DNA of 64,000 nt, from positions 1-64,000 of the forward strand of contig SVGM01000001.1 of assembly GCA_015056365.1 (NCBI GenBank), given 5' to 3'. Below are positions 1 to 64,000 of this stretch, in pieces. The notes under the pieces are model-generated. The model was not told where the DNA came from. It searched no databases and saw only the letters and a list, made by a program, of their open reading frames with translations. How positions within the stretch are numbered: the stretch's first letter is position 1; every line of letters starts with the position of its first letter. The position numbers and the translations under genes are program-made. The DNA is from Clostridiales bacterium. Its GTDB lineage: Bacteria; Bacillota; Clostridia; Christensenellales; Aristaeellaceae.

Positions 1-2
1 AT

Positions 3-78
3 GGTGGATATAGTTCAGTGGTAGAGCGCCAGATTGTGGCTCTGGAAGTCGTGGGTTCGAACCCCACTATCCACCCCA
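3..78 (+). tRNA. tRNA-His (GTG)
   Basis: The anticodon stem closes the loop TTGTGGC, giving anticodon GTG (His). The acceptor arm pairs GTGGATA (4-10) with TATCCAC (68-74). An extra G at position 3 faces the C discriminator at 75, the G-1:C73 identity element of histidine tRNAs. CCA at 76-78 is encoded. Eight bases separate it from tRNA-Gln, so the two are probably co-transcribed. Confidence 0.95.
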
Positions 79-85
79 CTTACCT

Positions 86-160
86 TGGGGTATCGCCAAG
101 TGGTAAGGCACGGGACTTTGACTCCCGCATTCGTAGGTTCAAATCCTGCTACCCCAGCCA
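86..160 (+). tRNA. tRNA-Gln (TTG)
   Basis: The anticodon loop CTTTGAC carries anticodon TTG (Gln). Acceptor arms TGGGGTA (86-92) and TACCCCA (150-156) pair fully, the discriminator is G157, and CCA (158-160) is encoded. It lies just after tRNA-His and just before a strong hairpin terminator. Confidence 0.95.
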
Positions 161-181
161 TGATGCGATATCAACAAGCAC

Positions 182-213
182 AAAAAACCGGAATCATTCG
201 ATTCCGGTTTTTT
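182..213. terminator. Bidirectional intrinsic terminator
   Basis: A 13-bp perfect stem made of AAAAAACCGGAAT and ATTCCGGTTTTTT surrounds a six-base loop. A and T tracts on both sides let it end the tRNA pair on the plus strand and the acetyltransferase gene on the minus strand. Confidence 0.9.
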
Positions 214-228
214 GTTGTCTGTTTTTTC

Positions 229-708
229 TCACCTGAACTTTTCCAAACGGTACAGCTGCTCCTCATCAATGATGTCGATACCGTTTTTGTAGTCATACCC
301 CATCTTGCGATAGAACGGACAAGCCGTAATCGAAGCAGGAATCTCAATCCGCTTGGCCCTAAGGAAAAACTCGTCTGCTTCCAGCGTTTCAATGATTGCC
401 CTGCCAATGCCCATCCCCTGATACTCCGGCAGTACGAAAACATTAAACAGGCTGCTTTCGTCTTCTTTGCCCCAGTATGGGCCGATGGCTCCACAACCTA
501 CGATCGTATTCCCATCGCACACAACGTAAAAGTGCATCCATTGAGCCCGCTGAGCCATGGTTTCCGCAGACAGTGCCTTCACATCGTTTTCGATATGCTC
601 CTGGGAATAATCCTTGATATTGGTGGTTCGCAGCGTAGTAGCAATAACCGCGGCTACTGCTTCTTCATCCCCCGCTGCAAAGCGTCTGATCGTGATGTTC
701 TCCTGCAT
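229..708 (-). CDS. GNAT-family N-acetyltransferase
   Basis: This 159-residue protein fits a single GNAT domain, which moves an acetyl group from acetyl-CoA to an amine. The acetyl-CoA loop is visible as the Q/R-x-x-G-x-G/A type motif YQGMGIGRAI (about residues 95-104), after a strand reading VFVLPE. The C-terminal CPFYRKMGYDY is the usual GNAT ending. The substrate cannot be predicted. The start has a GGAG box nine bases upstream. It is monocistronic, convergent with the tRNA pair and downstream of copA on the same strand. Confidence 0.85.
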   Translation of the reverse strand: MQENITIRRFAAGDEEAVAAVIATTLRTTNIKDYSQEHIENDVKALSAETMAQRAQWMHFYVVCDGNTIVGCGAIGPYWGKEDESSLFNVFVLPEYQGMGIGRAIIETLEADEFFLRAKRIEIPASITACPFYRKMGYDYKNGIDIIDEEQLYRLEKFR

Positions 709-792
709 CGAATGGTTCTCCTTCTCTTCGATATGGCTATGGCGAAACGGGCGGACACGATTGTTCGTGCCCGCCCCGTTTTGCTTTCATTA

Positions 793-996
793 TCAGCCGA
801 TGACCGTATATCCCTGATCCTCTACCGTCTTCTTGAGCAGCGCATCGTCAATTTCTGCATTCAGCTTGACGATCGCCGTGCCGGTCTCGTGGCTGACAAT
901 GGCTTCGGTCACCTGGGGCAGTTCTTCCAGTACTTTCTTTACTCGGCCGGAGCAGTGGCCGCACATCATGCCTTCGATCTTCATGGTCTTTTCCAT
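793..996 (-). other. Possible separately translated CopZ-like chaperone (internal start in copA)
   Basis: Inside copA, in frame, AAGGAGG (core at 1005-1009) stands eight bases before an ATG at 996-994. Translation from there gives a 67-residue protein with one heavy-metal domain and GMMCGHC, the usual size of a free CopZ chaperone. The site is seen directly; its use is inference. It may be a relic of two genes fused by loss of a stop codon, or a working second start giving both fused and free chaperone. Confidence 0.5.
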
Positions 997-3306
997 GGGC
1001 TTAACCTCCTTAGCAGGTTTGATTTTTCTATCCTTCCTCGCGCTGTGGATGTTGATCAGATTCAATCGAAGCGCGTTGGATACCACACAGAAGCTGCTGA
1101 GACTCATGGCAGCAGCGCCAAACATGGGATTCAGCCTCCAGCCCAGCAGGGCGATGAATACGCCGGCTGCCAGGGGGATGCCGATGACATTATAGCAGAA
1201 TGCCCAGAACAGATTTTGATGGATATTGCGCAGGGTAGCCCGGCTGAGGCGAATGGCGGCAGGCACATCGCTGAGACGGCTGTTCATCAGCACCACATCG
1301 GCAGCGTCAATGGCAACGTCCGTGCCTGCGCCGATAGCGATGCCGATGTCTGCGCGGGTCAGCGCCGGAGCATCGTTGATTCCGTCGCCCACCATGGCCA
1401 CCTTGCCCGCATCCTGCAAGCGTCGCACCACATGCTCTTTGCCCTGAGGCAGCACGTCCGCAATCACTTCATCAACGCCCGCCAGCCTGCCGATGGCTTC
1501 GGCTGTTCGCTGGTTGTCGCCGGTGAGCATCACTACGCGCACACCCAGCTTCTTCAGTTCCGTCACCGCCTGGGGGCTGTCCTCCTTCAGGGTATCCGCC
1601 ACAGCGATCACACCCAGCAGACGATCATCCCGGCTGAACAAAAGCGGTGTTTTTCCCTGCTGTGCCAGCTCGTCCATCTGGTTTTTCACCTTCTGATCGA
1701 CTGCAGCATAGGCCGTCATATACGCCAGATTGCCGCCGCGAAGCATCCGGTCGTCCAGGGTGGCGCACAGGCCGTTGCCGGGCAGCACCTGAAAGCCTTC
1801 CACATCAGCAGGCACGTTGCCCTTCTCCTGTGCATAACTGACGATTGCCTTTGCCAGCGGATGTTCGCTTTTGGCTTCCAGTGCATAGGCCAGATTCAAC
1901 AGTTCGTCCGCTGCCACGCCGTCTGCAGGCAGCACGTCGGTCACCACAGGCGTGCCTTTGGTCAGGGTACCGGTCTTGTCCAAAACAACGATCTGGGTCT
2001 TGCCCGCCTCCTCAAGGGAAGCAGCTGTTTTGAACAAAATACCGTTCTTTGCACCCACGCCGTTGCCAACCATAATGGCCACCGGCGTGGCCAGCCCCAA
2101 CGCGCAGGGGCAGCTGATCACCAGCACGGAAATACCCCGCGCCAACGCAAAGCCGAAACTTTCCCCCAACAGCAGCCAAACGGCGATGGTAATGACTGCA
2201 ATGGAAATGACGATCGGCACGAACACGCCGGATACACGATCGGCCACTTTGGCGATAGGAGCTTTGGTGGCCGCTGCGTCGCTGACCATGCGGATGATCT
2301 GGGAAAGGGTGGTATCCTGCCCCACACGGGTGGCTTCACAGCGCAGATAGCCGCTGCGGCTGGTGGTAGCTGCCGATACGCTGTCGCCTGCCGACTTGTC
2401 CACCGGGATACTCTCGCCTGTAAGCGCCGACTCATCCACAGCGCTTTCGCCTTCCAAAACGATGCCATCCACCGGAATATGACCGCCGGGACGCACTACG
2501 AAAACGTCCCCTGCCTTCACCTGCTCGATGGGCGTTTCTACCTCCGCGCCGTCAATGAGCAGCGTGGCCGTCTTGGGCGAAAGCTTCATCAGGCTTTTCA
2601 GAGCGTCGGTGGTTCTGCCCTTGGAGCGGGCCTCCAGCATCTTTCCGACGGTGATCAAGGTCAGGATCATGGCAGCGGATTCAAAGTAGAACTCATGCAT
2701 GTAACTCATCACGCCCGCCGCATCTGCTCGCAGCTGCGCACCTGTCATCGCAAACAGCGCATACACGCTATATCCAAAGGCCGCCGCCGATCCAAGAGCC
2801 ACCAGCGTATCCATATTGGGTGCGCCCTTCATCATTCCCTTAAAACCGCTGATAAAGAATCGCTGGTTGATCACCATAATGATTCCCGCCAGAAGTAGCT
2901 GCAAAAGGCCAACTGCTACATGGTTGCCATCCAGAAAGGCGGGCAATGGCCAGTTCCACATGGTATGACCCATTGAAATATACATCAACACCAGCAGGAA
3001 TCCCAGCGATGCGATCAAGCGGCGCTTGAGTCTCGGGGTTTCACGATCGGCAAGGGCATCGGCGTCGGGCTGGACGACCGTAGTAGTACTGCCGTCTGGG
3101 GCTGGGCCGCCTTTGATGCTGGCTCCGTATCCGGCGGCTTCCACCGCCGCGATGATGGCAGCGTCGCCTGCTGTGCCTTCCACGCCCATGCTGTTTGTCA
3201 ACAGGCTGACGGAGCAGGCAGCAACGCCCTCCACCGCAGAAACCGCCTTTTCCACGCGGGCGCTGCAGGCGGCGCAGCTCATGCCCGTCACATTATATTG
3301 CTTCAT
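793..3306 (-). CDS. copA: Copper-translocating P1B-type ATPase with C-terminal CopZ-like domain
   Basis: An 837-residue Cu(+) export ATPase of the inner membrane. An N-terminal heavy-metal domain has GMSCAAC (Cys11, Cys14). Membrane helices start near residue 96. The transmembrane CPC ion site is at residues 399-401, the phosphorylated Asp is D443 in DKTGT, and GDGINDAP closes the ATP-binding domain. Unusually, a second heavy-metal domain with GMMCGHC follows the last helices (from residue 771) and looks like a whole CopZ chaperone joined in frame. The start has AAGGAG eight bases upstream. It lies 12 bases after csoR and shares its promoter, so copper probably induces it. Confidence 0.96.
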
Positions 3307-3318
3307 GCTTTCAGCTCC

Positions 3319-3624
3319 TTATTTCATCAACTTATGCAGGGTGGCCACCAACTCCTCCACCGTATCCTCCCGTCCGGCAGCGATATCCTCTCTGACGCAG
3401 GTACGGATGTGTTCGCCAAGCAGTTCTCTGCTAAAGGCATTCAGGGCCGCATTTGCGGCAGCCACCTGCACCAGAATATCGATACAGTAGGCGTCTTTCT
3501 CCACCATGCCCCGGATACCGCGAATTTGCCCCTCGATACGGTTGAGGCGGTGAATCAGCTTATCGTGCTCCGTTTGGGAGCGTTCCTTATTTTCGTGGCA
3601 ATGTTTGCAGGGCAATACGTTCAC
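3319..3624 (-). CDS. csoR: CsoR-family copper-sensing transcriptional repressor
   Basis: A 101-residue all-helical repressor of the CsoR/RcnR (DUF156) family. The Cu(I) ligands fit: Cys47 in AYCIDI, then His72 and Cys76 in GEHIRTC, the C-H-C set of true copper sensors. In this family Cu(I) binding releases the protein from DNA. HRLNRIEGQIRGI is the typical first helix. The annotated start is GTG with its AAAGGA box almost touching it; TTG at codon 4 is better spaced, so the N-terminus is uncertain. The N-terminal CKHCH is an extra Cys/His cluster. It is first in the csoR-copA operon. Confidence 0.93.
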   Translation of the reverse strand: MNVLPCKHCHENKERSQTEHDKLIHRLNRIEGQIRGIRGMVEKDAYCIDILVQVAAANAALNAFSRELLGEHIRTCVREDIAAGREDTVEELVATLHKLMK

Positions 3625-3669
3625 TTCCTTTGGTTGACCAGAAGAAATTAGCAGTTAGGTTACACTAAC

Positions 3670-3698
3670 AGTATATACCCCTGTGGGGTATATGTCAA
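3670..3698 (-). promoter_or_regulatory. csoR-copA promoter with CsoR operator in the spacer
   Basis: On the minus strand, TTGACA (3698-3693), a 17-base spacer and TATACT (3675-3670) form a near-consensus sigma-A promoter. The spacer is largely a perfect palindrome with nine-base arms (ATATACCCC / GGGGTATAT, 3673-3693, three-base centre). The TACCCC/GGGGTA core is the known CsoR operator type. Bound CsoR would block RNA polymerase, giving copper-relieved autorepression. Confidence 0.88.
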
Positions 3699-3777
3699 TA
3701 AGAAAAGCCAGCGCATTTGCAATACGCTGGCTCGCCGCCTGTCGTCGCAGGCCTGCGATGGATTTGATATCACGCAA

Positions 3778-4695
3778 TCATTGTTTCTTCCAATGCGCCC
3801 ACCGGATGGCCTCCGTATACCCAATCTTCCGGTAGAAGGGGTCTCCCCCGCCAGTCATGTACTCCGCGCCAAGTGCGCCCATCTGCTGGTAATGACGGGT
3901 AAGCGCAGCCGCTGCAAGCCCCTTGCCCCGGTGCTCAGGTACAGTACAAAGGGGCTCCATATAGGCCAGCTTGTTTTCCTCTACCCACCACATGCCTGAG
4001 TAACAGACATATTCACCGGTCGCGTCAGCGATGATGACATCATACTCATAGGTGGAATGTGGCGGCGGCGCCATGATACTGCTGACAATGCCCTGATAGG
4101 ATTTGACCGGATTCCAGTCCGTGCCCGGATCCTCTCCGTCCCAGTTCTCAAAGGGACCCTTGTCCTCATGGTTGAAGCCTTTCCAGCAGCAAATAGCCAG
4201 TTTGACCGGATCCACATCCGAAGGATCCACCCAATGATAACCCTCTGGAAGCGGACGGTTCAGCACCGTCTTATGGAAATTTAGCAGCATATCATCATAG
4301 GCATAAGCCTGTGCATAACCCAGTTTTTGCGCCGCCTCCATCAAAGCGGTCTGAGCGGGGAAGAACACCAGCTCCTTCTCGCCGGGCTTGCCTGGCATGG
4401 TACTGTCCGCATAAGCAATCATTTCCTCTGCCAGAAACTCATAGCCAGGCAGCAGGTGAAAAAACACATTGGTCAGCGGACTTTCGTAGAAAACGAAGCC
4501 TACCGGCTTGCCTTCATCCAGCCAGAAGCGGTTCAGATAGGTAAAACGTTTATCCATCCACGAGGAAGTGAGCGCATATTCAAAAAAAGGCGCAGGCATG
4601 CCAGTAACGCAACAGGGTGCATAGTTTTCGATCATCAGATCCCATGCTAGCTGGTTGTCGCCGAGCAGCTGAAAGTTTTTGGTGGTGATAGCCAT
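3778..4695 (-). CDS. GNAT-family N-acetyltransferase (about 305 aa)
   Basis: The C-terminal half carries a GNAT fold with the acetyl-CoA loop EHRGKGLAAAAL and the ending DPFYRKIGYTEA. The N-terminal half is less conserved and may be a second, degenerate GNAT domain, as in several paired-GNAT proteins of Firmicutes. I chose ATG 4695 because GGGGAG lies seven bases upstream and longer versions would run into tcdA. It begins 32 bases after tcdA on the same strand, so the two are probably co-transcribed. The substrate is unknown. Confidence 0.82.
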   Translation of the reverse strand: MAITTKNFQLLGDNQLAWDLMIENYAPCCVTGMPAPFFEYALTSSWMDKRFTYLNRFWLDEGKPVGFVFYESPLTNVFFHLLPGYEFLAEEMIAYADSTMPGKPGEKELVFFPAQTALMEAAQKLGYAQAYAYDDMLLNFHKTVLNRPLPEGYHWVDPSDVDPVKLAICCWKGFNHEDKGPFENWDGEDPGTDWNPVKSYQGIVSSIMAPPPHSTYEYDVIIADATGEYVCYSGMWWVEENKLAYMEPLCTVPEHRGKGLAAAALTRHYQQMGALGAEYMTGGGDPFYRKIGYTEAIRWAHWKKQ

Positions 4696-4727
4696 ATGGA
4701 TACTCCCCTTCTCCATGTATTCTTGTG

Positions 4728-5450
4728 TTACTCGATGCCTGCCAGCTCCCGCACCACCTGGCCAGCAATGATCAGTCCCATCACCGACGGCACAAAGGAG
4801 GTGCTGCCGGGAGTCTGCCGCTTGCCGGGCATCGGCTGTTCCGTGCCGTCTTCTGAGATAGGCGTGATGGCAGGCTCGGTGGAATAGCACACCTTCAGCC
4901 GCTGTACGCCCCGCTTACGAAGCTCCTGACGCATCACCCGTGCCAGCCTACATACGCTGGTCTGGTTGATGTCCGTGACCACCAGCTTGGTGGGGTCCAG
5001 CTTGTTGCCTGCGCCCATAGCACTAATGAGCTTGACGTCCATCCGGTCGCAGCGCACCGCCAGCTCCAGCTTGGCAGAGACAGTATCGATGGCGTCAATC
5101 ACATAATCATAAACCGACAAGTCCACTTCGTCAGCGTTTTCAGGCAGATAAAACATTTGCCGGGCTTCTACCCGCAGATCTGGATTGATGGACAACAGGC
5201 GGTTTGCCATAGCCTCCGTTTTGGGCATACCGATGGTGTCCCGGGTGGCGATCAGCTGGCGGTTCAGGTTGGTCAGGCTGACGGTATCATTATCGAACAG
5301 ATCCAGCGCGCCCACGCCGCTGCGCGCCAGCGCCTCCGCCGCGTGTCCACCGACGCCGCCCAGTCCGAAGACCGCGACACGACTCGCTTCAAGGCGTTGC
5401 ATACCTTCCCGGCCCATAAGAAGCTCCGTCCTTGCAAAGATACTCTCCAT
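4728..5450 (-). CDS. tcdA: tRNA threonylcarbamoyladenosine dehydratase (TcdA/CsdL, ThiF-like)
   Basis: This 240-residue E1-like enzyme adenylates and cyclises t6A37 of tRNA to cyclic t6A. The nucleotide-binding Rossmann motif GLGGVGGHAAEALARSG is near residues 29-45, the family motif NLNRQ follows a conserved Asp, and DAIDTVSAK is typical. The late STEP segment (CYSTEPA) and the closing Gly-rich helix also match TcdA rather than ThiF or MoeB. The start has GGAGG seven bases upstream, behind a TTGGTG/TATAAT promoter. Confidence 0.92.
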   Translation of the reverse strand: MESIFARTELLMGREGMQRLEASRVAVFGLGGVGGHAAEALARSGVGALDLFDNDTVSLTNLNRQLIATRDTIGMPKTEAMANRLLSINPDLRVEARQMFYLPENADEVDLSVYDYVIDAIDTVSAKLELAVRCDRMDVKLISAMGAGNKLDPTKLVVTDINQTSVCRLARVMRQELRKRGVQRLKVCYSTEPAITPISEDGTEQPMPGKRQTPGSTSFVPSVMGLIIAGQVVRELAGIE

Positions 5451-5479
5451 GGCAAGTCCTCCATCCTGTTTCTGTAGGC

Positions 5480-5508
5480 ATTATACCACATTGTTTCCCT
5501 GCCACCAA
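5480..5508 (-). promoter_or_regulatory. Predicted tcdA promoter
   Basis: On the minus strand, TTGGTG (5508-5503), 17 bases, then TATAAT (5485-5480). It lies 30 bases before the tcdA start and is divergent from the lipid-kinase promoter. Confidence 0.7.
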
Positions 5509-5532
5509 CAGCAAAAGAATGCAAAACAAACA

Positions 5533-5561
5533 TTGCGTTTGTTTTTGAGATATTGTAGAAT
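5533..5561 (+). promoter_or_regulatory. Predicted promoter of the lipid-kinase gene
   Basis: TTGCGT (5533-5538), a 17-base spacer and TAGAAT (5556-5561), about 34 bases before the start codon. Confidence 0.65.
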
Positions 5562-5594
5562 AAATCGACTTGAATACGAAAGGCGCTGGGCGCA

Positions 5595-6461
5595 ATGATA
5601 GAAATCATCGTCAATCCTGCGGCAGGCAACGGCCGCGCAAAAGTCATTGCTGAGGAAGTGACTCGCTACCTTACGGAGAAGAACATCGAGCATACCATGG
5701 TCTATACCGAGCATCCCGACCATGCCACCGAGCTGGCAAAAGATGCAGCCGCACGGGGTATTGAAACTGTCGTGGCGCTGGGCGGTGACGGAACGGTGAC
5801 CGAAGTGGCCCGCGGCCTTGCACACACCGGTACGGCGCTGGGCATCATCCCCTCCGGAACCGGTAATGATTTTATCAAAGCTATCAACATTCCCCGTAGC
5901 TGGCGCGACGCAGTCGATTTTATTCTGACTCATCCCGCCCGCGAGGTAAACACCGGCACCATGAACGACCGTTTCTTCATGAATGCCTGCGGCGCTGGGT
6001 TTGATGTGATGGTGCTGGATTATTCCATCGAAGCCAAGAAGCATTGCAGCGGCATCTGGCCGTATTTCTACGGTATCATCCGCGCCATCAAGAACTACAA
6101 GCCCTTCCGCATGCACGTAGAAGTCGGCGATGACCTAGTTCTCGACGGCGAATACATGCTCTGTTCCATTGCCAACGGCCAGTATATTGGCGGCGGCATT
6201 CCCATCGCCAGGCAGGCAGACGTGACCGACGGGCTGCTGGACGTGCTGGTGGTGGATGCCGTACCCCGCTGGAAGATTCCCTTCTACCTGCCCGCCATCA
6301 TGCTGGGAACGCTGCCCAAACTAAAGCCCGCTCATCTTTATCGCGTCCAACGCTGCCGCCTGTCCTCTCCTGGCATGCGCCTGAATCTGGACGGCGAGGT
6401 GCTTCCCATCGAAGACGCTTCCTTTGCACTTAAAGCAGACGCCTTAAAGATTCACTGGTGA
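5595..6461 (+). CDS. Diacylglycerol kinase / YegS-like lipid kinase
   Basis: A 288-residue DAGK-catalytic-domain protein. IIVNPAAGNGRAK at the N-terminus, the nucleotide loop GGDGTVTEVARGL (about residues 62-74) and IPSGTGNDF (about 87-95) are the three signature blocks. DgkB-type enzymes of Gram-positive bacteria phosphorylate diacylglycerol at the membrane, returning it to phospholipid and lipoteichoic-acid synthesis; whether this member uses diacylglycerol or another lipid is not shown. It has its own promoter and stands divergent from tcdA. Confidence 0.9.
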   Translation: MIEIIVNPAAGNGRAKVIAEEVTRYLTEKNIEHTMVYTEHPDHATELAKDAAARGIETVVALGGDGTVTEVARGLAHTGTALGIIPSGTGNDFIKAINIPRSWRDAVDFILTHPAREVNTGTMNDRFFMNACGAGFDVMVLDYSIEAKKHCSGIWPYFYGIIRAIKNYKPFRMHVEVGDDLVLDGEYMLCSIANGQYIGGGIPIARQADVTDGLLDVLVVDAVPRWKIPFYLPAIMLGTLPKLKPAHLYRVQRCRLSSPGMRLNLDGEVLPIEDASFALKADALKIHW

Positions 6462-6525
6462 AAGGCATCCGTAAACGCTTCGTAATTCTGTTTTCCTGAC
6501 TGGACTTGGATTTCCTGATTTGTGA

Positions 6526-6531
6526 TATACT
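6526..6531 (+). promoter_or_regulatory. Likely extended -10 element
   Basis: TATACT preceded by TGA forms an extended -10 about 90 bases before the acidic-protein gene. No well-spaced -35 is evident (TTGGAT is 14 bases away, TGGACT 19). Confidence 0.4.
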
Positions 6532-6622
6532 ATCTACACCAGGAACCCCAATACCCCCCTTTGTTTTATGACTGCGGCCTACGCCGCGCTTTCGTATTAC
6601 CAAATGAAAGGACTGACCCAAA

Positions 6623-7090
6623 ATGACGAATCTGGCAAACAAACTGAAAACCACCTGGCTCAAGGGTGTGGAATGGCTGGGACAGAGCGCCTCCAATATG
6701 GCTGACAATGCCAAGCAGCGCTTGGCAGAGATGGGGATGGAATCCCGCCGCGGCGAGCTGATGAACGATCTGCCCAAGAAAGCCCTCCAGCTGTGGCAGG
6801 AAGGCGTCGAACTTCCCGAAGAACTGTGCGAGATGCTTGGCGAGCTCAACGAGCTGAACACCACGTTGGAGGCCATCCGCGCTGAGCGCGAAGCCAGGAA
6901 ACCCAAGGCGCTTCTTGCCAAGACCATCGAAGCCGCGGAAACCACTGCGGAAGCGACCGACCCTGCTGCCGAAGAGGAAGGTGTTGCTGAAGAACCCGAA
7001 GCCTCCCAAACGGAATGCCCCGCGGAGGATGCGCCCGAAACCGCCGCCGAAGAAAACACCATCCCCGTCGAAGAAGAAGAAAACGCCTGA
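6623..7090 (+). CDS. Uncharacterised protein with acidic, Glu/Ala-rich C-terminal tail
   Basis: I do not recognise this 155-residue protein. The first about 95 residues look helical and amphipathic, beginning with a Lys-containing segment and a Trp-rich stretch (TWLKGVEWLG). From about residue 105 the chain is a low-complexity acidic tail rich in Glu, Ala and Pro, likely disordered. No signal peptide or membrane helix is visible. The start has AAAGGA ten bases upstream, and a clear terminator follows. Coding is supported by RBS, promoter-like site and terminator spacing, not by homology. Confidence 0.72.
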   Translation: MTNLANKLKTTWLKGVEWLGQSASNMADNAKQRLAEMGMESRRGELMNDLPKKALQLWQEGVELPEELCEMLGELNELNTTLEAIRAEREARKPKALLAKTIEAAETTAEATDPAAEEEGVAEEPEASQTECPAEDAPETAAEENTIPVEEEENA

Positions 7091-7098
7091 ATTTCATA

Positions 7099-7137
7099 CA
7101 GCCGCTGCGAGTGCTCTTGCAGCGGCTGTCTATTTTT
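7099..7137 (+). terminator. Intrinsic terminator after the acidic-protein gene
   Basis: A 10-bp perfect stem (CAGCCGCTGC / GCAGCGGCTG, 7099-7128) is followed by the T-rich run TATTTTT, nine bases after the stop codon. Confidence 0.9.
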
Positions 7138-7280
7138 GTTCGGCGGATGAGCATGCGAAGGATGCCTGGCCGTTTCTTTTGGAGGAGTGAGCCCCGTTTA
7201 CACCGACCCTTGCCCCCGGCTTCAACCCGTGGTATCATAAATCCGTTCAATCATTTTCTTTTTTCATAAGGAGCGATTTC

Positions 7281-7763
7281 ATGGCAACCATCCACCTGCT
7301 CTGCGGAACCATCAGCAGCGGAAAAACCACCTACGCCCGCAAGCTGCAGCAGGCACATCCTGCGGTAATGATTTCATGCGACGAGCTGACGCTTCCCATG
7401 AACGGTTTATTCCCTCCGGAAAACCATGACGCTATCACCGCAGTGATCAGGCCGTATCTGGTGAAGATTGCGCTGGATACCACCCTCGCAGGTGCAGATG
7501 TGATTCTGGACTGGGGATTTTGGCGCAGGCAGGACCGGCTGGAGATTACCCGGCAGTTTCAACAGCACAACGTGAATGTACAGTGGTACTATCTGCATCC
7601 TTCGGATCAGGAATGGCAAAAACGCATCGACCAGCGCAATGCCGCCGTGGCTGAAGGAACCTGTCAGGCCTATACGGTAGACGAAGGCCTTCGGCAAAAA
7701 TGCCTGGATTGGTTCGACGCTCCACAGGCGGACGAAATGCAGGGTTGGATCGTTGTGGACTAA
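7281..7763 (+). CDS. P-loop kinase-like ATPase (AAA_33 / zeta-toxin-like fold)
   Basis: A 160-residue single-domain NTPase. The Walker A motif GTISSGKTTYA (about residues 9-19) opens the protein and is followed by SCDEL, whose Asp commonly serves as base or Mg ligand in small kinases of this fold. DVILDWGFW (about residues 73-81) resembles the Walker B strand, and an Arg-bearing lid (QKRIDQRN) follows. These features match AAA_33 kinases acting on small molecules or nucleic-acid ends; the substrate is unknown. No antitoxin-like gene adjoins it, so I do not call it a toxin. AAGGAG lies seven bases before the start. Confidence 0.8.
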   Translation: MATIHLLCGTISSGKTTYARKLQQAHPAVMISCDELTLPMNGLFPPENHDAITAVIRPYLVKIALDTTLAGADVILDWGFWRRQDRLEITRQFQQHNVNVQWYYLHPSDQEWQKRIDQRNAAVAEGTCQAYTVDEGLRQKCLDWFDAPQADEMQGWIVVD

Positions 7764-7777
7764 CACATATATGAACC

Positions 7778-7815
7778 AAAAACACCCTGAGCATGCTATG
7801 TTCAGGGTGTTTTTG
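7778..7815. terminator. Bidirectional intrinsic terminator
   Basis: A stem of AACACCCTGA (7781-7790) with TCAGGGTGTT, flanked by A and T tracts, separates the P-loop gene (plus) from the convergent carboxypeptidase gene (minus). Confidence 0.9.
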
Positions 7816-7855
7816 GGATTCCAACGACTGTTGCGGCTTTCACAGCCCGATTTTC

Positions 7856-9025
7856 CTACCGCCAGTTACGGACAATGAGCAAGAATCCCTCCACCAAGCC
7901 GGGCATACCCACATCCTGCGCTGCCACAGCGGGTACTTTTGCAATCACCTGCTGCCCCAGCAAAATCCTTACCAGCCCGATGGTCTCCCCGGCCTGAAGG
8001 GGCGCTTCCAGCTGCTGTGGCAGCTCAACTTCCAAGGACAACTGCTTCTCCTGCCCTGCCTTGAGCAGCATGCTCACGCCGCTCCCCACAGCGGCGTCCA
8101 CCGTGTCGGTCATGCCCAGCTTCACCGGCACGCTTTTGCCCAGCAGATCACCTTTATTCAAAAGCGTTACCCGCCGATACCCGGCAAATCCGTAGTCCAG
8201 CATGGCGCGGGCTTCGTCAAAGCGCGTCTGGCTGTTGGGCACACCAAGCACTACCGCAATCAGCCGCATGCCATCCTTCTGAGCGGTAGCACTGAGACAG
8301 TAGAGCGAATCGTCCGCAGAACCAGTTTTCAGGCCGTCGCAGCCATCATAGAAGCGTACCAGACGGTTGGTGTTGGTCAGGTCGGTTGTGCGGCCGCCCG
8401 GATGGGTCAGCGTGTCCATCCATACGGCAGCATGGGTGAAGTATTCCGGATGCCGACTGATCTCACAAGAGAGCCGAGCCACATCCCGCGCTGTGGTGTG
8501 CTGACCCTGCACCGGCAGACCGGTCGCATTGACGTAGACCGTATCGTTCATGCCAAGCTCCTCAGCCCGCTGATTCATCAGCACAGCAAAGTCGCCCTCC
8601 GTTCCGCCGATGTGCTCCGCGATGGCACAAGCAGCATCGTTGGCGCTGGCAATAATGGTGGCGTGCAGCAAATCCTTGAGCGGATACGTGGCGCCCGCGT
8701 CCAAAAATGCCTGACTGCCGATCTGCTGCGCAGCACTCTGGCTGATGGTGACAGGATCATCCATTGAGAGCCGGCCGACTTCCAGTTCTTCAAGGCAAAT
8801 CAGCAGCGTCATCAATTTGGTTACGCTGGCAACGGGGCGTTTCTCATCGGCATTTTTCTCAAAAATCACCGTGCCGGTCTCGGCCTCCAGCAGGATAGCG
8901 CTGCCGGCGGTCAGCTCCAGCGGAACGCCCTGCTCCATCGGTGCAGCACCGGCAGCCTGCCAAATCATCATCAGCACGCAGCACAGCAGCGCGGCCATTC
9001 GTTTTTTTCCAAAGCCAAACTTCAT
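7856..9025 (-). CDS. D-alanyl-D-alanine carboxypeptidase (PBP5/DacF type)
   Basis: A 389-residue secreted peptidoglycan enzyme that trims the terminal D-Ala from stem peptides. An N-terminal signal peptide (KKRMAALLCCVLMMIW core, ending near AAGA) is followed by the SxxK catalytic motif SVTK, the SxN motif SAN and the KTG motif in LKTGS, in the usual order for peptidase family S11. The C-terminal about 100 residues are the beta-rich PBP5_C-type domain. I chose ATG 9025, with AAGGAG eight bases upstream. It lies downstream of purine nucleoside phosphorylase with a 120-base gap. Confidence 0.93.
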   Translation of the reverse strand: MKFGFGKKRMAALLCCVLMMIWQAAGAAPMEQGVPLELTAGSAILLEAETGTVIFEKNADEKRPVASVTKLMTLLICLEELEVGRLSMDDPVTISQSAAQQIGSQAFLDAGATYPLKDLLHATIIASANDAACAIAEHIGGTEGDFAVLMNQRAEELGMNDTVYVNATGLPVQGQHTTARDVARLSCEISRHPEYFTHAAVWMDTLTHPGGRTTDLTNTNRLVRFYDGCDGLKTGSADDSLYCLSATAQKDGMRLIAVVLGVPNSQTRFDEARAMLDYGFAGYRRVTLLNKGDLLGKSVPVKLGMTDTVDAAVGSGVSMLLKAGQEKQLSLEVELPQQLEAPLQAGETIGLVRILLGQQVIAKVPAVAAQDVGMPGLVEGFLLIVRNWR

Positions 9026-9145
9026 ACAAAAAACTCCTTCCATGGCTGTCCTTTTGTGGATAGCATACCCATGGAAGGAGCGAAAAAGCACTCCGATTTT
9101 TGATTTTTCCGGCATACATTTTCGGCGTATGCCCACCTGTGTGCC

Positions 9146-9970
9146 TTAGAGGTTCTCGATCACGCCGTCAATCAGCGCACGGAACACATTCTTGACACGG
9201 ATACCGGTTTCCATCACCTCAATATGGCTCAGGGGCTGATCCAGCATACCGGCGGCCATATTGGTGATGCAGCTGATGCCCAGTACGTTCATGCCGCTAT
9301 GACGCGCCACGATGGTTTCCGGCACGGTAGACATACCCACGGCATCCGCGCCCAGTACGCGGGCCATACGGATCTCGGCAGGGGTTTCATAGGTGGGGCC
9401 GTTGAACCAGCAGTAGACGCCTTCCTTCAGGTCGATATTCAGGCTCTTAGCGATCTCGCGGGTCTTCTGCTTAAGCTCCGGGTTGTAGGCGTAGGTCATA
9501 TCCGGGAAGCGTACGCCGAAGTCACCCAGATTGGGACCGGTGAGAGGATTCTTGCCGGAGAGGTTGATGAAGTCGTTGATGAGCATCAGATCACCGGGAG
9601 TGAAGTCCGCATTCACGCCGCCGGCAGCGTTGGTGACGATCAGGGTCTTCACGCCCAGCAGCTTCATCACACGGATCGGCAGCGTCACCTCGTCCAGGCC
9701 ATAGCCTTCATAGGAATGGAAACGGCCCTGCATCATGCATACGCGCTTGCCGTGCAGCGTGCCACAGAACCAGCGTCCTTCGTGGCCGGGGGCTGTAGAT
9801 ACAGGGAAACCGGGAATATCCTCGTAGGATACGCTGGTGGCGTCCTCCAGCGCGTTGATATAATCGCCCAGGCCACTGCCCAGAATCACGGCTACTTCAG
9901 CCGTTCCGCAGCGTTCTTCGATCATTTTGGCAGCAGTGTGAATCTTCTCCATGTAGACCTGCAATTCCAT
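9146..9970 (-). CDS. Purine nucleoside phosphorylase (trimeric class)
   Basis: A 274-residue enzyme that splits inosine and guanosine (ribo or deoxy) with phosphate to base plus pentose-1-phosphate. The phosphate loop GSGLGDY, APGHEGRW, QGRFHSYEGY, TNAAGG, the Glu-bearing FNGPTYETPAEIRM and the late SCITNMAAG are all diagnostic of the PunA/PupG class. ATG 9970 has AAAGGAG eight bases upstream, whereas the ATG two codons earlier sits too close to it. deoB lies directly upstream, so phosphopentomutase can pass the pentose phosphate on. Confidence 0.94.
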   Translation of the reverse strand: MELQVYMEKIHTAAKMIEERCGTAEVAVILGSGLGDYINALEDATSVSYEDIPGFPVSTAPGHEGRWFCGTLHGKRVCMMQGRFHSYEGYGLDEVTLPIRVMKLLGVKTLIVTNAAGGVNADFTPGDLMLINDFINLSGKNPLTGPNLGDFGVRFPDMTYAYNPELKQKTREIAKSLNIDLKEGVYCWFNGPTYETPAEIRMARVLGADAVGMSTVPETIVARHSGMNVLGISCITNMAAGMLDQPLSHIEVMETGIRVKNVFRALIDGVIENL

Positions 9971-10040
9971 GTTCATCGCTCCTTTATTCGTATCGTTCTC
10001 TATCCCAAGGGGGCTGCGGCGTCAATGCGCCCGCGCCGCC

Positions 10041-11204
10041 TTATTTGAGCTGATCCAGAAAGCTTTCCGCGTCGAAGCGTTCCTCAAGGCCGAAATTCTC
10101 CGCAATGGTAGCGGCAATATCGGCATAGGTAGCGCGGGTGCCGATGCTGCGCCTACCCTGCATGGCGCGGGTGTAGCACAGAATGGGAATGTACTCGCGG
10201 GTATGATCGGTGCCGGTGTGAACCGGGTCACAGCCATGATCGGCTGTGAGGATCAGCAGATCCTCATCGCCCAGAGTGTCCAGGATCTCCTTCAGCCTGC
10301 CATCGAAATACCGCAGCGCATCCGCGTAGCCCTTTACATCCCGTCGGTGGCCGTAGGAGGAATCAAAGTCCACCAGATTAACAAAAACCAGACCTTCAAA
10401 TTCCTGCTTCATGGCTTCCAGCGTGGCGTCGATGCAGGCGGGATTGCCAGCCGCGTGGTCGCTCTTCCGAAGGCCGCGCATACAGAAAATGTCCTCGATC
10501 TTGCCGATGCCCATGGTGAAGAAACCCATCTCCTGCAGAGCATCCAAAAGGGTGCGTGCCGTGGGCTCCAGGGAAAAATCGCGGCGGTTGCCCGTACGGG
10601 TGAAGCCTCCCTTTTCCTTGCCTACGAAGGGACGGGCAATAACGCGGCCCACAGCATGCTCGCCTGTGAGAATGGCCCGCGCCTTCTCGCACATTTCGTA
10701 GAGTTTCTGCGGGGGATAAATCTCTTCGTGGCAGGCGATCTGGAACACGCTGTCGCCGGAGGTGTACACAATGGGATATCCGGTACGGATGTGCTCCTCG
10801 CCCAGTTCGTCCAGAACAGCCGTACCGCTGGCAGGACGATTGCACAGCGTTTTGGTGCCGATGGCCGCTTCAAAAGCGTCCATCACTTCCGGCGGGAATC
10901 CTTCCGGGTAGAGCGGGAAGGGCTTATCCAACTTGATACCCATCAGTTCCCAATGACCAGTGGTGGTATCCTTGCCGGCGGAGCGCTCCATGGCACGTCC
11001 ATATACGCCCGCGCCATCCGTGGGCACGGGATAGCCGAGCCCTTCGATGCAGCCAAGTCCCATGGCTTCCATGTTGGGCAGGGCGGGCGCTTCCTTCTCC
11101 CAGATATGTCCCAGCGTATTGGCACCTGCGTCACCGTAGGCAGCAGCGTCCGGCAAAGCGCCAGCGCCCACGCTGTCCAGCACAATCAAAAACACTCTCT
11201 TCAT
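10041..11204 (-). CDS. deoB: Phosphopentomutase
   Basis: A 387-residue Mn-dependent alkaline-phosphatase-superfamily enzyme that converts ribose-1-phosphate and deoxyribose-1-phosphate to the 5-phosphates. The N-terminal metal site VLDSVGAGALPD, the catalytic Thr region GKDTTTGHWE, the late DFDSSYGHRRD and the metal-binding ADHGCDP are all present, and the length is normal. ATG 11204 is the only reasonable start, although its GGAGGGG box is a long 11-13 bases away, which suggests modest translation. It is followed by purine nucleoside phosphorylase, forming a nucleoside-salvage pair. Confidence 0.96.
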   Translation of the reverse strand: MKRVFLIVLDSVGAGALPDAAAYGDAGANTLGHIWEKEAPALPNMEAMGLGCIEGLGYPVPTDGAGVYGRAMERSAGKDTTTGHWELMGIKLDKPFPLYPEGFPPEVMDAFEAAIGTKTLCNRPASGTAVLDELGEEHIRTGYPIVYTSGDSVFQIACHEEIYPPQKLYEMCEKARAILTGEHAVGRVIARPFVGKEKGGFTRTGNRRDFSLEPTARTLLDALQEMGFFTMGIGKIEDIFCMRGLRKSDHAAGNPACIDATLEAMKQEFEGLVFVNLVDFDSSYGHRRDVKGYADALRYFDGRLKEILDTLGDEDLLILTADHGCDPVHTGTDHTREYIPILCYTRAMQGRRSIGTRATYADIAATIAENFGLEERFDAESFLDQLK

Positions 11205-11235
11205 TGACGTTTGGTCCCCTCCTTCACAAACATTC

Positions 11236-11718
11236 TCACGTATACGGGTTGCGCTTGCGGTCATCCCGGCGGCGCTGACCCGCCTCAAAATCCGCCTTTT
11301 CCTGTTCACTTTCCAGAAGCAAACGGGGAACGGGCGTTGGTTTACGGTTTTCATCCAGCGCTACCATGGTCAAATAGGCTCTGTTCACCAGAGCGCGCTG
11401 CGCATTACGCTCCGGCCGCTCTACGTAGGTATCCACGCAGATTTCCATACTGGTGGTGCCTACATAGGTGACCCGTCCGCAAAGAGTCACGATATCGTCC
11501 AGATGCGCGGGCTTCAAAAAGGAAAGATGATCCACCGCAGCGGTGAGCACTTCCCGGTTAGCGTGCCTGCGGGCCACTACCGCTGCCACCACGTCGATCC
11601 ACTGCATCAGCAGACCGCCGAAGAGATGAAAACTGGAATTGACGTCTCCGGGCATCACAATATGCACCTGCTCGGTACGGCTTTCGTCCACGGATTTGAT
11701 AACATCCTGATTGCTCAC
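11236..11718 (-). CDS. Acyl-CoA thioesterase, hotdog fold
   Basis: A 160-residue single-hotdog protein of the acyl-CoA hydrolase family (YciA/YkhA-like), which hydrolyses acyl-CoA to acid and CoA. The family segments HLFGGLLMQWIDVVAAVVA and DHLSFLKPAHLDD with the Asp in WID are visible. The GTG start overlaps the stop codon of the upstream gene (GTGA), with GGAGG seven bases upstream, so the two are translationally coupled. The cytosolic location follows from the lack of a signal peptide. Substrate chain length cannot be judged. Confidence 0.9.
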   Translation of the reverse strand: MSNQDVIKSVDESRTEQVHIVMPGDVNSSFHLFGGLLMQWIDVVAAVVARRHANREVLTAAVDHLSFLKPAHLDDIVTLCGRVTYVGTTSMEICVDTYVERPERNAQRALVNRAYLTMVALDENRKPTPVPRLLLESEQEKADFEAGQRRRDDRKRNPYT

Positions 11719-13289
11719 AGATTGACCTCCTTGCCATCCATCCGGATCCGTACGCTGGGCGCCATGCGCACTTCCCTTGCCTGCGCCAGCAGCGAGCGGT
11801 ATCTGGCGTCCACCAGCCGGGGATCCAGCACCGAATGCAACAGCAAATGCTTACGGGGCATGGGATGCAGCGCAAACAGATCCGGGTATTGATCGTACAG
11901 GCGGGCGATCAGCGCTTCTTCTGTCAGGGCGCGTTTCAGCTCCACATCCATCTGGGTCATGGCTTCGCACTCCCGGCAGATCAGGCTCAACCGATGCACT
12001 GGAACCACAATAAACGATGCATCGGGCTCGCCGTTCACCGTTGCCAGATGGATCCGATCGTCCATCAGCGGTGAAAAATCCGGCAGCAAATCCGGGCAGA
12101 TGGGGTGACGCAGCATGTCCAGATTAATCCACGCCACATGGCTGTAGCTGGGATTTTCTCTGGCTGCCTTTTTCAGAAGCAGCCATTTGCTCCGCCGCAT
12201 ATGATCCGCCTTGGACATACGCTTTTGCAGGTAGCTTTTGGGCAGAACACTGTTATCGGGATAGCTTCGTGCATTGACGCAAACCGCCCGGAGATATCGT
12301 TCACAGGAGCCGCCCGTGTACAGGGTCAGCGGAAGATGACGCATATTATTGAGGAAACCGAACCGAAGCATATACACAGGCACCGGTTTATCCCGCTGGT
12401 CGCAGTCGATGAAGGCGGAAATAAAGTGGGGCGTCTTGGGCCGATCCGGCCGTGCAAACGCAATGCGCATCTGATTGGACAATCTCAGCGCCGCCGGCAG
12501 CTTCTGCGCATAGGTATCCTCCGCATCATAGAGCCCCCAGGCAGTACGGAAAGCCATATGTTCCTGCGGATTCACAAACCCCGCCATCTGCTCGAAGCGA
12601 GAAAGGGCCGTTCCCGGCAGCACGTCTGCCGTAGGCCGCTCCAGCCAGCGCATACGCACCGCAGAAACAGGCCACATGGTCGCTACGTCAAGGGCATAAA
12701 CCGGAACGCCTGCCACATAGGCAGCAACGCTCAGCGTTTCCCTGCGCAGTTCCATCCGGTTTAGCAGTTCGACCCTGCCAAAAATCAGCGCTGGATCCAC
12801 CACCAGCGTCCTCACCGGCGAAGCGCTGCATACCAACGGCAGTCCGCGCCCGATCTGTACACAGTTTTCTTCAAAATGCCGGGTAAACGCAGGCAGATAG
12901 GCCTGTGGCTCCCAGTCTTCGTTCGCCGAACCCATGCTGCCTGTCAAAAGGGCGTCTGAGCCGACCTTACCGTAGCGGCTCAGCAGGGTCTGATCCCACA
13001 TCGACGCAAAATCATGCTCACCGATAAGGGAAAGAAAATAGCTTTCTTCCTTAAGCAGTGCAGGAATGGCAGCAAGGCCGCTGCGCTCGCCGTAGAAACA
13101 CAGCGACTTGCCCGGAAGGGCAGCGTTGCTTTCGTCGGCCGTCCGGAGGGCGCTTTCCAGCCTCTTGGGCAACGCAAAGCGAAGCCCCACTGGACTTGCC
13201 GCCTGCTCGTATGCCCGCGCAACGGTACGACGTGCCTCATCCGCATCGCCAAAACCGCCGAGCACTACCAGCATACGCGTAACCGGCAT
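11715..13289 (-). CDS. Unknown protein, possibly a two-domain glycosyltransferase
   Basis: I cannot name this 524-residue cytosolic protein. The first half has features reminiscent of GlcNAc-transferase (GT60-type) folds: an ordered segment with a His-Asp pair, then WDQTLLSRYG and a DALLTG strand. The second half resembles HtrL/YibB-type proteins (FISAFID start, LPLTLYTGG, a Lys-rich MRRSKWLLLKKA helix, then AWINLDM). Both comparisons are by eye and weak. There is no signal peptide. ATG 13289 has GGAGG eight bases upstream; the GTG three codons earlier overlaps that box. It is coupled to the thioesterase by a four-base overlap. Confidence 0.75.
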   Translation of the reverse strand: MPVTRMLVVLGGFGDADEARRTVARAYEQAASPVGLRFALPKRLESALRTADESNAALPGKSLCFYGERSGLAAIPALLKEESYFLSLIGEHDFASMWDQTLLSRYGKVGSDALLTGSMGSANEDWEPQAYLPAFTRHFEENCVQIGRGLPLVCSASPVRTLVVDPALIFGRVELLNRMELRRETLSVAAYVAGVPVYALDVATMWPVSAVRMRWLERPTADVLPGTALSRFEQMAGFVNPQEHMAFRTAWGLYDAEDTYAQKLPAALRLSNQMRIAFARPDRPKTPHFISAFIDCDQRDKPVPVYMLRFGFLNNMRHLPLTLYTGGSCERYLRAVCVNARSYPDNSVLPKSYLQKRMSKADHMRRSKWLLLKKAARENPSYSHVAWINLDMLRHPICPDLLPDFSPLMDDRIHLATVNGEPDASFIVVPVHRLSLICRECEAMTQMDVELKRALTEEALIARLYDQYPDLFALHPMPRKHLLLHSVLDPRLVDARYRSLLAQAREVRMAPSVRIRMDGKEVNL

Positions 13290-13413
13290 TGGCAGCACCT
13301 CCTTTTTTTACTATTATAAAAGCCATTCCAGCGCCAGTCAAGATTGACACTGCACCCAACATCATGTAAGATGAAACCGGATGATAAAAGCCATAGATCG
13401 AGGAGGCTTTTCT

Positions 13414-14547
13414 TTGAATATTCTCATTACCGGGGCCAAAGGCTTCATTGGCCGCAACCTTTGCGCAGAACTGGGGCAGCAGGCAGGCGAACACATTCTC
13501 TTCCCCATCGATCTGGACAGCACGCCGGAGCAGCTGGAAGAAGCTATTCGTCAGGCGGATTTCGTCTTTCACCTTGCAGGAGTCAACCGTCCCCAGTCTC
13601 CGGAGGAATTTGCCGCCGGAAACCGCGACTTTACCATTTCCCTGCTCAGCAGGTTGGAAAGTGCCAAAAAGCCGCCGGTATTGCTAAGCAGTTCCATTCA
13701 GGCGGCGCTGGACAATCCCTACGGCCAGAGCAAGCTAGCTGCGGAGAAAGCCCTGGCAGACTACGCCGTGCGCACGGGAGCGCCCGTGTTCCCGTATCGC
13801 CTGCCCAACGCCTTCGGCAAGTGGAGCCGTCCCAATTACAACAGCGCCGTAGCCACTTTCTGCTACAATCTGTCCCGGGGATTACCCATCACGGTGAACA
13901 ATCCGGACGTCCTAATGAACCTTGTCTACATCGACGACATTGTTACAGAGTTCCTCCGGGCGCTGGAAGGCAACCCCACGCTGGACGGCGGCGTTTGTAC
14001 CGTTATGCCGGTTCATCAGATCAAGCTGGGCGATATGGCGGATCTTTTGCGCTCCTTCGGCGTGATGCGGGATCGTCTGGACGTGCCGGATCAGTCCGAT
14101 CCGCTGGTGCGCAAGCTGTATGCTACCTATCTAAGCTTTCTGCCCCCAGAAGATTTTTCCCGCACACCGGTGATTCATTCCGACAACCGGGGTTCCTTTA
14201 CGGAGCTGCTGCATCTGGGCGGCTATGGCCAGGTAAGCCTGAACGTGTCCAAGCCCCACATTACCAAGGGTGAACACTGGCACCACACCAAGCATGAGAA
14301 GTTCATCGTCATCCAGGGCGAAGGCGTAATCCGTTTCCGTAAGCCCGGCGACGATACCGTCATCAGCTACCGTGTCAGCGGCGACACCCAGACCGTGGTG
14401 GATATTCCCCCGGGATACACCCACAACATCGAAAACCTTGGCGATACTGATATGCTCACCATCATGTGGGCCAACGAATGCTTTGATCCTCAGCACCCGG
14501 ATACCTATCGCCTGCCCGTTGCACCTGAAAGGAAGGATAACCAATGA
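13414..14547 (+). CDS. CapF/WbjC-like nucleotide-sugar 3-epimerase/reductase with C-terminal cupin
   Basis: A 377-residue two-domain enzyme. An N-terminal SDR domain starts with the NAD(P) motif GAKGFIGRNL and has the active-site region YGQSKLAAEK. A C-terminal cupin from about residue 250 contains GEHWHHTKHEKF and PPGYTHNIEN. In CapF, the cupin epimerises at C3 and the SDR domain reduces C4 of the UDP-2-acetamido-2,6-dideoxy-hexos-4-ulose en route to UDP-L-FucNAc. I chose TTG 13414 because GGAGG lies seven bases upstream; the ATG at 13381 precedes that box. It overlaps the next gene by four bases (ATGA). Confidence 0.9.
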   Translation: MNILITGAKGFIGRNLCAELGQQAGEHILFPIDLDSTPEQLEEAIRQADFVFHLAGVNRPQSPEEFAAGNRDFTISLLSRLESAKKPPVLLSSSIQAALDNPYGQSKLAAEKALADYAVRTGAPVFPYRLPNAFGKWSRPNYNSAVATFCYNLSRGLPITVNNPDVLMNLVYIDDIVTEFLRALEGNPTLDGGVCTVMPVHQIKLGDMADLLRSFGVMRDRLDVPDQSDPLVRKLYATYLSFLPPEDFSRTPVIHSDNRGSFTELLHLGGYGQVSLNVSKPHITKGEHWHHTKHEKFIVIQGEGVIRFRKPGDDTVISYRVSGDTQTVVDIPPGYTHNIENLGDTDMLTIMWANECFDPQHPDTYRLPVAPERKDNQ

Positions 14548-15671
14548 AAAAGCTCAAACTGATGACCATTCTCGGCACCCGGCCGGAGATCATTCGCCTG
14601 TCCGCGGTAATGCGCTGTGCCGACCGTTACTTTGACCATATTGTGGTTCATACCGGCCAGAATTACGATCCTGCGCTGAACGAAATCTTCTTCCGCGAGC
14701 TGGAGCTGCGGGCTCCGGATTACTACCTTGACGCGGTGGGTGCGGACCTGGGTGAAACCATGGGCAACATCATCGCCCAGAGCTACAAAGTGATCCAGAA
14801 AGAAAAACCCGACGCCCTTCTGGTGCTGGGGGATACCAACTCCGCTCTCTCCGCCATCTCAGCCAAACGCCTCAAGGTGCCGATCTTCCACATGGAAGCC
14901 GGCAACCGCTGCTGGGACTGGAATGTAAGCGAAATGATCAACCGCAAGATCGTAGACCACATCAGTGATATCAACCTGCCTTACACCGAAAACAGCCGCC
15001 GCTATCTGCTGTCCGAAGGCATTGACGGCAAGACCATTTTCGTCACCGGCTCCCCCATGCGAGAGGTGCTGGAACGTGCCATGCCCAGCATTGAAAAAAG
15101 CGACGTGCTTCAGCGGCTGGGGCTGGAAAAAGGCAAATATATCCTGGTTTCCGCCCACCGGGAGGAAAACATCGATCTGGAGGACAACTTCCTCTCCCTG
15201 ATGAACGCCATCAACCACATGGCCGAAACCTATCAGGTGCCTGTGATCTACTCCACCCATCCCCGCAGCATGAAGTTCATCAAGCAGCGCAACTTCACTT
15301 TCCATCCGCTGGTGCGCAGCCTGACGCCCTTTGGCTTCTTTGACTACAATCATCTGCAGATGAACAGCCTGGTGGTGCTCTCCGACAGCGGCACCCTCAG
15401 CGAAGAAAGCGCCATGCTGGGCTTCTGTGGCGTGCTGATCCGCACCTCCACCGAGCGCCCCGAAGTGCTGGACAAGGGTACTGTGGTCATCGGGGGTATC
15501 ACTCAGGACAGCGTGCAGCAGGCAGCCGAGCTTGCCATCGCCATGCAGGCCGCAAACGAACCCCGAGCCATGCCGCTGGACTATGTGGATACCAACGTTG
15601 GCGCCAAAGTGGTCAAACTGATCCAGAGCTATACCCCCATCGTCAACGAGACGGTGTGGCTGAAGCGCTAA
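14544..15671 (+). CDS. UDP-sugar 2-epimerase (WecB/CapG family)
   Basis: A 375-residue non-hydrolysing epimerase of the GT-B fold. The N-terminal TILGTRPEIIRLSAVM, HTGQNYD, the catalytic region VLGDTNSAL, FHMEAGNRCWD and the late SDSGTLSEESAMLG are clear family blocks. Coupled to the CapF-like gene by an ATGA overlap, it most likely acts as CapG (C2 epimerisation to UDP-L-FucNAc) rather than as the housekeeping UDP-GlcNAc 2-epimerase. The matching 4,6-dehydratase (CapE) is not in the window. Confidence 0.92.
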   Translation: MKKLKLMTILGTRPEIIRLSAVMRCADRYFDHIVVHTGQNYDPALNEIFFRELELRAPDYYLDAVGADLGETMGNIIAQSYKVIQKEKPDALLVLGDTNSALSAISAKRLKVPIFHMEAGNRCWDWNVSEMINRKIVDHISDINLPYTENSRRYLLSEGIDGKTIFVTGSPMREVLERAMPSIEKSDVLQRLGLEKGKYILVSAHREENIDLEDNFLSLMNAINHMAETYQVPVIYSTHPRSMKFIKQRNFTFHPLVRSLTPFGFFDYNHLQMNSLVVLSDSGTLSEESAMLGFCGVLIRTSTERPEVLDKGTVVIGGITQDSVQQAAELAIAMQAANEPRAMPLDYVDTNVGAKVVKLIQSYTPIVNETVWLKR

Positions 15672-15736
15672 GCACAACGTTGAGGCATTCTTTGCGACAA
15701 TTGATGTGCTGATTTTGCGTTTTTCCGCCGAATTCC

Positions 15737-15765
15737 ATGACAGACACGGCCAGATATGGTATGAT
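15737..15765 (+). promoter_or_regulatory. Predicted promoter of the secreted-protein gene
   Basis: ATGACA (15737-15742), 17 bases, then TATGAT (15760-15765), 50 bases before the start codon. Confidence 0.55.
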
Positions 15766-15815
15766 CATCCTGCAGGAAAACAACTGTATGTAAACCCGGA
15801 GGAGGTATAACGTCA

Positions 15816-17363
15816 ATGTTCCGAAAGATTCTTGCTACGATTCTTTGTCTTCTGCTTGTACTGATGCTGCCCATGAGTTCTCTGGCAGCCACCGAAGTCA
15901 AGCTGCATCTGGTACCCGGCGATGAGCTGGCAAGCATTGATATGGTAAAAGAAATTTTTGATGCTTTGTCTCTTCGTATTCTCGCCGGAGATGAGAGCGC
16001 TCAGGTTGCCATCCAGTCCGAAAAGGGCGACGTGGTGAATGCTGCTATCCGCGCCGATGAAAACGGCGTGTACGTGCAGAGCGTGCTGCTGGGCAACAAG
16101 ACCCTGTATTTTTCTCTTGAGGATGTGTACAACTGGCTGATCGACCTGATGCGCCAGCAGGGTGCGGATGAACAGACCATCGCCCAGTTCGAGGCGCAGA
16201 TGGCTCCGTTCCTGGGCCAGCTGCCCACTCCTGCCGCTACCGCCGAGCCTGCTGCCGTCAAGCCGATCTCCGGCGATTCCATCAGCAGTATCATCAGCGC
16301 CAATCAGAACCTGGCCGTTCCCGCTCCTGCTGCCGTTACTCCGGATTTGGAGAATGATCCTGCCATGCAGCAGTACCTGGCCAACATCGAAAAGAATCTG
16401 GTGATCACGGAAGGCAGCTTCACCAGCGAAAAGCACAACCCCGCCGACACCATGACGGAAGTGACCATCACCGCTGAGGACTTGATGCCCATTTTTGACA
16501 GCCAGATGATTCGTGAAGTCTATTCCAACCTTGCGCAAAGCGCCGGCATGACCACGGATGAACTGATCGCCATGGTCAAGGACGTCTTCAGCCAGCTGGA
16601 TATGACCATGAAGTGCGTCGTTTACACCGACGGCGATGATCTGGTCAGCATGACGATGTTGATGGATATGAAGGGCGACATTTCTGTTCAGCAGCCCGGC
16701 GCCCAGAGTGATGTGCCCGCCGCAGCGGAGCGCGTTGACATGGTTATGGAGATGGAAATCAACTTCCTTACCGTCGGCGATGTGGAGAACGTGAACGTTA
16801 CGACCACCATGACCGACCGTACTGGCACCGAAGATCCTATCGCCTTTACCTTCGACTGTGCCGTCAACGATGATGAAGAGAACATCACCTTCGCAGGCGA
16901 ATTCGTTGAAGAGGATGAGAAGATCTTCGAATTCCAGGGCGCCTACTATGCTGTAGGCTCTGACGAGGACGCCTATAACGGCTGGCTGGGCATGTTGGCG
17001 GACGAGGAGCAGGTCACCATCACGGTGGAATACCTGCCTGGCTACGACTACGACACCTGCAAGTTCTCTCTGTTCGACCGTCCTGACGCCACCGCCATCG
17101 CGATGCCCAGCTGGTCTGATCGTCCCCTGCTCTCCCTGGTGCTGGAAATCGACGACAACGCAGATGACACCGTCCTGGCTTCTATTGAGGCAGCTACGCC
17201 CGAGAGCTCCCTGCAGCTGCTCCAGCTCAGCGAAACCGAGCTTGCTACTGCCCTGACCGAAATGTCCGGCTCCGCCTTCACCGGCCTGTTTGCCGGTCTG
17301 AGCAATCTGCCGGAAAACCTGTTTGGCATGGCCATGCAAATGATCACGCAGGTCGGTCAGTAA
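15816..17363 (+). CDS. Secreted protein of unknown function
   Basis: I do not recognise this 515-residue protein. A strong signal peptide (hydrophobic core ILCLLLVLMLPM, cleavage likely after SLA near residue 24) sends it across the membrane. There is no lipobox Cys. The mature chain is very acidic, has a Pro/Ala-rich linker around residues 136-150, and from about residue 185 shows alternating beta-type segments rich in Thr, Val, Asp and Met. Repeated stretches such as DMTMKCVVYTDGDD suggest a beta-sheet sensor or lipoprotein-carrier-like fold. GGAGG lies ten bases upstream. Confidence 0.8.
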   Translation: MFRKILATILCLLLVLMLPMSSLAATEVKLHLVPGDELASIDMVKEIFDALSLRILAGDESAQVAIQSEKGDVVNAAIRADENGVYVQSVLLGNKTLYFSLEDVYNWLIDLMRQQGADEQTIAQFEAQMAPFLGQLPTPAATAEPAAVKPISGDSISSIISANQNLAVPAPAAVTPDLENDPAMQQYLANIEKNLVITEGSFTSEKHNPADTMTEVTITAEDLMPIFDSQMIREVYSNLAQSAGMTTDELIAMVKDVFSQLDMTMKCVVYTDGDDLVSMTMLMDMKGDISVQQPGAQSDVPAAAERVDMVMEMEINFLTVGDVENVNVTTTMTDRTGTEDPIAFTFDCAVNDDEENITFAGEFVEEDEKIFEFQGAYYAVGSDEDAYNGWLGMLADEEQVTITVEYLPGYDYDTCKFSLFDRPDATAIAMPSWSDRPLLSLVLEIDDNADDTVLASIEAATPESSLQLLQLSETELATALTEMSGSAFTGLFAGLSNLPENLFGMAMQMITQVGQ

Positions 17364-17419
17364 AGCAAAGCCACTCAACCGTTCTGCGTTTGATTTGAAA
17401 ACCTTGCCCCGTAAACAAA

Positions 17420-17452
17420 GCACTCTGCCATCAAAGCGGCAGAGTGCTTTTT
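17420..17452 (+). terminator. Intrinsic terminator
   Basis: A 10-bp perfect stem (GCACTCTGCC / GGCAGAGTGC) with an eight-base loop, followed by TTTTT. It ends the secreted-protein transcript. Confidence 0.93.
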
Positions 17453-17474
17453 CTGTCCTGAATCTCAGGCCGGC

Positions 17475-17503
17475 TGGCAATTATGGCAAATATATGGTAT
17501 ACT
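17475..17503 (+). promoter_or_regulatory. Predicted plsY promoter
   Basis: TGGCAA (17475-17480), 17 bases, then TATACT (17498-17503), about 57 bases before the plsY start. Confidence 0.65.
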
Positions 17504-17559
17504 ATTTTGGATTTTGTTCCATCCTCATCAGGTGATGAGCAATGAGAAGGAGGTTTCCC

Positions 17560-18216
17560 ATGCGCGAGATCCTGCTGACGATCCTGGTGGCAGTACTGTC
17601 CTACCTACTGGGCTGTTTCTCCACCGGTACCATCATCTCCAACGCACAGGGCGTCAATATCCGTAACGAAGGCAGCAAGAATACCGGTGCCAGCAACGTA
17701 CTGCGTGTGCTCGGCCTGAAAAGCGGCATTGTCTGTTTCCTTGGCGACTTCACGAAGGCGATCCTGGCCTGCTGGCTGGGCAGCCTGATCCTTCCCGGAG
17801 AAACGTTCGGTATCAGCCGCTTCGGCACGCTGCTCAGTGGTCTGATGGTCATTTTGGGCCACAATTGGCCTGTGTTCTATCATTTCAAAGGCGGCAAAGG
17901 CGTTGCCTGCTCAGTGGCAGTCATCTTTTTCGTCTCTCCTCTGTGGGGCATCATCTCCATCGTGCTGTGTATCGCCGTGATCGCTCTGACCCGCTATATC
18001 AGCCTCGGCAGTATGACCATGCTGCTGACCTACATGATCTTCCTGTTCATCGCCTATCCAGGCCAATGGTTCACCTGCCTGTTCGGCGTGATTCTGTTTG
18101 TGCTGTGCGTCATCCGTCATCGCACGAACATCGTCCGGCTGAAAAACGGCACGGAGAATAAGATCGGTCAGAAAGTAAAGCCTAATCAGGACACATCTGC
18201 AGAAGAAAAGAAATAA
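17560..18216 (+). CDS. plsY: Acyl-phosphate:glycerol-3-phosphate acyltransferase
   Basis: A 218-residue integral membrane enzyme that makes lysophosphatidic acid, the first step of phospholipid synthesis. All three PlsY motifs are present: GSKNTGASNVLR, then GHNWPVFYHFKGGKGVA, and the later segment with the conserved His-Arg end (IRHRTNIVRL). About five membrane helices are predicted from the hydrophobic runs. I chose ATG 17560, six bases after GGAGG, rather than the ATG at 17542. The tail after residue 195 is charged and cytosolic. Confidence 0.95.
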   Translation: MREILLTILVAVLSYLLGCFSTGTIISNAQGVNIRNEGSKNTGASNVLRVLGLKSGIVCFLGDFTKAILACWLGSLILPGETFGISRFGTLLSGLMVILGHNWPVFYHFKGGKGVACSVAVIFFVSPLWGIISIVLCIAVIALTRYISLGSMTMLLTYMIFLFIAYPGQWFTCLFGVILFVLCVIRHRTNIVRLKNGTENKIGQKVKPNQDTSAEEKK

Positions 18217-18267
18217 TCTGGTTTGCGCAAAGTGCATTGCTGCGGCCCATGAGCCGCTTAGACATCG

Positions 18268-18299
18268 AAAAGCGCCGGGAGGTCCTTCCCGGCGCTTTT
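18268..18299. terminator. Bidirectional terminator between plsY and ansA
   Basis: GCGCCGGGA (18272-18280) pairs with TCCCGGCGC (18287-18295), flanked by AAAA and TTTT, between the two convergent genes. Confidence 0.88.
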
Positions 18300-18307
18300 G
18301 CAGTTGC

Positions 18308-19288
18308 TCAGCGGTACTCCCCTACCAGCCGGTGCTCCAGCCACTGTCGGGGATCCTCCTGACCCAGAGCCCACATCAGCTTGCATACCGCGCTTTCTGT
18401 GGTCATGTCTCTGCCACTGAACACATGCTCCCGCATCAGCCCGCGACCCACTTCATAGATGCTCACATCTGCTTTTTCATACAGGCACTGGCTAACCACC
18501 AGCACATAGATCCCTTTATCGCTCAGTTCGTCAAGGGCCTTGACCAGATTTCGGCGAATATAGTGCAGTCCGCCCAAACCAAATGCTTCGATCACCAGAC
18601 CGCGATAACCTGCTTCAGCGGCGAAACGCAGCACATCCGGGGAAGTCCCCGGCGCCAGCTTGAGCAGCAGCACACGGGGATCAATGGTATCCCTGAGCTG
18701 GTAATCGTTACCGGGCTGCAGGGGCTCAAAGGGCTGGGGATAATCGAAATGCACGCCATCGGAATCGATCCGCCCTGCAGGCGGTGCGTTGACGCTGGAG
18801 AAGGCATGCATGGAGGTGGTATGGGTCTTGACGCAGCGAACGCCGGAGATCAGATGGGTACCGAAGCACACATACACGCCGCCTACGCCCTGTGCAGCCG
18901 CTGTGAGAGCATACATCAGGTTGCGCGGCGCGTCGCTGAGGGGATGCTGCATGGGCAGCTGCGAGCCGGTGAGAATGACCGGCTTGCCAATTCCCGCCAG
19001 CATATAGCTCAAAGCCGCCGCCGTATAGGCCATGGTATCCGTGCCGTGGGTGATCACCACGCCGTCGCAGTCTTTCAGGATGCGATCTACCTCACGGGCC
19101 AACACACACCATTCCTCGGGCTGCATATTGCTGGAGTCCATACAAAATACGTCGCGGGTCACCACCGGGCAAGGCAGCGGCGTATGGAGCGCAGCCAGCA
19201 GATCAGCGGCGCTCAGTGTAGGGGCCAATCCGTTTTCCGTTTCAGTGCAGGCAATGGTTCCGCCTGTGGCCAACAATGCAATGCTCAT
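18308..19288 (-). CDS. ansA: L-asparaginase (type I, cytosolic)
   Basis: A 326-residue asparaginase that hydrolyses L-asparagine to aspartate and ammonia. The first catalytic Thr lies in LLATGGTIACTE, and the second in VITHGTDTMAYTA (Thr-Asp pair). No signal peptide is present, which fits the cytosolic type I enzyme. ATG 19288 has GGAG seven bases upstream and begins one base after the nrdG stop codon, so it is the last gene of a feoB-nrdG-ansA run. Confidence 0.93.
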   Translation of the reverse strand: MSIALLATGGTIACTETENGLAPTLSAADLLAALHTPLPCPVVTRDVFCMDSSNMQPEEWCVLAREVDRILKDCDGVVITHGTDTMAYTAAALSYMLAGIGKPVILTGSQLPMQHPLSDAPRNLMYALTAAAQGVGGVYVCFGTHLISGVRCVKTHTTSMHAFSSVNAPPAGRIDSDGVHFDYPQPFEPLQPGNDYQLRDTIDPRVLLLKLAPGTSPDVLRFAAEAGYRGLVIEAFGLGGLHYIRRNLVKALDELSDKGIYVLVVSQCLYEKADVSIYEVGRGLMREHVFSGRDMTTESAVCKLMWALGQEDPRQWLEHRLVGEYR

Positions 19289-19289
19289 C

Positions 19290-19817
19290 TTACCACTCCG
19301 GATGCGTGTACAGGACGATCTTGCCGACCTCACGCGTTTTGTTCAGATCGATCAGGCGCTGGTTTTTGCTGCCGCGGAAACGCAGTTCCAGCGAGCGCTC
19401 TTCCTGGCGGAAGGGCCCGTCCACCAACACGTCACACCTGTCCAGCAGCGTCCCGATGGCGGGCTGCTGCTCTGCCTTCTCCAGCAGCTGCTCGTAGGTA
19501 TAGCCACTGAATGCCCACACATTCAGCCCCTTTTCGTGCGCGCGGCGAGCCAGCTCGGCACAGGCTTCCGGCTGTTCAAAAGGCTCTCCGCCGGTTAGCG
19601 TAATGCCGTCAAGCAGAGGATTGTTGGTAAAGCGGCTTTCCACTTCGTCCAGCGTCCAGTCTTTGCCGCCGTTGGGATCATGGCTTTCGGGGTTGTGACA
19701 TCCGGGACAATGGTGCGGACACCCCTGGGTGAAAATAGACGTACGGAAGCCCGGACCATCCACAATGGAGTCCGTCACTACGCCGTAGATCCGCATTACA
19801 GAGGGTTCCTTATGCAT
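19290..19817 (-). CDS. nrdG: Anaerobic ribonucleotide reductase activating protein (radical SAM)
   Basis: A 175-residue activase that installs the glycyl radical on NrdD. The [4Fe-4S] cluster motif C-x3-C-x2-C is seen in QGCPHHCPGCHN (about residues 32-43), preceded by DGPGFRTSIF. The SAM-binding GGEPF is near residue 77. Two starts are possible, ATG 19817 or ATG 19796; both have weak boxes about ten bases upstream. The partner reductase NrdD is not adjacent, which is unusual. Presence of NrdG indicates anaerobic dNTP synthesis. Confidence 0.92.
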   Translation of the reverse strand: MHKEPSVMRIYGVVTDSIVDGPGFRTSIFTQGCPHHCPGCHNPESHDPNGGKDWTLDEVESRFTNNPLLDGITLTGGEPFEQPEACAELARRAHEKGLNVWAFSGYTYEQLLEKAEQQPAIGTLLDRCDVLVDGPFRQEERSLELRFRGSKNQRLIDLNKTREVGKIVLYTHPEW

Positions 19818-19872
19818 ATTTGAACACCCTTCCTTCTGTTGTATCGTGTCGTATTCCTGTACGGTTCGCCAA

Positions 19873-21693
19873 TTATCCAGTTAGCAGCCGTCCCAGCTGA
19901 TAGATCAGCGTGGCCAGCATCCAGGCCAGAGCGGTCTGGGAAAAGGCAGCAAGCAGCGCAGTACGCTTGCTGTCGAGTTCGCGGCTCATGGTGGCCACCG
20001 CTGCGACGCAGGGCGTATACAGCAGCACAAACACCAAAAACGAAACCGCTGACAGCACATCCGGGAAGATCCTATGCAGCCCGCCGCCTTCTGCGCCACA
20101 CAGCACCATGAGTGTGCTTACCACGCTTTCCTTGGCCATCACGCCGGTAAGTAGCGCCGTGACGGCAGGTACATTCCCAAAGCCGCAGGGGCACAGCAGC
20201 GGGGCGATCCCTCCTGCGATCCGTCCCAGCAGGCTGGCCTGTAGGCTGTGCGCGGGCCGTAGCCCGACGGTAAAGTTGCGAAGAAACCAGACCACCGCCG
20301 TCACCAGCACAATCACGGTAAACACCCGGGAAAGAAAGTCACGGATCCTATGCCATACCTGGCGCAGCACATTGCCCAGCGTGGGAAGACGATAGGCCGG
20401 CAGTTCCATCAAAAACGGAGCCGCCTCCCCCTGAAAAGCTGTTCGATTCAGCACCATGCCTGCGCAAACGGCAGCTGCGATGCCCATCAGATAGAGCAGT
20501 ATGGTCACAAGCAGCTCATGGCCGCCAAAAAACGTATGGGCAAAGAGCGCATAGATGGGCGCCTTTGCTCCGCAGCTCATGAACGGGGTGAGCAAAATCG
20601 TCAGGCAGCGGTCGCGACGGTTGTTCATGCTGCGTGCGCTCATTACCGCAGGCACCGTACAGCCAAAGCCCATCAGCAGAGAGATAAAGCTACGGCCATT
20701 CAGGCCCACTTTTCGCAGCGGACGATCCATCAGGAAGGCAGCCCGCGCCATATAGCCGCAGTCCTCCAAAACGGACAGCATCAAAAACAGCAGCAGGATG
20801 GTCGGCAAAAAACCCAGCACGCTCACGACACCGCTAAGAATACCGTCCACGATCAGCTCCCTCAGCCATGGCGTCACGTTCCATCGGTTCAGGTACCACG
20901 CCGCTCCAGCGAGGGCGTTATCCAAAAACGCACCGAACCCCTCAGCAACGGTACTGCCAAACGGGCCGAAGGCGATCAAAAACACTGCCATCATCGCCGC
21001 CAGAAACAACGGCAGCGCCAGTGCCGGATGATTTATCATCCGCTCCCGCCGTACGGCCTGCGGAGAACGTACGGCTGCACCCCGATGATAGCAGCGGGCA
21101 AGAAGCGTTTCGATCTTGCGATAGCAACTTTCCGCCGTGGCAACGCCGAGCTCGTATGGATGCTCGTGATGAATCACAGCAGCAGGGTGTCCCCGCAGTG
21201 CAAGGGCCAAAGCGCTTTGCACCAATGCCTCCACGCCTTCGCCGGTTCGGGCGCAGATAGCTACCACCGGCGTGCCAAGGCCGCGCTCCAAGGTCTGAAT
21301 ATCAATGGTGCTGCCACTCAAACGAACCTGATCTATCATATTCAGCGCAACCACCACCGGCCTGCCCAGTTGGATCAACTGCAGCGTCAGGTACAGATTG
21401 CGCTCCAGATGGGTGGCGTCCACCACGTTGATAACCACATCCGGCTTTCCCGAAAGAAGCGCCTCACGGGTGACCCGCTCCTCAAGGCTATGGGGCGAAA
21501 GCGAATATGCGCCTGGAAGATCAAGAATGGATATCTGCTCCTTGCCCCCATAACGTGCAAGAAGCCTGCCTGTCTTTTTTTCTACCGTCACGCCCGGCCA
21601 GTTGCCCACATGCTGATCAGAGCCGGTGAGACGGTTAAAAAGCGTGGTCTTTCCGCTGTTTTGATTGCCTGCCAGTGCAAAGGTTGTTTGCAT
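19873..21693 (-). CDS. feoB: Ferrous iron transporter FeoB (short form)
   Basis: A 606-residue Fe(II) permease with an N-terminal GTPase. G1 is GNQNSGKTTLF (usual family form GNPNxGKT), switch-II DLPGAYSL and the G4 position NMID match FeoB. The helical membrane part has GFGCTVPAVMSARSM and later CPCGFGNVPA, the two conserved gate regions with Cys residues. It is shorter than many FeoB (650-770) mainly in the C-terminal part. No feoA is found up- or downstream. It probably shares a transcript with the glycosyltransferase upstream and nrdG downstream. Confidence 0.94.
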   Translation of the reverse strand: MQTTFALAGNQNSGKTTLFNRLTGSDQHVGNWPGVTVEKKTGRLLARYGGKEQISILDLPGAYSLSPHSLEERVTREALLSGKPDVVINVVDATHLERNLYLTLQLIQLGRPVVVALNMIDQVRLSGSTIDIQTLERGLGTPVVAICARTGEGVEALVQSALALALRGHPAAVIHHEHPYELGVATAESCYRKIETLLARCYHRGAAVRSPQAVRRERMINHPALALPLFLAAMMAVFLIAFGPFGSTVAEGFGAFLDNALAGAAWYLNRWNVTPWLRELIVDGILSGVVSVLGFLPTILLLFLMLSVLEDCGYMARAAFLMDRPLRKVGLNGRSFISLLMGFGCTVPAVMSARSMNNRRDRCLTILLTPFMSCGAKAPIYALFAHTFFGGHELLVTILLYLMGIAAAVCAGMVLNRTAFQGEAAPFLMELPAYRLPTLGNVLRQVWHRIRDFLSRVFTVIVLVTAVVWFLRNFTVGLRPAHSLQASLLGRIAGGIAPLLCPCGFGNVPAVTALLTGVMAKESVVSTLMVLCGAEGGGLHRIFPDVLSAVSFLVFVLLYTPCVAAVATMSRELDSKRTALLAAFSQTALAWMLATLIYQLGRLLTG

Positions 21694-21776
21694 CGTTCCT
21701 TCGCCCTTCCCTGTTTAGCGTTCACGAAGTATGTCTCTCGTGCACCTGCCCAAGGAGGGCAAAAAACGTATATGAC

Positions 21777-23096
21777 TTATCCTTCCAACGTCGTATCCGC
21801 GGGAGGGGGCACCAGTACCGGCTGTCTGCCTTCCTGGCGAAGCCACTTGCGCAGTTCATGCTCGATCATGTCCACTGCGATCACATCGCCGTCCTCCATG
21901 CGCAGCCTCCTGCCCAGCTCTTTGGCTGCAACCTGATAGCTCTTGGTGCTGACCAGGCGGGTCAGCGCGCGGCTCAGCCGCCTGGCCGTCAGATGGTCAC
22001 GAGGGATCGGCTTGGGACCGACACCCAGCATACGCACCCGGTTGCCCCAGAAAGGCTGATCTCCGCCAAAGGGAATGACCAGCGTTGGCTTGCCCGCCAA
22101 AATACCGGCTGCAGTGGTACCGGCGCCGCCGTGATGCACTACAGCGCTCACTCTGTCAAACAGCCAGTCATGCGGCACAAAGCCCGTCATGAATACATTG
22201 GGCATATCAACAGCAACATCTGTTTCTTCTACGCCCCAACCCTTGGCCAGCACCACGCGGACGCCGCTGCGGGCAACCGCATCCAGCACGATCTTGAGGG
22301 TTTCCCCCATATCGCCGCTGACCATGGAACCAAAGCCGATATAGACAGGCGGCTCGCCCGCATCCAGAAATGCCTGCAGTTCCGGATCCGGCTGATAGTC
22401 TTGCGCCGACTGATCATCCAGCCAGAAACCGGTCATATGGATGTTGGCGCCCCAATCCACGGGACGGGGCATCAGCAGCGGACTCATGGCATAGAGCACA
22501 GGAACCACGTGGCCGTTCAGGTGGTAGCTGGGTTTGGCCAGCAGCTTGCGCGGCTGCATGCCATGGGCCTTGCGCCAGTCGGAAAGATAGTACTTTTCCA
22601 AAAGGCTGATCAGAAGATAGCCAACCGGATACGTGGCTTTATTCCACGCCTGCCCTGCCCGCTGACCGGGGGCAGAGGCGATGGGCGTTGCCCGGTTTCG
22701 ATCCATGGGAAAATAGTGGGTCTGGATGAAGGGAACATGCCGAACCTCCGCAATGGACTGAACAATCTGTCCAAAAAAGGTGGCGATAATGGCCTCCGCA
22801 TCGTCGCAGGCAGCTTCCAGATCGGCAAGGAACGGATCGATAATATCCGCGAGGGTATCCCGTACCTGCTTGAGCAGGGTAACGCCGTTTACCCCGGGCT
22901 TCATGATGCTGGCCATAAACTCCTTCACATCGCCCGAAACCGCCTGAAAGCGCATCCCTTCCTTTTCCACAGCCTCCTGAAAGGTATCAAATGCAGCAAT
23001 CTTCACATCATGACCACGGCGCTTCAATTCACGGCCCAGTACAATATACGGCCGAACGTCACCCGTAGAACCGATACAGATCATCGTAATACGCAT
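21777..23096 (-). CDS. GT1-family (UGT-like) glycosyltransferase
   Basis: A 439-residue GT-B enzyme of the sterol-glucosyltransferase / macrolide-glycosyltransferase type. The N-terminal ICIGSTGDVRPYI and the C-terminal nucleotide-sugar motif HHGGAGTTAAGILAGKPTLVIPFGGDQPFWG (about residues 325-355) are classic for glycosylation of lipid or small hydrophobic acceptors. There is no signal peptide. I chose ATG 23096; the GTG at 23126 has no better ribosome binding site. It may modify a membrane lipid or an encountered compound. Confidence 0.87.
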   Translation of the reverse strand: MRITMICIGSTGDVRPYIVLGRELKRRGHDVKIAAFDTFQEAVEKEGMRFQAVSGDVKEFMASIMKPGVNGVTLLKQVRDTLADIIDPFLADLEAACDDAEAIIATFFGQIVQSIAEVRHVPFIQTHYFPMDRNRATPIASAPGQRAGQAWNKATYPVGYLLISLLEKYYLSDWRKAHGMQPRKLLAKPSYHLNGHVVPVLYAMSPLLMPRPVDWGANIHMTGFWLDDQSAQDYQPDPELQAFLDAGEPPVYIGFGSMVSGDMGETLKIVLDAVARSGVRVVLAKGWGVEETDVAVDMPNVFMTGFVPHDWLFDRVSAVVHHGGAGTTAAGILAGKPTLVIPFGGDQPFWGNRVRMLGVGPKPIPRDHLTARRLSRALTRLVSTKSYQVAAKELGRRLRMEDGDVIAVDMIEHELRKWLRQEGRQPVLVPPPADTTLEG

Positions 23097-23146
23097 TCTT
23101 GCCACATCCTTTCGTAGCGTTGTCACTGTAGATTGGTATACAATGT

Positions 23147-23175
23147 ATTATACCTCAGATAAAAAACGAATGCAA
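23147..23175 (-). promoter_or_regulatory. Predicted promoter of the UGT-feoB-nrdG-ansA run
   Basis: On the minus strand TTGCAT (23175-23170), 17 bases, TATAAT (23152-23147), 51 bases before the glycosyltransferase start. It is divergent from the promoter at 23189. Confidence 0.75.
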
Positions 23176-23188
23176 TGTTTGCACACCA

Positions 23189-23217
23189 TTGACGAACGTT
23201 TGTTCTGGTGATACAAT
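23189..23217 (+). promoter_or_regulatory. Predicted promoter of the YcaQ-like gene
   Basis: TTGACG (23189-23194), 17 bases, then TACAAT (23212-23217), 22 bases before the start codon. Confidence 0.7.
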
Positions 23218-23239
23218 CAGACCGCAAGGAGGTGCTGGC

Positions 23240-24406
23240 ATGAACGTCACCATAGAACAATTGCGCCGTTTTCTGCTGCGGCGTCACGGACTGCTGGGCG
23301 TAAGAAGTTTCAGTGGTGCTGACGGATTGATGCTCTATATCAGGCAATGCGGCTGCATCCAGTTCGATCCGGTGGATGTATGCGGCAAAAGCCATGAACT
23401 GGCTCTGCTGGCGCGGGTGGGGGGCTTTTCTCATGATATGCTTCACGACCTGCTGTATGACCAGCGCCGCCTGATTGATTTCTTCGACAAGAATATGTGT
23501 ATTATGCCCGTGGAGGACTGGCCCTGTCTGGAACACGTGCGCAAATGGTACCGGGAAAACAGCCGCAGCATGGAACAGGTGGAGCAGGTGGCACAACAAG
23601 TGCTTGAGACCGTTCATCAACGCGGGCATGTGAGTGCGGACGAGCTTGGGCTGGAAGGCCGAGCCGACTGGTACTGGAGCGGTTCCAGCCTGAGCCGAGT
23701 GGCGCTGGAAACGCTGTATTTCCGCGGCGATCTGGTGATCCATCACAAAAAGGGCAGCATCAAAAGCTATGCGCTGGCCTCCGATTGTCTGCCTCATGAG
23801 CTGCTGAATGCTCCCTACCCCTTTCAGGATGAGCTGGAACGGATGCGTTGGCAGATTTTGCGGCGTATCAGCGCAGTTGGCGCGCTGTGGAATCGTGCCA
23901 GCGATGCATGGCTGGGCGTAGACGGTATGAAAAGCGAGCAGCGCAAGCTCATTTTTCAAAGGTTGGAGGCCGAAAAGCTGATCACACCGGTGAATGTGGA
24001 GGGACTCAACACACCGTTGTATCTTCTCTCTGCAGAAATGGACGCACTGCAAAAAGCCGCCTCAGCCTTTACCGGCAAAAAGCAGGCCCGTCTGCTGGCG
24101 CCGCTGGACTGCCTGATGTGGGACCGCCGCCTGATTGAAGCGGTGTTTGGCTTTTCGTACAAGTGGGAGATCTACACCCCTGCCGCCAAGCGGCAGTACA
24201 GCTACTATGTGCTGCCGGTGATCTACGGCGAACGCTTTGCAGGGCGCATCGAGCCGGTGGCTGATCGCAAGGAAAAAATACTAACCATCCGCCATTTCTG
24301 GCCGGAAAAAGGCTTTCGGGAAACGGCAGCCTTCCACAAAGCGCTGGATGACGAGCTGCATCTGCTGGCGCAGTTCCATGGCATTGAAACCATCGAATGG
24401 ACATAA
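23240..24406 (+). CDS. YcaQ-like DNA glycosylase, winged-helix (HTH_42) family
   Basis: A 388-residue member of the YcaQ/AlkZ family, whose characterised members remove DNA crosslinks and bulky adducts with tandem winged helices. The proposed catalytic Q-x-D motif is seen as IQFDPV at about residues 43-48, the QxD form typical of the YcaQ (AlkX) branch rather than the QxQ of AlkZ. Later blocks FFDKNMCIMP and LLAPLDCLMWDRR are family landmarks. ATG 23240 has GGAGG eight bases upstream. It stands alone between divergent and convergent neighbours. Confidence 0.88.
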   Translation: MNVTIEQLRRFLLRRHGLLGVRSFSGADGLMLYIRQCGCIQFDPVDVCGKSHELALLARVGGFSHDMLHDLLYDQRRLIDFFDKNMCIMPVEDWPCLEHVRKWYRENSRSMEQVEQVAQQVLETVHQRGHVSADELGLEGRADWYWSGSSLSRVALETLYFRGDLVIHHKKGSIKSYALASDCLPHELLNAPYPFQDELERMRWQILRRISAVGALWNRASDAWLGVDGMKSEQRKLIFQRLEAEKLITPVNVEGLNTPLYLLSAEMDALQKAASAFTGKKQARLLAPLDCLMWDRRLIEAVFGFSYKWEIYTPAAKRQYSYYVLPVIYGERFAGRIEPVADRKEKILTIRHFWPEKGFRETAAFHKALDDELHLLAQFHGIETIEWT

Positions 24407-24471
24407 CAACATGGCGTTAGCCGATCAGCAGGCAGACAGAACCCCGGTTCCGTCCGCCTGTTGTTTGCAGC

Positions 24472-25284
24472 TTAATAGTCCTTGAGCTGTTTGCGGTACG
24501 CAGTAGGGCTGACGCCTTGATGGCGGTGAAAGCAACGGCTGAAATATAATTGATCGGAAAAACCCAACTTTTCACTGATCTCGCCCACGGGAAGCAGCGT
24601 TTCCCGAAGCAACCTGGCCGCTTCCTCCATGCGCAGATAATGATGATAATCGTGCATGGTTTGGGCGCGGCTCTTTTTGAATACCGCTGCCATGTGTTTG
24701 TAGCTGAGAAAAAATGCCTGCTCCAGCTCTTTTGCGCTGAAGGGCTGCCGCGCATGCTGGCTCAGATACTGGGCAATGCGTCCGGCCAGCTCTGGTACAG
24801 GTGTCTCCTGCTTCCCCCAATGACCGATATGGCTCAACAGCAGGAACAGCTGCTGGTTCAAATACCAGCGGTTCAGGCTGTCTCGGCTGTAGCAGGCCTC
24901 CACAAATGCCGCCAGCTCCGTCTCCAGTTCACTGCCCTGAAGGCCGGAAAGGTGCTTCGGCAGCAAGAGCGTCTGTTCATCCTCCGGCAGCGCTGCCGGC
25001 AAATCATGCTGCGGCAGGGCGAAATGCACATAGTACCACCGGGTTCCCCGGGGAATTCTTTTTTTGCCAAAGTGCCTAAGACCACTTTTGAGAAACAGCA
25101 ACTGGCCCGGTCCCACGGCGTAATCATTTTCTCCTTCTGTCACATGGATCGCGCCCTCCAGCACGTAGATCAGCACGTGAAAGTCCAGCACACGATCCGC
25201 ATGATAAAAACCGTCTGCCGTTGCCAGCAGGCCATAGCCAAGAACTGACGGTAGTGCTGCATTGGTCATTCGTACGCAATTCAC
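24472..25284 (-). CDS. AraC-family transcriptional regulator
   Basis: A 270-residue regulator. The N-terminal half is a cupin-type sensor (LIYVLEGAIHVTEGEN, then a PGQLLFLKSG strand). The C-terminal about 100 residues hold two helix-turn-helix units, ending in the AraC signature with LGFSDQLYFSRCFHRHQGVSPTAYRK. The GTG start has GGAGG six bases upstream. It is divergent from the GH127 gene with a 111-base gap, so it most likely activates that gene in response to an arabinoside; ligand and direction are inferred. Confidence 0.92.
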   Translation of the reverse strand: MNCVRMTNAALPSVLGYGLLATADGFYHADRVLDFHVLIYVLEGAIHVTEGENDYAVGPGQLLFLKSGLRHFGKKRIPRGTRWYYVHFALPQHDLPAALPEDEQTLLLPKHLSGLQGSELETELAAFVEACYSRDSLNRWYLNQQLFLLLSHIGHWGKQETPVPELAGRIAQYLSQHARQPFSAKELEQAFFLSYKHMAAVFKKSRAQTMHDYHHYLRMEEAARLLRETLLPVGEISEKLGFSDQLYFSRCFHRHQGVSPTAYRKQLKDY

Positions 25285-25340
25285 GACAATCCTCCATATC
25301 CATCCGAAAAGAATCTATGTTTTTGGCTCTTCGAGAAGAA

Positions 25341-25346
25341 TATAAT
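25341..25346 (+). promoter_or_regulatory. Predicted -10 of the GH127 gene
   Basis: TATAAT, 50 bases before the GH127 start, with no good -35 (GTTTTT 16 bases upstream). A weak -35 suits an AraC-activated promoter. Confidence 0.5.
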
Positions 25347-25395
25347 TCATATATCACTCATTGTCAACCAAACCTTCCAAAAGGAGTTTTTCCAA

Positions 25396-27303
25396 ATGAA
25401 AAAGCAACAGCAGGTACCCATTACCGCCTACCGTTCCGATGGTTTTATCGGCAAGTATCAGCAGCTGATCAAGGACACCGTGATCCCCTACCAGTACAGC
25501 GTGCTGTGCGACGAAGCCCCCGGCGCGGAGAAGAGCCATGTGGTGCAGAACTTCATCAACGCCGGCAAGGCGATTCGCGGCGAGGATGTAGGCGACGGTT
25601 TCTACGGCATGGTGTTCCAGGACAGCGACGCAGCCAAGTGGCTGGAAGCGGTTGCTTACTCGCTGGCCGTGCTGCCAGATCCGGAGCTGGAAGCCACGGC
25701 CGACAAGCTGATCGACATCATCGCCGATGCCCAGGATGCCGACGGCTATCTGAACACCTACTATACCATCAAGGATCAGGACAAGCGCTGGACCAACCTG
25801 CTGGAGGGTCACGAATTGTACTGCTGCGGGCACATGATGGAAGCTGCCTGCGCCTACTTCGACGCCACCAAGAAGCGTAAGCTGCTGGACGTGATGCTGC
25901 GCAACGCTGAACATATTTACCAGCACTTTATTGTGGAAGGCGCGCCCGGCTATCCCGGCCACCCCGAGGTAGAGCTGGCGCTGATCAAGATGTACCGAAT
26001 GACCGGCAACCAGCACTGTCTTGATCTGGCCGCACATTTCATTAACGTGCGCGGCGTGGATCCTCTCTACTACGAAAAGGAAGTGGCCTCCCGCAGCTGG
26101 AGTGTCTGGGGAAGCGACGGAAAAAATCCAGATTATCAGCAGAGCCGTAGGCCCGTCCGGGAGCAGACTGACGCCGTGGGTCACGCTGTGCGCGCCGTGT
26201 ACCTCTACACCGCCATGGCCGATCTGGCCTCCGTCACCGGTGACGAGAAGCTGCTCAATGCCTGTAAGGTGCTCTGGGACAGCATCACCTGCCGCCGCAT
26301 GTACCTGACCGGCGGTATAGGCTCCACCGTACAGGGCGAGGCCTTCACCGTGGACTACGACCTACCCGGCGATACCGCCTACGCAGAGACCTGCGCCTCC
26401 ATCGGCCTGATGTTCTTCGGCTCCCGCATGTTGGAAAATAGGCCCGTCAGCGACTATGCCGACGTTATGGAAAAAGCCTTCTACAACACAGTTCTGGGCG
26501 GTATGCAGCTGGACGGCAAGCGTTTCTTTTATGTCAATCCGTTGGAATGCCTGCCCGGCATTTCTGGCGAGGCGGTTACCCATCGTCATGACCTGCCTAC
26601 CCGTCCCGGCTGGTACGCATGCGCCTGCTGCCCGCCCAATGTAGCCCGTCTCATCTCCTCTTACGGCCAGTTCGCTTACGGTGAAAACGACGAGACCGCC
26701 TACTGCCACCTGATCGCCGCCGGCGAGATCACCTTCCGCAGCGGCCTGAAAATGCGCTGCGAAACCGGCTATCCCTATGACTTCACCGTCACGTATCGCA
26801 TCGAAAAAGGCGGCAGGCTTGCCATTCGCCTGCCCGGATGGAGCACCGCCACCACCCTCAGCCTGAACGGCAATGCTGTAGCACTGACCCCCGAAGAGGG
26901 ATATCAGTATATGGACGTCAAGGACGGCGACGTGCTGGTGTTGACGCTGGACGACGGCGTACACACCGTCTACGCTTCCACCAAAGTGCCTCAGCTCACC
27001 GGCAAGGTAGCGCTTGGTCGCGGCCCGCTGGTGTACTGCTTTGAAGGTGTTGACAACGGCGGCGACGTGCTGTCGCTTGCCTTGAAGCGCGACGGCCGTG
27101 TGACGCCCTCCGCCTTCGAAGCTGATCTGCTCAGCGGTGTGGTCACGCTTACTGCCGAAGCCATCCGCCGTACCGATGACGGCGATCTGTACTCCACCAC
27201 TCCGCCGGCGGAAGAATCCTGCACCGCCGTGGCGATCCCCTATTACGCCTGGGCCAATCGTGGCGAAAACCAGATGCGCGTCTGGATGGATGAAACCAGA
27301 TAA
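25396..27303 (+). CDS. GH127 beta-L-arabinofuranosidase
   Basis: A 635-residue glycoside hydrolase (DUF1680) matching the Bifidobacterium HypBA1 type, which frees L-arabinofuranose from plant arabino-oligosaccharides and glycoproteins. An (alpha/alpha)6 barrel makes up the first about 420 residues. The zinc and nucleophile site is intact: Glu331 and Cys333 in AETCAS, Cys411 and Cys412 in CCPPN. Glu315, 16 residues before Glu331, fits the HypBA1 acid/base. No signal peptide, so substrate must be imported as an oligosaccharide. AAGGAG precedes the start; it is controlled with the divergent AraC gene. Confidence 0.94.
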   Translation: MKKQQQVPITAYRSDGFIGKYQQLIKDTVIPYQYSVLCDEAPGAEKSHVVQNFINAGKAIRGEDVGDGFYGMVFQDSDAAKWLEAVAYSLAVLPDPELEATADKLIDIIADAQDADGYLNTYYTIKDQDKRWTNLLEGHELYCCGHMMEAACAYFDATKKRKLLDVMLRNAEHIYQHFIVEGAPGYPGHPEVELALIKMYRMTGNQHCLDLAAHFINVRGVDPLYYEKEVASRSWSVWGSDGKNPDYQQSRRPVREQTDAVGHAVRAVYLYTAMADLASVTGDEKLLNACKVLWDSITCRRMYLTGGIGSTVQGEAFTVDYDLPGDTAYAETCASIGLMFFGSRMLENRPVSDYADVMEKAFYNTVLGGMQLDGKRFFYVNPLECLPGISGEAVTHRHDLPTRPGWYACACCPPNVARLISSYGQFAYGENDETAYCHLIAAGEITFRSGLKMRCETGYPYDFTVTYRIEKGGRLAIRLPGWSTATTLSLNGNAVALTPEEGYQYMDVKDGDVLVLTLDDGVHTVYASTKVPQLTGKVALGRGPLVYCFEGVDNGGDVLSLALKRDGRVTPSAFEADLLSGVVTLTAEAIRRTDDGDLYSTTPPAEESCTAVAIPYYAWANRGENQMRVWMDETR

Positions 27304-27376
27304 TCAATCCCATTGCCTGTCACGCCCTTGCACGTGGCAGGCTTTTGTGTTTTCATCGTTCCTTCAAAGGCCGGAA

Positions 27377-27406
27377 TTGACACCGCGTTTATTTTTGCAC
27401 TATAAT
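27377..27406 (+). promoter_or_regulatory. Consensus sigma-A promoter of the aldolase-decarboxylase operon
   Basis: TTGACA (27377-27382), 18 bases, TATAAT (27401-27406), both boxes perfect. The roughly 85-base leader ends in GAGGAG before ATG 27498. Confidence 0.88.
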
Positions 27407-27497
27407 AAAGAGTGGTTTTCGATCGGGCATCTTGCCTTGTTCCCATCGAAAGCAACGCTATCCGAAGCATCCCACGATGCCATATGAGGAGTTATCC

Positions 27498-29588
27498 ATG
27501 CAGCTCAAACTGATGTACATCACCAACCAGCCGGAAATCGCGCAGATTGCGCAGCAGTGCTCAGTGGATCGGATCTTTGTGGATCTGGAAACGCTGGGCA
27601 AAGAACAGCGTCAGGCTGGCATGAATACAGTCAAATCCATGCACACGATGGAGGACGTTTCCGCCATCCGGCAGGTGCTGACCACGTCCCAGCTTCTGGT
27701 GCGTGTCAATCCGCTGCATGAAGGTTCCCAGCAGGAGATTGATCAGGTGATCAGCCGCGGCGCAGACATTGTGATGCTGCCCATGTTCCGCAGCGCAGAA
27801 GATGCTCGCCGGTTTGTTCACATGGTGAACGGACGTGCAAAAGTCATGCTGCTGTTGGAAAATCGGGAAGCGGAAGCTGCTATTGATGACATTCTGGCCG
27901 TTCCCGGAATAGACGAGATCCATATTGGTCTCAACGACCTGCACCTGTCCCACGGCATGGATTTTATGTTCCAGCCGCTGGCCAATGGCCAGGTGGACAA
28001 GCTGGCCGAAAAAATCAAGGCGAAAGGCATCCCCTTCGGCTTCGGCGGCATCGCCCGTCTGGACGAAGGTATGCTGCCCGCCCGGTTCATCATTGCGGAG
28101 CACCACCGGTTGGGTTCGGAGATGGTCATTCTCTCCCGCAGCTTTTACGACGCGTGGATCAAGCAAGAACCGGACGAGATTCACAAGGTGTTTCAATACG
28201 GTGTCCGGGAGATCCGCGAGTATGAGGAACGCCTGAACCATAAGGATTCGGACTATTTCCAGCGCAATCATCAGGTGGTTGTACGGGAAGTGGAAAAGAT
28301 CGCCGCATCGATACAGGAGAAAAAACGCATGCAAAAGCGCATGACCACGCCCAAGCCCGTGGCGGTGGAACAGCTGGACTACGATACCCTGAACAGGATC
28401 GGGCAAAGCTATGGCGAAACCTTTTATCTGCTGGATACCGACCGGTATGCCTTAAACTTCCGAGAGCTGCATCAGGCGTTCTCCAGCCGCTACGCCAAAT
28501 TCGCCATCGCCTATTCCTACAAGACCAACTACATTCCCGCCATCTGCAAGTGTCTGAATACACTTGGCGGATACGCGGAAGTGGTGTCCCACATGGAGTG
28601 GGAGATCGCCCGCCGCTGTGGCGTACCGGCAGATAAGGTGATTTTCAACGGCCCGTACAAAAATCCTCAAGCAGTAGAAGCATTGCTGGCGGAAGGCGGC
28701 ATCGTCAACGTGGATTCGCTCAGCGAATTGCCGCTACTGGAAACCGTTGCAGCAGCCCATCCCGATAAGAAGCTGCGCATGGGCATCCGGGTGAATTTCG
28801 ACATCGGCGATGGCGTAACGTCCCGTTTCGGCGTAGATGCGGAATCGGATTTCCCCACCGTGCTTAGCTTCATCCAGTCTCATCCCAATATGGTTCTGGC
28901 TTCACTGCAGTGTCATTTTGCCACCCGCAGGCTTGACACCTGGCGCCCCCGTGCGCAGGGCATGCTGGCATTGGTGGACAAATATGGCCTCACGCCGGAA
29001 ATCATCGATCTGGGTGGCGGTCTTTTCGGCAAGATGCACGACAGCCTGAAAGCTCAGTTCTCCTCCCCCATTCCCACCTACGAAGAATATGCGGACGCCG
29101 CAGCCACCGTCTTTGCCGAGCATTACCGCCATACGCCTGAAGCGCTTCGGCCTACTCTGATGATCGAACCGGGCAGTGCTCTCTCCGGCGATGTAATGCA
29201 TTTCGCTTGCAAGGTCAAGAGCATCAAGCAGGTACGAGGGCAGGCCATTGCCACGGTGCTGGGCAGCGTGTACAACATCAACCCCACCTTGAACGGCAAG
29301 AACCCGCCGCTGGAAGTGTTCCACTGCGGTGCGGAAACGGCCGAATATGAAGGACTGCATGTAGGTGGCTTTACCTGCATCGAGTCTGATTACCTCTACA
29401 AAGGCTACACTGGCCCGCTGGCAGAAGGCGACTATCTGCTTTTTGGCAATGTGGGTTCCTACTCGGTGGTTCTGAAGCCGCCCTTCATTCTGCCCAATTT
29501 CGCCGTGGTGGACCGCGCCGGCGGTACGACCTGCCAGGTAAAGCGGCCAGAGGGCTTCGACGACCTGTTTGCTACCTATACCTTCTGA
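27498..29588 (+). CDS. Fusion: HpcH/HpaI-type aldolase plus PLP-dependent decarboxylase
   Basis: One 696-residue open frame holds two enzymes. Residues 1 to about 260 form a class II pyruvate-aldolase (HpcH/HpaI, citrate-lyase-like) domain: Arg69 in LVRVN, metal ligands Glu121 in LLENRE and Asp147 in GLNDL; the HpcH active-site His block is replaced by DLETLG. Residues from about 300 on form a fold-III PLP decarboxylase (DAP/ornithine type): Schiff-base Lys342 in YSYKTN, Gly-rich DLGGGLFG, EPGSALSGD and a late CIESDYLY. The standalone versions resemble SbnG and SbnH of staphyloferrin B synthesis or aldolases of polysaccharide clusters. Product unknown. GAGGAG precedes ATG 27498. Confidence 0.85.
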   Translation: MQLKLMYITNQPEIAQIAQQCSVDRIFVDLETLGKEQRQAGMNTVKSMHTMEDVSAIRQVLTTSQLLVRVNPLHEGSQQEIDQVISRGADIVMLPMFRSAEDARRFVHMVNGRAKVMLLLENREAEAAIDDILAVPGIDEIHIGLNDLHLSHGMDFMFQPLANGQVDKLAEKIKAKGIPFGFGGIARLDEGMLPARFIIAEHHRLGSEMVILSRSFYDAWIKQEPDEIHKVFQYGVREIREYEERLNHKDSDYFQRNHQVVVREVEKIAASIQEKKRMQKRMTTPKPVAVEQLDYDTLNRIGQSYGETFYLLDTDRYALNFRELHQAFSSRYAKFAIAYSYKTNYIPAICKCLNTLGGYAEVVSHMEWEIARRCGVPADKVIFNGPYKNPQAVEALLAEGGIVNVDSLSELPLLETVAAAHPDKKLRMGIRVNFDIGDGVTSRFGVDAESDFPTVLSFIQSHPNMVLASLQCHFATRRLDTWRPRAQGMLALVDKYGLTPEIIDLGGGLFGKMHDSLKAQFSSPIPTYEEYADAAATVFAEHYRHTPEALRPTLMIEPGSALSGDVMHFACKVKSIKQVRGQAIATVLGSVYNINPTLNGKNPPLEVFHCGAETAEYEGLHVGGFTCIESDYLYKGYTGPLAEGDYLLFGNVGSYSVVLKPPFILPNFAVVDRAGGTTCQVKRPEGFDDLFATYTF
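28316..28331 (+). other. Internal RBS and ATG at the domain junction
   Basis: GGAG (28316-28319) stands nine bases before an in-frame ATG (28329) at residue 278 of the fusion, just before the decarboxylase domain. It could allow a free 419-residue decarboxylase. It is weaker than the site in copA. Confidence 0.35.
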
Positions 29589-29628
29589 CCACAAACGCAC
29601 ACCCCAACCTCATAAGGGAGGAACGCTC

Positions 29629-30555
29629 ATGGCTACTGAGGTAAACAACCGTTTCATCTGGCTGAACGGTCAGATACTCAACGTAAACGATGCAAAAATC
29701 AACGTGCTCTCCCCTACCGCCCAGTTCGGACTGAACGTGTTCGAAGGCATCCGCTGCTACTGGAACGATCAAAAGAAGCAGCTGTACGCATTCCGGCTGG
29801 AGGATCACTACCGCCGGTTGGAACGCAGCGCCCGGCTTTTGCAGCTCGACTGCCCCTACACGGTGGCTGATATGCAACAGGCGCTGACGGATGTGGTGAA
29901 AACCAACGAATACAAGGAAGATCTAACTGTCCGCCAAACGTTGTTCGCGGACGGCTTCGGTTCCTGGACCACCCGTATGGAAGTGGGCATGTTTGTGGCC
30001 CCTATCCCCAAGCGGAACACCAGCGCCGAATACAACAAAGCCGGCCTTCGCTGTTGCGTTTCTTCCTGGGAGCGAATCAACGACAACAGCCTTTCTCCGC
30101 GCATCAAGTGCGGCGCCAACTACATCAACAGCCGCATGGCGCAGCTGGAAGCTCTGCGAAACGGCTATGATACCACACTGTTTTTGACCAATCAGGGCAA
30201 GGTGGCTGAAGGCCCCGGTTCCTGCCTGTTCCTGGTCAGGGACGGCATGCTAATCACGCCGCCTATCACCGACAGCGTGCTGGAGAGCATTACCCGGGAC
30301 ACCATCCTGAAACTGGCTGCGCAGCTCGGCATTCCTGCAGTAGAGCGCAGCGTAGACCGCACGGAACTGTATCTTTGCGACGAAGCCTTCCTTTGCGGTT
30401 CCTCCATGGGCATTACCCCCATTACCGCCATTGATGGATATGAGGTCCCCGCCCAGGGCGAAGACGCCGTGACACGCCGTCTCAGCAACGCTTACCACCG
30501 GATCGTCCGGGGCGATGACGACGACTGGAATCACTGGCTGACCCCCATCTGGTAA
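29629..30555 (+). CDS. Class IV aminotransferase (branched-chain type)
   Basis: A 308-residue fold-type IV PLP enzyme, closest by eye to branched-chain aminotransferases (IlvE): FEGIRCYW near the N-terminus, the PLP Lys in IKCGANYINS, and the phosphate-binding EGPGSCLFLV. In this class the residue after the Gly pair is usually Asn, here Cys, so the substrate may differ. GGAGG is seven bases upstream. It lies 40 bases after the fusion gene and before alanine dehydrogenase, which suggests transamination of the aldolase product or of a branched-chain keto acid. Confidence 0.87.
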   Translation: MATEVNNRFIWLNGQILNVNDAKINVLSPTAQFGLNVFEGIRCYWNDQKKQLYAFRLEDHYRRLERSARLLQLDCPYTVADMQQALTDVVKTNEYKEDLTVRQTLFADGFGSWTTRMEVGMFVAPIPKRNTSAEYNKAGLRCCVSSWERINDNSLSPRIKCGANYINSRMAQLEALRNGYDTTLFLTNQGKVAEGPGSCLFLVRDGMLITPPITDSVLESITRDTILKLAAQLGIPAVERSVDRTELYLCDEAFLCGSSMGITPITAIDGYEVPAQGEDAVTRRLSNAYHRIVRGDDDDWNHWLTPIW

Positions 30556-30621
30556 TTGACTGCGTTTTCTTGGCGTTTATTCGCCGTTAACTGATTCTGT
30601 ACACTGAAGGAGAGATGTCCC

Positions 30622-31737
30622 ATGATCATCGGAACCACCAAAGAGTTGAAAAACCACGAGTATCGCGTAGGCCTGATCCCGGACAATGCAGCTGCTTTTG
30701 TTGCAAAAGGGCACACGGTATATGTTGAAACCAACGCCGGCGAAGGCGCAGGCTTCAGCGACGATGAATATCGCAAGGCAGGCGCTACGGTGCTCAGTAC
30801 CGCGGCGGAAGTGTACGCCAAGTGCGACATGATCATCAAGGTCAAAGAACCCGAACCCTGCGAGTACAATCTGCTCAGAGAAAATCAGATTCTCTTTACC
30901 TACCTGCACCTCGCCCCCAACCCCCAGCTCACCGAAGCGCTCATCGCCCGCGGCGTGAAGGCGGTGGCGTACGAGACCATCACCGACAAGGAAGGCAATC
31001 TGCCCTGTCTGCGTCCCATGAGCCAGGTGGCCGGCCGTCTGAGCATTCAGGAAGGTGCCAAGTATCTGGAGCGCAGCTTCGGCGGCCGCGGCCTGCTGCT
31101 GGGCGGCGTGCCGGGCGTTGAGCGCGGCAAGATCGCCATCATCGGCGGCGGCATTGCCGGTACCTACGCTGCCAAGGCTGCTGTGGGTATGGATGCCCAG
31201 GTCACTTTGCTGGACATCAACCTGAACCGTCTGAGCTATCTGGAGGATGTGTTCGGCGCATCCGTGACCACCCTGTACAGCACCGAAGCCAACATCCGCA
31301 AGTGTCTGGCCGAGGCTGATCTTGTGATTGGCTCCGTGCTGATCCCCGGCGGCGCCACCCCCAAGCTGATCCGCCGCGAGCATCTGAAACTGATGAAGAA
31401 GGGCGCTGTCATTGTCGATATCGCCATTGACCAGGGCGGTTGCTGCGAATCCTCCCATACCACCACCCATGACAATCCTGTCTACATTGAAGAAGGCATC
31501 GTTCACTACTGCGTTGGCAATATGCCCGGCGCCGTCCCCTACACCTCCACCATCGCCCTGTCCAACACCACCTTCCGCTATGCCATGCTGATGGCCGACC
31601 ATGGTTTGGAAGCCGCTGCCCGCATGGATGAAGGTCTGGCCAAGGGTATCAACATCTACAACCACAAGTGCACCAACCGCAATGTAGCCGATAGCCTGAA
31701 CCTGGAATTCGTTTCTGCTTTTGACCTGATGGCATGA
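30622..31737 (+). CDS. ald: Alanine dehydrogenase
   Basis: A 371-residue enzyme for the NAD-dependent interconversion of L-alanine with pyruvate and ammonia. The substrate Lys is in [12 protein letters not shown], the catalytic His in TYLHLAP, the NAD-binding motif in [12 protein letters not shown], and [11 protein letters not shown] is the family signature. AAGGAG lies nine bases upstream. Its stop overlaps the comF start (ATGA). Next to a pyruvate-aldolase and an aminotransferase, it may balance pyruvate and amino groups. Confidence 0.96.
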
Positions 31738-32417
31738 CGCCTTTGCAGAATGCCAGATTCTCCGCACGGCAGTTCATTCTGGATCTTTTCTTCCCGTGGG
31801 ATAACAGCTGCGCCCTCTGTCAACGAAAGCTGATCGGGCAGGAGCATGTCCTATGTGTATATTGTGAGGAGAAACTGAAAAAGTGTGAACTTCAACCCCT
31901 TTCAGCCATTAAGCAGCACTTGCCTCTATGCCTCTGCGTTGGCGCATACACGTACGAGGACACGGCCAAAGAACTGATTTTCCGACTGAAATACTACAAT
32001 GACGCAACCGTTGCTCTGTTTCTGGGGCAACGGATGTGTTTTGCCCTACTGAATTCCCCGCTGGGACTTGAGTGGGATGCCGTGGTCCCCGTTCCGCTGC
32101 ATCCGCGCAAGGAACGTCTGCGCGGTTACAATCAATCCAGCCTGCTGGCATCTGAAATAGCGGGAAGTCTGGACATCCCCATGCATGCCGCTTGTCTGAA
32201 GAAGCTGAAAAACACCCGTTCCCAAACCACGAAAACCCGCGAGGAGCGTTTTCTGGCGATGAAAGGCGTCTTCACCTCCTGTATGAACGTTCAGGGAATG
32301 AGCATCCTGCTGGTTGACGACGTGCTCACCACCGGTGCCACTGCCATCTCTTGCGCTCAAGCGCTGCTGGATGCAGGCGCCTCACGGGTCGGGCTGCTGG
32401 TCGCCTGTTTTGCATAA
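31734..32417 (+). CDS. comF: ComF-family amidophosphoribosyltransferase-like protein
   Basis: A 227-residue ComFC homologue, implicated in DNA uptake and handling of imported single strands. A Cys-rich zinc-ribbon-like N-terminus (CALCQ, then CVYCEEKLKKC) precedes a PRTase domain with the PRPP loop ILLVDDVLTTGATA (about residues 190-203). PVPLHPRKERLRGYNQS is a strong ComF signature. No own RBS is visible, and translation is coupled to ald. The helicase partner ComFA is not nearby, as often outside Bacillus. Confidence 0.92.
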   Translation: MTPLQNARFSARQFILDLFFPWDNSCALCQRKLIGQEHVLCVYCEEKLKKCELQPLSAIKQHLPLCLCVGAYTYEDTAKELIFRLKYYNDATVALFLGQRMCFALLNSPLGLEWDAVVPVPLHPRKERLRGYNQSSLLASEIAGSLDIPMHAACLKKLKNTRSQTTKTREERFLAMKGVFTSCMNVQGMSILLVDDVLTTGATAISCAQALLDAGASRVGLLVACFA

Positions 32418-32443
32418 AAAGGCGTATTGTCAAAGGAGTCTTC

Positions 32444-32983
32444 ATGATGGAATACAAATCCCAGTTGATGGACAGCGCGCAGTTTTTCCGTACCATGGCG
32501 CGGCTGACTCATGAGATCATCGAAAAGAACCACGGCGTAGATAACCTTTGCCTGCTGGGCATCAAACGCCGCGGCGTTCCTCTGGCAAAAATGCTGGCAG
32601 AAAACATTCGCAGGTTTGAAAACGTGGATGTGCCTGTGGGTTACATCGACATTGCCCAGTTCCGTGACGATCTGGCTGAAACAGCCCCGCCGTCCGCCGC
32701 TGCGGACTGCATGATCCCCTGCCGGCTGGATGAGACCACTGTGATTCTTGTGGATGACGTGATCCATACCGGCCGCACTGTGCGCGCGGCGATCGAAGCC
32801 ATCTTCCGCCAGGGCAGGCCTCGCGCAATTCAGCTGGCAGTACTGATCGACCGCGGTCATCGGGAGCTGCCGCTCCGTCCGGACTTCGTGGGCAAAAACA
32901 TTCCTACCGCAAAGGCAGAGATCGTCTCCGTCAAGGTAGACGAGATCGATGGTGAAACAAGCGTCGGTCTTTACAGCCTATAA
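32444..32983 (+). CDS. pyrR: PyrR bifunctional pyrimidine regulator / uracil phosphoribosyltransferase
   Basis: A 179-residue PRTase with the PRPP motif VILVDDVIHTGRTVRAA and LIDRGHRELPLRPDFVGKN, both diagnostic of PyrR. In Bacilli it binds the pyr mRNA leader with UMP to attenuate transcription. AAGGAG precedes two adjacent ATG codons; I used the first. No pyr biosynthesis gene or PyrR-binding loop is adjacent, so it must act on a distant operon. A terminator follows. Confidence 0.94.
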   Translation: MMEYKSQLMDSAQFFRTMARLTHEIIEKNHGVDNLCLLGIKRRGVPLAKMLAENIRRFENVDVPVGYIDIAQFRDDLAETAPPSAAADCMIPCRLDETTVILVDDVIHTGRTVRAAIEAIFRQGRPRAIQLAVLIDRGHRELPLRPDFVGKNIPTAKAEIVSVKVDEIDGETSVGLYSL

Positions 32984-33009
32984 TGCATTGAAAAGTTTCC
33001 AATCAAAAG

Positions 33010-33039
33010 CAGCTTGCCAAACATGGCGGGCTGTTTTTT
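33010..33039 (+). terminator. Intrinsic terminator after pyrR
   Basis: A 9-bp stem (CAGCTTGCC / GGCGGGCTG, two G.U pairs) is followed by TTTTTT. Confidence 0.85.
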
Positions 33040-33134
33040 GTTGCTATTCTTTTATTTCAAATTCGTTACAATTTGTTCACGATTGATGGAAGAATTCCTG
33101 TTGCTGTTTCGTTACATAAGCAAGAGGTGATCAC

Positions 33135-33770
33135 ATGACCAGGCTGTACATTTGGGAGCCCAATGAACAGGTAGCCCGCAAACTGGAGGACCTGCTTCAA
33201 AAGGAAGCCTATGAACTCTGCTTTATGAAGGAAACGGACGGTTTCCCCGAAACGCCCGAGACTGAGGACGAACCGCAGCTGGTTCTCATGGACGCGCGTA
33301 TGCGCTGGAGCGTATGCAGACCCCTGCTGGAACAATGCCAGAAGCGGGGCTATATGCTGCTGTTCATCACCGCTGACAAGAACATGAGCGAGCATCTGCG
33401 CGCGCTGTACGCCGGGCGCTGCGATGTTGTAACGCTGCCGCTTAACGCCAGAGTGCTCAAGACCAAGCTGGCAGCCCTGACGGCAACCCCCGGCACCGGC
33501 GAATTGCAGGTAGATGAGCAGGAGCGGGTGGCACTGCTGGACGGCAGGCGTGTGGAATTGACAGCACAGGAAACCGCACTGCTGATTGCCCTGCTGGAAA
33601 AGCCCGATACCCCCGTCAGCCGCGAGCAACTCCTGCGCAAGGCTTGGGGCTATCAGAGCATGGGCGAAACCCGGACAGTGGACGTGCACGTGCAGCGGCT
33701 GCGCAAAAAGCTGGGCGGAGAATATATCGAAACCGTGTACAAATGCGGTTACCGGCTCAAGCTGGCATGA
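33135..33770 (+). CDS. OmpR-type response regulator with degenerate receiver
   Basis: A 211-residue two-domain protein. The receiver keeps Asp53 (LMDAR) and Thr79, but the acidic pair of the phosphorylation pocket is reduced to Glu8-Pro9 (IWEPN), and the conserved Lys is Leu101 (TLPLN). The C-terminal winged helix (from about residue 125) is well preserved, ending in VYKCGYRLKLA. No histidine kinase adjoins it. It may act without phosphorylation. GAGGTG lies five bases before the start. Confidence 0.88.
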   Translation: MTRLYIWEPNEQVARKLEDLLQKEAYELCFMKETDGFPETPETEDEPQLVLMDARMRWSVCRPLLEQCQKRGYMLLFITADKNMSEHLRALYAGRCDVVTLPLNARVLKTKLAALTATPGTGELQVDEQERVALLDGRRVELTAQETALLIALLEKPDTPVSREQLLRKAWGYQSMGETRTVDVHVQRLRKKLGGEYIETVYKCGYRLKLA

Positions 33771-33820
33771 CCATAAAACAAAATTCAAAGGAAAACGATG
33801 GTACATTCTCCATCGAAAGC

Positions 33821-33853
33821 ATCCCCTGAGAAGCACCGATCTTCTCAGGGGAT
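33821..33853. terminator. Strong hairpin, probable terminator of the response regulator gene
   Basis: A perfect 13-bp stem (ATCCCCTGAGAAG / CTTCTCAGGGGAT) with a seven-base loop, 50 bases after the stop. The T run after it is short (ACTTTT). Confidence 0.65.
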
Positions 33854-33905
33854 ACTTTTCCAAGCAGGCACTTTGCTGCATCACAGCGCAGTCCATCAGC
33901 AGAAT

Positions 33906-33934
33906 TTTGCTTTTGCAAAGGGATGTGGTATAAT
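33906..33934 (+). promoter_or_regulatory. Predicted promoter of the membrane-anchored protein
   Basis: TTTGCT (33906-33911), 17 bases, then TATAAT (33929-33934), 57 bases before ATG 33991. Confidence 0.5.
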
Positions 33935-33990
33935 AAGCACACACCAAACATACACTCGGCGGATTCGCCGCCGTGAGGAGGTTCCTTCCC

Positions 33991-34509
33991 ATGATCCATT
34001 ACCGTGGTAACAAGCGCGCAAGGCAGCATTACCAAACCATAGGCCATCAGGGCAGCCGCTGGCTACCTATCATTATCATTGTGGCCGTTTTGCTGGGTGC
34101 CTTTCTGATCATGCGCTTTACCGGCGTAGGCGGTATTAACGAAACCAGCTTTATTAACCAGCGCAACGCGAAGCTGCGCAACGAGATGCAGCATGCCGTC
34201 AGCACCACCAACAAGCTCAGCCGTCTGGGCGCCAGCAGCACCACCATCGAGCTTGCGCGTATTCGTCAATACGTCCACGGCATTGAAGTCATCAACGATC
34301 TGAACGTGAGCGTCTATGGCGAAATCGGCCGTCTGTTTCCCCAAAGCACCTTTGATAACATCTACGCCATTCTGGACGCCTACGACGCCAAGCTTGCCAG
34401 CGGTCAGAAGGTAAACGATTCGCTCAACTCGCTCACCGAGGCCATCAACGAGCTCAACCGGCTCACCGGCGAAGTGTTGGGCCATGACGTGGATCCTGAC
34501 GCTGACTGA
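33991..34509 (+). CDS. Membrane-anchored protein of unknown function
   Basis: A 172-residue protein with a basic N-terminus, one membrane helix (about residues 26-42: LPIIIIVAVLLGAFLIM) and an external mainly helical domain rich in Asn, Ser and Leu. Its C-terminal part has coiled-coil-like spacing (LNSLTEAINELNRLTGEVL). I recognise no family. ATG 33991 is preceded by AGGAGG with nine bases spacing. It stands alone; the neighbour downstream is on the other strand. Confidence 0.75.
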   Translation: MIHYRGNKRARQHYQTIGHQGSRWLPIIIIVAVLLGAFLIMRFTGVGGINETSFINQRNAKLRNEMQHAVSTTNKLSRLGASSTTIELARIRQYVHGIEVINDLNVSVYGEIGRLFPQSTFDNIYAILDAYDAKLASGQKVNDSLNSLTEAINELNRLTGEVLGHDVDPDAD

Positions 34510-34512
34510 CCC

Positions 34513-34965
34513 CTACTTCCACTTAAACAACACCACGCCACCCAGCATGAGCGCAACGCCGATGAACTGCTTTGCGTTCATGCTGATTTTTTCCTGTCCC
34601 ATCCAGCCAAAGCCATCGATCATGGCTGCCACCAGCAATTGTGCGATCAGAATCGTGGATACAGCGACGGTCGGGCTTAGACCCTTGATGGACAGCATCA
34701 CCGTTACAGTGATCACCAGCCCCAGCGCGCCGCTGAACAGATAGCCTTTGGGCACGGTCCGCAGGTTGCCCAGATCACCGTTTCCAAAGATCCACAGGAC
34801 GATCAGCGATAAGAGAAACGCCGTCCCCTGGGTGTAGGCATTGGCCTCCCAAAGGCCGATATTGTCCTGCAAGCGTGTATTCATTACACCCTGCACGCTC
34901 ATCGCTGCGCCTGCGATAACAGCAAAAACAAACCCTAACAAGCCAAAACCGCCTCCTTTTTCCAT
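34513..34965 (-). CDS. DMT-superfamily transporter (YdcZ/DUF606-like)
   Basis: A 150-residue membrane protein with about five helices, a half-size DMT-type transporter. The ORIGIN-proximal VFAVIAGAAMSVQGVMNTRL and the end GVALMLGGVVLFKWK match the DUF606 family. The start is ambiguous. ATG 34965 has no RBS. TTG 34941 stands ten bases after GGAGG, but that box is inside a 13-bp hairpin. It follows the alarmone synthetase on the same strand. The substrate is unknown. Confidence 0.82.
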   Translation of the reverse strand: MEKGGGFGLLGFVFAVIAGAAMSVQGVMNTRLQDNIGLWEANAYTQGTAFLLSLIVLWIFGNGDLGNLRTVPKGYLFSGALGLVITVTVMLSIKGLSPTVAVSTILIAQLLVAAMIDGFGWMGQEKISMNAKQFIGVALMLGGVVLFKWK

Positions 34966-34990
34966 CAGTATGCGCAGGGAGGCGGTTTTG
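34944..34990 (-). promoter_or_regulatory. Inverted repeat that buries the transporter's Shine-Dalgarno
   Basis: Thirteen-base perfect arms (CAAAACCGCCTCC / GGAGGCGGTTTTG) with a 21-base loop. Read on the minus strand, the upstream arm CCTCC pairs with the GGAGG that would start the transporter, and the ATG 34965 is in the loop. It may block translation, or simply end the upstream gene, though no T run follows. Confidence 0.55.
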
Positions 34991-34999
34991 TTATTCTTT

Positions 35000-35686
35000 T
35001 CAGTCCATGTGCGGCGGACGCGGCGGTGTATCCACACCATTCTTGTCTGCCAGCGCGGCCATCCGATCGTGAATACGCTGCATATCCGAGTCCACCTCGG
35101 CAATGCGTTGGGCAGCGTCGTACAGTTCCCGGTTCAAATCCTCTGGAACCTCCAGATCTACCTTATAACGAATCCGATGCTCAAGGCTTGCCCAAAAGTC
35201 CATCGCAATGGTCCTAATCTGCACCTCTACGGGGAGGTATTGCTTGCCGGTGGACAAAAACACCGGGATCTCCACAATCAAATGCAGGCTGCGATAGCCG
35301 TTGGCTTTGGGCGTCTTGATGTAATCGCGCGTACGCAAAAGGCGGATATCATCCTGGCTGGTGAGCAAATGGGCGATCGCGTACACATCATCCCGATAGG
35401 CGCAAACGACCCGCACCCCCGCAATATCCCAAAGATGCTTCATGGCGTTTTCCACCGTCGGTTCATATCCTTTGCGCCTAAGCTTCCCGGCAATACTGGA
35501 CGGTTCCTTCACCCGGCTTTCCATATGATGAATGGGATTGCGGGAATACCGCACCCGAAACTCGTCGTTGAGAATATCCAGCTTGGTCTTGACCTCGGTG
35601 AGGGCTGCTTGGTATCGGCAGCGCATCTCAACAAACGCCCTGACCTGGCCTTCCATTTCCTCAGGCCACTGCGGTGTTCTCTCCAT
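35000..35686 (-). CDS. Small alarmone synthetase (RelQ/RelP type GTP pyrophosphokinase)
   Basis: A 228-residue single-domain (p)ppGpp synthetase without hydrolase or regulatory domains. The ATP-binding region (IHHMESRVKEPSSIAGKL), the Gly/Asp loop WDIAGVRVVC, DYIKTPKANGYRSLHL and the catalytic Glu in VEVQIRTIAMDFWASLEH are intact, so it should be active. Helices at the C-terminus fit tetramer formation. It resembles RelQ (YjbM) more than RelP by eye. GGAGG precedes the start, and the next gene on this strand is a small transporter. Confidence 0.93.
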   Translation of the reverse strand: MERTPQWPEEMEGQVRAFVEMRCRYQAALTEVKTKLDILNDEFRVRYSRNPIHHMESRVKEPSSIAGKLRRKGYEPTVENAMKHLWDIAGVRVVCAYRDDVYAIAHLLTSQDDIRLLRTRDYIKTPKANGYRSLHLIVEIPVFLSTGKQYLPVEVQIRTIAMDFWASLEHRIRYKVDLEVPEDLNRELYDAAQRIAEVDSDMQRIHDRMAALADKNGVDTPPRPPHMD

Positions 35687-35805
35687 ATTGCCTCCTCCTT
35701 TCGGGCTTTCTCCCTACAAGTATTGTAGCTGTTTTGCATGGCTTCGTCAAATGACGCCGCATGCTTTGCCAGGCAGCGGTGAAAACTACCCTCAGGAGGG
35801 ATCAA

Positions 35806-36504
35806 ATGCAATGGCTTATGCTGCTGCCATGGGCGGCACTGGTTCGCTACGGCGTGAAAAGACCGCAACGGCGTATGCTGACGGCTGCAGCGTTGACCGC
35901 CGGTCTGCTGATTTCCATGGCATCGCAGCTGTGGTTGTTGGCGCTGGATGGTCAGCTGAACCTTTCCACGGGTCTTCCGCTGCATTTGTGCGGCATGATG
36001 GCCGTACTATGTCTGCCGCTGTGCTGGTTTTCCCTCGTTAATGGCTATATGCTTTTGCTGCTGTTGGGCGTGCCAGGCGCGGTTCTCGCGCTGTGCTTCC
36101 CGGCGGTCATTGACTGCTCGCATCCACTGCTTATGCGCCTCGCCTTTTGCCGGGTACACGTGCTGATCCTTGCTACGGCGATGTTTCGATGGCATCACAA
36201 AAAGCCGCCGCCCATGGATGCACGTTCATCCTTTCTCTTGGGCAACGGCTTTTTGCTGATTACTGCCTGTGTCAATCAAACACTGGACACCAATTATCTG
36301 TTTTTGCGTGCAGCGCCTGTCGGAACGCCTCTGGCGCTGCTGATCGTTCGCGGTTATGGGTTCTATGTGGCATCGCTAGAAATGCTGTGCATGCTGATGA
36401 TGCGCCTTCTATGCGACGGTTACCGGCTTATTGCAGGAAATAAGTCAGCATGTAGCCCTCGTAACCGTTATAGCGTACCTTGCACCATTCTGAACCAGGA
36501 CTGA
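35806..36504 (+). CDS. YwaF-family (TIGR02206) integral membrane protein
   Basis: A 232-residue protein with about seven membrane helices and no known activity. Family blocks LPLHLCGMMA, the Pro and His residues of HPLLMRLAF and the helix with TNYLFLRAAP support the call. ATG 35806 has GGAGG six bases upstream. The last 25 residues are not hydrophobic and overlap the convergent SH3-protein gene by 77 bases, so they may be a recent extension after loss of the original stop. Confidence 0.85.
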   Translation: MQWLMLLPWAALVRYGVKRPQRRMLTAAALTAGLLISMASQLWLLALDGQLNLSTGLPLHLCGMMAVLCLPLCWFSLVNGYMLLLLLGVPGAVLALCFPAVIDCSHPLLMRLAFCRVHVLILATAMFRWHHKKPPPMDARSSFLLGNGFLLITACVNQTLDTNYLFLRAAPVGTPLALLIVRGYGFYVASLEMLCMLMMRLLCDGYRLIAGNKSACSPRNRYSVPCTILNQD

Positions 36505-37585
36505 GAATGGTCACCTGGCGGCCATGGGGTACACGCAGCAATACGGGGGCGTTCAGGCTGCCCGACTGGCGCAGGTTCACGTAGGTTCCGCTGGGATGCA
36601 CCACAGTACGGGTGGAGACAGAGGAAGCATTGGTGAACTTGATATACTTGGTCATGACATAACCGGATTCACCGGTATTCTGCACGGTGACTGCCGACCA
36701 AGTTTCGCCCGGTTCGTCCACCCAGAGTTTAGTACCGTTGTATAGCTTCTTGAGCACAGCAGAGGCTGTGGTGGGATACTGGCGCAGGTTCAGGGCCTGG
36801 GTCGCCTTGGGATTATTGACCACTGCATAGCTGTCGCCGCTGACACCGCCGCCGTTGCTGGCTGCGATATCCCGGGAGGATTTCAACCCCTCGGTAAGGA
36901 AATCGCTGCTCATAAATCCAACGTAACCGTCGATGGCCACGCGCCACCAGCCGTTGCCTTTGGCCAACACCATCACATAACGGTCGCCGGAGAACTGACG
37001 TACCACGGCATAGTTGGTGCCGGGGCCAGAGCGCATATTCATGGCGCTGTTGTTGGGAGTCTTGATGGTGGCCACTTCACCGCTGCCGCGGGTATTGCGC
37101 ACCGTCACATATTCGCTGCGCACATAGCCCACCTGACCGTTGATCTGCACACAATACCAGCCGTTCTGCTCGCCCAGTACCAGCAGCGGAACGCCGTTGT
37201 AGAAGATTCCCAGTACCTGAGCACTATAGCTGGGCGTGGCGCGGAAGTTCAGGAACGCGCCGCCGTTCTGATTGGTAACGGTGGCGATTCGCAGGGTTTG
37301 TCCGCTGTTGCCGGTGGCGTCGATATAGTTCTTGCTCATGTAGCCAACCAGCCCGTCCGGCGTGACGACCTGATAGAAATTATTCTGACTGCCGATGATC
37401 TCCAGCCAGGTACCGCTGGGATACGCACCCAGCCAGCGGCTGGAAGAACTGCCTGCAGAGCGCAGATTCAACGAAGTGGTTCCTGTAACCACGCCATAGC
37501 TCTCTGCCAAAGCGCTGCCGGCAAACAGCATGCAAAGCATGATGCACACCAGCGCCAATCCTGCTTTTCTTCTGGTCGTCTTCAT
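36428..37585 (-). CDS. Secreted protein with five bacterial SH3 repeats
   Basis: A 385-residue exported protein. After a signal peptide (cleaved after GSALA, residue 27), five SH3b domains begin near residues 29, 98, 168, 250 and 325, each with a TxSLNLRS- or NMRSGPG-type start and ending in a GYM/GYV strand. Such repeats bind peptidoglycan or other cell-wall polymers. No catalytic domain is present, so it is a wall-binding scaffold or adhesin; a Ser/Gly-rich linker precedes repeat 4. Confidence 0.9.
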   Translation of the reverse strand: MKTTRRKAGLALVCIMLCMLFAGSALAESYGVVTGTTSLNLRSAGSSSSRWLGAYPSGTWLEIIGSQNNFYQVVTPDGLVGYMSKNYIDATGNSGQTLRIATVTNQNGGAFLNFRATPSYSAQVLGIFYNGVPLLVLGEQNGWYCVQINGQVGYVRSEYVTVRNTRGSGEVATIKTPNNSAMNMRSGPGTNYAVVRQFSGDRYVMVLAKGNGWWRVAIDGYVGFMSSDFLTEGLKSSRDIAASNGGGVSGDSYAVVNNPKATQALNLRQYPTTASAVLKKLYNGTKLWVDEPGETWSAVTVQNTGESGYVMTKYIKFTNASSVSTRTVVHPSGTYVNLRQSGSLNAPVLLRVPHGRQVTILSPGSEWCKVRYNGYEGYMLTYFLQ

Positions 37586-37670
37586 CCTGATGCCCTCCTT
37601 GGTGTATTCGCTCCTTTACCAACAAAACGAGCTGCTGTTGTGTTTTCATCCCCGTTCAGAAACAAAAAAG

Positions 37671-38492
37671 TCACTTTTTGTGATATTTTTGCAGAGCCAC
37701 TGCGCGCTGCACTGCATCCGCCGACGCCTGAGCAAGGTCGGGAACCTCCGACGGAGTGCCGAAGCACACGTGCAGGAAGAACTCATGTGTACCGTTGTTG
37801 CCGGTGACCGGGCTGTGGGTCACGCCCTGCACCCACGTCCCCTCCTGACCGTTCAGTTCCCCGATCAGTCGGCACAGCAGTGGCAGATAAGCCTCTTGCG
37901 CGATCTCTCCGGTACGTCTTGCGTTGGGATCGTCGATCTCAAACAGGGGCTTCACCAGGCACATCAGCTCCCCTGCGCCGTGCATCACCGCACGGAACTG
38001 CGGAACCGCCTTCACCAGCGACAGATAACTCAGATCCACACTGCCCAGGGTAGGCACCGGCTCCAGCGAAAGAAGCTTTTCATCACCGATGTTGGTTTTT
38101 TCCAGATTCACAATCACAGGGTCCTGCATCAGGCTTCCCGCCAGCTGGCCAAAACCAACCTCCACCGCATACACAAGCCCGGCGCCGTGCTGGCGCAGGC
38201 AGTCGGTAAAGCCGCCGGTACACGCGCCTGCATCAATGCACACTCGTCCTTGAACCTCAATACCGAAATCTGCAATCGCACCTTCCAGTTTATAGCCGCC
38301 CTTACCGACATAGCGTTCGTTCAGGCCTTTTACATTCATGGGCAGATCCAGCGGCACGATCTGTCCGCCGGTACGAACCGGCGTAGCGCCGCAGGTCACC
38401 GCGCCGCTCATCAGGTAGGGCAGCGCAGCCTCCTTGCTTTCAAAAAAGCCTTCCTTCAACAGGCGTTCCATGGCAGTGGTTTTCTTTACCAT
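37671..38492 (-). CDS. TlyA-family rRNA 2'-O-methyltransferase
   Basis: A 273-residue RNA methyltransferase. A short S4-like RNA-binding start (residues 5 to about 50) is joined to an FtsJ/RrmJ-type SAM domain; YVGKGGYKLEGAI is the family signature and DAGACTGGFTDCLRQHGA is the SAM loop. TlyA proteins modify 16S and/or 23S rRNA; some were first described as haemolysins. It starts within the end of the esterase gene (seven-base overlap), with GGAGG four bases upstream. Confidence 0.9.
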   Translation of the reverse strand: MVKKTTAMERLLKEGFFESKEAALPYLMSGAVTCGATPVRTGGQIVPLDLPMNVKGLNERYVGKGGYKLEGAIADFGIEVQGRVCIDAGACTGGFTDCLRQHGAGLVYAVEVGFGQLAGSLMQDPVIVNLEKTNIGDEKLLSLEPVPTLGSVDLSYLSLVKAVPQFRAVMHGAGELMCLVKPLFEIDDPNARRTGEIAQEAYLPLLCRLIGELNGQEGTWVQGVTHSPVTGNNGTHEFFLHVCFGTPSEVPDLAQASADAVQRAVALQKYHKK

Positions 38493-39268
38493 ACGTCCTC
38501 CGCCTCAGGCAGGTCGAACCATGCCAGTGCCTTTTCGATGTGCTTGTCCCAGAAATCCCAGGTATGGGCGCCGGGTTCGGTATGATATTCCATGTTCAGC
38601 TTCTTGCCAAAGCTCTTGATAAAGTTGTTATTGGCCTCAAAGAGAAAGTCTTCCGTTCCGCAGGCCACATAGAAGCGCGGTGCGTCTTCGGGGGTCTTAC
38701 ACAGCCTGCGGGCAAGGCGGGCCAGGTTATTGTCGCTATTCTTCATAGCCTTCTCACCGCCAAAGGTGTAGTCCAATTCCTTTCGGAACGACGCATCGCG
38801 GCGCTCATCCTGCCAGCTTTTTTCCATCTCCAGCGCACCGGAGAAACTGGCAATGGCGGCGTAACGATCCGGACAGCGCAGACCCAACTTCATTGCGCCA
38901 TAACCGCCCATGGACAGACCCGCAGCAAAGCGATCCTTACGCTCGCTGCTGATGGGGAAATACGTCTCCATCACCTGGGGCAGTTCTTCGGACACGAAGG
39001 TAAAATACTTGGCGCCCATGACCATATCCGTATAGAAGGAACGGTTGACCGCAGGCATAACGATAGCCGTACGATATTTCCGTGCATAATACTCCAGACG
39101 GGTCTGACGCATCCACATGGTATGGTCATCGCTCAGGCCGTGGAGCAGGTACAGACAGGGAAGCTTGCGCTTCTTTTGCGCCATTACCTTGGGTTCCGGC
39201 ATCAATACGTACACGGACACCTGAACGCCCAGAGCATCTGAAAAATAATGAAAATCAGTAAAGGTCAT
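38486..39268 (-). CDS. Esterase of the EstA / S-formylglutathione hydrolase type
   Basis: A 260-residue alpha/beta hydrolase. The oxyanion region LYLLHGLSDDH, the nucleophile elbow GLSMGGYGAMKLG (Ser in G-x-S-x-G) and the late acid/His region (ACGTEDFLF, then GAHTWDFWDKH) complete a catalytic triad. Such enzymes, often beside glycan loci, remove acetyl or feruloyl esters; the natural ester is unknown. I chose ATG 39268; the GTG or ATG further upstream have no better box. No signal peptide. It overlaps the tlyA-like gene. Confidence 0.87.
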   Translation of the reverse strand: MTFTDFHYFSDALGVQVSVYVLMPEPKVMAQKKRKLPCLYLLHGLSDDHTMWMRQTRLEYYARKYRTAIVMPAVNRSFYTDMVMGAKYFTFVSEELPQVMETYFPISSERKDRFAAGLSMGGYGAMKLGLRCPDRYAAIASFSGALEMEKSWQDERRDASFRKELDYTFGGEKAMKNSDNNLARLARRLCKTPEDAPRFYVACGTEDFLFEANNNFIKSFGKKLNMEYHTEPGAHTWDFWDKHIEKALAWFDLPEAEDVW

Positions 39269-39363
39269 CTGAGACACACCTTTCTTTTGCCATTTGTGCA
39301 AAGTTGATTCGTTCTTTTATCTTAGCATATTTCCCCCATGCAAACAAGTCAAAGCGGATTGGA

Positions 39364-39846
39364 TTACGCCCGATGCATCATCCACATAGCAGCATTGAGA
39401 CAACCGGCGAAGACCGTCCAGCAAAGATAGGGCGTCAACAACCAGCCTGCGGCAGGCCGAATGCGAAAAAAGCGCCACATGGTCACCGTGATCAGCACAA
39501 GCAACACCAGCAACCATAAAAAAGCAGGGAGATACAGCCCCAGCGCAAAGAACAACGGGCTCCACAGGAAGTTGGCCGCCAACTGCGCCCCATACCACTT
39601 CAGCGCCTTGTGGATCTCCGTTTTAGGCCGGTCTGAACGCCAAACCAGATAGGATGCATACCCCATTGCCAGGTACAATGCCGTCCATGCCACCGGAAAC
39701 ATCCAGCCTGGCGGCGTAAAGGAAGGCTTATTCAGGTGTTCAAAGGTACGCATGCCATCCATGGAGATCAGTGCAGACACGCCGCCCACTGCCAGCGGCA
39801 AACCCAACGCACAAAGCAGTTCCTTTTTCTTTTCCAATAAATTCAT
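39364..39846 (-). CDS. TspO/MBR family membrane protein
   Basis: A 160-residue protein with five membrane helices, of the tryptophan-rich sensory / benzodiazepine-receptor family, linked to porphyrin binding and stress. The motif KPSFTPPGWMFPVAWTALY and NFLWSPLFF are diagnostic. Three ATG codons stand in a row; the third (39846) is seven bases from the GGGGG box and is used here. It is divergent from the small XRE gene. Confidence 0.92.
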   Translation of the reverse strand: MNLLEKKKELLCALGLPLAVGGVSALISMDGMRTFEHLNKPSFTPPGWMFPVAWTALYLAMGYASYLVWRSDRPKTEIHKALKWYGAQLAANFLWSPLFFALGLYLPAFLWLLVLLVLITVTMWRFFRIRPAAGWLLTPYLCWTVFAGCLNAAMWMMHRA

Positions 39847-40030
39847 CATCATTCCCCCAATCAGTTCTTCTCGCTGTATCCTCCCCTGTTGGATTTGCTC
39901 ATACACCGGCAAAAAGCACCAGGTACGATTCATCGTTCGAAACGCCCCGAAACGCCTTATTTCTCGCGGTTCAGCGGAAATCACAAGTGTTTTTATCATG
40001 TTTTTTACAGGAAAAATGTTCCATCTTATA

Positions 40031-40059
40031 TTGCATATTGTTTCCAATGAGCCTATAAT
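40031..40059 (+). promoter_or_regulatory. Predicted promoter of the XRE gene
   Basis: TTGCAT (40031-40036), 17 bases, TATAAT (40054-40059), 50 bases before the start codon. Confidence 0.75.
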
Positions 40060-40108
40060 ATATATAGTCATTAAGTAACATTGTATCCTAACTGAAAGGG
40101 GGATGCCT

Positions 40109-40327
40109 GTGAAGCATTACTGTGAAACCTTGCGTGAGCTCAGAGAACGGCGTGGGCTGAAGCAATCTGATGTGGCCATGGTTCTTGGAACCACCCAGCA
40201 GGTATACTCCCGTTATGAAAACGGCGTAAACGAACTGCCCATTCATCACCTGATCACTTTGTGCTGCTTTTATCACATCAGTGCCGATCACATCTTGGGG
40301 CTGGACATCAGCCACGAGAATGCATAA
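40109..40327 (+). CDS. Small XRE-family helix-turn-helix regulator
   Basis: A 72-residue protein made of one HTH_3 domain: RELRERRGLKQSDVAMVLG then QQVYSRYENGVNELP and a closing ISADHILGL. It has no effector domain and its targets are unknown. GTG 40109 stands six bases after GGGGG; ATG 40103 directly abuts that box and is unlikely. It has its own promoter and a strong terminator and so is a stand-alone unit. Confidence 0.85.
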   Translation: MKHYCETLRELRERRGLKQSDVAMVLGTTQQVYSRYENGVNELPIHHLITLCCFYHISADHILGLDISHENA

Positions 40328-40342
40328 ACCATAACAGCATAC

Positions 40343-40379
40343 AAAAACGACCTGAGAGAACTTCTCTCAGGTCGTTTTT
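40343..40379. terminator. Bidirectional intrinsic terminator
   Basis: Complementary arms of up to 18 bases (AAAAACGACC... / ...GGTCGTTTTT) with A and T tracts on both sides, between the XRE gene (plus) and the HAD gene (minus). Confidence 0.93.
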
Positions 40380-40409
40380 CAACGTACCACATTGTCTGCC
40401 TGAAGTTTC

Positions 40410-41072
40410 TCAATCCCCCAGGATCAGCCCTGCGGCCTCAGCAAGGGATTCTACCACCTTCGCGCCTGCTGTTTCCAGCGTTTCACGGCTCTGATGCCCT
40501 CTGGCCACCAAAATGCACTGGGTGCCCATGGCACGGGCTACATCTGCATCGTGCAGCGTATCTCCGATCATCACCGTCTCCCGGGCAGGGACTCCGCATT
40601 CCCGCAGATAGGCACAACCGATGGCTTCCTTGCTGCGGGCGTAAATATCCGACAGGGCCAAAATCCGGTCAAACTGGCCTTCCAGCTCCGGGTAATAGCT
40701 CAGCTGTGCAGTCAGAATATCCATCTTGCTGGCGGAAAGCACCACCTGCCGAAGGCCTGCGGTCTGCAGGCGGCGCACCGTTTCCACCGCATCTGCATGC
40801 AACGGGATCTCCCTGCAGCCGCGTACGTATTCATCCATCCAAGCATGGGCAACCTTAGTAAAATTCTCGTCGGTGACGCCAGCCCGTTCATAGTACAGCT
40901 TGACAGGAAAGGTGAATTCCTGATAGTAACGCTCCAGACTGTCGATGGTGGGCAGACCAAAGGCTGGAAAGGTCCGGTTCCGCACCCCGATGGCGTACCA
41001 GAGGTCGTCCAACAGGGTGCCGTTCCAGTCCCATAAAACTTGCCTGAGCGGCAGATCAATAGGCTTTTGCAA
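40410..41072 (-). CDS. HAD-superfamily hydrolase (phosphoglycolate-phosphatase-like)
   Basis: A 220-residue HAD phosphatase. The nucleophile motif is DWNGTLLDD (residues 15-23), the Ser of motif II is in VVLSASK, the Lys region is YARSKEAIG, and the acidic motif is [18 protein letters not shown] small helical cap lies between motifs I and II. Its start overlaps the end of proS by 17 bases, so it is coupled to it. The substrate is unknown. Confidence 0.9.
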
Positions 41073-42504
41073 AGTAGATCACCTTATCAGCCTTCTTGCC
41101 GCAGCAGACGCAGGTCTCACCGATAGGCGTCTGATCGAAGGGCATATTGCGGCTGGTAGCATTGGTCAACTCTTTGATCTTGTCTTCACAGGCACGGTCG
41201 CCGCACCACATAGCCTTGGCGAAACCGCCGTCCACCTGCTGGCTCAGTTCTTCCATGTTATGGGCGTCAGCAATATGAGCCTGACGGAACTGATCGGCCA
41301 GAGCATACATATTCTTCTGGATGTCTTCCAGGAGCGTGGGCAGCAGAGAGGCCAGCTCATCCAGTTGCACGGTCTGCTTCTCGTAGGTATCGCGGCGGAA
41401 TACAACGCACACGCCGTTTTCGATATCCCGGGGACCAATCTCGATACGGACGGGCACACCCTTGAGCTCCCAGTCGTTAAACTTGAAGCCAGGAGACAGG
41501 GTGTCACGGTCGTCCAGCTTGACGCGGATGCCGGAGGCCTTCAATTCGCCGTACACTTCGCTGCTCTTTTCCAGAACACCGGCCTTATGCGCGGCAACAG
41601 GCACGATCACAGCCTGAATGGGAGCAATGTGCGGAGGCAGCTTAAGGCCGCGCTCATCGCCGTGGGTCATGATGATGGCGCCGATCAGACGGGTGGAGAC
41701 ACCCCAGCTGGTCTCGTGAACATGGGTCAGCTTGCCCTCTTTGCTGAGATACTGAATCTCGAAGGCCTCGGCGAAATTGGTGCCGAAGTTGTGGCTGGTA
41801 CCAGCCTGCAGGGCCTTACCATCCTGCATCATCGCTTCCATGGAGTAGGTAGCGCGGGCGCCAGCGAACTTTTCCTTATCGCTCTTGCGGCCAACGATCA
41901 CGGGCATCGCCAGTTCATCTTCCGCAACCTCGCGATAAACTTCCAGCATCTGCATGGTCTCTTCCTGAGCTTCCTCAGCAGTGGCATGGATAGTGTGGCC
42001 TTCCTGCCAGAGGAACTCACTGGTACGCAGGAAGGGCCGGGTGCTCTTTTCCCAGCGCATAACGCTGCACCACTGATTGTACTTCATGGGCAGATCGCGC
42101 CAGCTACCCACCCACTTGGAGTACATGGAGCAGAAAATGGTTTCAGAGGTAGGGCGAACAGCCAGGCGTTCCTGGAGCTTTTCGTTGCCGCCGTGGGTAA
42201 CCCAGGCCACTTCAGGGGCAAAGCCTTCCACATGCTCCGCTTCCTTAAGCAGCAGGCTCTCGGGGATCAGCATGGGCATATACACGTTCTCGTGTCCGGT
42301 CTCCTTGAAACGACGATCCAGTTCTTCCTTGATTCTCTCCCAGATGGCAAAGCCATAGGGACGGATGACCATCGCACCGCGCACGGGGGCGTAGTCCACC
42401 AGTTCAGCCTTGAGGATCACGTCGGTATACCACTGGGAAAAATCCACATCCCGGGGCGTGATGTGCTCTACAAAGCCCTGTTTCTTTTCGTTGTTGTTTG
42501 CCAT
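41056..42504 (-). CDS. proS: Prolyl-tRNA synthetase (short, archaeal/eukaryote-like type)
   Basis: A 482-residue class II synthetase that lacks the editing insertion of the long bacterial type. Motif 2 ([24 protein letters not shown]) and the anticodon-binding domain are visible, and the C-terminus has the zinc-site Cys set (CGDRAC then CVCCGKK) of this type. It is preceded by a T-box leader, so uncharged tRNA-Pro should induce it. GGGAG lies nine bases upstream. The HAD gene overlaps its end. Confidence 0.96.
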
Positions 42505-42532
42505 GTGTCAACTCTCCCTTTCCAGTCAAATG

Positions 42533-42800
42533 AAAAAAGCGCCCTGCTCCCACCATGGCTATGCCATGTGTTGGGACGAAGGGAGCCTTCGCGGTACCAC
42601 CCGACTTAAAACGCGCCAAAAGCGCTGTTTTCACCTTTCTAAGCCTGCTAACGGGGGCAATCCGTCGGCGATTAACCGATACAGCCAAAGGTGGGGAGCA
42701 CGTGCAATTCCCGCACCGTCCTTTCAGCCTGGGGACGGTTCTCTTTCGCCGGGAGGAGAAACACGAGCGTTCCTCTGGGGCGGATCAAGCTCCGCAATGG
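42533..42800 (-). promoter_or_regulatory. T-box riboswitch leader of proS
   Basis: The minus strand carries the T-box core GGGTGGTACCGCG (42602-42590), followed by a terminator whose stem is GCTCCC (42586-42581) with GGGAGC (42551-42546) and a six-T run at 42538-42533. Upstream is a Stem I region with a GCTGAAAG-type apical loop inside a CCGTCC/GGACGG helix (about 42739-42714). In T-box control, uncharged tRNA-Pro pairs with a specifier and stabilises the antiterminator. A CCC specifier may lie in the run of C near 42692-42695; I could not fix it. This leader and the promoter fill most of the 42505-42980 gap. Confidence 0.92.
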
Positions 42801-42804
42801 CGCT

Positions 42805-42833
42805 ATTCTATCATATGGGCGGGAATTTTGCAA
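42805..42833 (-). promoter_or_regulatory. Promoter of the T-box-proS operon
   Basis: On the minus strand TTGCAA (42833-42828), 17 bases, then TAGAAT (42810-42805), placing transcription start near 42798. Confidence 0.75.
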
Positions 42834-42924
42834 CCTTTCAGAGGCTGAAAACCATCATTTTTCCGCATTCTTACGAACATCTGCACTCCCCCGAAAAAAA
42901 TAATCGATTTTTTTGAAAAAAGGG

Positions 42925-42952
42925 TTGACTTTCATCTCAAAAGGTGTATAAT
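42925..42952 (+). promoter_or_regulatory. tRNA-Lys promoter
   Basis: TTGACT (42925-42930), 16 bases, TATAAT (42947-42952), 28 bases before the tRNA gene. Confidence 0.8.
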
Positions 42953-42980
42953 CAATTTCGCTGGTTGAAACAAACCGCAT

Positions 42981-43056
42981 GCACCATTAGCTCAGTTGGT
43001 AGAGCACCTGACTCTTAATCAGGGTGTCCAGGGTTCGAGTCCCTGATGGTGTACCA
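42981..43056 (+). tRNA. tRNA-Lys (CTT)
   Basis: The anticodon loop CTCTTAA contains CTT (Lys, codon AAG). Acceptor arms GCACCAT and ATGGTGT pair with one G.U at the first position, the discriminator is A53 and CCA (43054-43056) is encoded. It has its own promoter and terminator. Confidence 0.95.
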
Positions 43057-43087
43057 AAGCCTTGAAACAATGTTTCAAGGCTTTTTT
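43057..43087 (+). terminator. tRNA-Lys terminator
   Basis: AAGCCTTGAAACA pairs with TGTTTCAAGGCTT, then a T run, directly after CCA. Confidence 0.93.
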
Positions 43088-43227
43088 GTTGTTGATTTAC
43101 AGCTCGGACACATGCGCAGAACGCATTTTTTCACTGATTGCTTTGATTGCGTGGATACTTTCCTTTCTTTTGCGTTCATTGTGTGTTATCATGTTTTTGT
43201 TGTTATTCTTCACATGGAGGTTTCGCT

Positions 43228-44169
43228 ATGTCTCTTCTGTATTGGCTGCAATCCATCCGTACACCCGCGCTGGATGCCATCTTCTCCACCATCACCCAGC
43301 TTGGCGAAGAAACGGTGCTGATGCTGGTGGGATTGGTCATTCTGTGGTGTGTCAACAAAAAATGGGGATATCGCTTCTTTTTGATCGGCATGGTGGGCAA
43401 TACCCTCAATCAGCTGCTCAAAGCGATTTTTCTGATCCCCCGTCCCTGGGTGCTGGATCCCGAATTCCCCATTGTGGAATCCGCCCGCGCCGCTGCGGAC
43501 GGCTACTCCTTCCCCAGCGGACATACCCAGACGGCTGCGGGTGTCTTCGGAACGCTGGCAGTCTGGGTTCGCAAGGGCTGTGCGGTTGCCGTATGCATCG
43601 TGCTCATCCTGCTGGTAGGCTTCAGCCGCATGTACCTGGGTGTACATACGCCGCTGGACGTAAGCGTGTCGCTGCTCACCGGCGCGGCTTGTGTGCTGCT
43701 CCTCAATGCGCTTCTCAACCGCTGGGAAAATGACCGCAAGGGCATGCTTTGCATCATCTGCGGTGCGCTGATCTTTGCGCTGGCGCTGGTAGGGTATGTG
43801 TATTTTGCTCCTGTACGCGAGGCCAACATCGCGGAGTTCGACCAGCACGGCAAAAAGAATGCCTGGGTCGTCCTGGGGACGCTGGCTGGCCTGGCGGCGG
43901 GCTGGCTGTTTGACGAATACCGCATTCAGTACGACACCAAGGCCGTATGGTGGGCGCAGCTGTGCAAGCTGATCATTGGTGCCGCGCTGGTGATGGGCGT
44001 GCGTCTTGGCATGAAGCCTTTGCTCCAGGCCATCTTCGGCGATGCGCAGTTCACCAACGGCATCCGTTATTTCCTGATGGCCGTCATGGCCAGCGTGGTC
44101 TGGCCCATGACTTTTAGTTTCTGGAGCAAGCTGGGCCAAAAGGAACTCTCAGCAGAGGAGGCCCTGTAA
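43228..44169 (+). CDS. PAP2-family membrane phosphatase
   Basis: A 313-residue polytopic protein with the three PAP2 motifs: KAIFLIPRP (motif 1), SFPSGHTQTAAG (motif 2) and SRMYLGVHTPLDV (motif 3). Such enzymes dephosphorylate lipid phosphates such as undecaprenyl pyrophosphate or phosphatidic acid at the outer membrane face. Hydrophobic runs continue to the C-terminus (about seven helices), longer than minimal PAP2 proteins. ATG 43228 has GGAGG seven bases upstream. Its stop overlaps the next start (TAATG). Confidence 0.9.
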   Translation: MSLLYWLQSIRTPALDAIFSTITQLGEETVLMLVGLVILWCVNKKWGYRFFLIGMVGNTLNQLLKAIFLIPRPWVLDPEFPIVESARAAADGYSFPSGHTQTAAGVFGTLAVWVRKGCAVAVCIVLILLVGFSRMYLGVHTPLDVSVSLLTGAACVLLLNALLNRWENDRKGMLCIICGALIFALALVGYVYFAPVREANIAEFDQHGKKNAWVVLGTLAGLAAGWLFDEYRIQYDTKAVWWAQLCKLIIGAALVMGVRLGMKPLLQAIFGDAQFTNGIRYFLMAVMASVVWPMTFSFWSKLGQKELSAEEAL

Positions 44170-44645
44170 TGCAGAAGGAAATCCGCATTCTGTTCGTGTG
44201 TCTGGGCAATATCTGCCGCAGTCCCATGGCGGAATTTGTGTTCAAGGATATGCTGCAAAAACGCGGTCTTTCTCAGCGATGCCACGTGGAATCTGCCGCC
44301 ACCAGTTTTGAGGAAGTGGGCAATCCGGTACATCCCGGCACCCGGCGCATCCTCAGCCAGCACGGCATTTCCTGTGCAGGTAAGACCGCCCGCCGGATGA
44401 CGGCACAGGATTATCAGGATTTCGACTACCTCATTGGCATGGACAGCGGCAACCTCCGCGCCATGCGCACCATCTGCTGCGGCGACCCGGACGGCAAGAT
44501 CAGCAAGGTGCTTGATTTCTGCGGAGATCCGTCTGACGTGGCTGACCCGTGGTATACCGGCGATTTTCAGGCAACCTGGCGGGATATAAACCGCGGGCTA
44601 TCTGCCCTGATGGAACAGCTCTTCCCTGAAACGATGAACCGCTGA
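44169..44645 (+). CDS. Low-molecular-weight protein tyrosine phosphatase
   Basis: A 158-residue LMW-PTP. The P-loop CLGNICRS (C-x5-R-S) is near residues 11-18 and the general acid Asp lies in SDVADPWYTGDF. In Gram-positive bacteria related enzymes dephosphorylate BY-kinases controlling capsule synthesis, but arsenate reductases share the fold; no kinase is nearby. It is translated with the PAP2 gene through a TAATG overlap. Confidence 0.92.
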   Translation: MQKEIRILFVCLGNICRSPMAEFVFKDMLQKRGLSQRCHVESAATSFEEVGNPVHPGTRRILSQHGISCAGKTARRMTAQDYQDFDYLIGMDSGNLRAMRTICCGDPDGKISKVLDFCGDPSDVADPWYTGDFQATWRDINRGLSALMEQLFPETMNR

Positions 44646-44656
44646 GGAGGCCTCTT

Positions 44657-45028
44657 ATGTCCAAAGAAACATTTCAGATGGAGATCAGGCAGCTCATGGA
44701 CCAGGGCAGCGGTGAAATGTCCCTTCCCCAGCTGCTGGACCAGATCATTGGCATCATGACCCGCAATCCGGATGGTATGGCAGGCGTGACCAATCGCTAT
44801 CGTCTCTGCGCCACTGATACCGGCTGCACCCGTTCCTTTTCTCTGCAGGACGGTCATTACAGCGAGTTGTCTGCGGAAGACAAGGTAGACGTGACCATTT
44901 CTGCCACAGAAGAAAACCTACTGGCCCTGTTCAACGGCAAGCTCAATCCAGCAGCTGCTATCTTGAAAGGCAAATTGAAGATTCAAGGCAGCTTGGGTGC
45001 GCTGACCAAGCTTGCCGCGCTGTTCTGA
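44657..45028 (+). CDS. SCP2 sterol-binding-domain protein
   Basis: A 123-residue protein consisting of one SCP2 fold, a hydrophobic-ligand carrier found in bacteria that lack sterols. The segment VDVTISATEENLLALFNGKLNPAAAILKGKLKIQG is the family hallmark (about residues 78-112). It is third in the PAP2 - tyrosine phosphatase - SCP2 operon, ahead of a strong terminator, so it may bind a lipid. GGAGG precedes the start by six bases. Confidence 0.9.
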   Translation: MSKETFQMEIRQLMDQGSGEMSLPQLLDQIIGIMTRNPDGMAGVTNRYRLCATDTGCTRSFSLQDGHYSELSAEDKVDVTISATEENLLALFNGKLNPAAAILKGKLKIQGSLGALTKLAALF

Positions 45029-45090
45029 AGCCGCAGTCAAAGGTTGCTTATCGTCATCAAATATTCTCCTATACCCCATCCGTTTACAAC

Positions 45091-45128
45091 AGCAAACCCG
45101 CCCGGGAAATCTCCCGGGCGGGTTTGCT
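45091..45128. terminator. Bidirectional intrinsic terminator
   Basis: AGCAAACCCGCCCGGGA pairs with TCCCGGGCGGGTTTGCT around a four-base loop, between SCP2 (plus) and capA (minus). Confidence 0.92.
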
Positions 45129-45134
45129 TTGCTC

Positions 45135-46337
45135 TTATTCCTCGTCGCTCCACTTCAGCGGATATTCATCCACCACATAATCCAGCGAGCGTCCGTTCTT
45201 CTCCAGCACCTTGAGCACTGCCTCCACATGGGAATCCTTTTCATAAACAGTGGGCGCAAAGTCGTTGTAGTCAGTACGACTGGAAATGCGGCAAGGAATG
45301 ATCTTGAATTCCTGACCGACCACTTCGCCGTCCATCATCCGAAGACGAAGCTGGAAAATGTAAGTGCTCATGTCATCGGGCTTATTATTTCCCGCAAAGC
45401 TGAAATTGCCCAGCGAATAGCAAATATACTTGCCGTTATAGTACTCAATGGGATTGATCCGGTGGCTATGGTGACCAATCACCAGATCCGCGCCTGCATC
45501 GATGGTGGCACGGCCCAGACGAATCTGGTTCTTGTTGGGCTTGTAGTCCTTCTCATCGCCCCAGTGATAGCTGACAATGACCAGTTCACAGCCCTGCGCA
45601 CGCAGCTGGCCGATGGCATCGGGCAGCTTTTCGATAATCTCATCATGCCGCCCTCCGAAGGTCTGATAGGCAAGGCTGCCGATCTTCACGCTCTTGACGT
45701 TGATGATGGCGGGCTCATCCTCGCTGGCATAGCTGACGCCAGCGCCGAGCAGCGTCTGCTTGGTTTCCGCAAGGCCGTCCTCGCCCATGTCCAGCACGTG
45801 GTTGTTTTCCAGAGAAACCGTCTCCACGCCGTTGTTGGAAAGCATCTCCACAAAGCTGGGATCGGCACGGAAGAGGAAGCTGTTGTTCAGCTTGTCCCGA
45901 TTCTTGCCTGCGGTGGTCAGCGTGCCCTCGAAATTGACCATGGTCAGGTCATCAGCCAGAAAAATATCCCGGGTATTGCGGAAGGGGAAATTCACGTCTC
46001 CGTCCTGTCTGGCCAGTTCCTTGTCAAAGATGGACTTGCCGCCGGACTGGGTGTTGCTGCCGATGGTCACGTCGCCGGTAAAGGACATGGTGAGCAGAAT
46101 AGAACCGTCTTTTTCATACACCGGCTCGCTGGGATCCACCGTGGGTTCAGGAACCGGCGTAGCAGTGACCAATGGTTCTGTGCCGTCCTCGCCGCCGCCG
46201 GTCAGGGCATTGCCATTCTGATCATAAATCACAATGATGACTTCTTCTGTGTCTTCTTCTGCCATAGCCGCAAACGCTACCATGCCCAACAGCAGGCAGC
46301 CGAACAACAGCCATGCCAACATTCCTTTTCGCAGCAT
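45135..46337 (-). CDS. CapA-family (PGA_cap) metallophosphatase-like protein
   Basis: A 400-residue exported protein. After a signal peptide (hydrophobic core ending near AMA, residue 26) and a Pro/Thr-rich linker (about residues 57-75) comes a PGA_cap domain with FTGDVTIG, VNFEGTLT, ENNHVLDMG, SYHWGDE and GHHSHRI in order, the metal-site blocks of calcineurin-like CapA proteins. Some members anchor or release poly-gamma-glutamate, but no pgsBC genes are here, so the role is open. Last gene of the Lrp-aminotransferase-CapA run. Confidence 0.9.
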   Translation of the reverse strand: MLRKGMLAWLLFGCLLLGMVAFAAMAEEDTEEVIIVIYDQNGNALTGGGEDGTEPLVTATPVPEPTVDPSEPVYEKDGSILLTMSFTGDVTIGSNTQSGGKSIFDKELARQDGDVNFPFRNTRDIFLADDLTMVNFEGTLTTAGKNRDKLNNSFLFRADPSFVEMLSNNGVETVSLENNHVLDMGEDGLAETKQTLLGAGVSYASEDEPAIINVKSVKIGSLAYQTFGGRHDEIIEKLPDAIGQLRAQGCELVIVSYHWGDEKDYKPNKNQIRLGRATIDAGADLVIGHHSHRINPIEYYNGKYICYSLGNFSFAGNNKPDDMSTYIFQLRLRMMDGEVVGQEFKIIPCRISSRTDYNDFAPTVYEKDSHVEAVLKVLEKNGRSLDYVVDEYPLKWSDEE

Positions 46338-46358
46338 AGGAACCTCCGTTTTATGTCG

Positions 46359-47543
46359 TCACAGGGTCTGAATGAAGCGGGCGATACGGCTCAACGCCTC
46401 ATTCAGCAGATTCAGTGCCGTAGCGTAGCAGCAGCGGATGTGTCCCTCGCCGCTTTCGCCAAAGGCTGTGCCTGGAACCGCCACGACCTCCATTTCCTTA
46501 AGCAATTTTTCGCAGAACTGCTCGCTGGTAAGCCCCACCTTGGGAATCGCCGGGAACACATAAAACGCGCCCAGCGGCTCGTAGCACTCAAGCCCCATAT
46601 CCCGGAAGGCCTTCACCATCAGGCGGCGGCGTTGATTGTAGCTTTCCTTCATTTGGCGTACATCCTGATAGCCGTCCTCCCGGCCACGGCGAAGCGCCTC
46701 CAGCGCTGCCACCTGTCCCTGACGGGGTGCGCACATGATGGTATACTGATGGATCTTGCACATTACATCGCAGAATGCCGCAGGCGCGCAAAGATAGCCC
46801 ATACGCCAACCGGTCATGGCAAAGGCCTTGCTGAAGCCATTAATGACGATGGTGCGCTCCCACATGCCGGGCATGGTGGCGATGCTGATGTGGCCTTCTT
46901 CGGCGTAGCAAAGCTCTGCGTAGATCTCATCGCTGATGACGATCAGATCTTTCTCAATGAGCACCTTGCTCAGCTTTTCCAGCGCTTCCCGATCCAGAAT
47001 GCCGCCGGTGGGATTGTTGGGGTAAGGCAGAATGATGGCCTTGGTCTTGTTGGTCACAGCCTCCAGCACCGCTTCCGGCGTGAGCACGAAGCCGTTGGAA
47101 GCGTCGGTACGGACAGGCACAGGCTTACCGCCTGCAAAAACCACGCCCGGAGCGTAGCTGACGTAGCTGGGCTGGGGTACCAGCACCTCATCCCCGGGGG
47201 CAACCAGAATACGCAATGCCAGGTCGATGCCCTCGCTGGCGCCTACGGTCACCAGCACTTCCTTTACCGGGTCATAGGTCAGGCCAAAACGGCCTTTCAT
47301 GTACAGGGCGATCTCCTGGCGCAGTTCCAGAAGACCCCAGTTGCTGGTGTACTGGGTCTCGCCATCCAGAATGCTGTTGATAGCCGCATTGCGGATATGA
47401 TAAGGCGTGACAAAATCCGGCTCGCCCACGCCCAGAGAGATGGCTCCCGGCATGGTCTGCGCCACATCAAAAAACTTACGAATGCCGCTTTTGGGCACAT
47501 TGACGATGTCCTGATTCAGATAATCTTTCGCAGAAAAACTCAC
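46359..47543 (-). CDS. Class I/II aminotransferase (aspartate/aromatic family)
   Basis: A 394-residue PLP aminotransferase of fold type I. The PLP-Lys motif is NGFSKAFAMTGWRMGYL, PYPNNPTGG is the cofactor-phosphate region, and the C-terminal Arg of IRCCYA fits the carboxylate-binding Arg. It resembles the AspC/PatA subfamily acting on aromatic, branched or aspartate-type amino acids. The GTG start overlaps the stop of the Lrp gene (GTGA), and no close RBS is seen, so translation is coupled. Confidence 0.9.
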   Translation of the reverse strand: MSFSAKDYLNQDIVNVPKSGIRKFFDVAQTMPGAISLGVGEPDFVTPYHIRNAAINSILDGETQYTSNWGLLELRQEIALYMKGRFGLTYDPVKEVLVTVGASEGIDLALRILVAPGDEVLVPQPSYVSYAPGVVFAGGKPVPVRTDASNGFVLTPEAVLEAVTNKTKAIILPYPNNPTGGILDREALEKLSKVLIEKDLIVISDEIYAELCYAEEGHISIATMPGMWERTIVINGFSKAFAMTGWRMGYLCAPAAFCDVMCKIHQYTIMCAPRQGQVAALEALRRGREDGYQDVRQMKESYNQRRRLMVKAFRDMGLECYEPLGAFYVFPAIPKVGLTSEQFCEKLLKEMEVVAVPGTAFGESGEGHIRCCYATALNLLNEALSRIARFIQTL

Positions 47544-48031
47544 GCTGTGACCACCAGCCTTTTGTCCTCCTTGCCATCCTCAAAGATGATACCTTCGCTC
47601 TTGTAGCGTTTGAGAACAAAATGGGTAGCGGTACCGGTGACGGTCTCCAGCGTACTCAGCTTGGTGCTGACAAAGAAAGCCAGTTCCTTGAGCGTAGGCG
47701 CTTCCACCAGCAGCAAAAGGTCATACGCGCCGCTCATCAGATAGACGGATTTTACCTCATCAAAACGATAAATACGCTCCGCGATGGCGTCAAACCCTTG
47801 ATCCCGCTGGGGAGTGACACGAACCTCAATCATGGCTTCCACCCGTTCCCGGGCGGTCTTGTCCCAGTTAATCACCGGAGAGTAGCGCAAAATCACGCCG
47901 TTTTTCTCCATATCAGAAATGTTGGCAGCCACATCCTCCAGGCTTGCGCCGGTCATGGTGGCCAACTGCTCCAGAGGCAGCCGGCAATCCTCCTTCAAAA
48001 TCTGCAACAGTTCCATCTGCAAATTCTGCAT
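47540..48031 (-). CDS. Lrp/AsnC-family transcriptional regulator
   Basis: A 163-residue regulator. The N-terminal winged helix has LATMTGASLEDVAANISDMEKNGVI, and the C-terminal RAM (AsnC ligand-binding) domain has SVYLMSGAYDLLLLVEAPTLKELAFFV. It ends in a polar tail of about 20 residues. ATG 48031 has GGAG eight bases upstream. It precedes an aminotransferase by four-base overlap, so it probably controls that gene in response to an amino acid. Confidence 0.92.
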   Translation of the reverse strand: MQNLQMELLQILKEDCRLPLEQLATMTGASLEDVAANISDMEKNGVILRYSPVINWDKTARERVEAMIEVRVTPQRDQGFDAIAERIYRFDEVKSVYLMSGAYDLLLLVEAPTLKELAFFVSTKLSTLETVTGTATHFVLKRYKSEGIIFEDGKEDKRLVVTA

Positions 48032-48174
48032 CCGATCCACTCCTTCATTGCCGCAATCCACATACAGCAAAGATTCCATAGCAGGAGTAGTATATCGTAA
48101 AGCTGCCGCTCTTGCAAGTTTTCGATGTGTTCCACGTAGGGATCACGCCGCCGCTGCAATGTGCGGGGAACGAA

Positions 48175-49035
48175 TCATCCCTTCACCGCCCCCGCCATCA
48201 CTCCGGTGACAATATACTTCTGGCAGAACAAATATACCAGCACTATGGGAAGGATGGCCAAAACCAGCATGGCCATCATGGCGCCCATATCCACCGAGCC
48301 ATAACCGCCCTTGAGATACTGCACGGCGATGGGGATGGTCTTGAAGCGTTTCAGATCCAGCACCAGATACGGCAGCAGATAATCGTTCCAGATCCACATT
48401 GCCTGTAGGATCCCCACGGAAACATAGCAGGGCTGCAGAATGGGAGCCACTACGCCAAAGAACACCCGCAGCGGCCTGGCGCCGTCGATCATAGCGGATT
48501 CTTCCATGGCGATAGGGCAGCTTTTCATATACCCAAAAAACAAAAACACCGCCAGACCCGCCCCAAAGCCCAGATAGACCGGAACGATCCCGATAGGTGT
48601 GTTGAGGCGGAGCACATTGGCCGTTTTGCTCAGGGTGAACATCACCATCTGGAAAGGCACCACCATGGACAGGATAAACAGCCGGTACAGGGCTCTGGTC
48701 ATTCGGTTCCAAACACGGCTGATATACCATGCGCACATGGAGGTGAACAAAAGAATGGCCAGCACAGACAGCACCGTGATCACCGTGCTCCACAGCATCG
48801 CCATGGGAAAATCCGTCCTTGCGATGCCGGTATCGTAATTGACAAGCCCGGCAAAGGTCTTTTCATCCGGCAGCGCAAAGGGAGCACGGCTGATATAGAT
48901 CTTTTTTTTCAAGCTGTTGAATACGACCATCACAAACGGGTACAGGTACAGCAGCGCCAGCAATCCCAGCCCAATGCTCAAAAGGGTGTTGATGGTTGTA
49001 CGCTTTCTGCGGGGTTGATTCTTGCCAGCGTTCAC
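48175..49035 (-). CDS. Carbohydrate ABC transporter permease (MalG/AraQ type)
   Basis: A 286-residue inner membrane permease with about six helices. The EAA loop that contacts the ATPase is seen in EESAMIDGARPLRVFFGVVAPIL. The GTG start overlaps the stop of the partner permease gene (GTGA), with GGAGG seven bases upstream. With the MalF-type permease and solute-binding protein it forms a sugar importer. Confidence 0.93.
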   Translation of the reverse strand: MNAGKNQPRRKRTTINTLLSIGLGLLALLYLYPFVMVVFNSLKKKIYISRAPFALPDEKTFAGLVNYDTGIARTDFPMAMLWSTVITVLSVLAILLFTSMCAWYISRVWNRMTRALYRLFILSMVVPFQMVMFTLSKTANVLRLNTPIGIVPVYLGFGAGLAVFLFFGYMKSCPIAMEESAMIDGARPLRVFFGVVAPILQPCYVSVGILQAMWIWNDYLLPYLVLDLKRFKTIPIAVQYLKGGYGSVDMGAMMAMLVLAILPIVLVYLFCQKYIVTGVMAGAVKG

Positions 49036-49880
49036 TGCTGCACCTCCCTTGACTGGGTCAATCGAAGCTGCAACAGGGCGATGCCTACCACAATGGCGCA
49101 AAACACCACCGCCTTGGCCTGACCAGCTCCCTCCCAGCCTGCACGTCCATAAAATGTGTTGTAAATATTCAGCGCCAGCAATTCCGAGCGCCCGGAGGGC
49201 ATGCCATTGGTCAGCGCCAGATTTTGGTCAAATAACTTGAAGCCATTGGTCAGGGTCAAAAAGGTACCGATGGTGATGGAGGGCATAAGCATAGGCAGCT
49301 TCACATGCCATAGTGTTTGCCACGGGCTGGCTCCATCGATTCCCGCCGCTTCGCTGAGTTCTTCCGGGATGGTGGTCAGGCCGGAGATGTAGATGATCAT
49401 CATGTAGCCTGCCTGCTGCCAAAGCATAATCAGCATCAATCCCCAAAAGCCGTACCATTCATTGGTCACAATGGTGACCCCCCAACGCGCCAGTACACCA
49501 TTAAGGATGACCTGCCACAGCCAGCCGAGGACAATGCCGCCAATCAGATTGGGCAGAAACAGGACTGTGCGGTACAGATTCCTGCCTCTGATGGGGCGGG
49601 TCAGCAATAGTGCGATCCCCAGACCAAACAGATTGATCAGTAAGGTAGAGAGTATGGCAAACAGGGTGGTATACCACAGCGAGTGGATAAACGCACCGGA
49701 CGTGTCCGAAAAAGCACGGACATAGTTGTTCAGGCCCACAAATACCGCATCGGACACAGTGGTAAAATCGCAAAAGGACAGATACAGACCCATGCCGAAG
49801 GGCACCAAAAACCCAATGAGAAATGCCAGCAGCGTGGGCAATACAAACACAGGCCAGTATCTCCCAATGAAGCGTTCCAA
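49032..49880 (-). CDS. Carbohydrate ABC transporter permease (MalF/UgpA type)
   Basis: A 282-residue permease with six predicted helices and the EAA loop at LSEAAGIDGASPWQTLWHVKLPML. The TTG start has GGAG eight bases upstream. It is coupled to the second permease. No ATP-binding gene is nearby, so a shared MsmX-type ATPase is likely, as is common in Firmicutes sugar importers. Confidence 0.93.
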   Translation of the reverse strand: MERFIGRYWPVFVLPTLLAFLIGFLVPFGMGLYLSFCDFTTVSDAVFVGLNNYVRAFSDTSGAFIHSLWYTTLFAILSTLLINLFGLGIALLLTRPIRGRNLYRTVLFLPNLIGGIVLGWLWQVILNGVLARWGVTIVTNEWYGFWGLMLIMLWQQAGYMMIIYISGLTTIPEELSEAAGIDGASPWQTLWHVKLPMLMPSITIGTFLTLTNGFKLFDQNLALTNGMPSGRSELLALNIYNTFYGRAGWEGAGQAKAVVFCAIVVGIALLQLRLTQSREVQQ

Positions 49881-49953
49881 ACTGCCATCTCCTTCCGCAG
49901 ACTTGTGTACGCCTCATAGCATTGCCCGCATCCCCTTGCGTTATCCGCTTAAG

Positions 49954-51339
49954 TTACGGTCTTTGGGAATTGGTGACCTCTGCTGCCCAGCCATCCACAA
50001 ACGCACTGCGCACCGTCTCCCAGTCGCCCGTGCCCTGCGCATACTCCAAAAGCGCCGCGCCTACGTTATTCTTCCAGGTTTCGGAAGGAATGGTGGTAAA
50101 GCTCCAGCTTACGGGCGTTTTCCCTGCCTCCAGATACTCGTTTGCTGCTCTTTGCAGGGCGTTATTGGCGGTATATCCCTCATCAAAAGTACGGAACGGC
50201 GTAACAAAGCCCATATCGCCGGACAGGGCTTCTCTGCCCTCGTCACTGGTGATGACCCACTCCAGAAACGCTATGGTGGCGGCAATATCTTCTTCGCTTG
50301 CTCGCTTGTTGACGCACCAGTAATTCTCCGAACCGGTGGTAAGGCCCTGTTCTTCTTCGCCCTGCGCGCCGATATACAGTGGCAGCATGCCCAGTTGTTC
50401 ATCCTCCATGCCGTTTTGGATCAGGCTGTCATAGACCCAGGTGCCGTTCTGAAAGAACACAGCTTCTCCCAGGGCAAACTCTGCCAGGGCGTCTTCATTG
50501 CTTCTGGCGCCGATCATGCCGGGAGGGCAGGTGGCATTGTTGATATACAGATCCCAGATCGCCCGGTAGTGGTCGAGATAGGTTCCCTCAATGGTTTCGC
50601 TGACTTCAACGCCCCGATCCCGGTACTCATAATAGATGGGCATATTGGCCAGATGGGTCTTAAAACGCCAGTCGGAGCTGGAATCCATGCCCGCAGAGGT
50701 AAATGCACCCAGCACGCCCAGTTCCTCTTTGCGGGCCTGAATATCCTCAGCAACCGCCTTGAGCGTTTCAAAGTTGGTAATCTCCTCCGGACGGCTGATG
50801 ACCGCTTCCGGAAGATCACAATACTGCGAAAGCAGCTCCCGATTGTAAATCAAGCCATACGTTTCGATGGCATAGGCAACGCCCAGTACCTCCTGACCAT
50901 CCTTGAGGGCAAATTCGTCGCTTTTCAGTTCGCGATACAACGCGGTTCCGCTCAGATCAAGACAATAGTCCCGCCATGTGCGCAGCCCTACCGGGCCGTT
51001 GACCTGAAACAGCGTAGGCGCCTGCGCCTTCTCCATTTCCGAGCGCAGGGTATCCTCATAAGTATCGGAAGCAGCGGTCATCACCGTGACGGAGATGCCG
51101 GTCTGGCTGGTATATTCCCGCGCCAGTTCCTCCCATTGGGTAGCCTGCTCAGGTTTGAAATTCAGGTAATAAACGGCGCCCGTCTCATTGCCGGTCTGAC
51201 CCGAGGGCTGCCCATTGCTCGGTACAGGCATTTGGGCATCCCCGGGCGCTGCCGGCCCCTCCGCCGTTGCAAAAATCACTGCCAATGACAACAGAACCGC
51301 CACCGCGATAACCAGAGCCATGATCTTTCTCATTTCCAT
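49954..51339 (-). CDS. Extracellular solute-binding protein, carbohydrate type
   Basis: A 461-residue binding protein (SBP family 1 fold), first gene of the sugar ABC system. A signal peptide (MALVIAVAVLLSLAVIFATA) is followed by a Gly/Pro-rich linker, and the middle holds AGMDSS and late WSFTTIPSETWKNNV blocks typical of sugar SBPs. It has no lipobox Cys, unlike most Gram-positive SBPs. ATG 51339 has AGAGG six bases upstream, but nearby ATGs (51333, 51345) are possible. Confidence 0.88.
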   Translation of the reverse strand: MEMRKIMALVIAVAVLLSLAVIFATAEGPAAPGDAQMPVPSNGQPSGQTGNETGAVYYLNFKPEQATQWEELAREYTSQTGISVTVMTAASDTYEDTLRSEMEKAQAPTLFQVNGPVGLRTWRDYCLDLSGTALYRELKSDEFALKDGQEVLGVAYAIETYGLIYNRELLSQYCDLPEAVISRPEEITNFETLKAVAEDIQARKEELGVLGAFTSAGMDSSSDWRFKTHLANMPIYYEYRDRGVEVSETIEGTYLDHYRAIWDLYINNATCPPGMIGARSNEDALAEFALGEAVFFQNGTWVYDSLIQNGMEDEQLGMLPLYIGAQGEEEQGLTTGSENYWCVNKRASEEDIAATIAFLEWVITSDEGREALSGDMGFVTPFRTFDEGYTANNALQRAANEYLEAGKTPVSWSFTTIPSETWKNNVGAALLEYAQGTGDWETVRSAFVDGWAAEVTNSQRP

Positions 51340-51383
51340 CCGCATCCTCTCTCGCCGGGCGCTTTGCTCTTCGTAAACGCAGA

Positions 51384-51410
51384 CTGCCGGAAGCACAATG
51401 CTTCCGGCAG
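51384..51410. terminator. Hairpin between murG and the sugar ABC operon
   Basis: An 11-bp perfect stem (CTGCCGGAAGC / GCTTCCGGCAG) with a five-base loop, between the murG stop and the SBP start on the minus strand. No T run follows on either side, so it may be a terminator or a leader/processing hairpin. Confidence 0.45.
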
Positions 51411-51497
51411 CCATCTTTGCCGGCCATCTGCCCCTAGTGTGAGCGATTCCGGCGTATTTGATTGTTGAAATCCTTACCAGATGTTCAAAAAGAAACC

Positions 51498-52598
51498 TTA
51501 CGCTTTCTGTGCTTTGACGATCAGTTCCAGCACAGCGTCCGTACCATCCTTGACTGGATACTCCTTCAGGGTCTTTTCAAGCTCATGACGTTCCTTGAGC
51601 AGGGTTTCCAGCGCCTGGGTCATGGTTTCAGGCGTCATATCCTCCTGCATCAGCACTCGCGCCAAGCCCTGACGCTGATAGCTCTTGGCATTCTCAATCT
51701 GATCGCCGCGGCTGGCCCCCAGGGGATACGGAACCAGCAACATAGGCTTTTGCAGCGCCAGCAGTTCGCTAAGGGTATTGCTGCCGGCGCGGCTGAGCAC
51801 CAGATCAGCAACGGCCAGCGCATCCGGCATCTCCTCGGACAGGAATTCCTTCTGACAATAGCCCTTGAGGTCCTTCAGGCTCTCGTCCAGGTTGCCCTTG
51901 CCGCACAGATGGAGCACATCCATCTGGGGAAGCAGCCTGGGCAATGCCTCGCGCAGGCACTTGTTGACACTCTGTGCGCCAAGGCTGCCTCCGGTCATCA
52001 GCAGGACGGGTTTCTGCCCATCGAAGCCCGCCAGCGCCAGGCCTGCCGCGCGGCTGCCCTTGAACAGTTCCGGACGCAGGGGCGTTCCGGTCATCACGCC
52101 TTTCTCCCCCAGCGCCTGGGCGCATTCCGGGAAAGTGGTGGCCACTTTGGTGGCGAACTTGGCGCAGATCCGGTTGGCGAGGCCGGGGGTCAGGTCGCTT
52201 TCATGGCACACGGCAGGGACGCGGCACAGCCACGCGCCCACCACCACAGGCACGCTGACAAAGCCGCCCTTGGAAAAGCATACGTCGGGCTTCAGCTTCC
52301 GCATCAGCGCCACGGACTGAAACGCGCCCGCGATCACACGGAAGGGGTCCGTAAAATTCTGCAGGCTGAAATAGCGGCGCAGCTTGCCGCTCTTCACCGA
52401 ATGATAGGTAATGCCCGGGATCTTGGCGATCATTTGATGCTCGATGCCCGCTTCCGTACCGATATAATGAATCTCATATCCCATTTCCTTCAGCCGGGGA
52501 ATCAGGCTCAGGTGCGGCGTCACATGTCCCGCAGTACCGCCGCCGGTGAGGACGATTTTTTTACCATTGGTTTTGACTGCCGATGCGTTTTCCGTCAT
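51498..52598 (-). CDS. murG: UDP-GlcNAc:lipid I N-acetylglucosaminyltransferase
   Basis: A 366-residue GT-B enzyme that adds GlcNAc to lipid I to make lipid II on the inner membrane face. GGGTAGHVTPHLSL at the N-terminus, then YIGTEAGIEHQ, and in the second domain TGGSLGAQSVN with the donor-binding SRAGSNTLSELLALQKPMLLVPYP. It is outside its usual mur-fts cluster, following sigE. GGAGG lies seven bases upstream. Confidence 0.96.
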   Translation of the reverse strand: MTENASAVKTNGKKIVLTGGGTAGHVTPHLSLIPRLKEMGYEIHYIGTEAGIEHQMIAKIPGITYHSVKSGKLRRYFSLQNFTDPFRVIAGAFQSVALMRKLKPDVCFSKGGFVSVPVVVGAWLCRVPAVCHESDLTPGLANRICAKFATKVATTFPECAQALGEKGVMTGTPLRPELFKGSRAAGLALAGFDGQKPVLLMTGGSLGAQSVNKCLREALPRLLPQMDVLHLCGKGNLDESLKDLKGYCQKEFLSEEMPDALAVADLVLSRAGSNTLSELLALQKPMLLVPYPLGASRGDQIENAKSYQRQGLARVLMQEDMTPETMTQALETLLKERHELEKTLKEYPVKDGTDAVLELIVKAQKA

Positions 52599-52684
52599 GA
52601 TGTACCCTCCTATCGGCAGGGGACGTCTGTCACGTCTCCGCCTTCTGCAAAACAGTATATCACAGCCGGGCAGCCCGTGTACAG

Positions 52685-53398
52685 TCAGCCGATTCTTTTC
52701 AGTTCTGTTTGCAGTCTGCCCAAAATCCGCTTTTCCAGCCGGGAGATATAGCTCTGGGAGATGCCCAACAGATCTGCCACTTCTTTTTGGGTACGTTCCT
52801 GCTGGCCGCCCAGACCAAAGCGCAACATAATGATCCGTTTCTCGCGCTCTCCCAGATGGCTGAGAGCGCTGCGCAGAATATCCCGTTCGATTTCCTTATC
52901 CAGATTGCAGCTAACGGTATCCGGTCGTGTTCCCAGCACGTCGCTGAGCAGCAGTTCGTTTCCGTCCCAGTCGGTTTTCAGCGGCTCATCCAGGCTGACT
53001 TCCAATTTTAGCTTGCTGGTTTTTCGCAAAAACATCAGGATTTCATTTTCAATGCAACGGCTGGCATAGGTCGCCATTTTGATCTTTTTGCTACAGTCAA
53101 AGGTCCCCACTGCCTTGATCAAACCAATGGTGCCGATGGAAATCAGATCCTCCAGCGGAATCCCAGTATTTTCAAACCGTCTAGCAATGAATACCACTAG
53201 CCGCAAATTATGTTCAATCAGTTTAGCGCGTGCGTTTTCATCGTTCTGCCCGAGCTTTGCCGTCAATTCCCGCTCTTCCTCCGGACTCAGGGGCGCAGGC
53301 AGCGGATCCGGCCCGCCGATATAGTATATTTCCTGAGGAAACAGTCTTGCCAACAGCCGGTGGAACGCCAGCTGCAACGGCTGCGAAGAACGTTGCAT
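52685..53398 (-). CDS. sigE: Sporulation sigma factor SigE (pro-sigma-E)
   Basis: A 237-residue mother-cell sigma factor. The N-terminal pro-sequence includes the Tyr-Tyr-Ile-Gly-Gly site where SpoIIGA cuts in Bacillus, and the sigma-70 region 2 block [34 protein letters not shown] is near-identical to known SigE. Region 4 has [23 protein letters not shown]. Directly downstream of spoIIGA; AAGGAG is eight bases upstream. No sigG follows, unlike in Bacillus. Confidence 0.95.
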
Positions 53399-53413
53399 AG
53401 TTCCTTCTCCTTT

Positions 53414-54172
53414 CTACTCGCCAAGTGCGCAAAGCGGCACCAGTGCCTGTGTCCCACGATATTCCGGCCCTGCCACCGCTGCCATCAAACGTGTTTCCTG
53501 CCGTTGGCCATTCAGATACAGCCAGCATCGATCGGGGCGAAACAACGGCAGCATCGCATTTCCTGCAGCTGTATGCACATGCAGTAGTCGAAAACCCACC
53601 GGTAGCGACGTGAGCGCATCGATTTTCTCAGCATCTGGATAAAGCAGAAAAGCTGCCCGCAAGGGGATGACCAACACCGGAAGCGCCGTAACTGGGTCGC
53701 GCAGCAGATTGCCGCTGTCCACCATCGCCGGCAACAGCACGCTGTGCTCCCCTACGCCGATCTCTACCTGCCTTACCTCACACAGAGTGCTGGGCAGCAG
53801 GGATGCCAGCAAATAAAAAAACAAGGTCAGCGCAATGCTCAAGCCCAATGCACCCCCTGTTCCAATGCCGCGTTCCATCAGCGCCCACATTGCGCCACCG
53901 ATCATCAGCGACGCGCACAGCGTTGTGACCGTACAGCGCAGACACGCCGCTCTGCCGTTTCTGCCAAAGGACAACCATACGCACACCGGAAGCGAAAGAA
54001 GGGAGCATCCTGGCATCCAAAGACCAGCCAGCGCAGCGATCCCCCCAATGCCAGCCGCCAAAAGCAGTCGCCCCCGCTGGGGGGCCGGCAGGCCTGCCAG
54101 TTTTCCCCCAAGAGGCAACGCGCAGCCGCACAGAAGCGCATTACAAATCAGGTAGCCTTCTCCGCTGAGCAT
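53414..54172 (-). CDS. spoIIGA: Sigma-E processing peptidase SpoIIGA
   Basis: A 252-residue membrane aspartyl protease that activates pro-sigma-E at the septum. The N-terminal half has five hydrophobic helices and the C-terminal half carries the catalytic DSGN motif in AMVDSGNLLRDP. I chose ATG 54172 (GGAGG eight bases upstream); the N-terminus is short and starts almost inside the first helix. The gene is directly followed by sigE (15-base gap), which fixes the call. Confidence 0.87.
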   Translation of the reverse strand: MLSGEGYLICNALLCGCALPLGGKLAGLPAPQRGRLLLAAGIGGIAALAGLWMPGCSLLSLPVCVWLSFGRNGRAACLRCTVTTLCASLMIGGAMWALMERGIGTGGALGLSIALTLFFYLLASLLPSTLCEVRQVEIGVGEHSVLLPAMVDSGNLLRDPVTALPVLVIPLRAAFLLYPDAEKIDALTSLPVGFRLLHVHTAAGNAMLPLFRPDRCWLYLNGQRQETRLMAAVAGPEYRGTQALVPLCALGE

Positions 54173-54303
54173 GTACCTTCCCTCCTCATCGACGGTATCA
54201 GTATAGGACATGCGCGCAGCGGCAGATGTCGAAGCGCCGCGCGAAACCTGTCGCATCCACTTCGGCACAGCTGCATTTACAAAAACTTTTCTGAAAATAG
54301 GTA

Positions 54304-54332
54304 TTGCATTTTAGACGGATGTGTAGTATACT
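54304..54332 (+). promoter_or_regulatory. tRNA-Val promoter
   Basis: TTGCAT (54304-54309), 17 bases, TATACT (54327-54332), 28 bases before the tRNA gene. Confidence 0.8.
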
Positions 54333-54360
54333 TATCAAGTCGCATCGGAAACGAGCGCAT

Positions 54361-54437
54361 GGGATTATAGCTCAGTTGGTTAGAGCGCCACGTTGACATC
54401 GTGGAGGTCATAGGTTCGAGCCCTACTAATCCCACCA
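54361..54437 (+). tRNA. tRNA-Val (GAC)
   Basis: The loop TTGACAT gives anticodon GAC (Val). Acceptor arms GGGATTA and TAATCCC pair fully, the discriminator is A54434 and CCA (54435-54437) is encoded. Confidence 0.95.
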
Positions 54438-54442
54438 CAAAG

Positions 54443-54476
54443 AAAACGCTTGATCCATAAGGGATTGAGCGTTTTT
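54443..54476 (+). terminator. tRNA-Val terminator
   Basis: AAAACGCTTGATCC pairs with GGATTGAGCGTTTT (two G.U pairs), then more T bases. Confidence 0.85.
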
Positions 54477-54479
54477 CTT

Positions 54480-54811
54480 ATGCAGCCAAGAAGCTTCTCT
54501 TGATGAATTTTTTTGGATTTTGGCAACTTTTCCGGCATCTGCGCCTTACCTCAAACCTTAATAAAATAAAGGCTTGAGTCCTCTTTCTTGTCATTTCTTC
54601 TGGCGACTTTCGCCGTTCAACCGTTTGATTACCGCTAACTGTTTCATCACGCTCTGGTGTCTGGTGCGGACGTAAAGAAATAAAAAAGATACAAGAATAA
54701 TTGACTTGTTGCCGAATGAAGTAAAACGCTGATCCAATCAGCGGGAGGAACATGAGCAGAACCGGCGACAACGTCAGGTTGTCGGCCTCTATATCCGTTC
54801 GGCCACGCTCC
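54480..54811. other. Gap without an assignable gene
   Basis: About 330 bases between the tRNA-Val terminator and the end of alaX, visibly richer in A and T than its surroundings. A 116-codon minus-strand frame crosses it but has no RBS, begins inside the end of alaX and encodes a basic low-complexity chain. I see no RNA structure or repeat I can name. Confidence 0.6.
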
Positions 54812-56011
54812 TCATCGAAATTCTGCATTCAATGTCCGGCAGGCAGCTTTGAGGATTTCTTCGCAGCCGCCGCCCTGCGCAAAGTCAGGTTTTCCGCCGC
54901 CTTTGCCACCTAGCGGGCGAGCGCTATCGCTCAGCAATGTTCCCATATTCACATTCACATCGGCCGCGCGCCCGAACACATAGATCGCCTGATCACCATT
55001 CTTTGCACCCAGCAATGCAATCACGCCGGGCTGCTCGATCAACTTCGACACAAGCTCCCGCAGCAGCATGGTGTCTGCATCCACAAACCGTGCAACGAGC
55101 TTTGTCCCATCCCGTAGAACTTCTGCTTCCTCGACAAAACGCTGTGCCCTTGAGAGTAACTGCTCTTTTTTGATCTTCATGAGTTCAAACTCTGTCGAGC
55201 GGAGTTTCTCATGCATGGCGGCTACCCCAGCGGTCAGATTTTTCACATTGGCGGAGACCAATTCAGCAGCAGCGTGAGCAGCTTCATAACACTTGAAATA
55301 ATCCGTCAGTGCGCGTCTTCCTGCCAGGAACGCTACGCGCATCTTTCCCCTTGCAGGTGCCACCGACACAATTTTCACTAAGCCGAGCTGTCCTGCAGAG
55401 GCGGGATGCGTACCTCCGCAGGCCACCATTTCGTCGTCACCGATGGCAACGATACGTACATGTTCTCTTACCGTGGGCTTCTTGCGAAGAGGCAACGCCC
55501 CCAGCTCGTCCTCGGACGGAAACCAGCAGCGAATCGGCACATTACGCTGGATGTGATCGTTGACGTCCAGCTCGATTCTGCGTATCTCCTCATCGGAGAT
55601 GCGTGTTGTACCATCCGGCATGGCCACATCAATGGTGGAAATCTCATCGCTGATATGCAGACCAATGGTCACTCCTCCCATCATGCGATGCAGCGCGCCC
55701 GCAATCATGTGATCGCCAGCGTGCTGCTGCATATGGTCGAAACGCCGTTCCCAATCGACCTTGCCGTGTATGGTTTCTCCCACGTTCTGCGCTGCTGTCA
55801 CCGTGTGCCAAACCTCACCGTCGGCTACGTTTACATCAAGCACTCGTGCGGTTCCCAATTCGCCGGTGTCGAAGGGCTGTCCGCCGGAGGTCGGATAAAA
55901 CGCACTGCGATCCAGCAGCACGTCGAAATTCGAGCCATTGGGACGGCAAGCAAGTACCTGCGCGTCAAACTCAGTCAAATAGGCATTGTCGTAGTAAAGG
56001 CGTTCCGTCAT
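54812..56011 (-). CDS. alaX: Alanyl-tRNA editing protein AlaX (long form)
   Basis: A 399-residue free-standing editing protein that hydrolyses Ser-tRNA-Ala. The editing core has FYPTSGGQPFDTG, the zinc His pair in HMQQHAGDHM and the Cys/His of MVACGGTHPAS. The C-terminus is a DHHA1 domain ending GGGKPDFAQGGG, the type found in AlaRS, which makes this AlaX-L. ATG 56011 has a GGAG box ten bases upstream. It stands alone on this strand after the GH3 gene. Confidence 0.92.
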   Translation of the reverse strand: MTERLYYDNAYLTEFDAQVLACRPNGSNFDVLLDRSAFYPTSGGQPFDTGELGTARVLDVNVADGEVWHTVTAAQNVGETIHGKVDWERRFDHMQQHAGDHMIAGALHRMMGGVTIGLHISDEISTIDVAMPDGTTRISDEEIRRIELDVNDHIQRNVPIRCWFPSEDELGALPLRKKPTVREHVRIVAIGDDEMVACGGTHPASAGQLGLVKIVSVAPARGKMRVAFLAGRRALTDYFKCYEAAHAAAELVSANVKNLTAGVAAMHEKLRSTEFELMKIKKEQLLSRAQRFVEEAEVLRDGTKLVARFVDADTMLLRELVSKLIEQPGVIALLGAKNGDQAIYVFGRAADVNVNMGTLLSDSARPLGGKGGGKPDFAQGGGCEEILKAACRTLNAEFR

Positions 56012-56235
56012 AGCAATCACTCTCCACCTAACATGATACAGTATCATACTATTTTTTTGCAAGGTGACTGCATAAAAAACAAGATTTTTACGTCATTTGA
56101 CATTCAAATGACCCCCTTTGCTTTTGTTACAGTTGTCAGGCTGCATCTTTACTATAGCAAAAGGAGTTTTTCTTTCATTTTCATAGCTGTAAGCTTTTTT
56201 GAACCCTACGATAGGTGTAAGGTTTGCGATATACA

Positions 56236-56266
56236 AGAAGGGACGCTCATCAAAGCGTCCCCTCTT
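56236..56266. terminator. Hairpin beyond the GH3 stop
   Basis: AAGAAGGGACGCT can pair with AGCGTCCCCTCTT (one mismatch), ten bases after the GH3 stop. The T run (TTGTTTTT) lies on the plus side; on the minus side it is weak. Confidence 0.5.
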
Positions 56267-56275
56267 GTTTTTGAA

Positions 56276-58678
56276 TCAGTCTACCCGCAGGATTAGCGTC
56301 AGGATGTTGCGCGCGGCAGCTTCCAGGGCTTCACGGGTGATCAGTCCCATTTCCTTGGCCTTCAGGAGACGGTCGGGATGGCCGGTGGCCATTTTGAGAT
56401 CATTTCCGGCCATGGCTTCTTTGTAGTGCTCGCCCAGCGTCCACCAGTCGGTAGTCACCATGCCGTCAAAGCCCCATTCCTCACGGAGCACATGGGTAAG
56501 CATGTCATGGTACTCGGAGGCGCGATGACCGTTGATCACGTTGTAAGAGGTCATGATGGACCAGGGCTGAGCTTCCTCGACGATGATTTGGAACTGGCGG
56601 AGATAAATCTCACGAATAGCGCGTTCAGAGGCGCGGGAGTCGCAGTTGCGGCGGTTACTTTCTTTGTTGTTCAGGGCAAAATGCTTGGGCGTCGCGGCGA
56701 CATGTTGGCTCTGGATGCCCCGCACCAGCGCTGCGGCCTGCTTGCCCGTCAGCAGCGGATCTTCGGAGAAATATTCGAAATTGCGGCCGCAGATGGGATT
56801 TCGGTGGATGCATACGCCGGGGGTGAGCCAGATGCCGATGTTGTTTTCTTTCACTTCCAGGGCGCCGGTCATGCCTACCTGCTCCACAAGGGCAGGATCC
56901 CACGTGCATGCCAGCAGTGTCGCACAGGGGAAGGCGGTGGTGGTAACCCCCACCTCGGGACGGATGCGCAGGCCGGCGGGGCCGTCGGCTGTCATGATGT
57001 TGGGGATGCCATAGACCGGGTTATTGCCCACGCCGAACGTGTTTGCCATACCGGTGTTGGGCTGTCCGCCCATGAGCCAGCACAGGTCTTCATCGGGCAG
57101 CTGAGCGATGAAATCGTCCAGCGTCAGCTTGCCTTCCGCCACGTCAGAGAACTGCGACACATGGATACCCATGGGACGGTGCTGATACCCGCGAATTGGC
57201 GGCATGGAGTGGGGATCAGTCAGATCCAGAGGTTCCATACCGTTTGCATAGCGATCGTTGTCCGGAGCAGTGGGCAGCGCTTCCAAAGAACCATCCGACA
57301 GCATGCGCTGTGCCAGAGAAGTGGGCGCCATGCGGGAAGTGAGCTGGCAAACAGTGCGATCCTCCGCCAGGTTCAGGACAGTCTGCGCCTTTTGCGTATC
57401 CCGCACGCTGGTGCCGATGTGGAAGGAGTACTCCCCCTTCTCCAAAACCCATGCGGATTTCTGTACCTTGCCCAAATCGTCATAGGAGGCCATCTCGGCA
57501 ACAGGGAAACGGATGATGACCAGTTCCTCCTCGCCGGGAGCCAGCAGACGGGTCTTGCGATAGCCGCCCAGTTCACGGGCCGGCTTGCCCAGCTTGCCCT
57601 GAGGCGCGCTGTAATAGACCTGGATCACTTCTCGTCCGGGCACGTCGCCCACGTTGCAGACGCGAACGGAAGCTGTTATTTCTGTATCCGTCAGGGAAAC
57701 GGAGGGCTGTGTCACGGCAAACTCGGTATAGGACAGACCGTAACCAAAGGGATAAACCACCTTCTGAGCCGCGCCGGGAATCGTCTCAAAGTAGCGGTAG
57801 CCTACGTAAATGTCTTCTGTGTAGTCCACATATTCGTCAGAGTCAAAGAAGGCCTCTGCAAAGGGATAATCGCTCAGATCGCGGGCAAAGGTGTCAGTCA
57901 GCTTGCCGGAGGGATTGCCCTGCCCCACCAGCAATTCGGCGGCAGCCAGACCGCCCTCCATGCCGCCCTGCCATGCAAGCAATACGGCGTCGATGCCGGG
58001 ATGCTCTGCCAGACAGGCCGTTTCTACCATACCTCCTGTGTTGAGCACCACTACCACTCGTTCAAAAGCGGCGCTGACCTGCTCCAGAAGGGTGCGTTCC
58101 GCGTTGGAGAAGTAGAAGTCGCCCTTCTCGAAGAGTTCGCGGGACATAATGATGGGCTGGGGATCTGCGCCCTTGTGGGTCTCAATGGGATCGAACTCCG
58201 CCAGACGGTCCCAGTTTTCGCCGGAAAACCGGCTGAAGGAAATGATCGCCGTATCAGCAAAGGCGGCGGCCTTCTTCAGCATCTCCGCTGGCAACTCGGG
58301 CTCAGAGATCATGCCAGGAACACGTCCTGCGTCGTACTGCGCCTGCACATGAGCGCGGTAGAAGCTGACAGTATCCGGGAAAATGGTCTCAGGATCCACC
58401 ACCTTGCAAAGCCCTTCGTACAGGTTGCGCACATAAGGAACCGTCACGTCGCCGCTGCCGCCGCCGCCCTTAACATAGTCAATGGTGCCCTTGCCAAAGA
58501 GCGCCACACGGGTACCCGCAGCCAGCGGCAGGGCACGGTTATTGTTTTTCAGCAGGACCATGCCTTCCTTGGCGGCATTTTTGGACAGCAGGATGTGCTC
58601 CGGGCTGGCAGTAGCACGGCGTCCGTCGCGGCCCAGCGGCAGCATGGGTTGATAGTTTGCGCGATTCCATTTTTTCAT
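56276..58678 (-). CDS. GH3 glycoside hydrolase with reversed domain order
   Basis: An 800-residue beta-glycosidase. Here the GH3_C-type alpha/beta sandwich is at the N-terminus (EGMVLLKNNNRALPL near residue 38), an Fn3-like domain lies around 330-450, and the (beta/alpha)8 GH3 catalytic domain ends the chain. The nucleophile is Asp744 in VTTDWW. The substrate-binding RNFEYFSEDPLLTG and KHFALNNKE blocks are intact. This order is known from Ruminococcus and Butyrivibrio beta-glucosidases. No signal peptide. GGAGG is eight bases upstream. Third gene of the GPH-GH2-GH3 group. Confidence 0.93.
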   Translation of the reverse strand: MKKWNRANYQPMLPLGRDGRRATASPEHILLSKNAAKEGMVLLKNNNRALPLAAGTRVALFGKGTIDYVKGGGGSGDVTVPYVRNLYEGLCKVVDPETIFPDTVSFYRAHVQAQYDAGRVPGMISEPELPAEMLKKAAAFADTAIISFSRFSGENWDRLAEFDPIETHKGADPQPIIMSRELFEKGDFYFSNAERTLLEQVSAAFERVVVVLNTGGMVETACLAEHPGIDAVLLAWQGGMEGGLAAAELLVGQGNPSGKLTDTFARDLSDYPFAEAFFDSDEYVDYTEDIYVGYRYFETIPGAAQKVVYPFGYGLSYTEFAVTQPSVSLTDTEITASVRVCNVGDVPGREVIQVYYSAPQGKLGKPARELGGYRKTRLLAPGEEELVIIRFPVAEMASYDDLGKVQKSAWVLEKGEYSFHIGTSVRDTQKAQTVLNLAEDRTVCQLTSRMAPTSLAQRMLSDGSLEALPTAPDNDRYANGMEPLDLTDPHSMPPIRGYQHRPMGIHVSQFSDVAEGKLTLDDFIAQLPDEDLCWLMGGQPNTGMANTFGVGNNPVYGIPNIMTADGPAGLRIRPEVGVTTTAFPCATLLACTWDPALVEQVGMTGALEVKENNIGIWLTPGVCIHRNPICGRNFEYFSEDPLLTGKQAAALVRGIQSQHVAATPKHFALNNKESNRRNCDSRASERAIREIYLRQFQIIVEEAQPWSIMTSYNVINGHRASEYHDMLTHVLREEWGFDGMVTTDWWTLGEHYKEAMAGNDLKMATGHPDRLLKAKEMGLITREALEAAARNILTLILRVD

Positions 58679-58815
58679 GGGTATTTCCTCCCTGTTGGGT
58701 CGTTATGCGCAGATGATGCGTTTGTATTGCAGCCATTATACGGGATTTGTCGACGAAAAACAATGCCATATCGCTAAATAACACGTGAATTTCATCAAAA
58801 AGCCACAACACAAAA

Positions 58816-58876
58816 CAGAGTTCCTGCCCGGCCCCTACGCCCGTTTCCCGGACACAGAGAAAGAACAGGAACTCTG
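58816..58876 (-). terminator. Intrinsic terminator after the GH2 gene
   Basis: An 11-bp perfect stem (CAGAGTTCCTG / CAGGAACTCTG) with a large loop; on the minus strand it is followed by TTTTGTGTTGT. GH3 may therefore have partial or separate transcription. Confidence 0.65.
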
Positions 58877-58897
58877 CGTAACTAACTGAATATCGTA

Positions 58898-61150
58898 TTA
58901 CTTCTTCTTACGAATCTTATTCAGCTTCTTGTTGATATCCAGCAACTCTTCCTTGGTGAACTTCACGTTGGCCATGCCGCCCATCAGGGTGAACAGACGC
59001 AGCACAGTGAAGCCGCCCATCATCTGCATCATGCCGGAATCAGGCTTGATTTCGAAGCCGGCAGCCTTGACCTTGCCGCCCTTCTTGCCGCCGCCCAGCA
59101 TCTTCTTGGCCAGCCCCGCAAAGAGCAGCTTGCCACGGAAGGTCTTGAGCACTTCGCTCATCTTGTCGTTAAGGCACAGGTAGCCTTCACGGGTTTCGAT
59201 GTCGAACCAGTTGATCACAGCGCCTTCTTCCTTGAGGCGGTATTCCTCGTTGAAGGTATCCACCTTGCGGATGGTGCTTTCGTCCCGCAGGTCGCCAGCG
59301 ACGGCTTCCAGCTTGGTCTCGCCCACGTTGGGCACGTCAAACTTGAAGAAGTGATCCTCGGCTGTCTTCTTGCCAAGGGACACGCCGTTAGCGAACAGCT
59401 CCACCTCAGGTTGGTTGGAATATACGGTGACCTTGGTCACGTCCTCCACCCGGTCAATGTACCGCTTGGAGCACAGGTGCACGAAGGGATCATCGCTGAG
59501 CCAAGCCTTGTAGGCGTAGAAGGAGTCCTTCTTGTAGGAGCGGTCGAAGGTAACCAGACCCTTGTGATTCTGTCCGTTCTCGCCGCCCTCGCTGCGGGCG
59601 TCTGCACCGAAGTCGAACATGTTCCACACATGGGTGGCCCACATGAACTTGCGGGTGAACAGCTGCTTGATCAGCTCCTCATGATAGTAGGACTGGTATT
59701 CCTCGGTGTAGTCGCCCTGCATGGGATCAGAGGTGTGCCAGTTGAGGGCTTCGCAGCCGTACTCGGAGCAGCCGATGGGAATGTTGGGATGGGTCTCGTG
59801 GAACTTGTCGAACCAGGGACCGTTCATGCTGACTTCGCCGCCGTACCAGCCGAAGTAGTGGTTGTAGGAAACCACGTCGGGGATCTGCAGATAGGGATCG
59901 TCCATCTTGCACATGGAGACAGCCGCGATGGTGGTCAAACGGGTCTTGTCCATCTCGTGGCACATATCGTTGAGGATGCGATGGTTCTCCAGCAGATCCT
60001 CAGCGCCGCCGCCGATGCCGATCTCATTGGAGAGACCCCACACCACGATGGAGGGGTGATTGTAATTCTGAACAATCAGTTCCTTCATCTGGGAGATGGT
60101 GTTTTCACGGCCGGTGGGCATGTGCTTGGAAATGTAGGGAATCTCGGCCCAGATGACCAGACCCTTTTCGTCGCACAGATCGTAGAAATACTGAGCGTGC
60201 TGATAGTGAGCCAGACGAATGGTGGTGGCGCCTACTTCACAGATCAGCTCGATATCCTCACGATGATGCTCGGGCAACAGGGCGTTGCCGAAGCCCCAGC
60301 GATCCTGGTGGCGGGAAACGCCGCGCAGGGGGTATTCTTCGCCGTTGAGGATGAAGCCGTTGTTGGGATCGATGCGGAAGGTGCGGCAGCCAAAGCGGGT
60401 GGAGATGTTGTCCAGCACGGTTTCGCCGTCCAGCAGGTCGATCTTGGCGGTGTACAGGTAGGGATCCTTGCGGCCGTGCCACAGGTGCACATCGGCGATA
60501 TCCAGCACCACCTTAGTGTCGGCGGTGGTGGCAGCCGCCACTTCGCAGCCACAGGGAGTACAGATGGTATAGCGGAGCTGCTGACCGTCCTTCATGCCGG
60601 TCACATAGGCCTCGATCTCCACCTTGGCATCCTTCTCCACGATTTCGGGAGTGACCTTCAGGCCGGGGCCGCCAAAGTAGTCCAGATCAAAGTGGCTCTC
60701 GTTGACGCAGACGATGTTCACATCACGGTAGATGCCGCCGTAGAAAGTGAAGTCAGCCATCTGAGGATAGACGGTCTCATTGGGGCTGTTGTCCACCTTC
60801 ACAGCCAGCAGGTCGCTTCCGGTGAGATGGTCGGTCAGATCCACACGCCAGGTGGAGTAACCGCCGTCATGATGGGCCAGGTGCTTGCCGGCGAGGTACA
60901 CATCAGCAGAAGAGTTGGCGCCCTGCAGCTCCAGATAGTAGCGGTCGGCAGCGGGCAGGTCAGCCTTTTCGACGGTCTTCACATACCAGCAGGCGCCGCG
61001 GTGGTAGTCATTGCCGCCGTCCTGACCATCCTGAGCGTTCCAGCTGTGGGGCAGGGAGATAGCTTCCCAGCCAGCGGGCAGGGAAACAGGGGTGTCGCAG
61101 GTCTCCTTGGAAAAGAGCCAGTTAGCGTTGAAATTCACGATCTGACGCAA
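58898..61150 (-). CDS. GH2 beta-galactosidase-like glycoside hydrolase
   Basis: A 750-residue cytosolic GH2 enzyme. An N-terminal jelly-roll (FNANWLFSKE... LPHSWNAQDG) and immunoglobulin-like domains precede a TIM barrel with the acid/base Glu376 in GLSNEIGIGG and the nucleophile Glu463 in CSEYGCEALNWH. The C-terminus is a separate basic, Met/Gly-rich segment of about 90 residues (ending in NKIRKKK). The TTG start has GGAGG eight bases upstream. Downstream of the GPH symporter. Confidence 0.93.
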   Translation of the reverse strand: MRQIVNFNANWLFSKETCDTPVSLPAGWEAISLPHSWNAQDGQDGGNDYHRGACWYVKTVEKADLPAADRYYLELQGANSSADVYLAGKHLAHHDGGYSTWRVDLTDHLTGSDLLAVKVDNSPNETVYPQMADFTFYGGIYRDVNIVCVNESHFDLDYFGGPGLKVTPEIVEKDAKVEIEAYVTGMKDGQQLRYTICTPCGCEVAAATTADTKVVLDIADVHLWHGRKDPYLYTAKIDLLDGETVLDNISTRFGCRTFRIDPNNGFILNGEEYPLRGVSRHQDRWGFGNALLPEHHREDIELICEVGATTIRLAHYQHAQYFYDLCDEKGLVIWAEIPYISKHMPTGRENTISQMKELIVQNYNHPSIVVWGLSNEIGIGGGAEDLLENHRILNDMCHEMDKTRLTTIAAVSMCKMDDPYLQIPDVVSYNHYFGWYGGEVSMNGPWFDKFHETHPNIPIGCSEYGCEALNWHTSDPMQGDYTEEYQSYYHEELIKQLFTRKFMWATHVWNMFDFGADARSEGGENGQNHKGLVTFDRSYKKDSFYAYKAWLSDDPFVHLCSKRYIDRVEDVTKVTVYSNQPEVELFANGVSLGKKTAEDHFFKFDVPNVGETKLEAVAGDLRDESTIRKVDTFNEEYRLKEEGAVINWFDIETREGYLCLNDKMSEVLKTFRGKLLFAGLAKKMLGGGKKGGKVKAAGFEIKPDSGMMQMMGGFTVLRLFTLMGGMANVKFTKEELLDINKKLNKIRKKK

Positions 61151-61183
61151 GGGGAAAACCTCCTTTGATATACTGCTTGGAAA

Positions 61184-61211
61184 GGGCAGACAGACGTTGG
61201 TCTGTCTGCCC
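61184..61211 (-). other. Hairpin between the sugar symporter and the GH2 gene
   Basis: A 12-bp perfect stem (GGGCAGACAGAC / GTCTGTCTGCCC) with a GTTG loop. No T run beyond CCCTTT, so it is more likely an RNA-processing or attenuation hairpin than a terminator. Confidence 0.5.
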
Positions 61212-61242
61212 CTTGAGGAAACTTGTTTATCAGGCCGAGAGA

Positions 61243-62688
61243 TTATTCGGCAGTCACTTCGACGGCGGTGTCTTCCACGGTCTCACCACGGCGAACTTCC
61301 AGCTCGGCATTCATCTCAGCCAGGGTCTTCTTGTCCAGATTGTAGATGAATTTGAGGCCAATCAGCTGCAGGGCAGCGCTGACCAGGTACAGAGCGGGCA
61401 CCAGATAGCGCATACGCAGCGCCACCTCGGCGGTCTGATTGCCTTCGTTGGCGCCGATGTAGCCCAGCCACACCATGATCACCAGCACGATGGCGGGACC
61501 AACGCCCTGCGCCAGCTTGCGGAAGAAGGAATGCAGCGCATAGACGGTGCCTTCCTCACGGGTGCCGTGCTTCCACTCGTTGTAGTCGATAGCGTCGCCC
61601 ATCATGGCCCAGGACACGGTGGAGTAAATGCCCAGACCCAGAGAGTTGATCAGCTGGCAGAGGATGTAGACCATCATACCCTTGTTGTCGCCGCTCATAG
61701 GCAGCAACAGCATCAGAATGCTGGCAACGATGCTGACGATGGCGCCAAAGGTAGCCAGCTCCTGCTTGCCGTACTTAACGACCATCTTGCGGGCCAAGGG
61801 GGTGAAGACAAAAATCGGGATCATGGCAAACATCTGAGCGATACCGGAAGCCTGCACATTCTTGAAGTAGCTCTGGAAGAGAACGGTCACAGCAGTAGTG
61901 CCGCCCTGCATGCCGATGAACATACCCACGGCAGCCAGCGTTGCGCCAACGGCAGGGCGGTTCTTGAGGAAGTTGCCCATGGCCTTGATGACGTTGAACT
62001 TGGGAGCGTCATCCAGCTGCACTTCCACCTCTTCGCGGATCTCGGTGTTGCGGATCATGAACTGGAAGCACAGGAAGCCCAGAGCACCCATGATCAGAGC
62101 AGCCAGGAACACGCGCTCACCGATCAGGTTGTTGTTGGCATCATAGATGATGAAGGGCAGGATCACCATGGGCAGCATGTTGCCGGCGATGGAACCCACG
62201 CTGCGCCAAGCAGACAGGGAAGCACGGTCAGCGGGCTCCTTGGAGATCAGGCTCAGCAGAGAGCCGTAGGGCACGTTGGCGATGGTGTAGAAAGCATCCC
62301 ATACCACATAGCCGGCAATGAAGATGATCATCTTGGCCCAGGTGGGAGCATTGGGGAAGGGCAGGAAGCAGCAGGCGCCGCCGATGATGAGACCGATGGA
62401 GCCAAACCAAATATAGCTAAGGAATTTATTGCGCTTGTACTGGCGCTTGTCAGCGTCGATGATGGAGCCGATCAGCGGGTCGTTGATGGCATCCCACACC
62501 TGCACCACGATCAGCAAAAGCGAATACCACAGATCCAGCTTCATGAACTGGGTCCAGAAGATCGCCATGGTTCCCTTGAGCGCAAAGCTCATGTTGCAGC
62601 CGAGATCGCCGGCGGCATAGGCCAGACAATCACGAATGCTAAATTTACGCTTGCCGTTTTCATCCAACTGGACGGGCTTCTTTGCCAT
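61243..62688 (-). CDS. GPH-family sugar:cation symporter (MFS_2)
   Basis: A 481-residue permease with about twelve membrane helices of the glycoside-pentoside-hexuronide:cation family (MelB/XynB type). The N-terminal block SIRDCLAYAAGDLGCNMSFAL and loop DAINDPLIGSIIDADKRQYKRNKFLS are the hallmark. It probably imports the oligosaccharides cleaved by the cytosolic GH2 and GH3 enzymes downstream. GAGGG lies upstream, and its start faces the AraC gene across a 183-base gap. Confidence 0.93.
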   Translation of the reverse strand: MAKKPVQLDENGKRKFSIRDCLAYAAGDLGCNMSFALKGTMAIFWTQFMKLDLWYSLLLIVVQVWDAINDPLIGSIIDADKRQYKRNKFLSYIWFGSIGLIIGGACCFLPFPNAPTWAKMIIFIAGYVVWDAFYTIANVPYGSLLSLISKEPADRASLSAWRSVGSIAGNMLPMVILPFIIYDANNNLIGERVFLAALIMGALGFLCFQFMIRNTEIREEVEVQLDDAPKFNVIKAMGNFLKNRPAVGATLAAVGMFIGMQGGTTAVTVLFQSYFKNVQASGIAQMFAMIPIFVFTPLARKMVVKYGKQELATFGAIVSIVASILMLLLPMSGDNKGMMVYILCQLINSLGLGIYSTVSWAMMGDAIDYNEWKHGTREEGTVYALHSFFRKLAQGVGPAIVLVIMVWLGYIGANEGNQTAEVALRMRYLVPALYLVSAALQLIGLKFIYNLDKKTLAEMNAELEVRRGETVEDTAVEVTAE

Positions 62689-62871
62689 GGGTATCCCTCA
62701 CTTCTTTCTATTTGTCCGATGTACGGACTTGTATATTTGTATCATAGCAGGAATTGCGCATCAGAGTGAGGAATATTTTCAGGTGAAACAGTAAAAATTT
62801 ATGTCGCATTGTTGCATATGGTCGAAATTTATCCGACACAAAAAAGACAATGTGCGTCGGGGGTTGAAAGG

Positions 62872-64000
62872 ATGAACCATCAGGCAGAGATGGATTTTCT
62901 TACCGGAGCGCTTCGCCGCATGCGGCTCAGGACGCATTTGCTGCGTTGGGAAGACCCGCTGGAACCGGTGGATTACGGTATACGATCTATGTTAGGACTT
63001 CCAGGCGAATACGACAGCATGCGCAGGGTGCTGTTCCAATGGGCAAGGCAGCACGCGGTCCATAAAATGATGGACCAGTTCCTGTGCAATTACGTATTCT
63101 TTCCTCTACCGGAGGAAACCGGCAACCGTGTACTGCTCATCGGGCCTTATTTGACAAGGGATCTAACAACGGAAGAGATTCTGGAGCTGTCGGAACGGAT
63201 GGGCATCCCCCTGCAATATGCCCGGCAGATGTCGGACTTTTATGCCTCCCTGCCCGTCTTCGTCGATACTTCCATGTTGATGGCGCTGGTCAGTACCATG
63301 GGCGAGACCCTTTGGGGCAGCCTGAACGCCTTTGAAACCGTGGACCTAAACACGGACGGCGCCGTTGCACTTCCCATGCCGTCGGTTACCTCAATAGAAG
63401 AAAACAGCCTGCTGATGCAGATGCAATCGCTCCAAACCCGTTATGATTATGAAAACCAGATGATCGAGGCCGTCTCCCGGGGCTTGCTCCAGCAAGTAGA
63501 GCTGCTCACCTCCGGCATTTCTCAGCTGAACTTTGAAAAACGCATGGCAGACCCGCTTCGCAACATGAAAAACTACTGTATCATCTGCAATACCTTGCTG
63601 CGCAAAGCGGCGGAAAAGGGCGGCGTGCACCCGCTACATATCGACAGGCTGTCAACCAAATATGCCCTGATGATCGAAAATAAAGCCACTACAGAGAGCT
63701 GTCAGGCGCTGATCGGGGATATGTTCCGTTCCTACTGCCGCCTTGTGCGTACGCATACTATCAGCCACTACTCCGTACCAGTGCAAAAAGCATTGCTTTA
63801 TATGGAAGAAAATCTGTCCGGTGATCTAGGGCTCCAACAGCTGGCAGATCAGCTGGCGCTTGCGCCCAGTTATTTATCAGGTCTATTCCACCGGGAGACC
63901 GGTCAAACCATTACAGAACATGCAAATGAACTGCGTATGAAGCATGCTGCCCATCTGCTCAGCACCACGCAGCTACAGGTACAGAATATAGCGCAGCTGT
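62872..64000 (+). CDS. AraC-family transcriptional regulator (3' end cut by window edge)
   Basis: An open frame of at least 376 codons runs off the window at position 64000. The first 270 codons form a long N-terminal domain I do not recognise (start MNHQAEMDFLTGALRR). The last part is an AraC/XylS domain: SGDLGLQQLADQLALAPSYLSGLFHRETG and a second helix-turn-helix has just begun. GGGGG lies eight bases before ATG 62872. It is divergent from the GPH-GH2-GH3 group and likely activates it. Confidence 0.88.
   Translation, partial: MNHQAEMDFLTGALRRMRLRTHLLRWEDPLEPVDYGIRSMLGLPGEYDSMRRVLFQWARQHAVHKMMDQFLCNYVFFPLPEETGNRVLLIGPYLTRDLTTEEILELSERMGIPLQYARQMSDFYASLPVFVDTSMLMALVSTMGETLWGSLNAFETVDLNTDGAVALPMPSVTSIEENSLLMQMQSLQTRYDYENQMIEAVSRGLLQQVELLTSGISQLNFEKRMADPLRNMKNYCIICNTLLRKAAEKGGVHPLHIDRLSTKYALMIENKATTESCQALIGDMFRSYCRLVRTHTISHYSVPVQKALLYMEENLSGDLGLQQLADQLALAPSYLSGLFHRETGQTITEHANELRMKHAAHLLSTTQLQVQNIAQL

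Follow-up and report, generated by a model that had tools for sequence, protein, structure and literature searches.

Background

In the HpcH/HpaI aldolases a Glu and an Asp are the metal ligands, an Arg is the substrate residue and the His following the DxE motif is catalytic, and decarboxylases of the alanine-racemase fold usually carry the motif EPGR. Small amines destined for glycans are made by the 2-aminoethylphosphonate cassette (PEP mutase, phosphonopyruvate decarboxylase and AEP aminotransferase), in which a bond-forming step yields a 2-oxo acid and a decarboxylase and an aminotransferase then give the amine. FslC, SbnH, AcsE, MccE and BtrK are grouped together among the alanine-racemase-fold decarboxylases in an excerpt of PMC7857480, and an excerpt of PMC10992282 treats aldolases acting on pyruvate and formaldehyde. 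No description of an aldolase of the kind studied here linked to a phosphoglycosyl transferase (PGT) or to polysaccharides was found in open-licence PMC papers.

The fused gene and its surroundings

The stretch of DNA analysed, hereafter the window, comprises 64,000 nucleotides of contig SVGM01000001.1 from a Clostridiales bacterium, and its relevant features are collected in Table 1. A preliminary description of the locus had read an aldolase and a decarboxylase in one continuous chain, and this holds: the ORF is open over all 696 residues, and the same fusion recurs in three further genomes of the genus at 80-81% identity to the window's copy, making 4 of 17, so an assembly error can be dismissed. 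Pfam places HpcH_HpaI (PF03328) at residues 9-153 (47.3 bits, above the cut-off of 25), Orn_Arg_deC_N at residues 321-563 (86 bits; cut-off 23.4) and an Orn_DAP_Arg_deC match in the same chain (25.3 bits; cut-off 23), and Arg69, Glu121, Asp147 and Lys342 all stand where they had been reported. Among the four fusions dN/dS is about 0.08-0.17 in either half and higher in the linker (dS near 1); both halves are under purifying selection.

Table 1. Features of the fusion locus, in window coordinates
Feature	Position	Strand	Remarks
Intrinsic-terminator-like hairpin	27315..27342	+	after GH127 gene; 10-pair stem then TTTTGTGTTT
Promoter TTGACA-18-TATAAT	27377..27406	+	12/12 consensus match
Fusion ORF	27498..29588	+	single open ORF, 696 aa; ATG start preceded by GAGGAG
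HpcH/HpaI-type aldolase half (residues 1-290)	27498..28367	+	Pfam, hhalign
Fold-III PLP decarboxylase half (residues 291-696)	28368..29588	+	Lys342; Cys627 in TCxExD motif; Pfam
Class IV aminotransferase, IlvE_I type, accessory second copy	29629..30555	+	PRK06606, TIGR01122
Alanine dehydrogenase	30622..31737	+	TIGR00518 480 bits, cut-off 391.85; adjacent, judged outside cassette

The perfect TTGACA/TATAAT promoter claimed for the fusion is real. It is the sole 12/12 site on either strand of the window, where 0.008 would be expected from base composition, and it is kept at 12/12 in all four fusion-bearing genomes; promoter-like sites in general show no excess in the upstream region (5 vs a shuffle mean of 4.9). 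The region has more terminator-like sites than its shuffles (26 vs 9.3), and the hairpin sets the GH127 gene apart from the cassette.

For the decarboxylase half the best match among solved structures is 7kh2, the N-citrylornithine decarboxylase FslC (E 1.9e-25 with the fusion, 1.9e-51 with profile A2), and the residues K52, C337, E339 and D341 of P0005 are invariant across nine relatives. The fusion stays below both the lysA equivalog TIGR01048 (127.8 bits; cut-off 297.9) and the FslC model NF041039 (95.9 bits; cut-off 500). A better LysA candidate, likewise under the 297.9 cut-off, is found elsewhere in the genome (273.6 bits). The decarboxylase family occurs without the aldolase in 7 of the 9 class genomes that have it.

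That a class IV aminotransferase and an alanine dehydrogenase follow the fusion was confirmed for both by profile scores, those of the aminotransferase being 296.8 bits against PRK06606 (cut-off 279) and 269.5 bits against the IlvE_I equivalog TIGR01122 (cut-off 245.55); the genome encodes a separate IlvE_II elsewhere (390.7 bits; cut-off 250.05). An orthologue of the aminotransferase (79-83% identical) is present in exactly the 4 of 17 genus genomes that have the fusion, and at E 1e-15 only two of the other 13 gave any match, at 27-28% identity (Fisher p 0.0004 for co-occurrence, with the relatedness of the genomes uncorrected). The alanine dehydrogenase behaves differently: it is present in 10 of the 17 genomes, six of them lacking the fusion, and G013 retains the arrangement GH127-AlaDH-ComF-PyrR without fusion or aminotransferase. 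On this distribution and the G013 site it was rejected as a fourth step, and its place next to the cassette is judged incidental. Of the pathway that the preliminary description had composed from these neighbours, the linkage of aldolase, aminotransferase and decarboxylase thus stands, and the alanine dehydrogenase drops out.

The aldolase family in other genomes

A search of gene neighbours across genomes found the trio linked in five distant genomes with the decarboxylase as a gene of its own (L025, L051, L084, L100 and L101, five of the 35 loci without fusion), the three genes lying within ~2.1 kb; a PGT adjoins them in four of these loci (all but L101). A decarboxylase is present in 9 of the 10 loci with an aminotransferase vs none of the other 29 (p 3.6e-6, the fused group counted once). 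The tenth, L089, has aldolase and aminotransferase with no decarboxylase within 8 kb, and none was found in its genome (G804) at E 1e-40. Taken together, the three enzymes constitute a genuine cassette.

The aldolase family, A1, matches E. coli YfaU by hhalign with P 97.1 and E 4.9e-11. CitE (citrate lyase) was considered as closer kin and rejected (P 71 over 80 columns vs P 97 over 160), as was a second aldolase of the same kind in the genome, the sole other PF03328 match there being pyruvate kinase. Glu121 and Asp147 are kept in 38/38 family aldolases and Arg69 in 36/38, the other two being gapped there, whereas in the 34 of 38 rows that have a residue there, the position of the YfaU His49 is occupied by T, Y, I, V, F, M or S. 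Of the active site, earlier taken to be intact, the Arg and both metal ligands are in place and the His is not (Thr32 here); since that His is not kept, pyruvate aldol chemistry is not certain.

What had been overlooked is the link of the relatives to surface glycans: a PGT lies within 8 kb of the aldolase in 32 of the 35 loci without fusion, the calls being confirmed as PF02397 in all five loci scanned. PGT and aldolase even form one 487-aa chain in L053, and in L028 the aldolase is fused to a PF13727 domain. No PGT was found within 8 kb of the fusion in any of the four fused loci, and the window's genome has four PGTs outside the window. For this reason the window's copy is not classed as a glycan-cluster gene, and a glycan role of the fusion rests on the relatives; by analogy, we argue that the copy may work as its PGT-linked relatives do.

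The partners near the aldolase vary. Over 39 loci they are a D-2-hydroxyacid dehydrogenase (16), an aminotransferase (10, nine with decarboxylase), Ldh_2 (4) or none (9), and no two of the three classes occur together in any locus; the mutual exclusion of aminotransferase and dehydrogenase has p 0.009 with the fused loci counted once, the calls being made with profiles from seeds in the same loci and checked with Pfam/NCBIfam in some cases. The aldolase tree, 24 of whose 35 branches are unstarred, shows at least seven changes of partner class among labelled rows, and one supported (starred) clade of 7 rows (99/99) contains all three classes. Neighbours belonging to families that act on 2-oxo acids are present in 30 of the 39 loci, and because the partners swap among such families, a 2-oxo acid as the aldolase product is supported.

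The A1 profile found no relatives in viral contigs. The one 'phage' match, MT835705 (L149), was rejected; inspection by eye makes it a bacterial contig, whose ORFs include RimO-, PgsA- and CysS-like ones as well as a PGT and an aldolase. Two plasmid records contain the aldolase at E 1e-15, of which L124 was counted and L125 left out, the annotated genes around the aldolase being nearly the same. Both records label it merely 'aldolase/citrate lyase family protein'.

Proposed role and alternatives

We give about even chances to the view that the three enzymes make a small amine, or its precursor amino acid, for a surface glycan. Judging from its family and partners, the aldolase would join pyruvate or a related 2-oxo acid to an acceptor in a metal-dependent step. 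The IlvE-type aminotransferase would turn the resulting 2-oxo acid into an amino acid, from which, going by the chemistry of its family, the fold-III decarboxylase would strip the carboxylate to leave the amine. In the window's genus the first and last of these steps would reside in one fused chain under its own promoter, and in relatives with a D-2-hydroxyacid dehydrogenase or Ldh_2 partner hydroxy acids would be the outcome. The surface glycan as destination is suggested by the glycan-initiating PGT near most of the relatives' aldolases. A broader proposal, which we make tentatively and hold to be rather doubtful, is that the PGT-linked aldolases are an undescribed family feeding an interchangeable module, in which one 2-oxo acid, arising at the start of surface-glycan synthesis, would be converted by whichever partner is present and end up decorating the glycan as an amine, an amino acid or a hydroxy acid of D or L configuration. 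Because aldol products bear a 4-hydroxyl, the amine of this module would belong to the 3-hydroxyalkylamines (with formaldehyde as acceptor, 3-aminopropanol) and be a non-phosphonate counterpart of aminoethylphosphonate or phosphoethanolamine; the window's fusion would then be the module's most compact form.

Other explanations can be given for the same genes. The fused genus could use these enzymes in this order to make a soluble metabolite (polyamine-like, an osmolyte or a signal), having repurposed a glycan cassette. This would suit the PGT-free surroundings of all four fused loci and the conserved promoter that the fusion has to itself, but four of the five trios with separate decarboxylase stand beside PGTs and this genome has four PGTs elsewhere, and we consider it unlikely. 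It is a little less likely still that the aldolase domain is not a biosynthetic enzyme, but works in the direction of cleavage or now serves glycan initiation as a regulator or scaffold. The lack of the YfaU His across the family could be read in that way, as could the L028 fusion, the PF13727 domain of WbaP being reported in an excerpt of PMC10942596 to bind uridine nucleotides; the family-wide conservation of the Arg and the metal ligands, together with the 30 of 39 loci with neighbours from 2-oxo-acid-acting families, argues against it.

A chance juxtaposition of housekeeping LysA, IlvE and alanine dehydrogenase would account for the scores of the aminotransferase and the alanine dehydrogenase above their respective cut-offs. 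However, a stronger candidate for LysA exists elsewhere in the genome, as does an IlvE_II above its cut-off, and 13 of the 17 genus genomes do without both the fusion and this aminotransferase orthologue, which makes such a coincidence very improbable. Slightly less credible even than this is a siderophore-type pathway like that of staphyloferrin B, with an SbnG-like citrate synthase and an SbnH/FslC-like citryl-amino-acid decarboxylase. The structural match of the decarboxylase to 7kh2 is in its favor, but the FslC model score is far under its cut-off, the aldolase profile has a much stronger match in YfaU (1.1e-8) than in 4tv5, the SbnG structure (0.0019), and the relatives' partners are an aminotransferase or dehydrogenase. 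IucA/IucC-type NIS synthetases were found in 0/17 genus genomes, a control of the same search being positive in 2/14, and on this ground the siderophore pathway was rejected.

If the proposed glycan role is true, it would give a function to a gene that recurs near PGTs and would predict that bacterial surface sugars bear small side chains of a new class, with which hosts, phages and glycan-degrading enzymes would come into contact. The idea is directly testable, since each of its components (standalone aldolase, aminotransferase, fusion) is a single protein.

Comparison with known systems

By profile, the nearest known relative of the aldolase half is YfaU (RhmA), among the HpcH/HpaI class II pyruvate aldolases: Glu48, Arg74, Glu153 and Asp179 of YfaU correspond to Glu31, Arg69, Glu121 and Asp147 here. 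In contrast, His49 of YfaU, next to Glu48, aligns with Thr32, two segments of YfaU, 19 and 9 aligned residues long, have no counterpart, and members of the present family lie near PGTs and occur as fusions with a decarboxylase, with a PGT or with PF13727. The decarboxylase half, whose best structures are FslC (7kh2) and DAP decarboxylases, has Lys342, the Cys627 motif and the Pfam domains in common with LysA and the FslC/SbnH/AcsE/MccE/BtrK group, but the fusion falls under every NCBIfam cut-off listed and has EPGS in the alignment instead of the usual EPGR. The resemblance to SbnG and SbnH of staphyloferrin B pointed out in the preliminary description is correct in that the same two broad families are involved, but it is superficial: no NIS synthetase was found in the 17 genus genomes, and closer relatives are found elsewhere. 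The 2-aminoethylphosphonate cassette, which in L100 lies beside the trio with scores above NCBIfam cut-offs, is alike in its logic, a bond-forming step to a 2-oxo acid followed by aminotransferase and decarboxylase to an amine. It differs in that Pfam lists a PEP_mutase match nowhere in the fusion, and in that the order proposed here would be transamination before decarboxylation.

The fused gene and its neighbours

The window belongs to contig C30 in a genome of 2.6 Mb (30 contigs, 87.9% complete), and the joining of an HpcH/HpaI-type aldolase to a fold-III PLP decarboxylase in one continuous chain, as claimed in the preliminary description, is real: the frame is unbroken, and the same fusion occurs in four of 17 genus genomes, including the window's own, the other three copies being 80-81% identical. 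The residues singled out earlier in both halves are present, as is the perfect promoter reported ahead of the gene. Compared among the four fusions, each half has a dN/dS of about 0.08-0.17, and the linker a higher value. The promoter matches at 12/12 bases with an 18-base spacer upstream of all four, and 0.008 perfect promoters would be expected across the whole window from base composition; promoter-like sites overall show no excess over shuffles.

Features of the fused gene in the window
Feature	Position	Strand	Remarks
Fusion ORF	27498-29588	+	Unbroken, 696 aa
Fusion domains (Pfam)	HpcH_HpaI residues 9-153; Orn_Arg_deC_N residues 321-563		
Promoter TTGACA-18-TATAAT	27377-27406		Perfect; downstream of a terminator-like hairpin that trails the GH127 gene

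The fusion is followed by a class IV aminotransferase (over the IlvE_I cut-offs), an alanine dehydrogenase (over its own cut-off) and two phosphoribosyltransferase-domain genes, by eye ComF-like and PyrR-like. Within the genus, orthologues of the aminotransferase (79-83% identical) are confined to the four genomes that carry the fusion, and further matches at E 1e-15 come only from G487 and G496, at 27-28% identity. Since the window's genome holds a second class IV aminotransferase elsewhere, an IlvE_II, the copy beside the fusion is an accessory one. The alanine dehydrogenase had also been proposed as a pathway member, which the genus argues against: six of its ten carriers among the 17 genomes have no fusion. 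One of these, G013, retains the gene order without either fusion or aminotransferase: GH127 is followed by two unrelated genes and then by alanine dehydrogenase, ComF and PyrR. In the remaining five the dehydrogenase gene stands amid different neighbours; we thus regard it as a neighbour of the fusion.

Aldolase relatives and their partners

Aldolase matches were found in 12/396 order genomes (E 1e-25), 20/391 class genomes and 4/398 phylum genomes (both E 1e-50), in samples that share genomes (G000 is in all three, G159 in two). These, with family-level matches and one plasmid, gave the 39 loci examined, leaving out the surroundings of a partial match (G880) and L125, a near-copy of the L124 region. 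Neighbours were counted up to 8 kb from the aldolase, or over a shorter stretch where the contig ended. A phosphoglycosyl transferase (PGT) is near the aldolase in 32/39 loci, that is, in 32 of the 35 without the fusion and in none of the four with it. A D-2-hydroxyacid dehydrogenase is near in 16/39, a class IV aminotransferase in 10/39 and an Ldh_2 enzyme in 4/39; nine loci have none of these partner types, and none of the 39 has two together within 8 kb. The decarboxylase accompanies nine of the ten aminotransferases and is found in 0/29 other loci. In exact tests that ignore relatedness and count the fused group once, the association of this trio gives p 3.6e-6 and the dehydrogenase-aminotransferase exclusion p 0.009. 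The partner profiles were built from seeds picked in the same loci, so scores of the seeds themselves do not count as evidence. Domain scans confirmed PF02397 in 5/5 PGTs scanned, 2-Hacid_dh domains in the five scanned among the 16 dehydrogenases (L048, L052, L054, L093, L098), Ldh_2 in 4/4, and Aminotran_4 or IlvE models in 9/10 aminotransferases, that of L025 lying outside the scan.

Several other features of these loci were seen. A 516-525-aa protein recurs in 6/39 loci (L028 5893-7464, L048 5853-7403, L094 5556-7133, among others), its L028 copy having a weak Asn_synthase match and no NCBIfam match. In L124 (NZ_CP106737.1), a capsule cluster on a roseobacter plasmid, the aldolase (9986-10807, 42% identity) has asnB on one side and an N-acetylneuraminate synthase family gene on the other. 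PGT and aldolase also adjoin in L149 (MT835705.1), deposited as 'Bacteriophage sp.' and resembling, by eye, a bacterial chromosome fragment.

On a tree of 38 aldolases, from which the truncated one of L030 was omitted, partner class changes at least seven times among labelled rows, and one starred clade (L051, L083, L089, L025, L026, L027 and L028; 99/99) holds all three partner types. Three points tell against full modularity: the labels cluster more than they do after shuffling (12 changes when 'none' is included, against a shuffled mean of 18.9; as low in 0/200), stars fall on only 11/35 inner branches, and the branches of L124 and L101 are long. The three partner families all act on 2-oxo acids, and the simplest reading is therefore that the aldolase product is a 2-oxo acid.

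Trios with a separate decarboxylase

The order aldolase, decarboxylase, PGT, aminotransferase is common to L051, L084 and L100. L025 runs from a 518-aa chain with a C-terminal aldolase domain through decarboxylase and small PGT to aminotransferase; the front of this chain resembles by eye the membrane and nucleotide-binding part of large PGTs, Pfam calling the aldolase only, and a 607-aa relative in L028 carries CoA_binding_3 and HpcH_HpaI. The L101 trio is divergent (41-46% identity) and differently ordered, with no PGT found within 8 kb. L100 also has PEP mutase, phosphonopyruvate decarboxylase and AEP aminotransferase, all over NCBIfam cut-offs; L051 holds a LicD gene and an IspD-type cytidylyltransferase, L089 relatives of both, and L048 and L091 LicD relatives.

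Membrane-domain aldolase genes in L026 (5921-7126) and L030 (9381-10937) are both truncated at one and the same point of the aldolase, following ...GMSFMF, and run on into similar short tails, as if a like insertion had struck the same site. In L026 (8894-10531) a PF13727 domain is fused to a DegT-type aminotransferase, neither PGT nor aldolase, a further example of an enzyme occupying the PGT domain's place.

At E 1e-40 the decarboxylase occurs in 9/391 class genomes: the window's; G517, which has a trio; G835 and G790, where it has ATP-grasp neighbours; and five members of a single genus, with open frames of 641-652 aa. In an example from that genus (L143 8952-10874), the decarboxylase relative shares a 640-aa chain with a cytidylyltransferase domain (PF02348); the gene adjoins NeuB-like (by eye) and ATP-grasp-like genes. 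Two of the nine have the aldolase alongside, so the decarboxylase also exists apart from it. Decarboxylase relatives in L029, L141 and L142 adjoin an ATP-grasp gene (by Pfam in L029 and L141, by similarity in L142), and no aldolase was matched in these genomes at the family-level or class-level (E 1e-50) thresholds. This aminotransferase type was seen solely near the aldolase, in a search begun from aldolase loci and the genus.

Relation to known enzymes

The genetic evidence is good both for a shared pathway and for a glycan context of the aldolase relatives. The glycan reading is weakened most, for this genome, by the distance between the window's own copy and any PGT. The component families are known; their arrangement was not found described within open-licence PMC papers. 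The best solved-structure match of the aldolase profile is YfaU (1.1e-8), the class II pyruvate aldolase of E. coli, and in an hhalign alignment Glu31, Arg69, Glu121 and Asp147 face its Glu48, Arg74, Glu153 and Asp179, whereas His49 of YfaU is replaced by Thr32. Glu121, Asp147 and His202 are present in 38/38 aldolase relatives and Arg69 in 36/38, the other two being gapped. The decarboxylase, which falls under every NCBIfam cut-off listed, has its closest matches in N-citrylornithine decarboxylase and DAP decarboxylases. In PMC7857480, FigC/FslC, SbnH, AcsE, MccE and BtrK are grouped together, and since several of these act on conjugated amino acids, a conjugated amino acid is, by analogy, a possible substrate of the decarboxylase.
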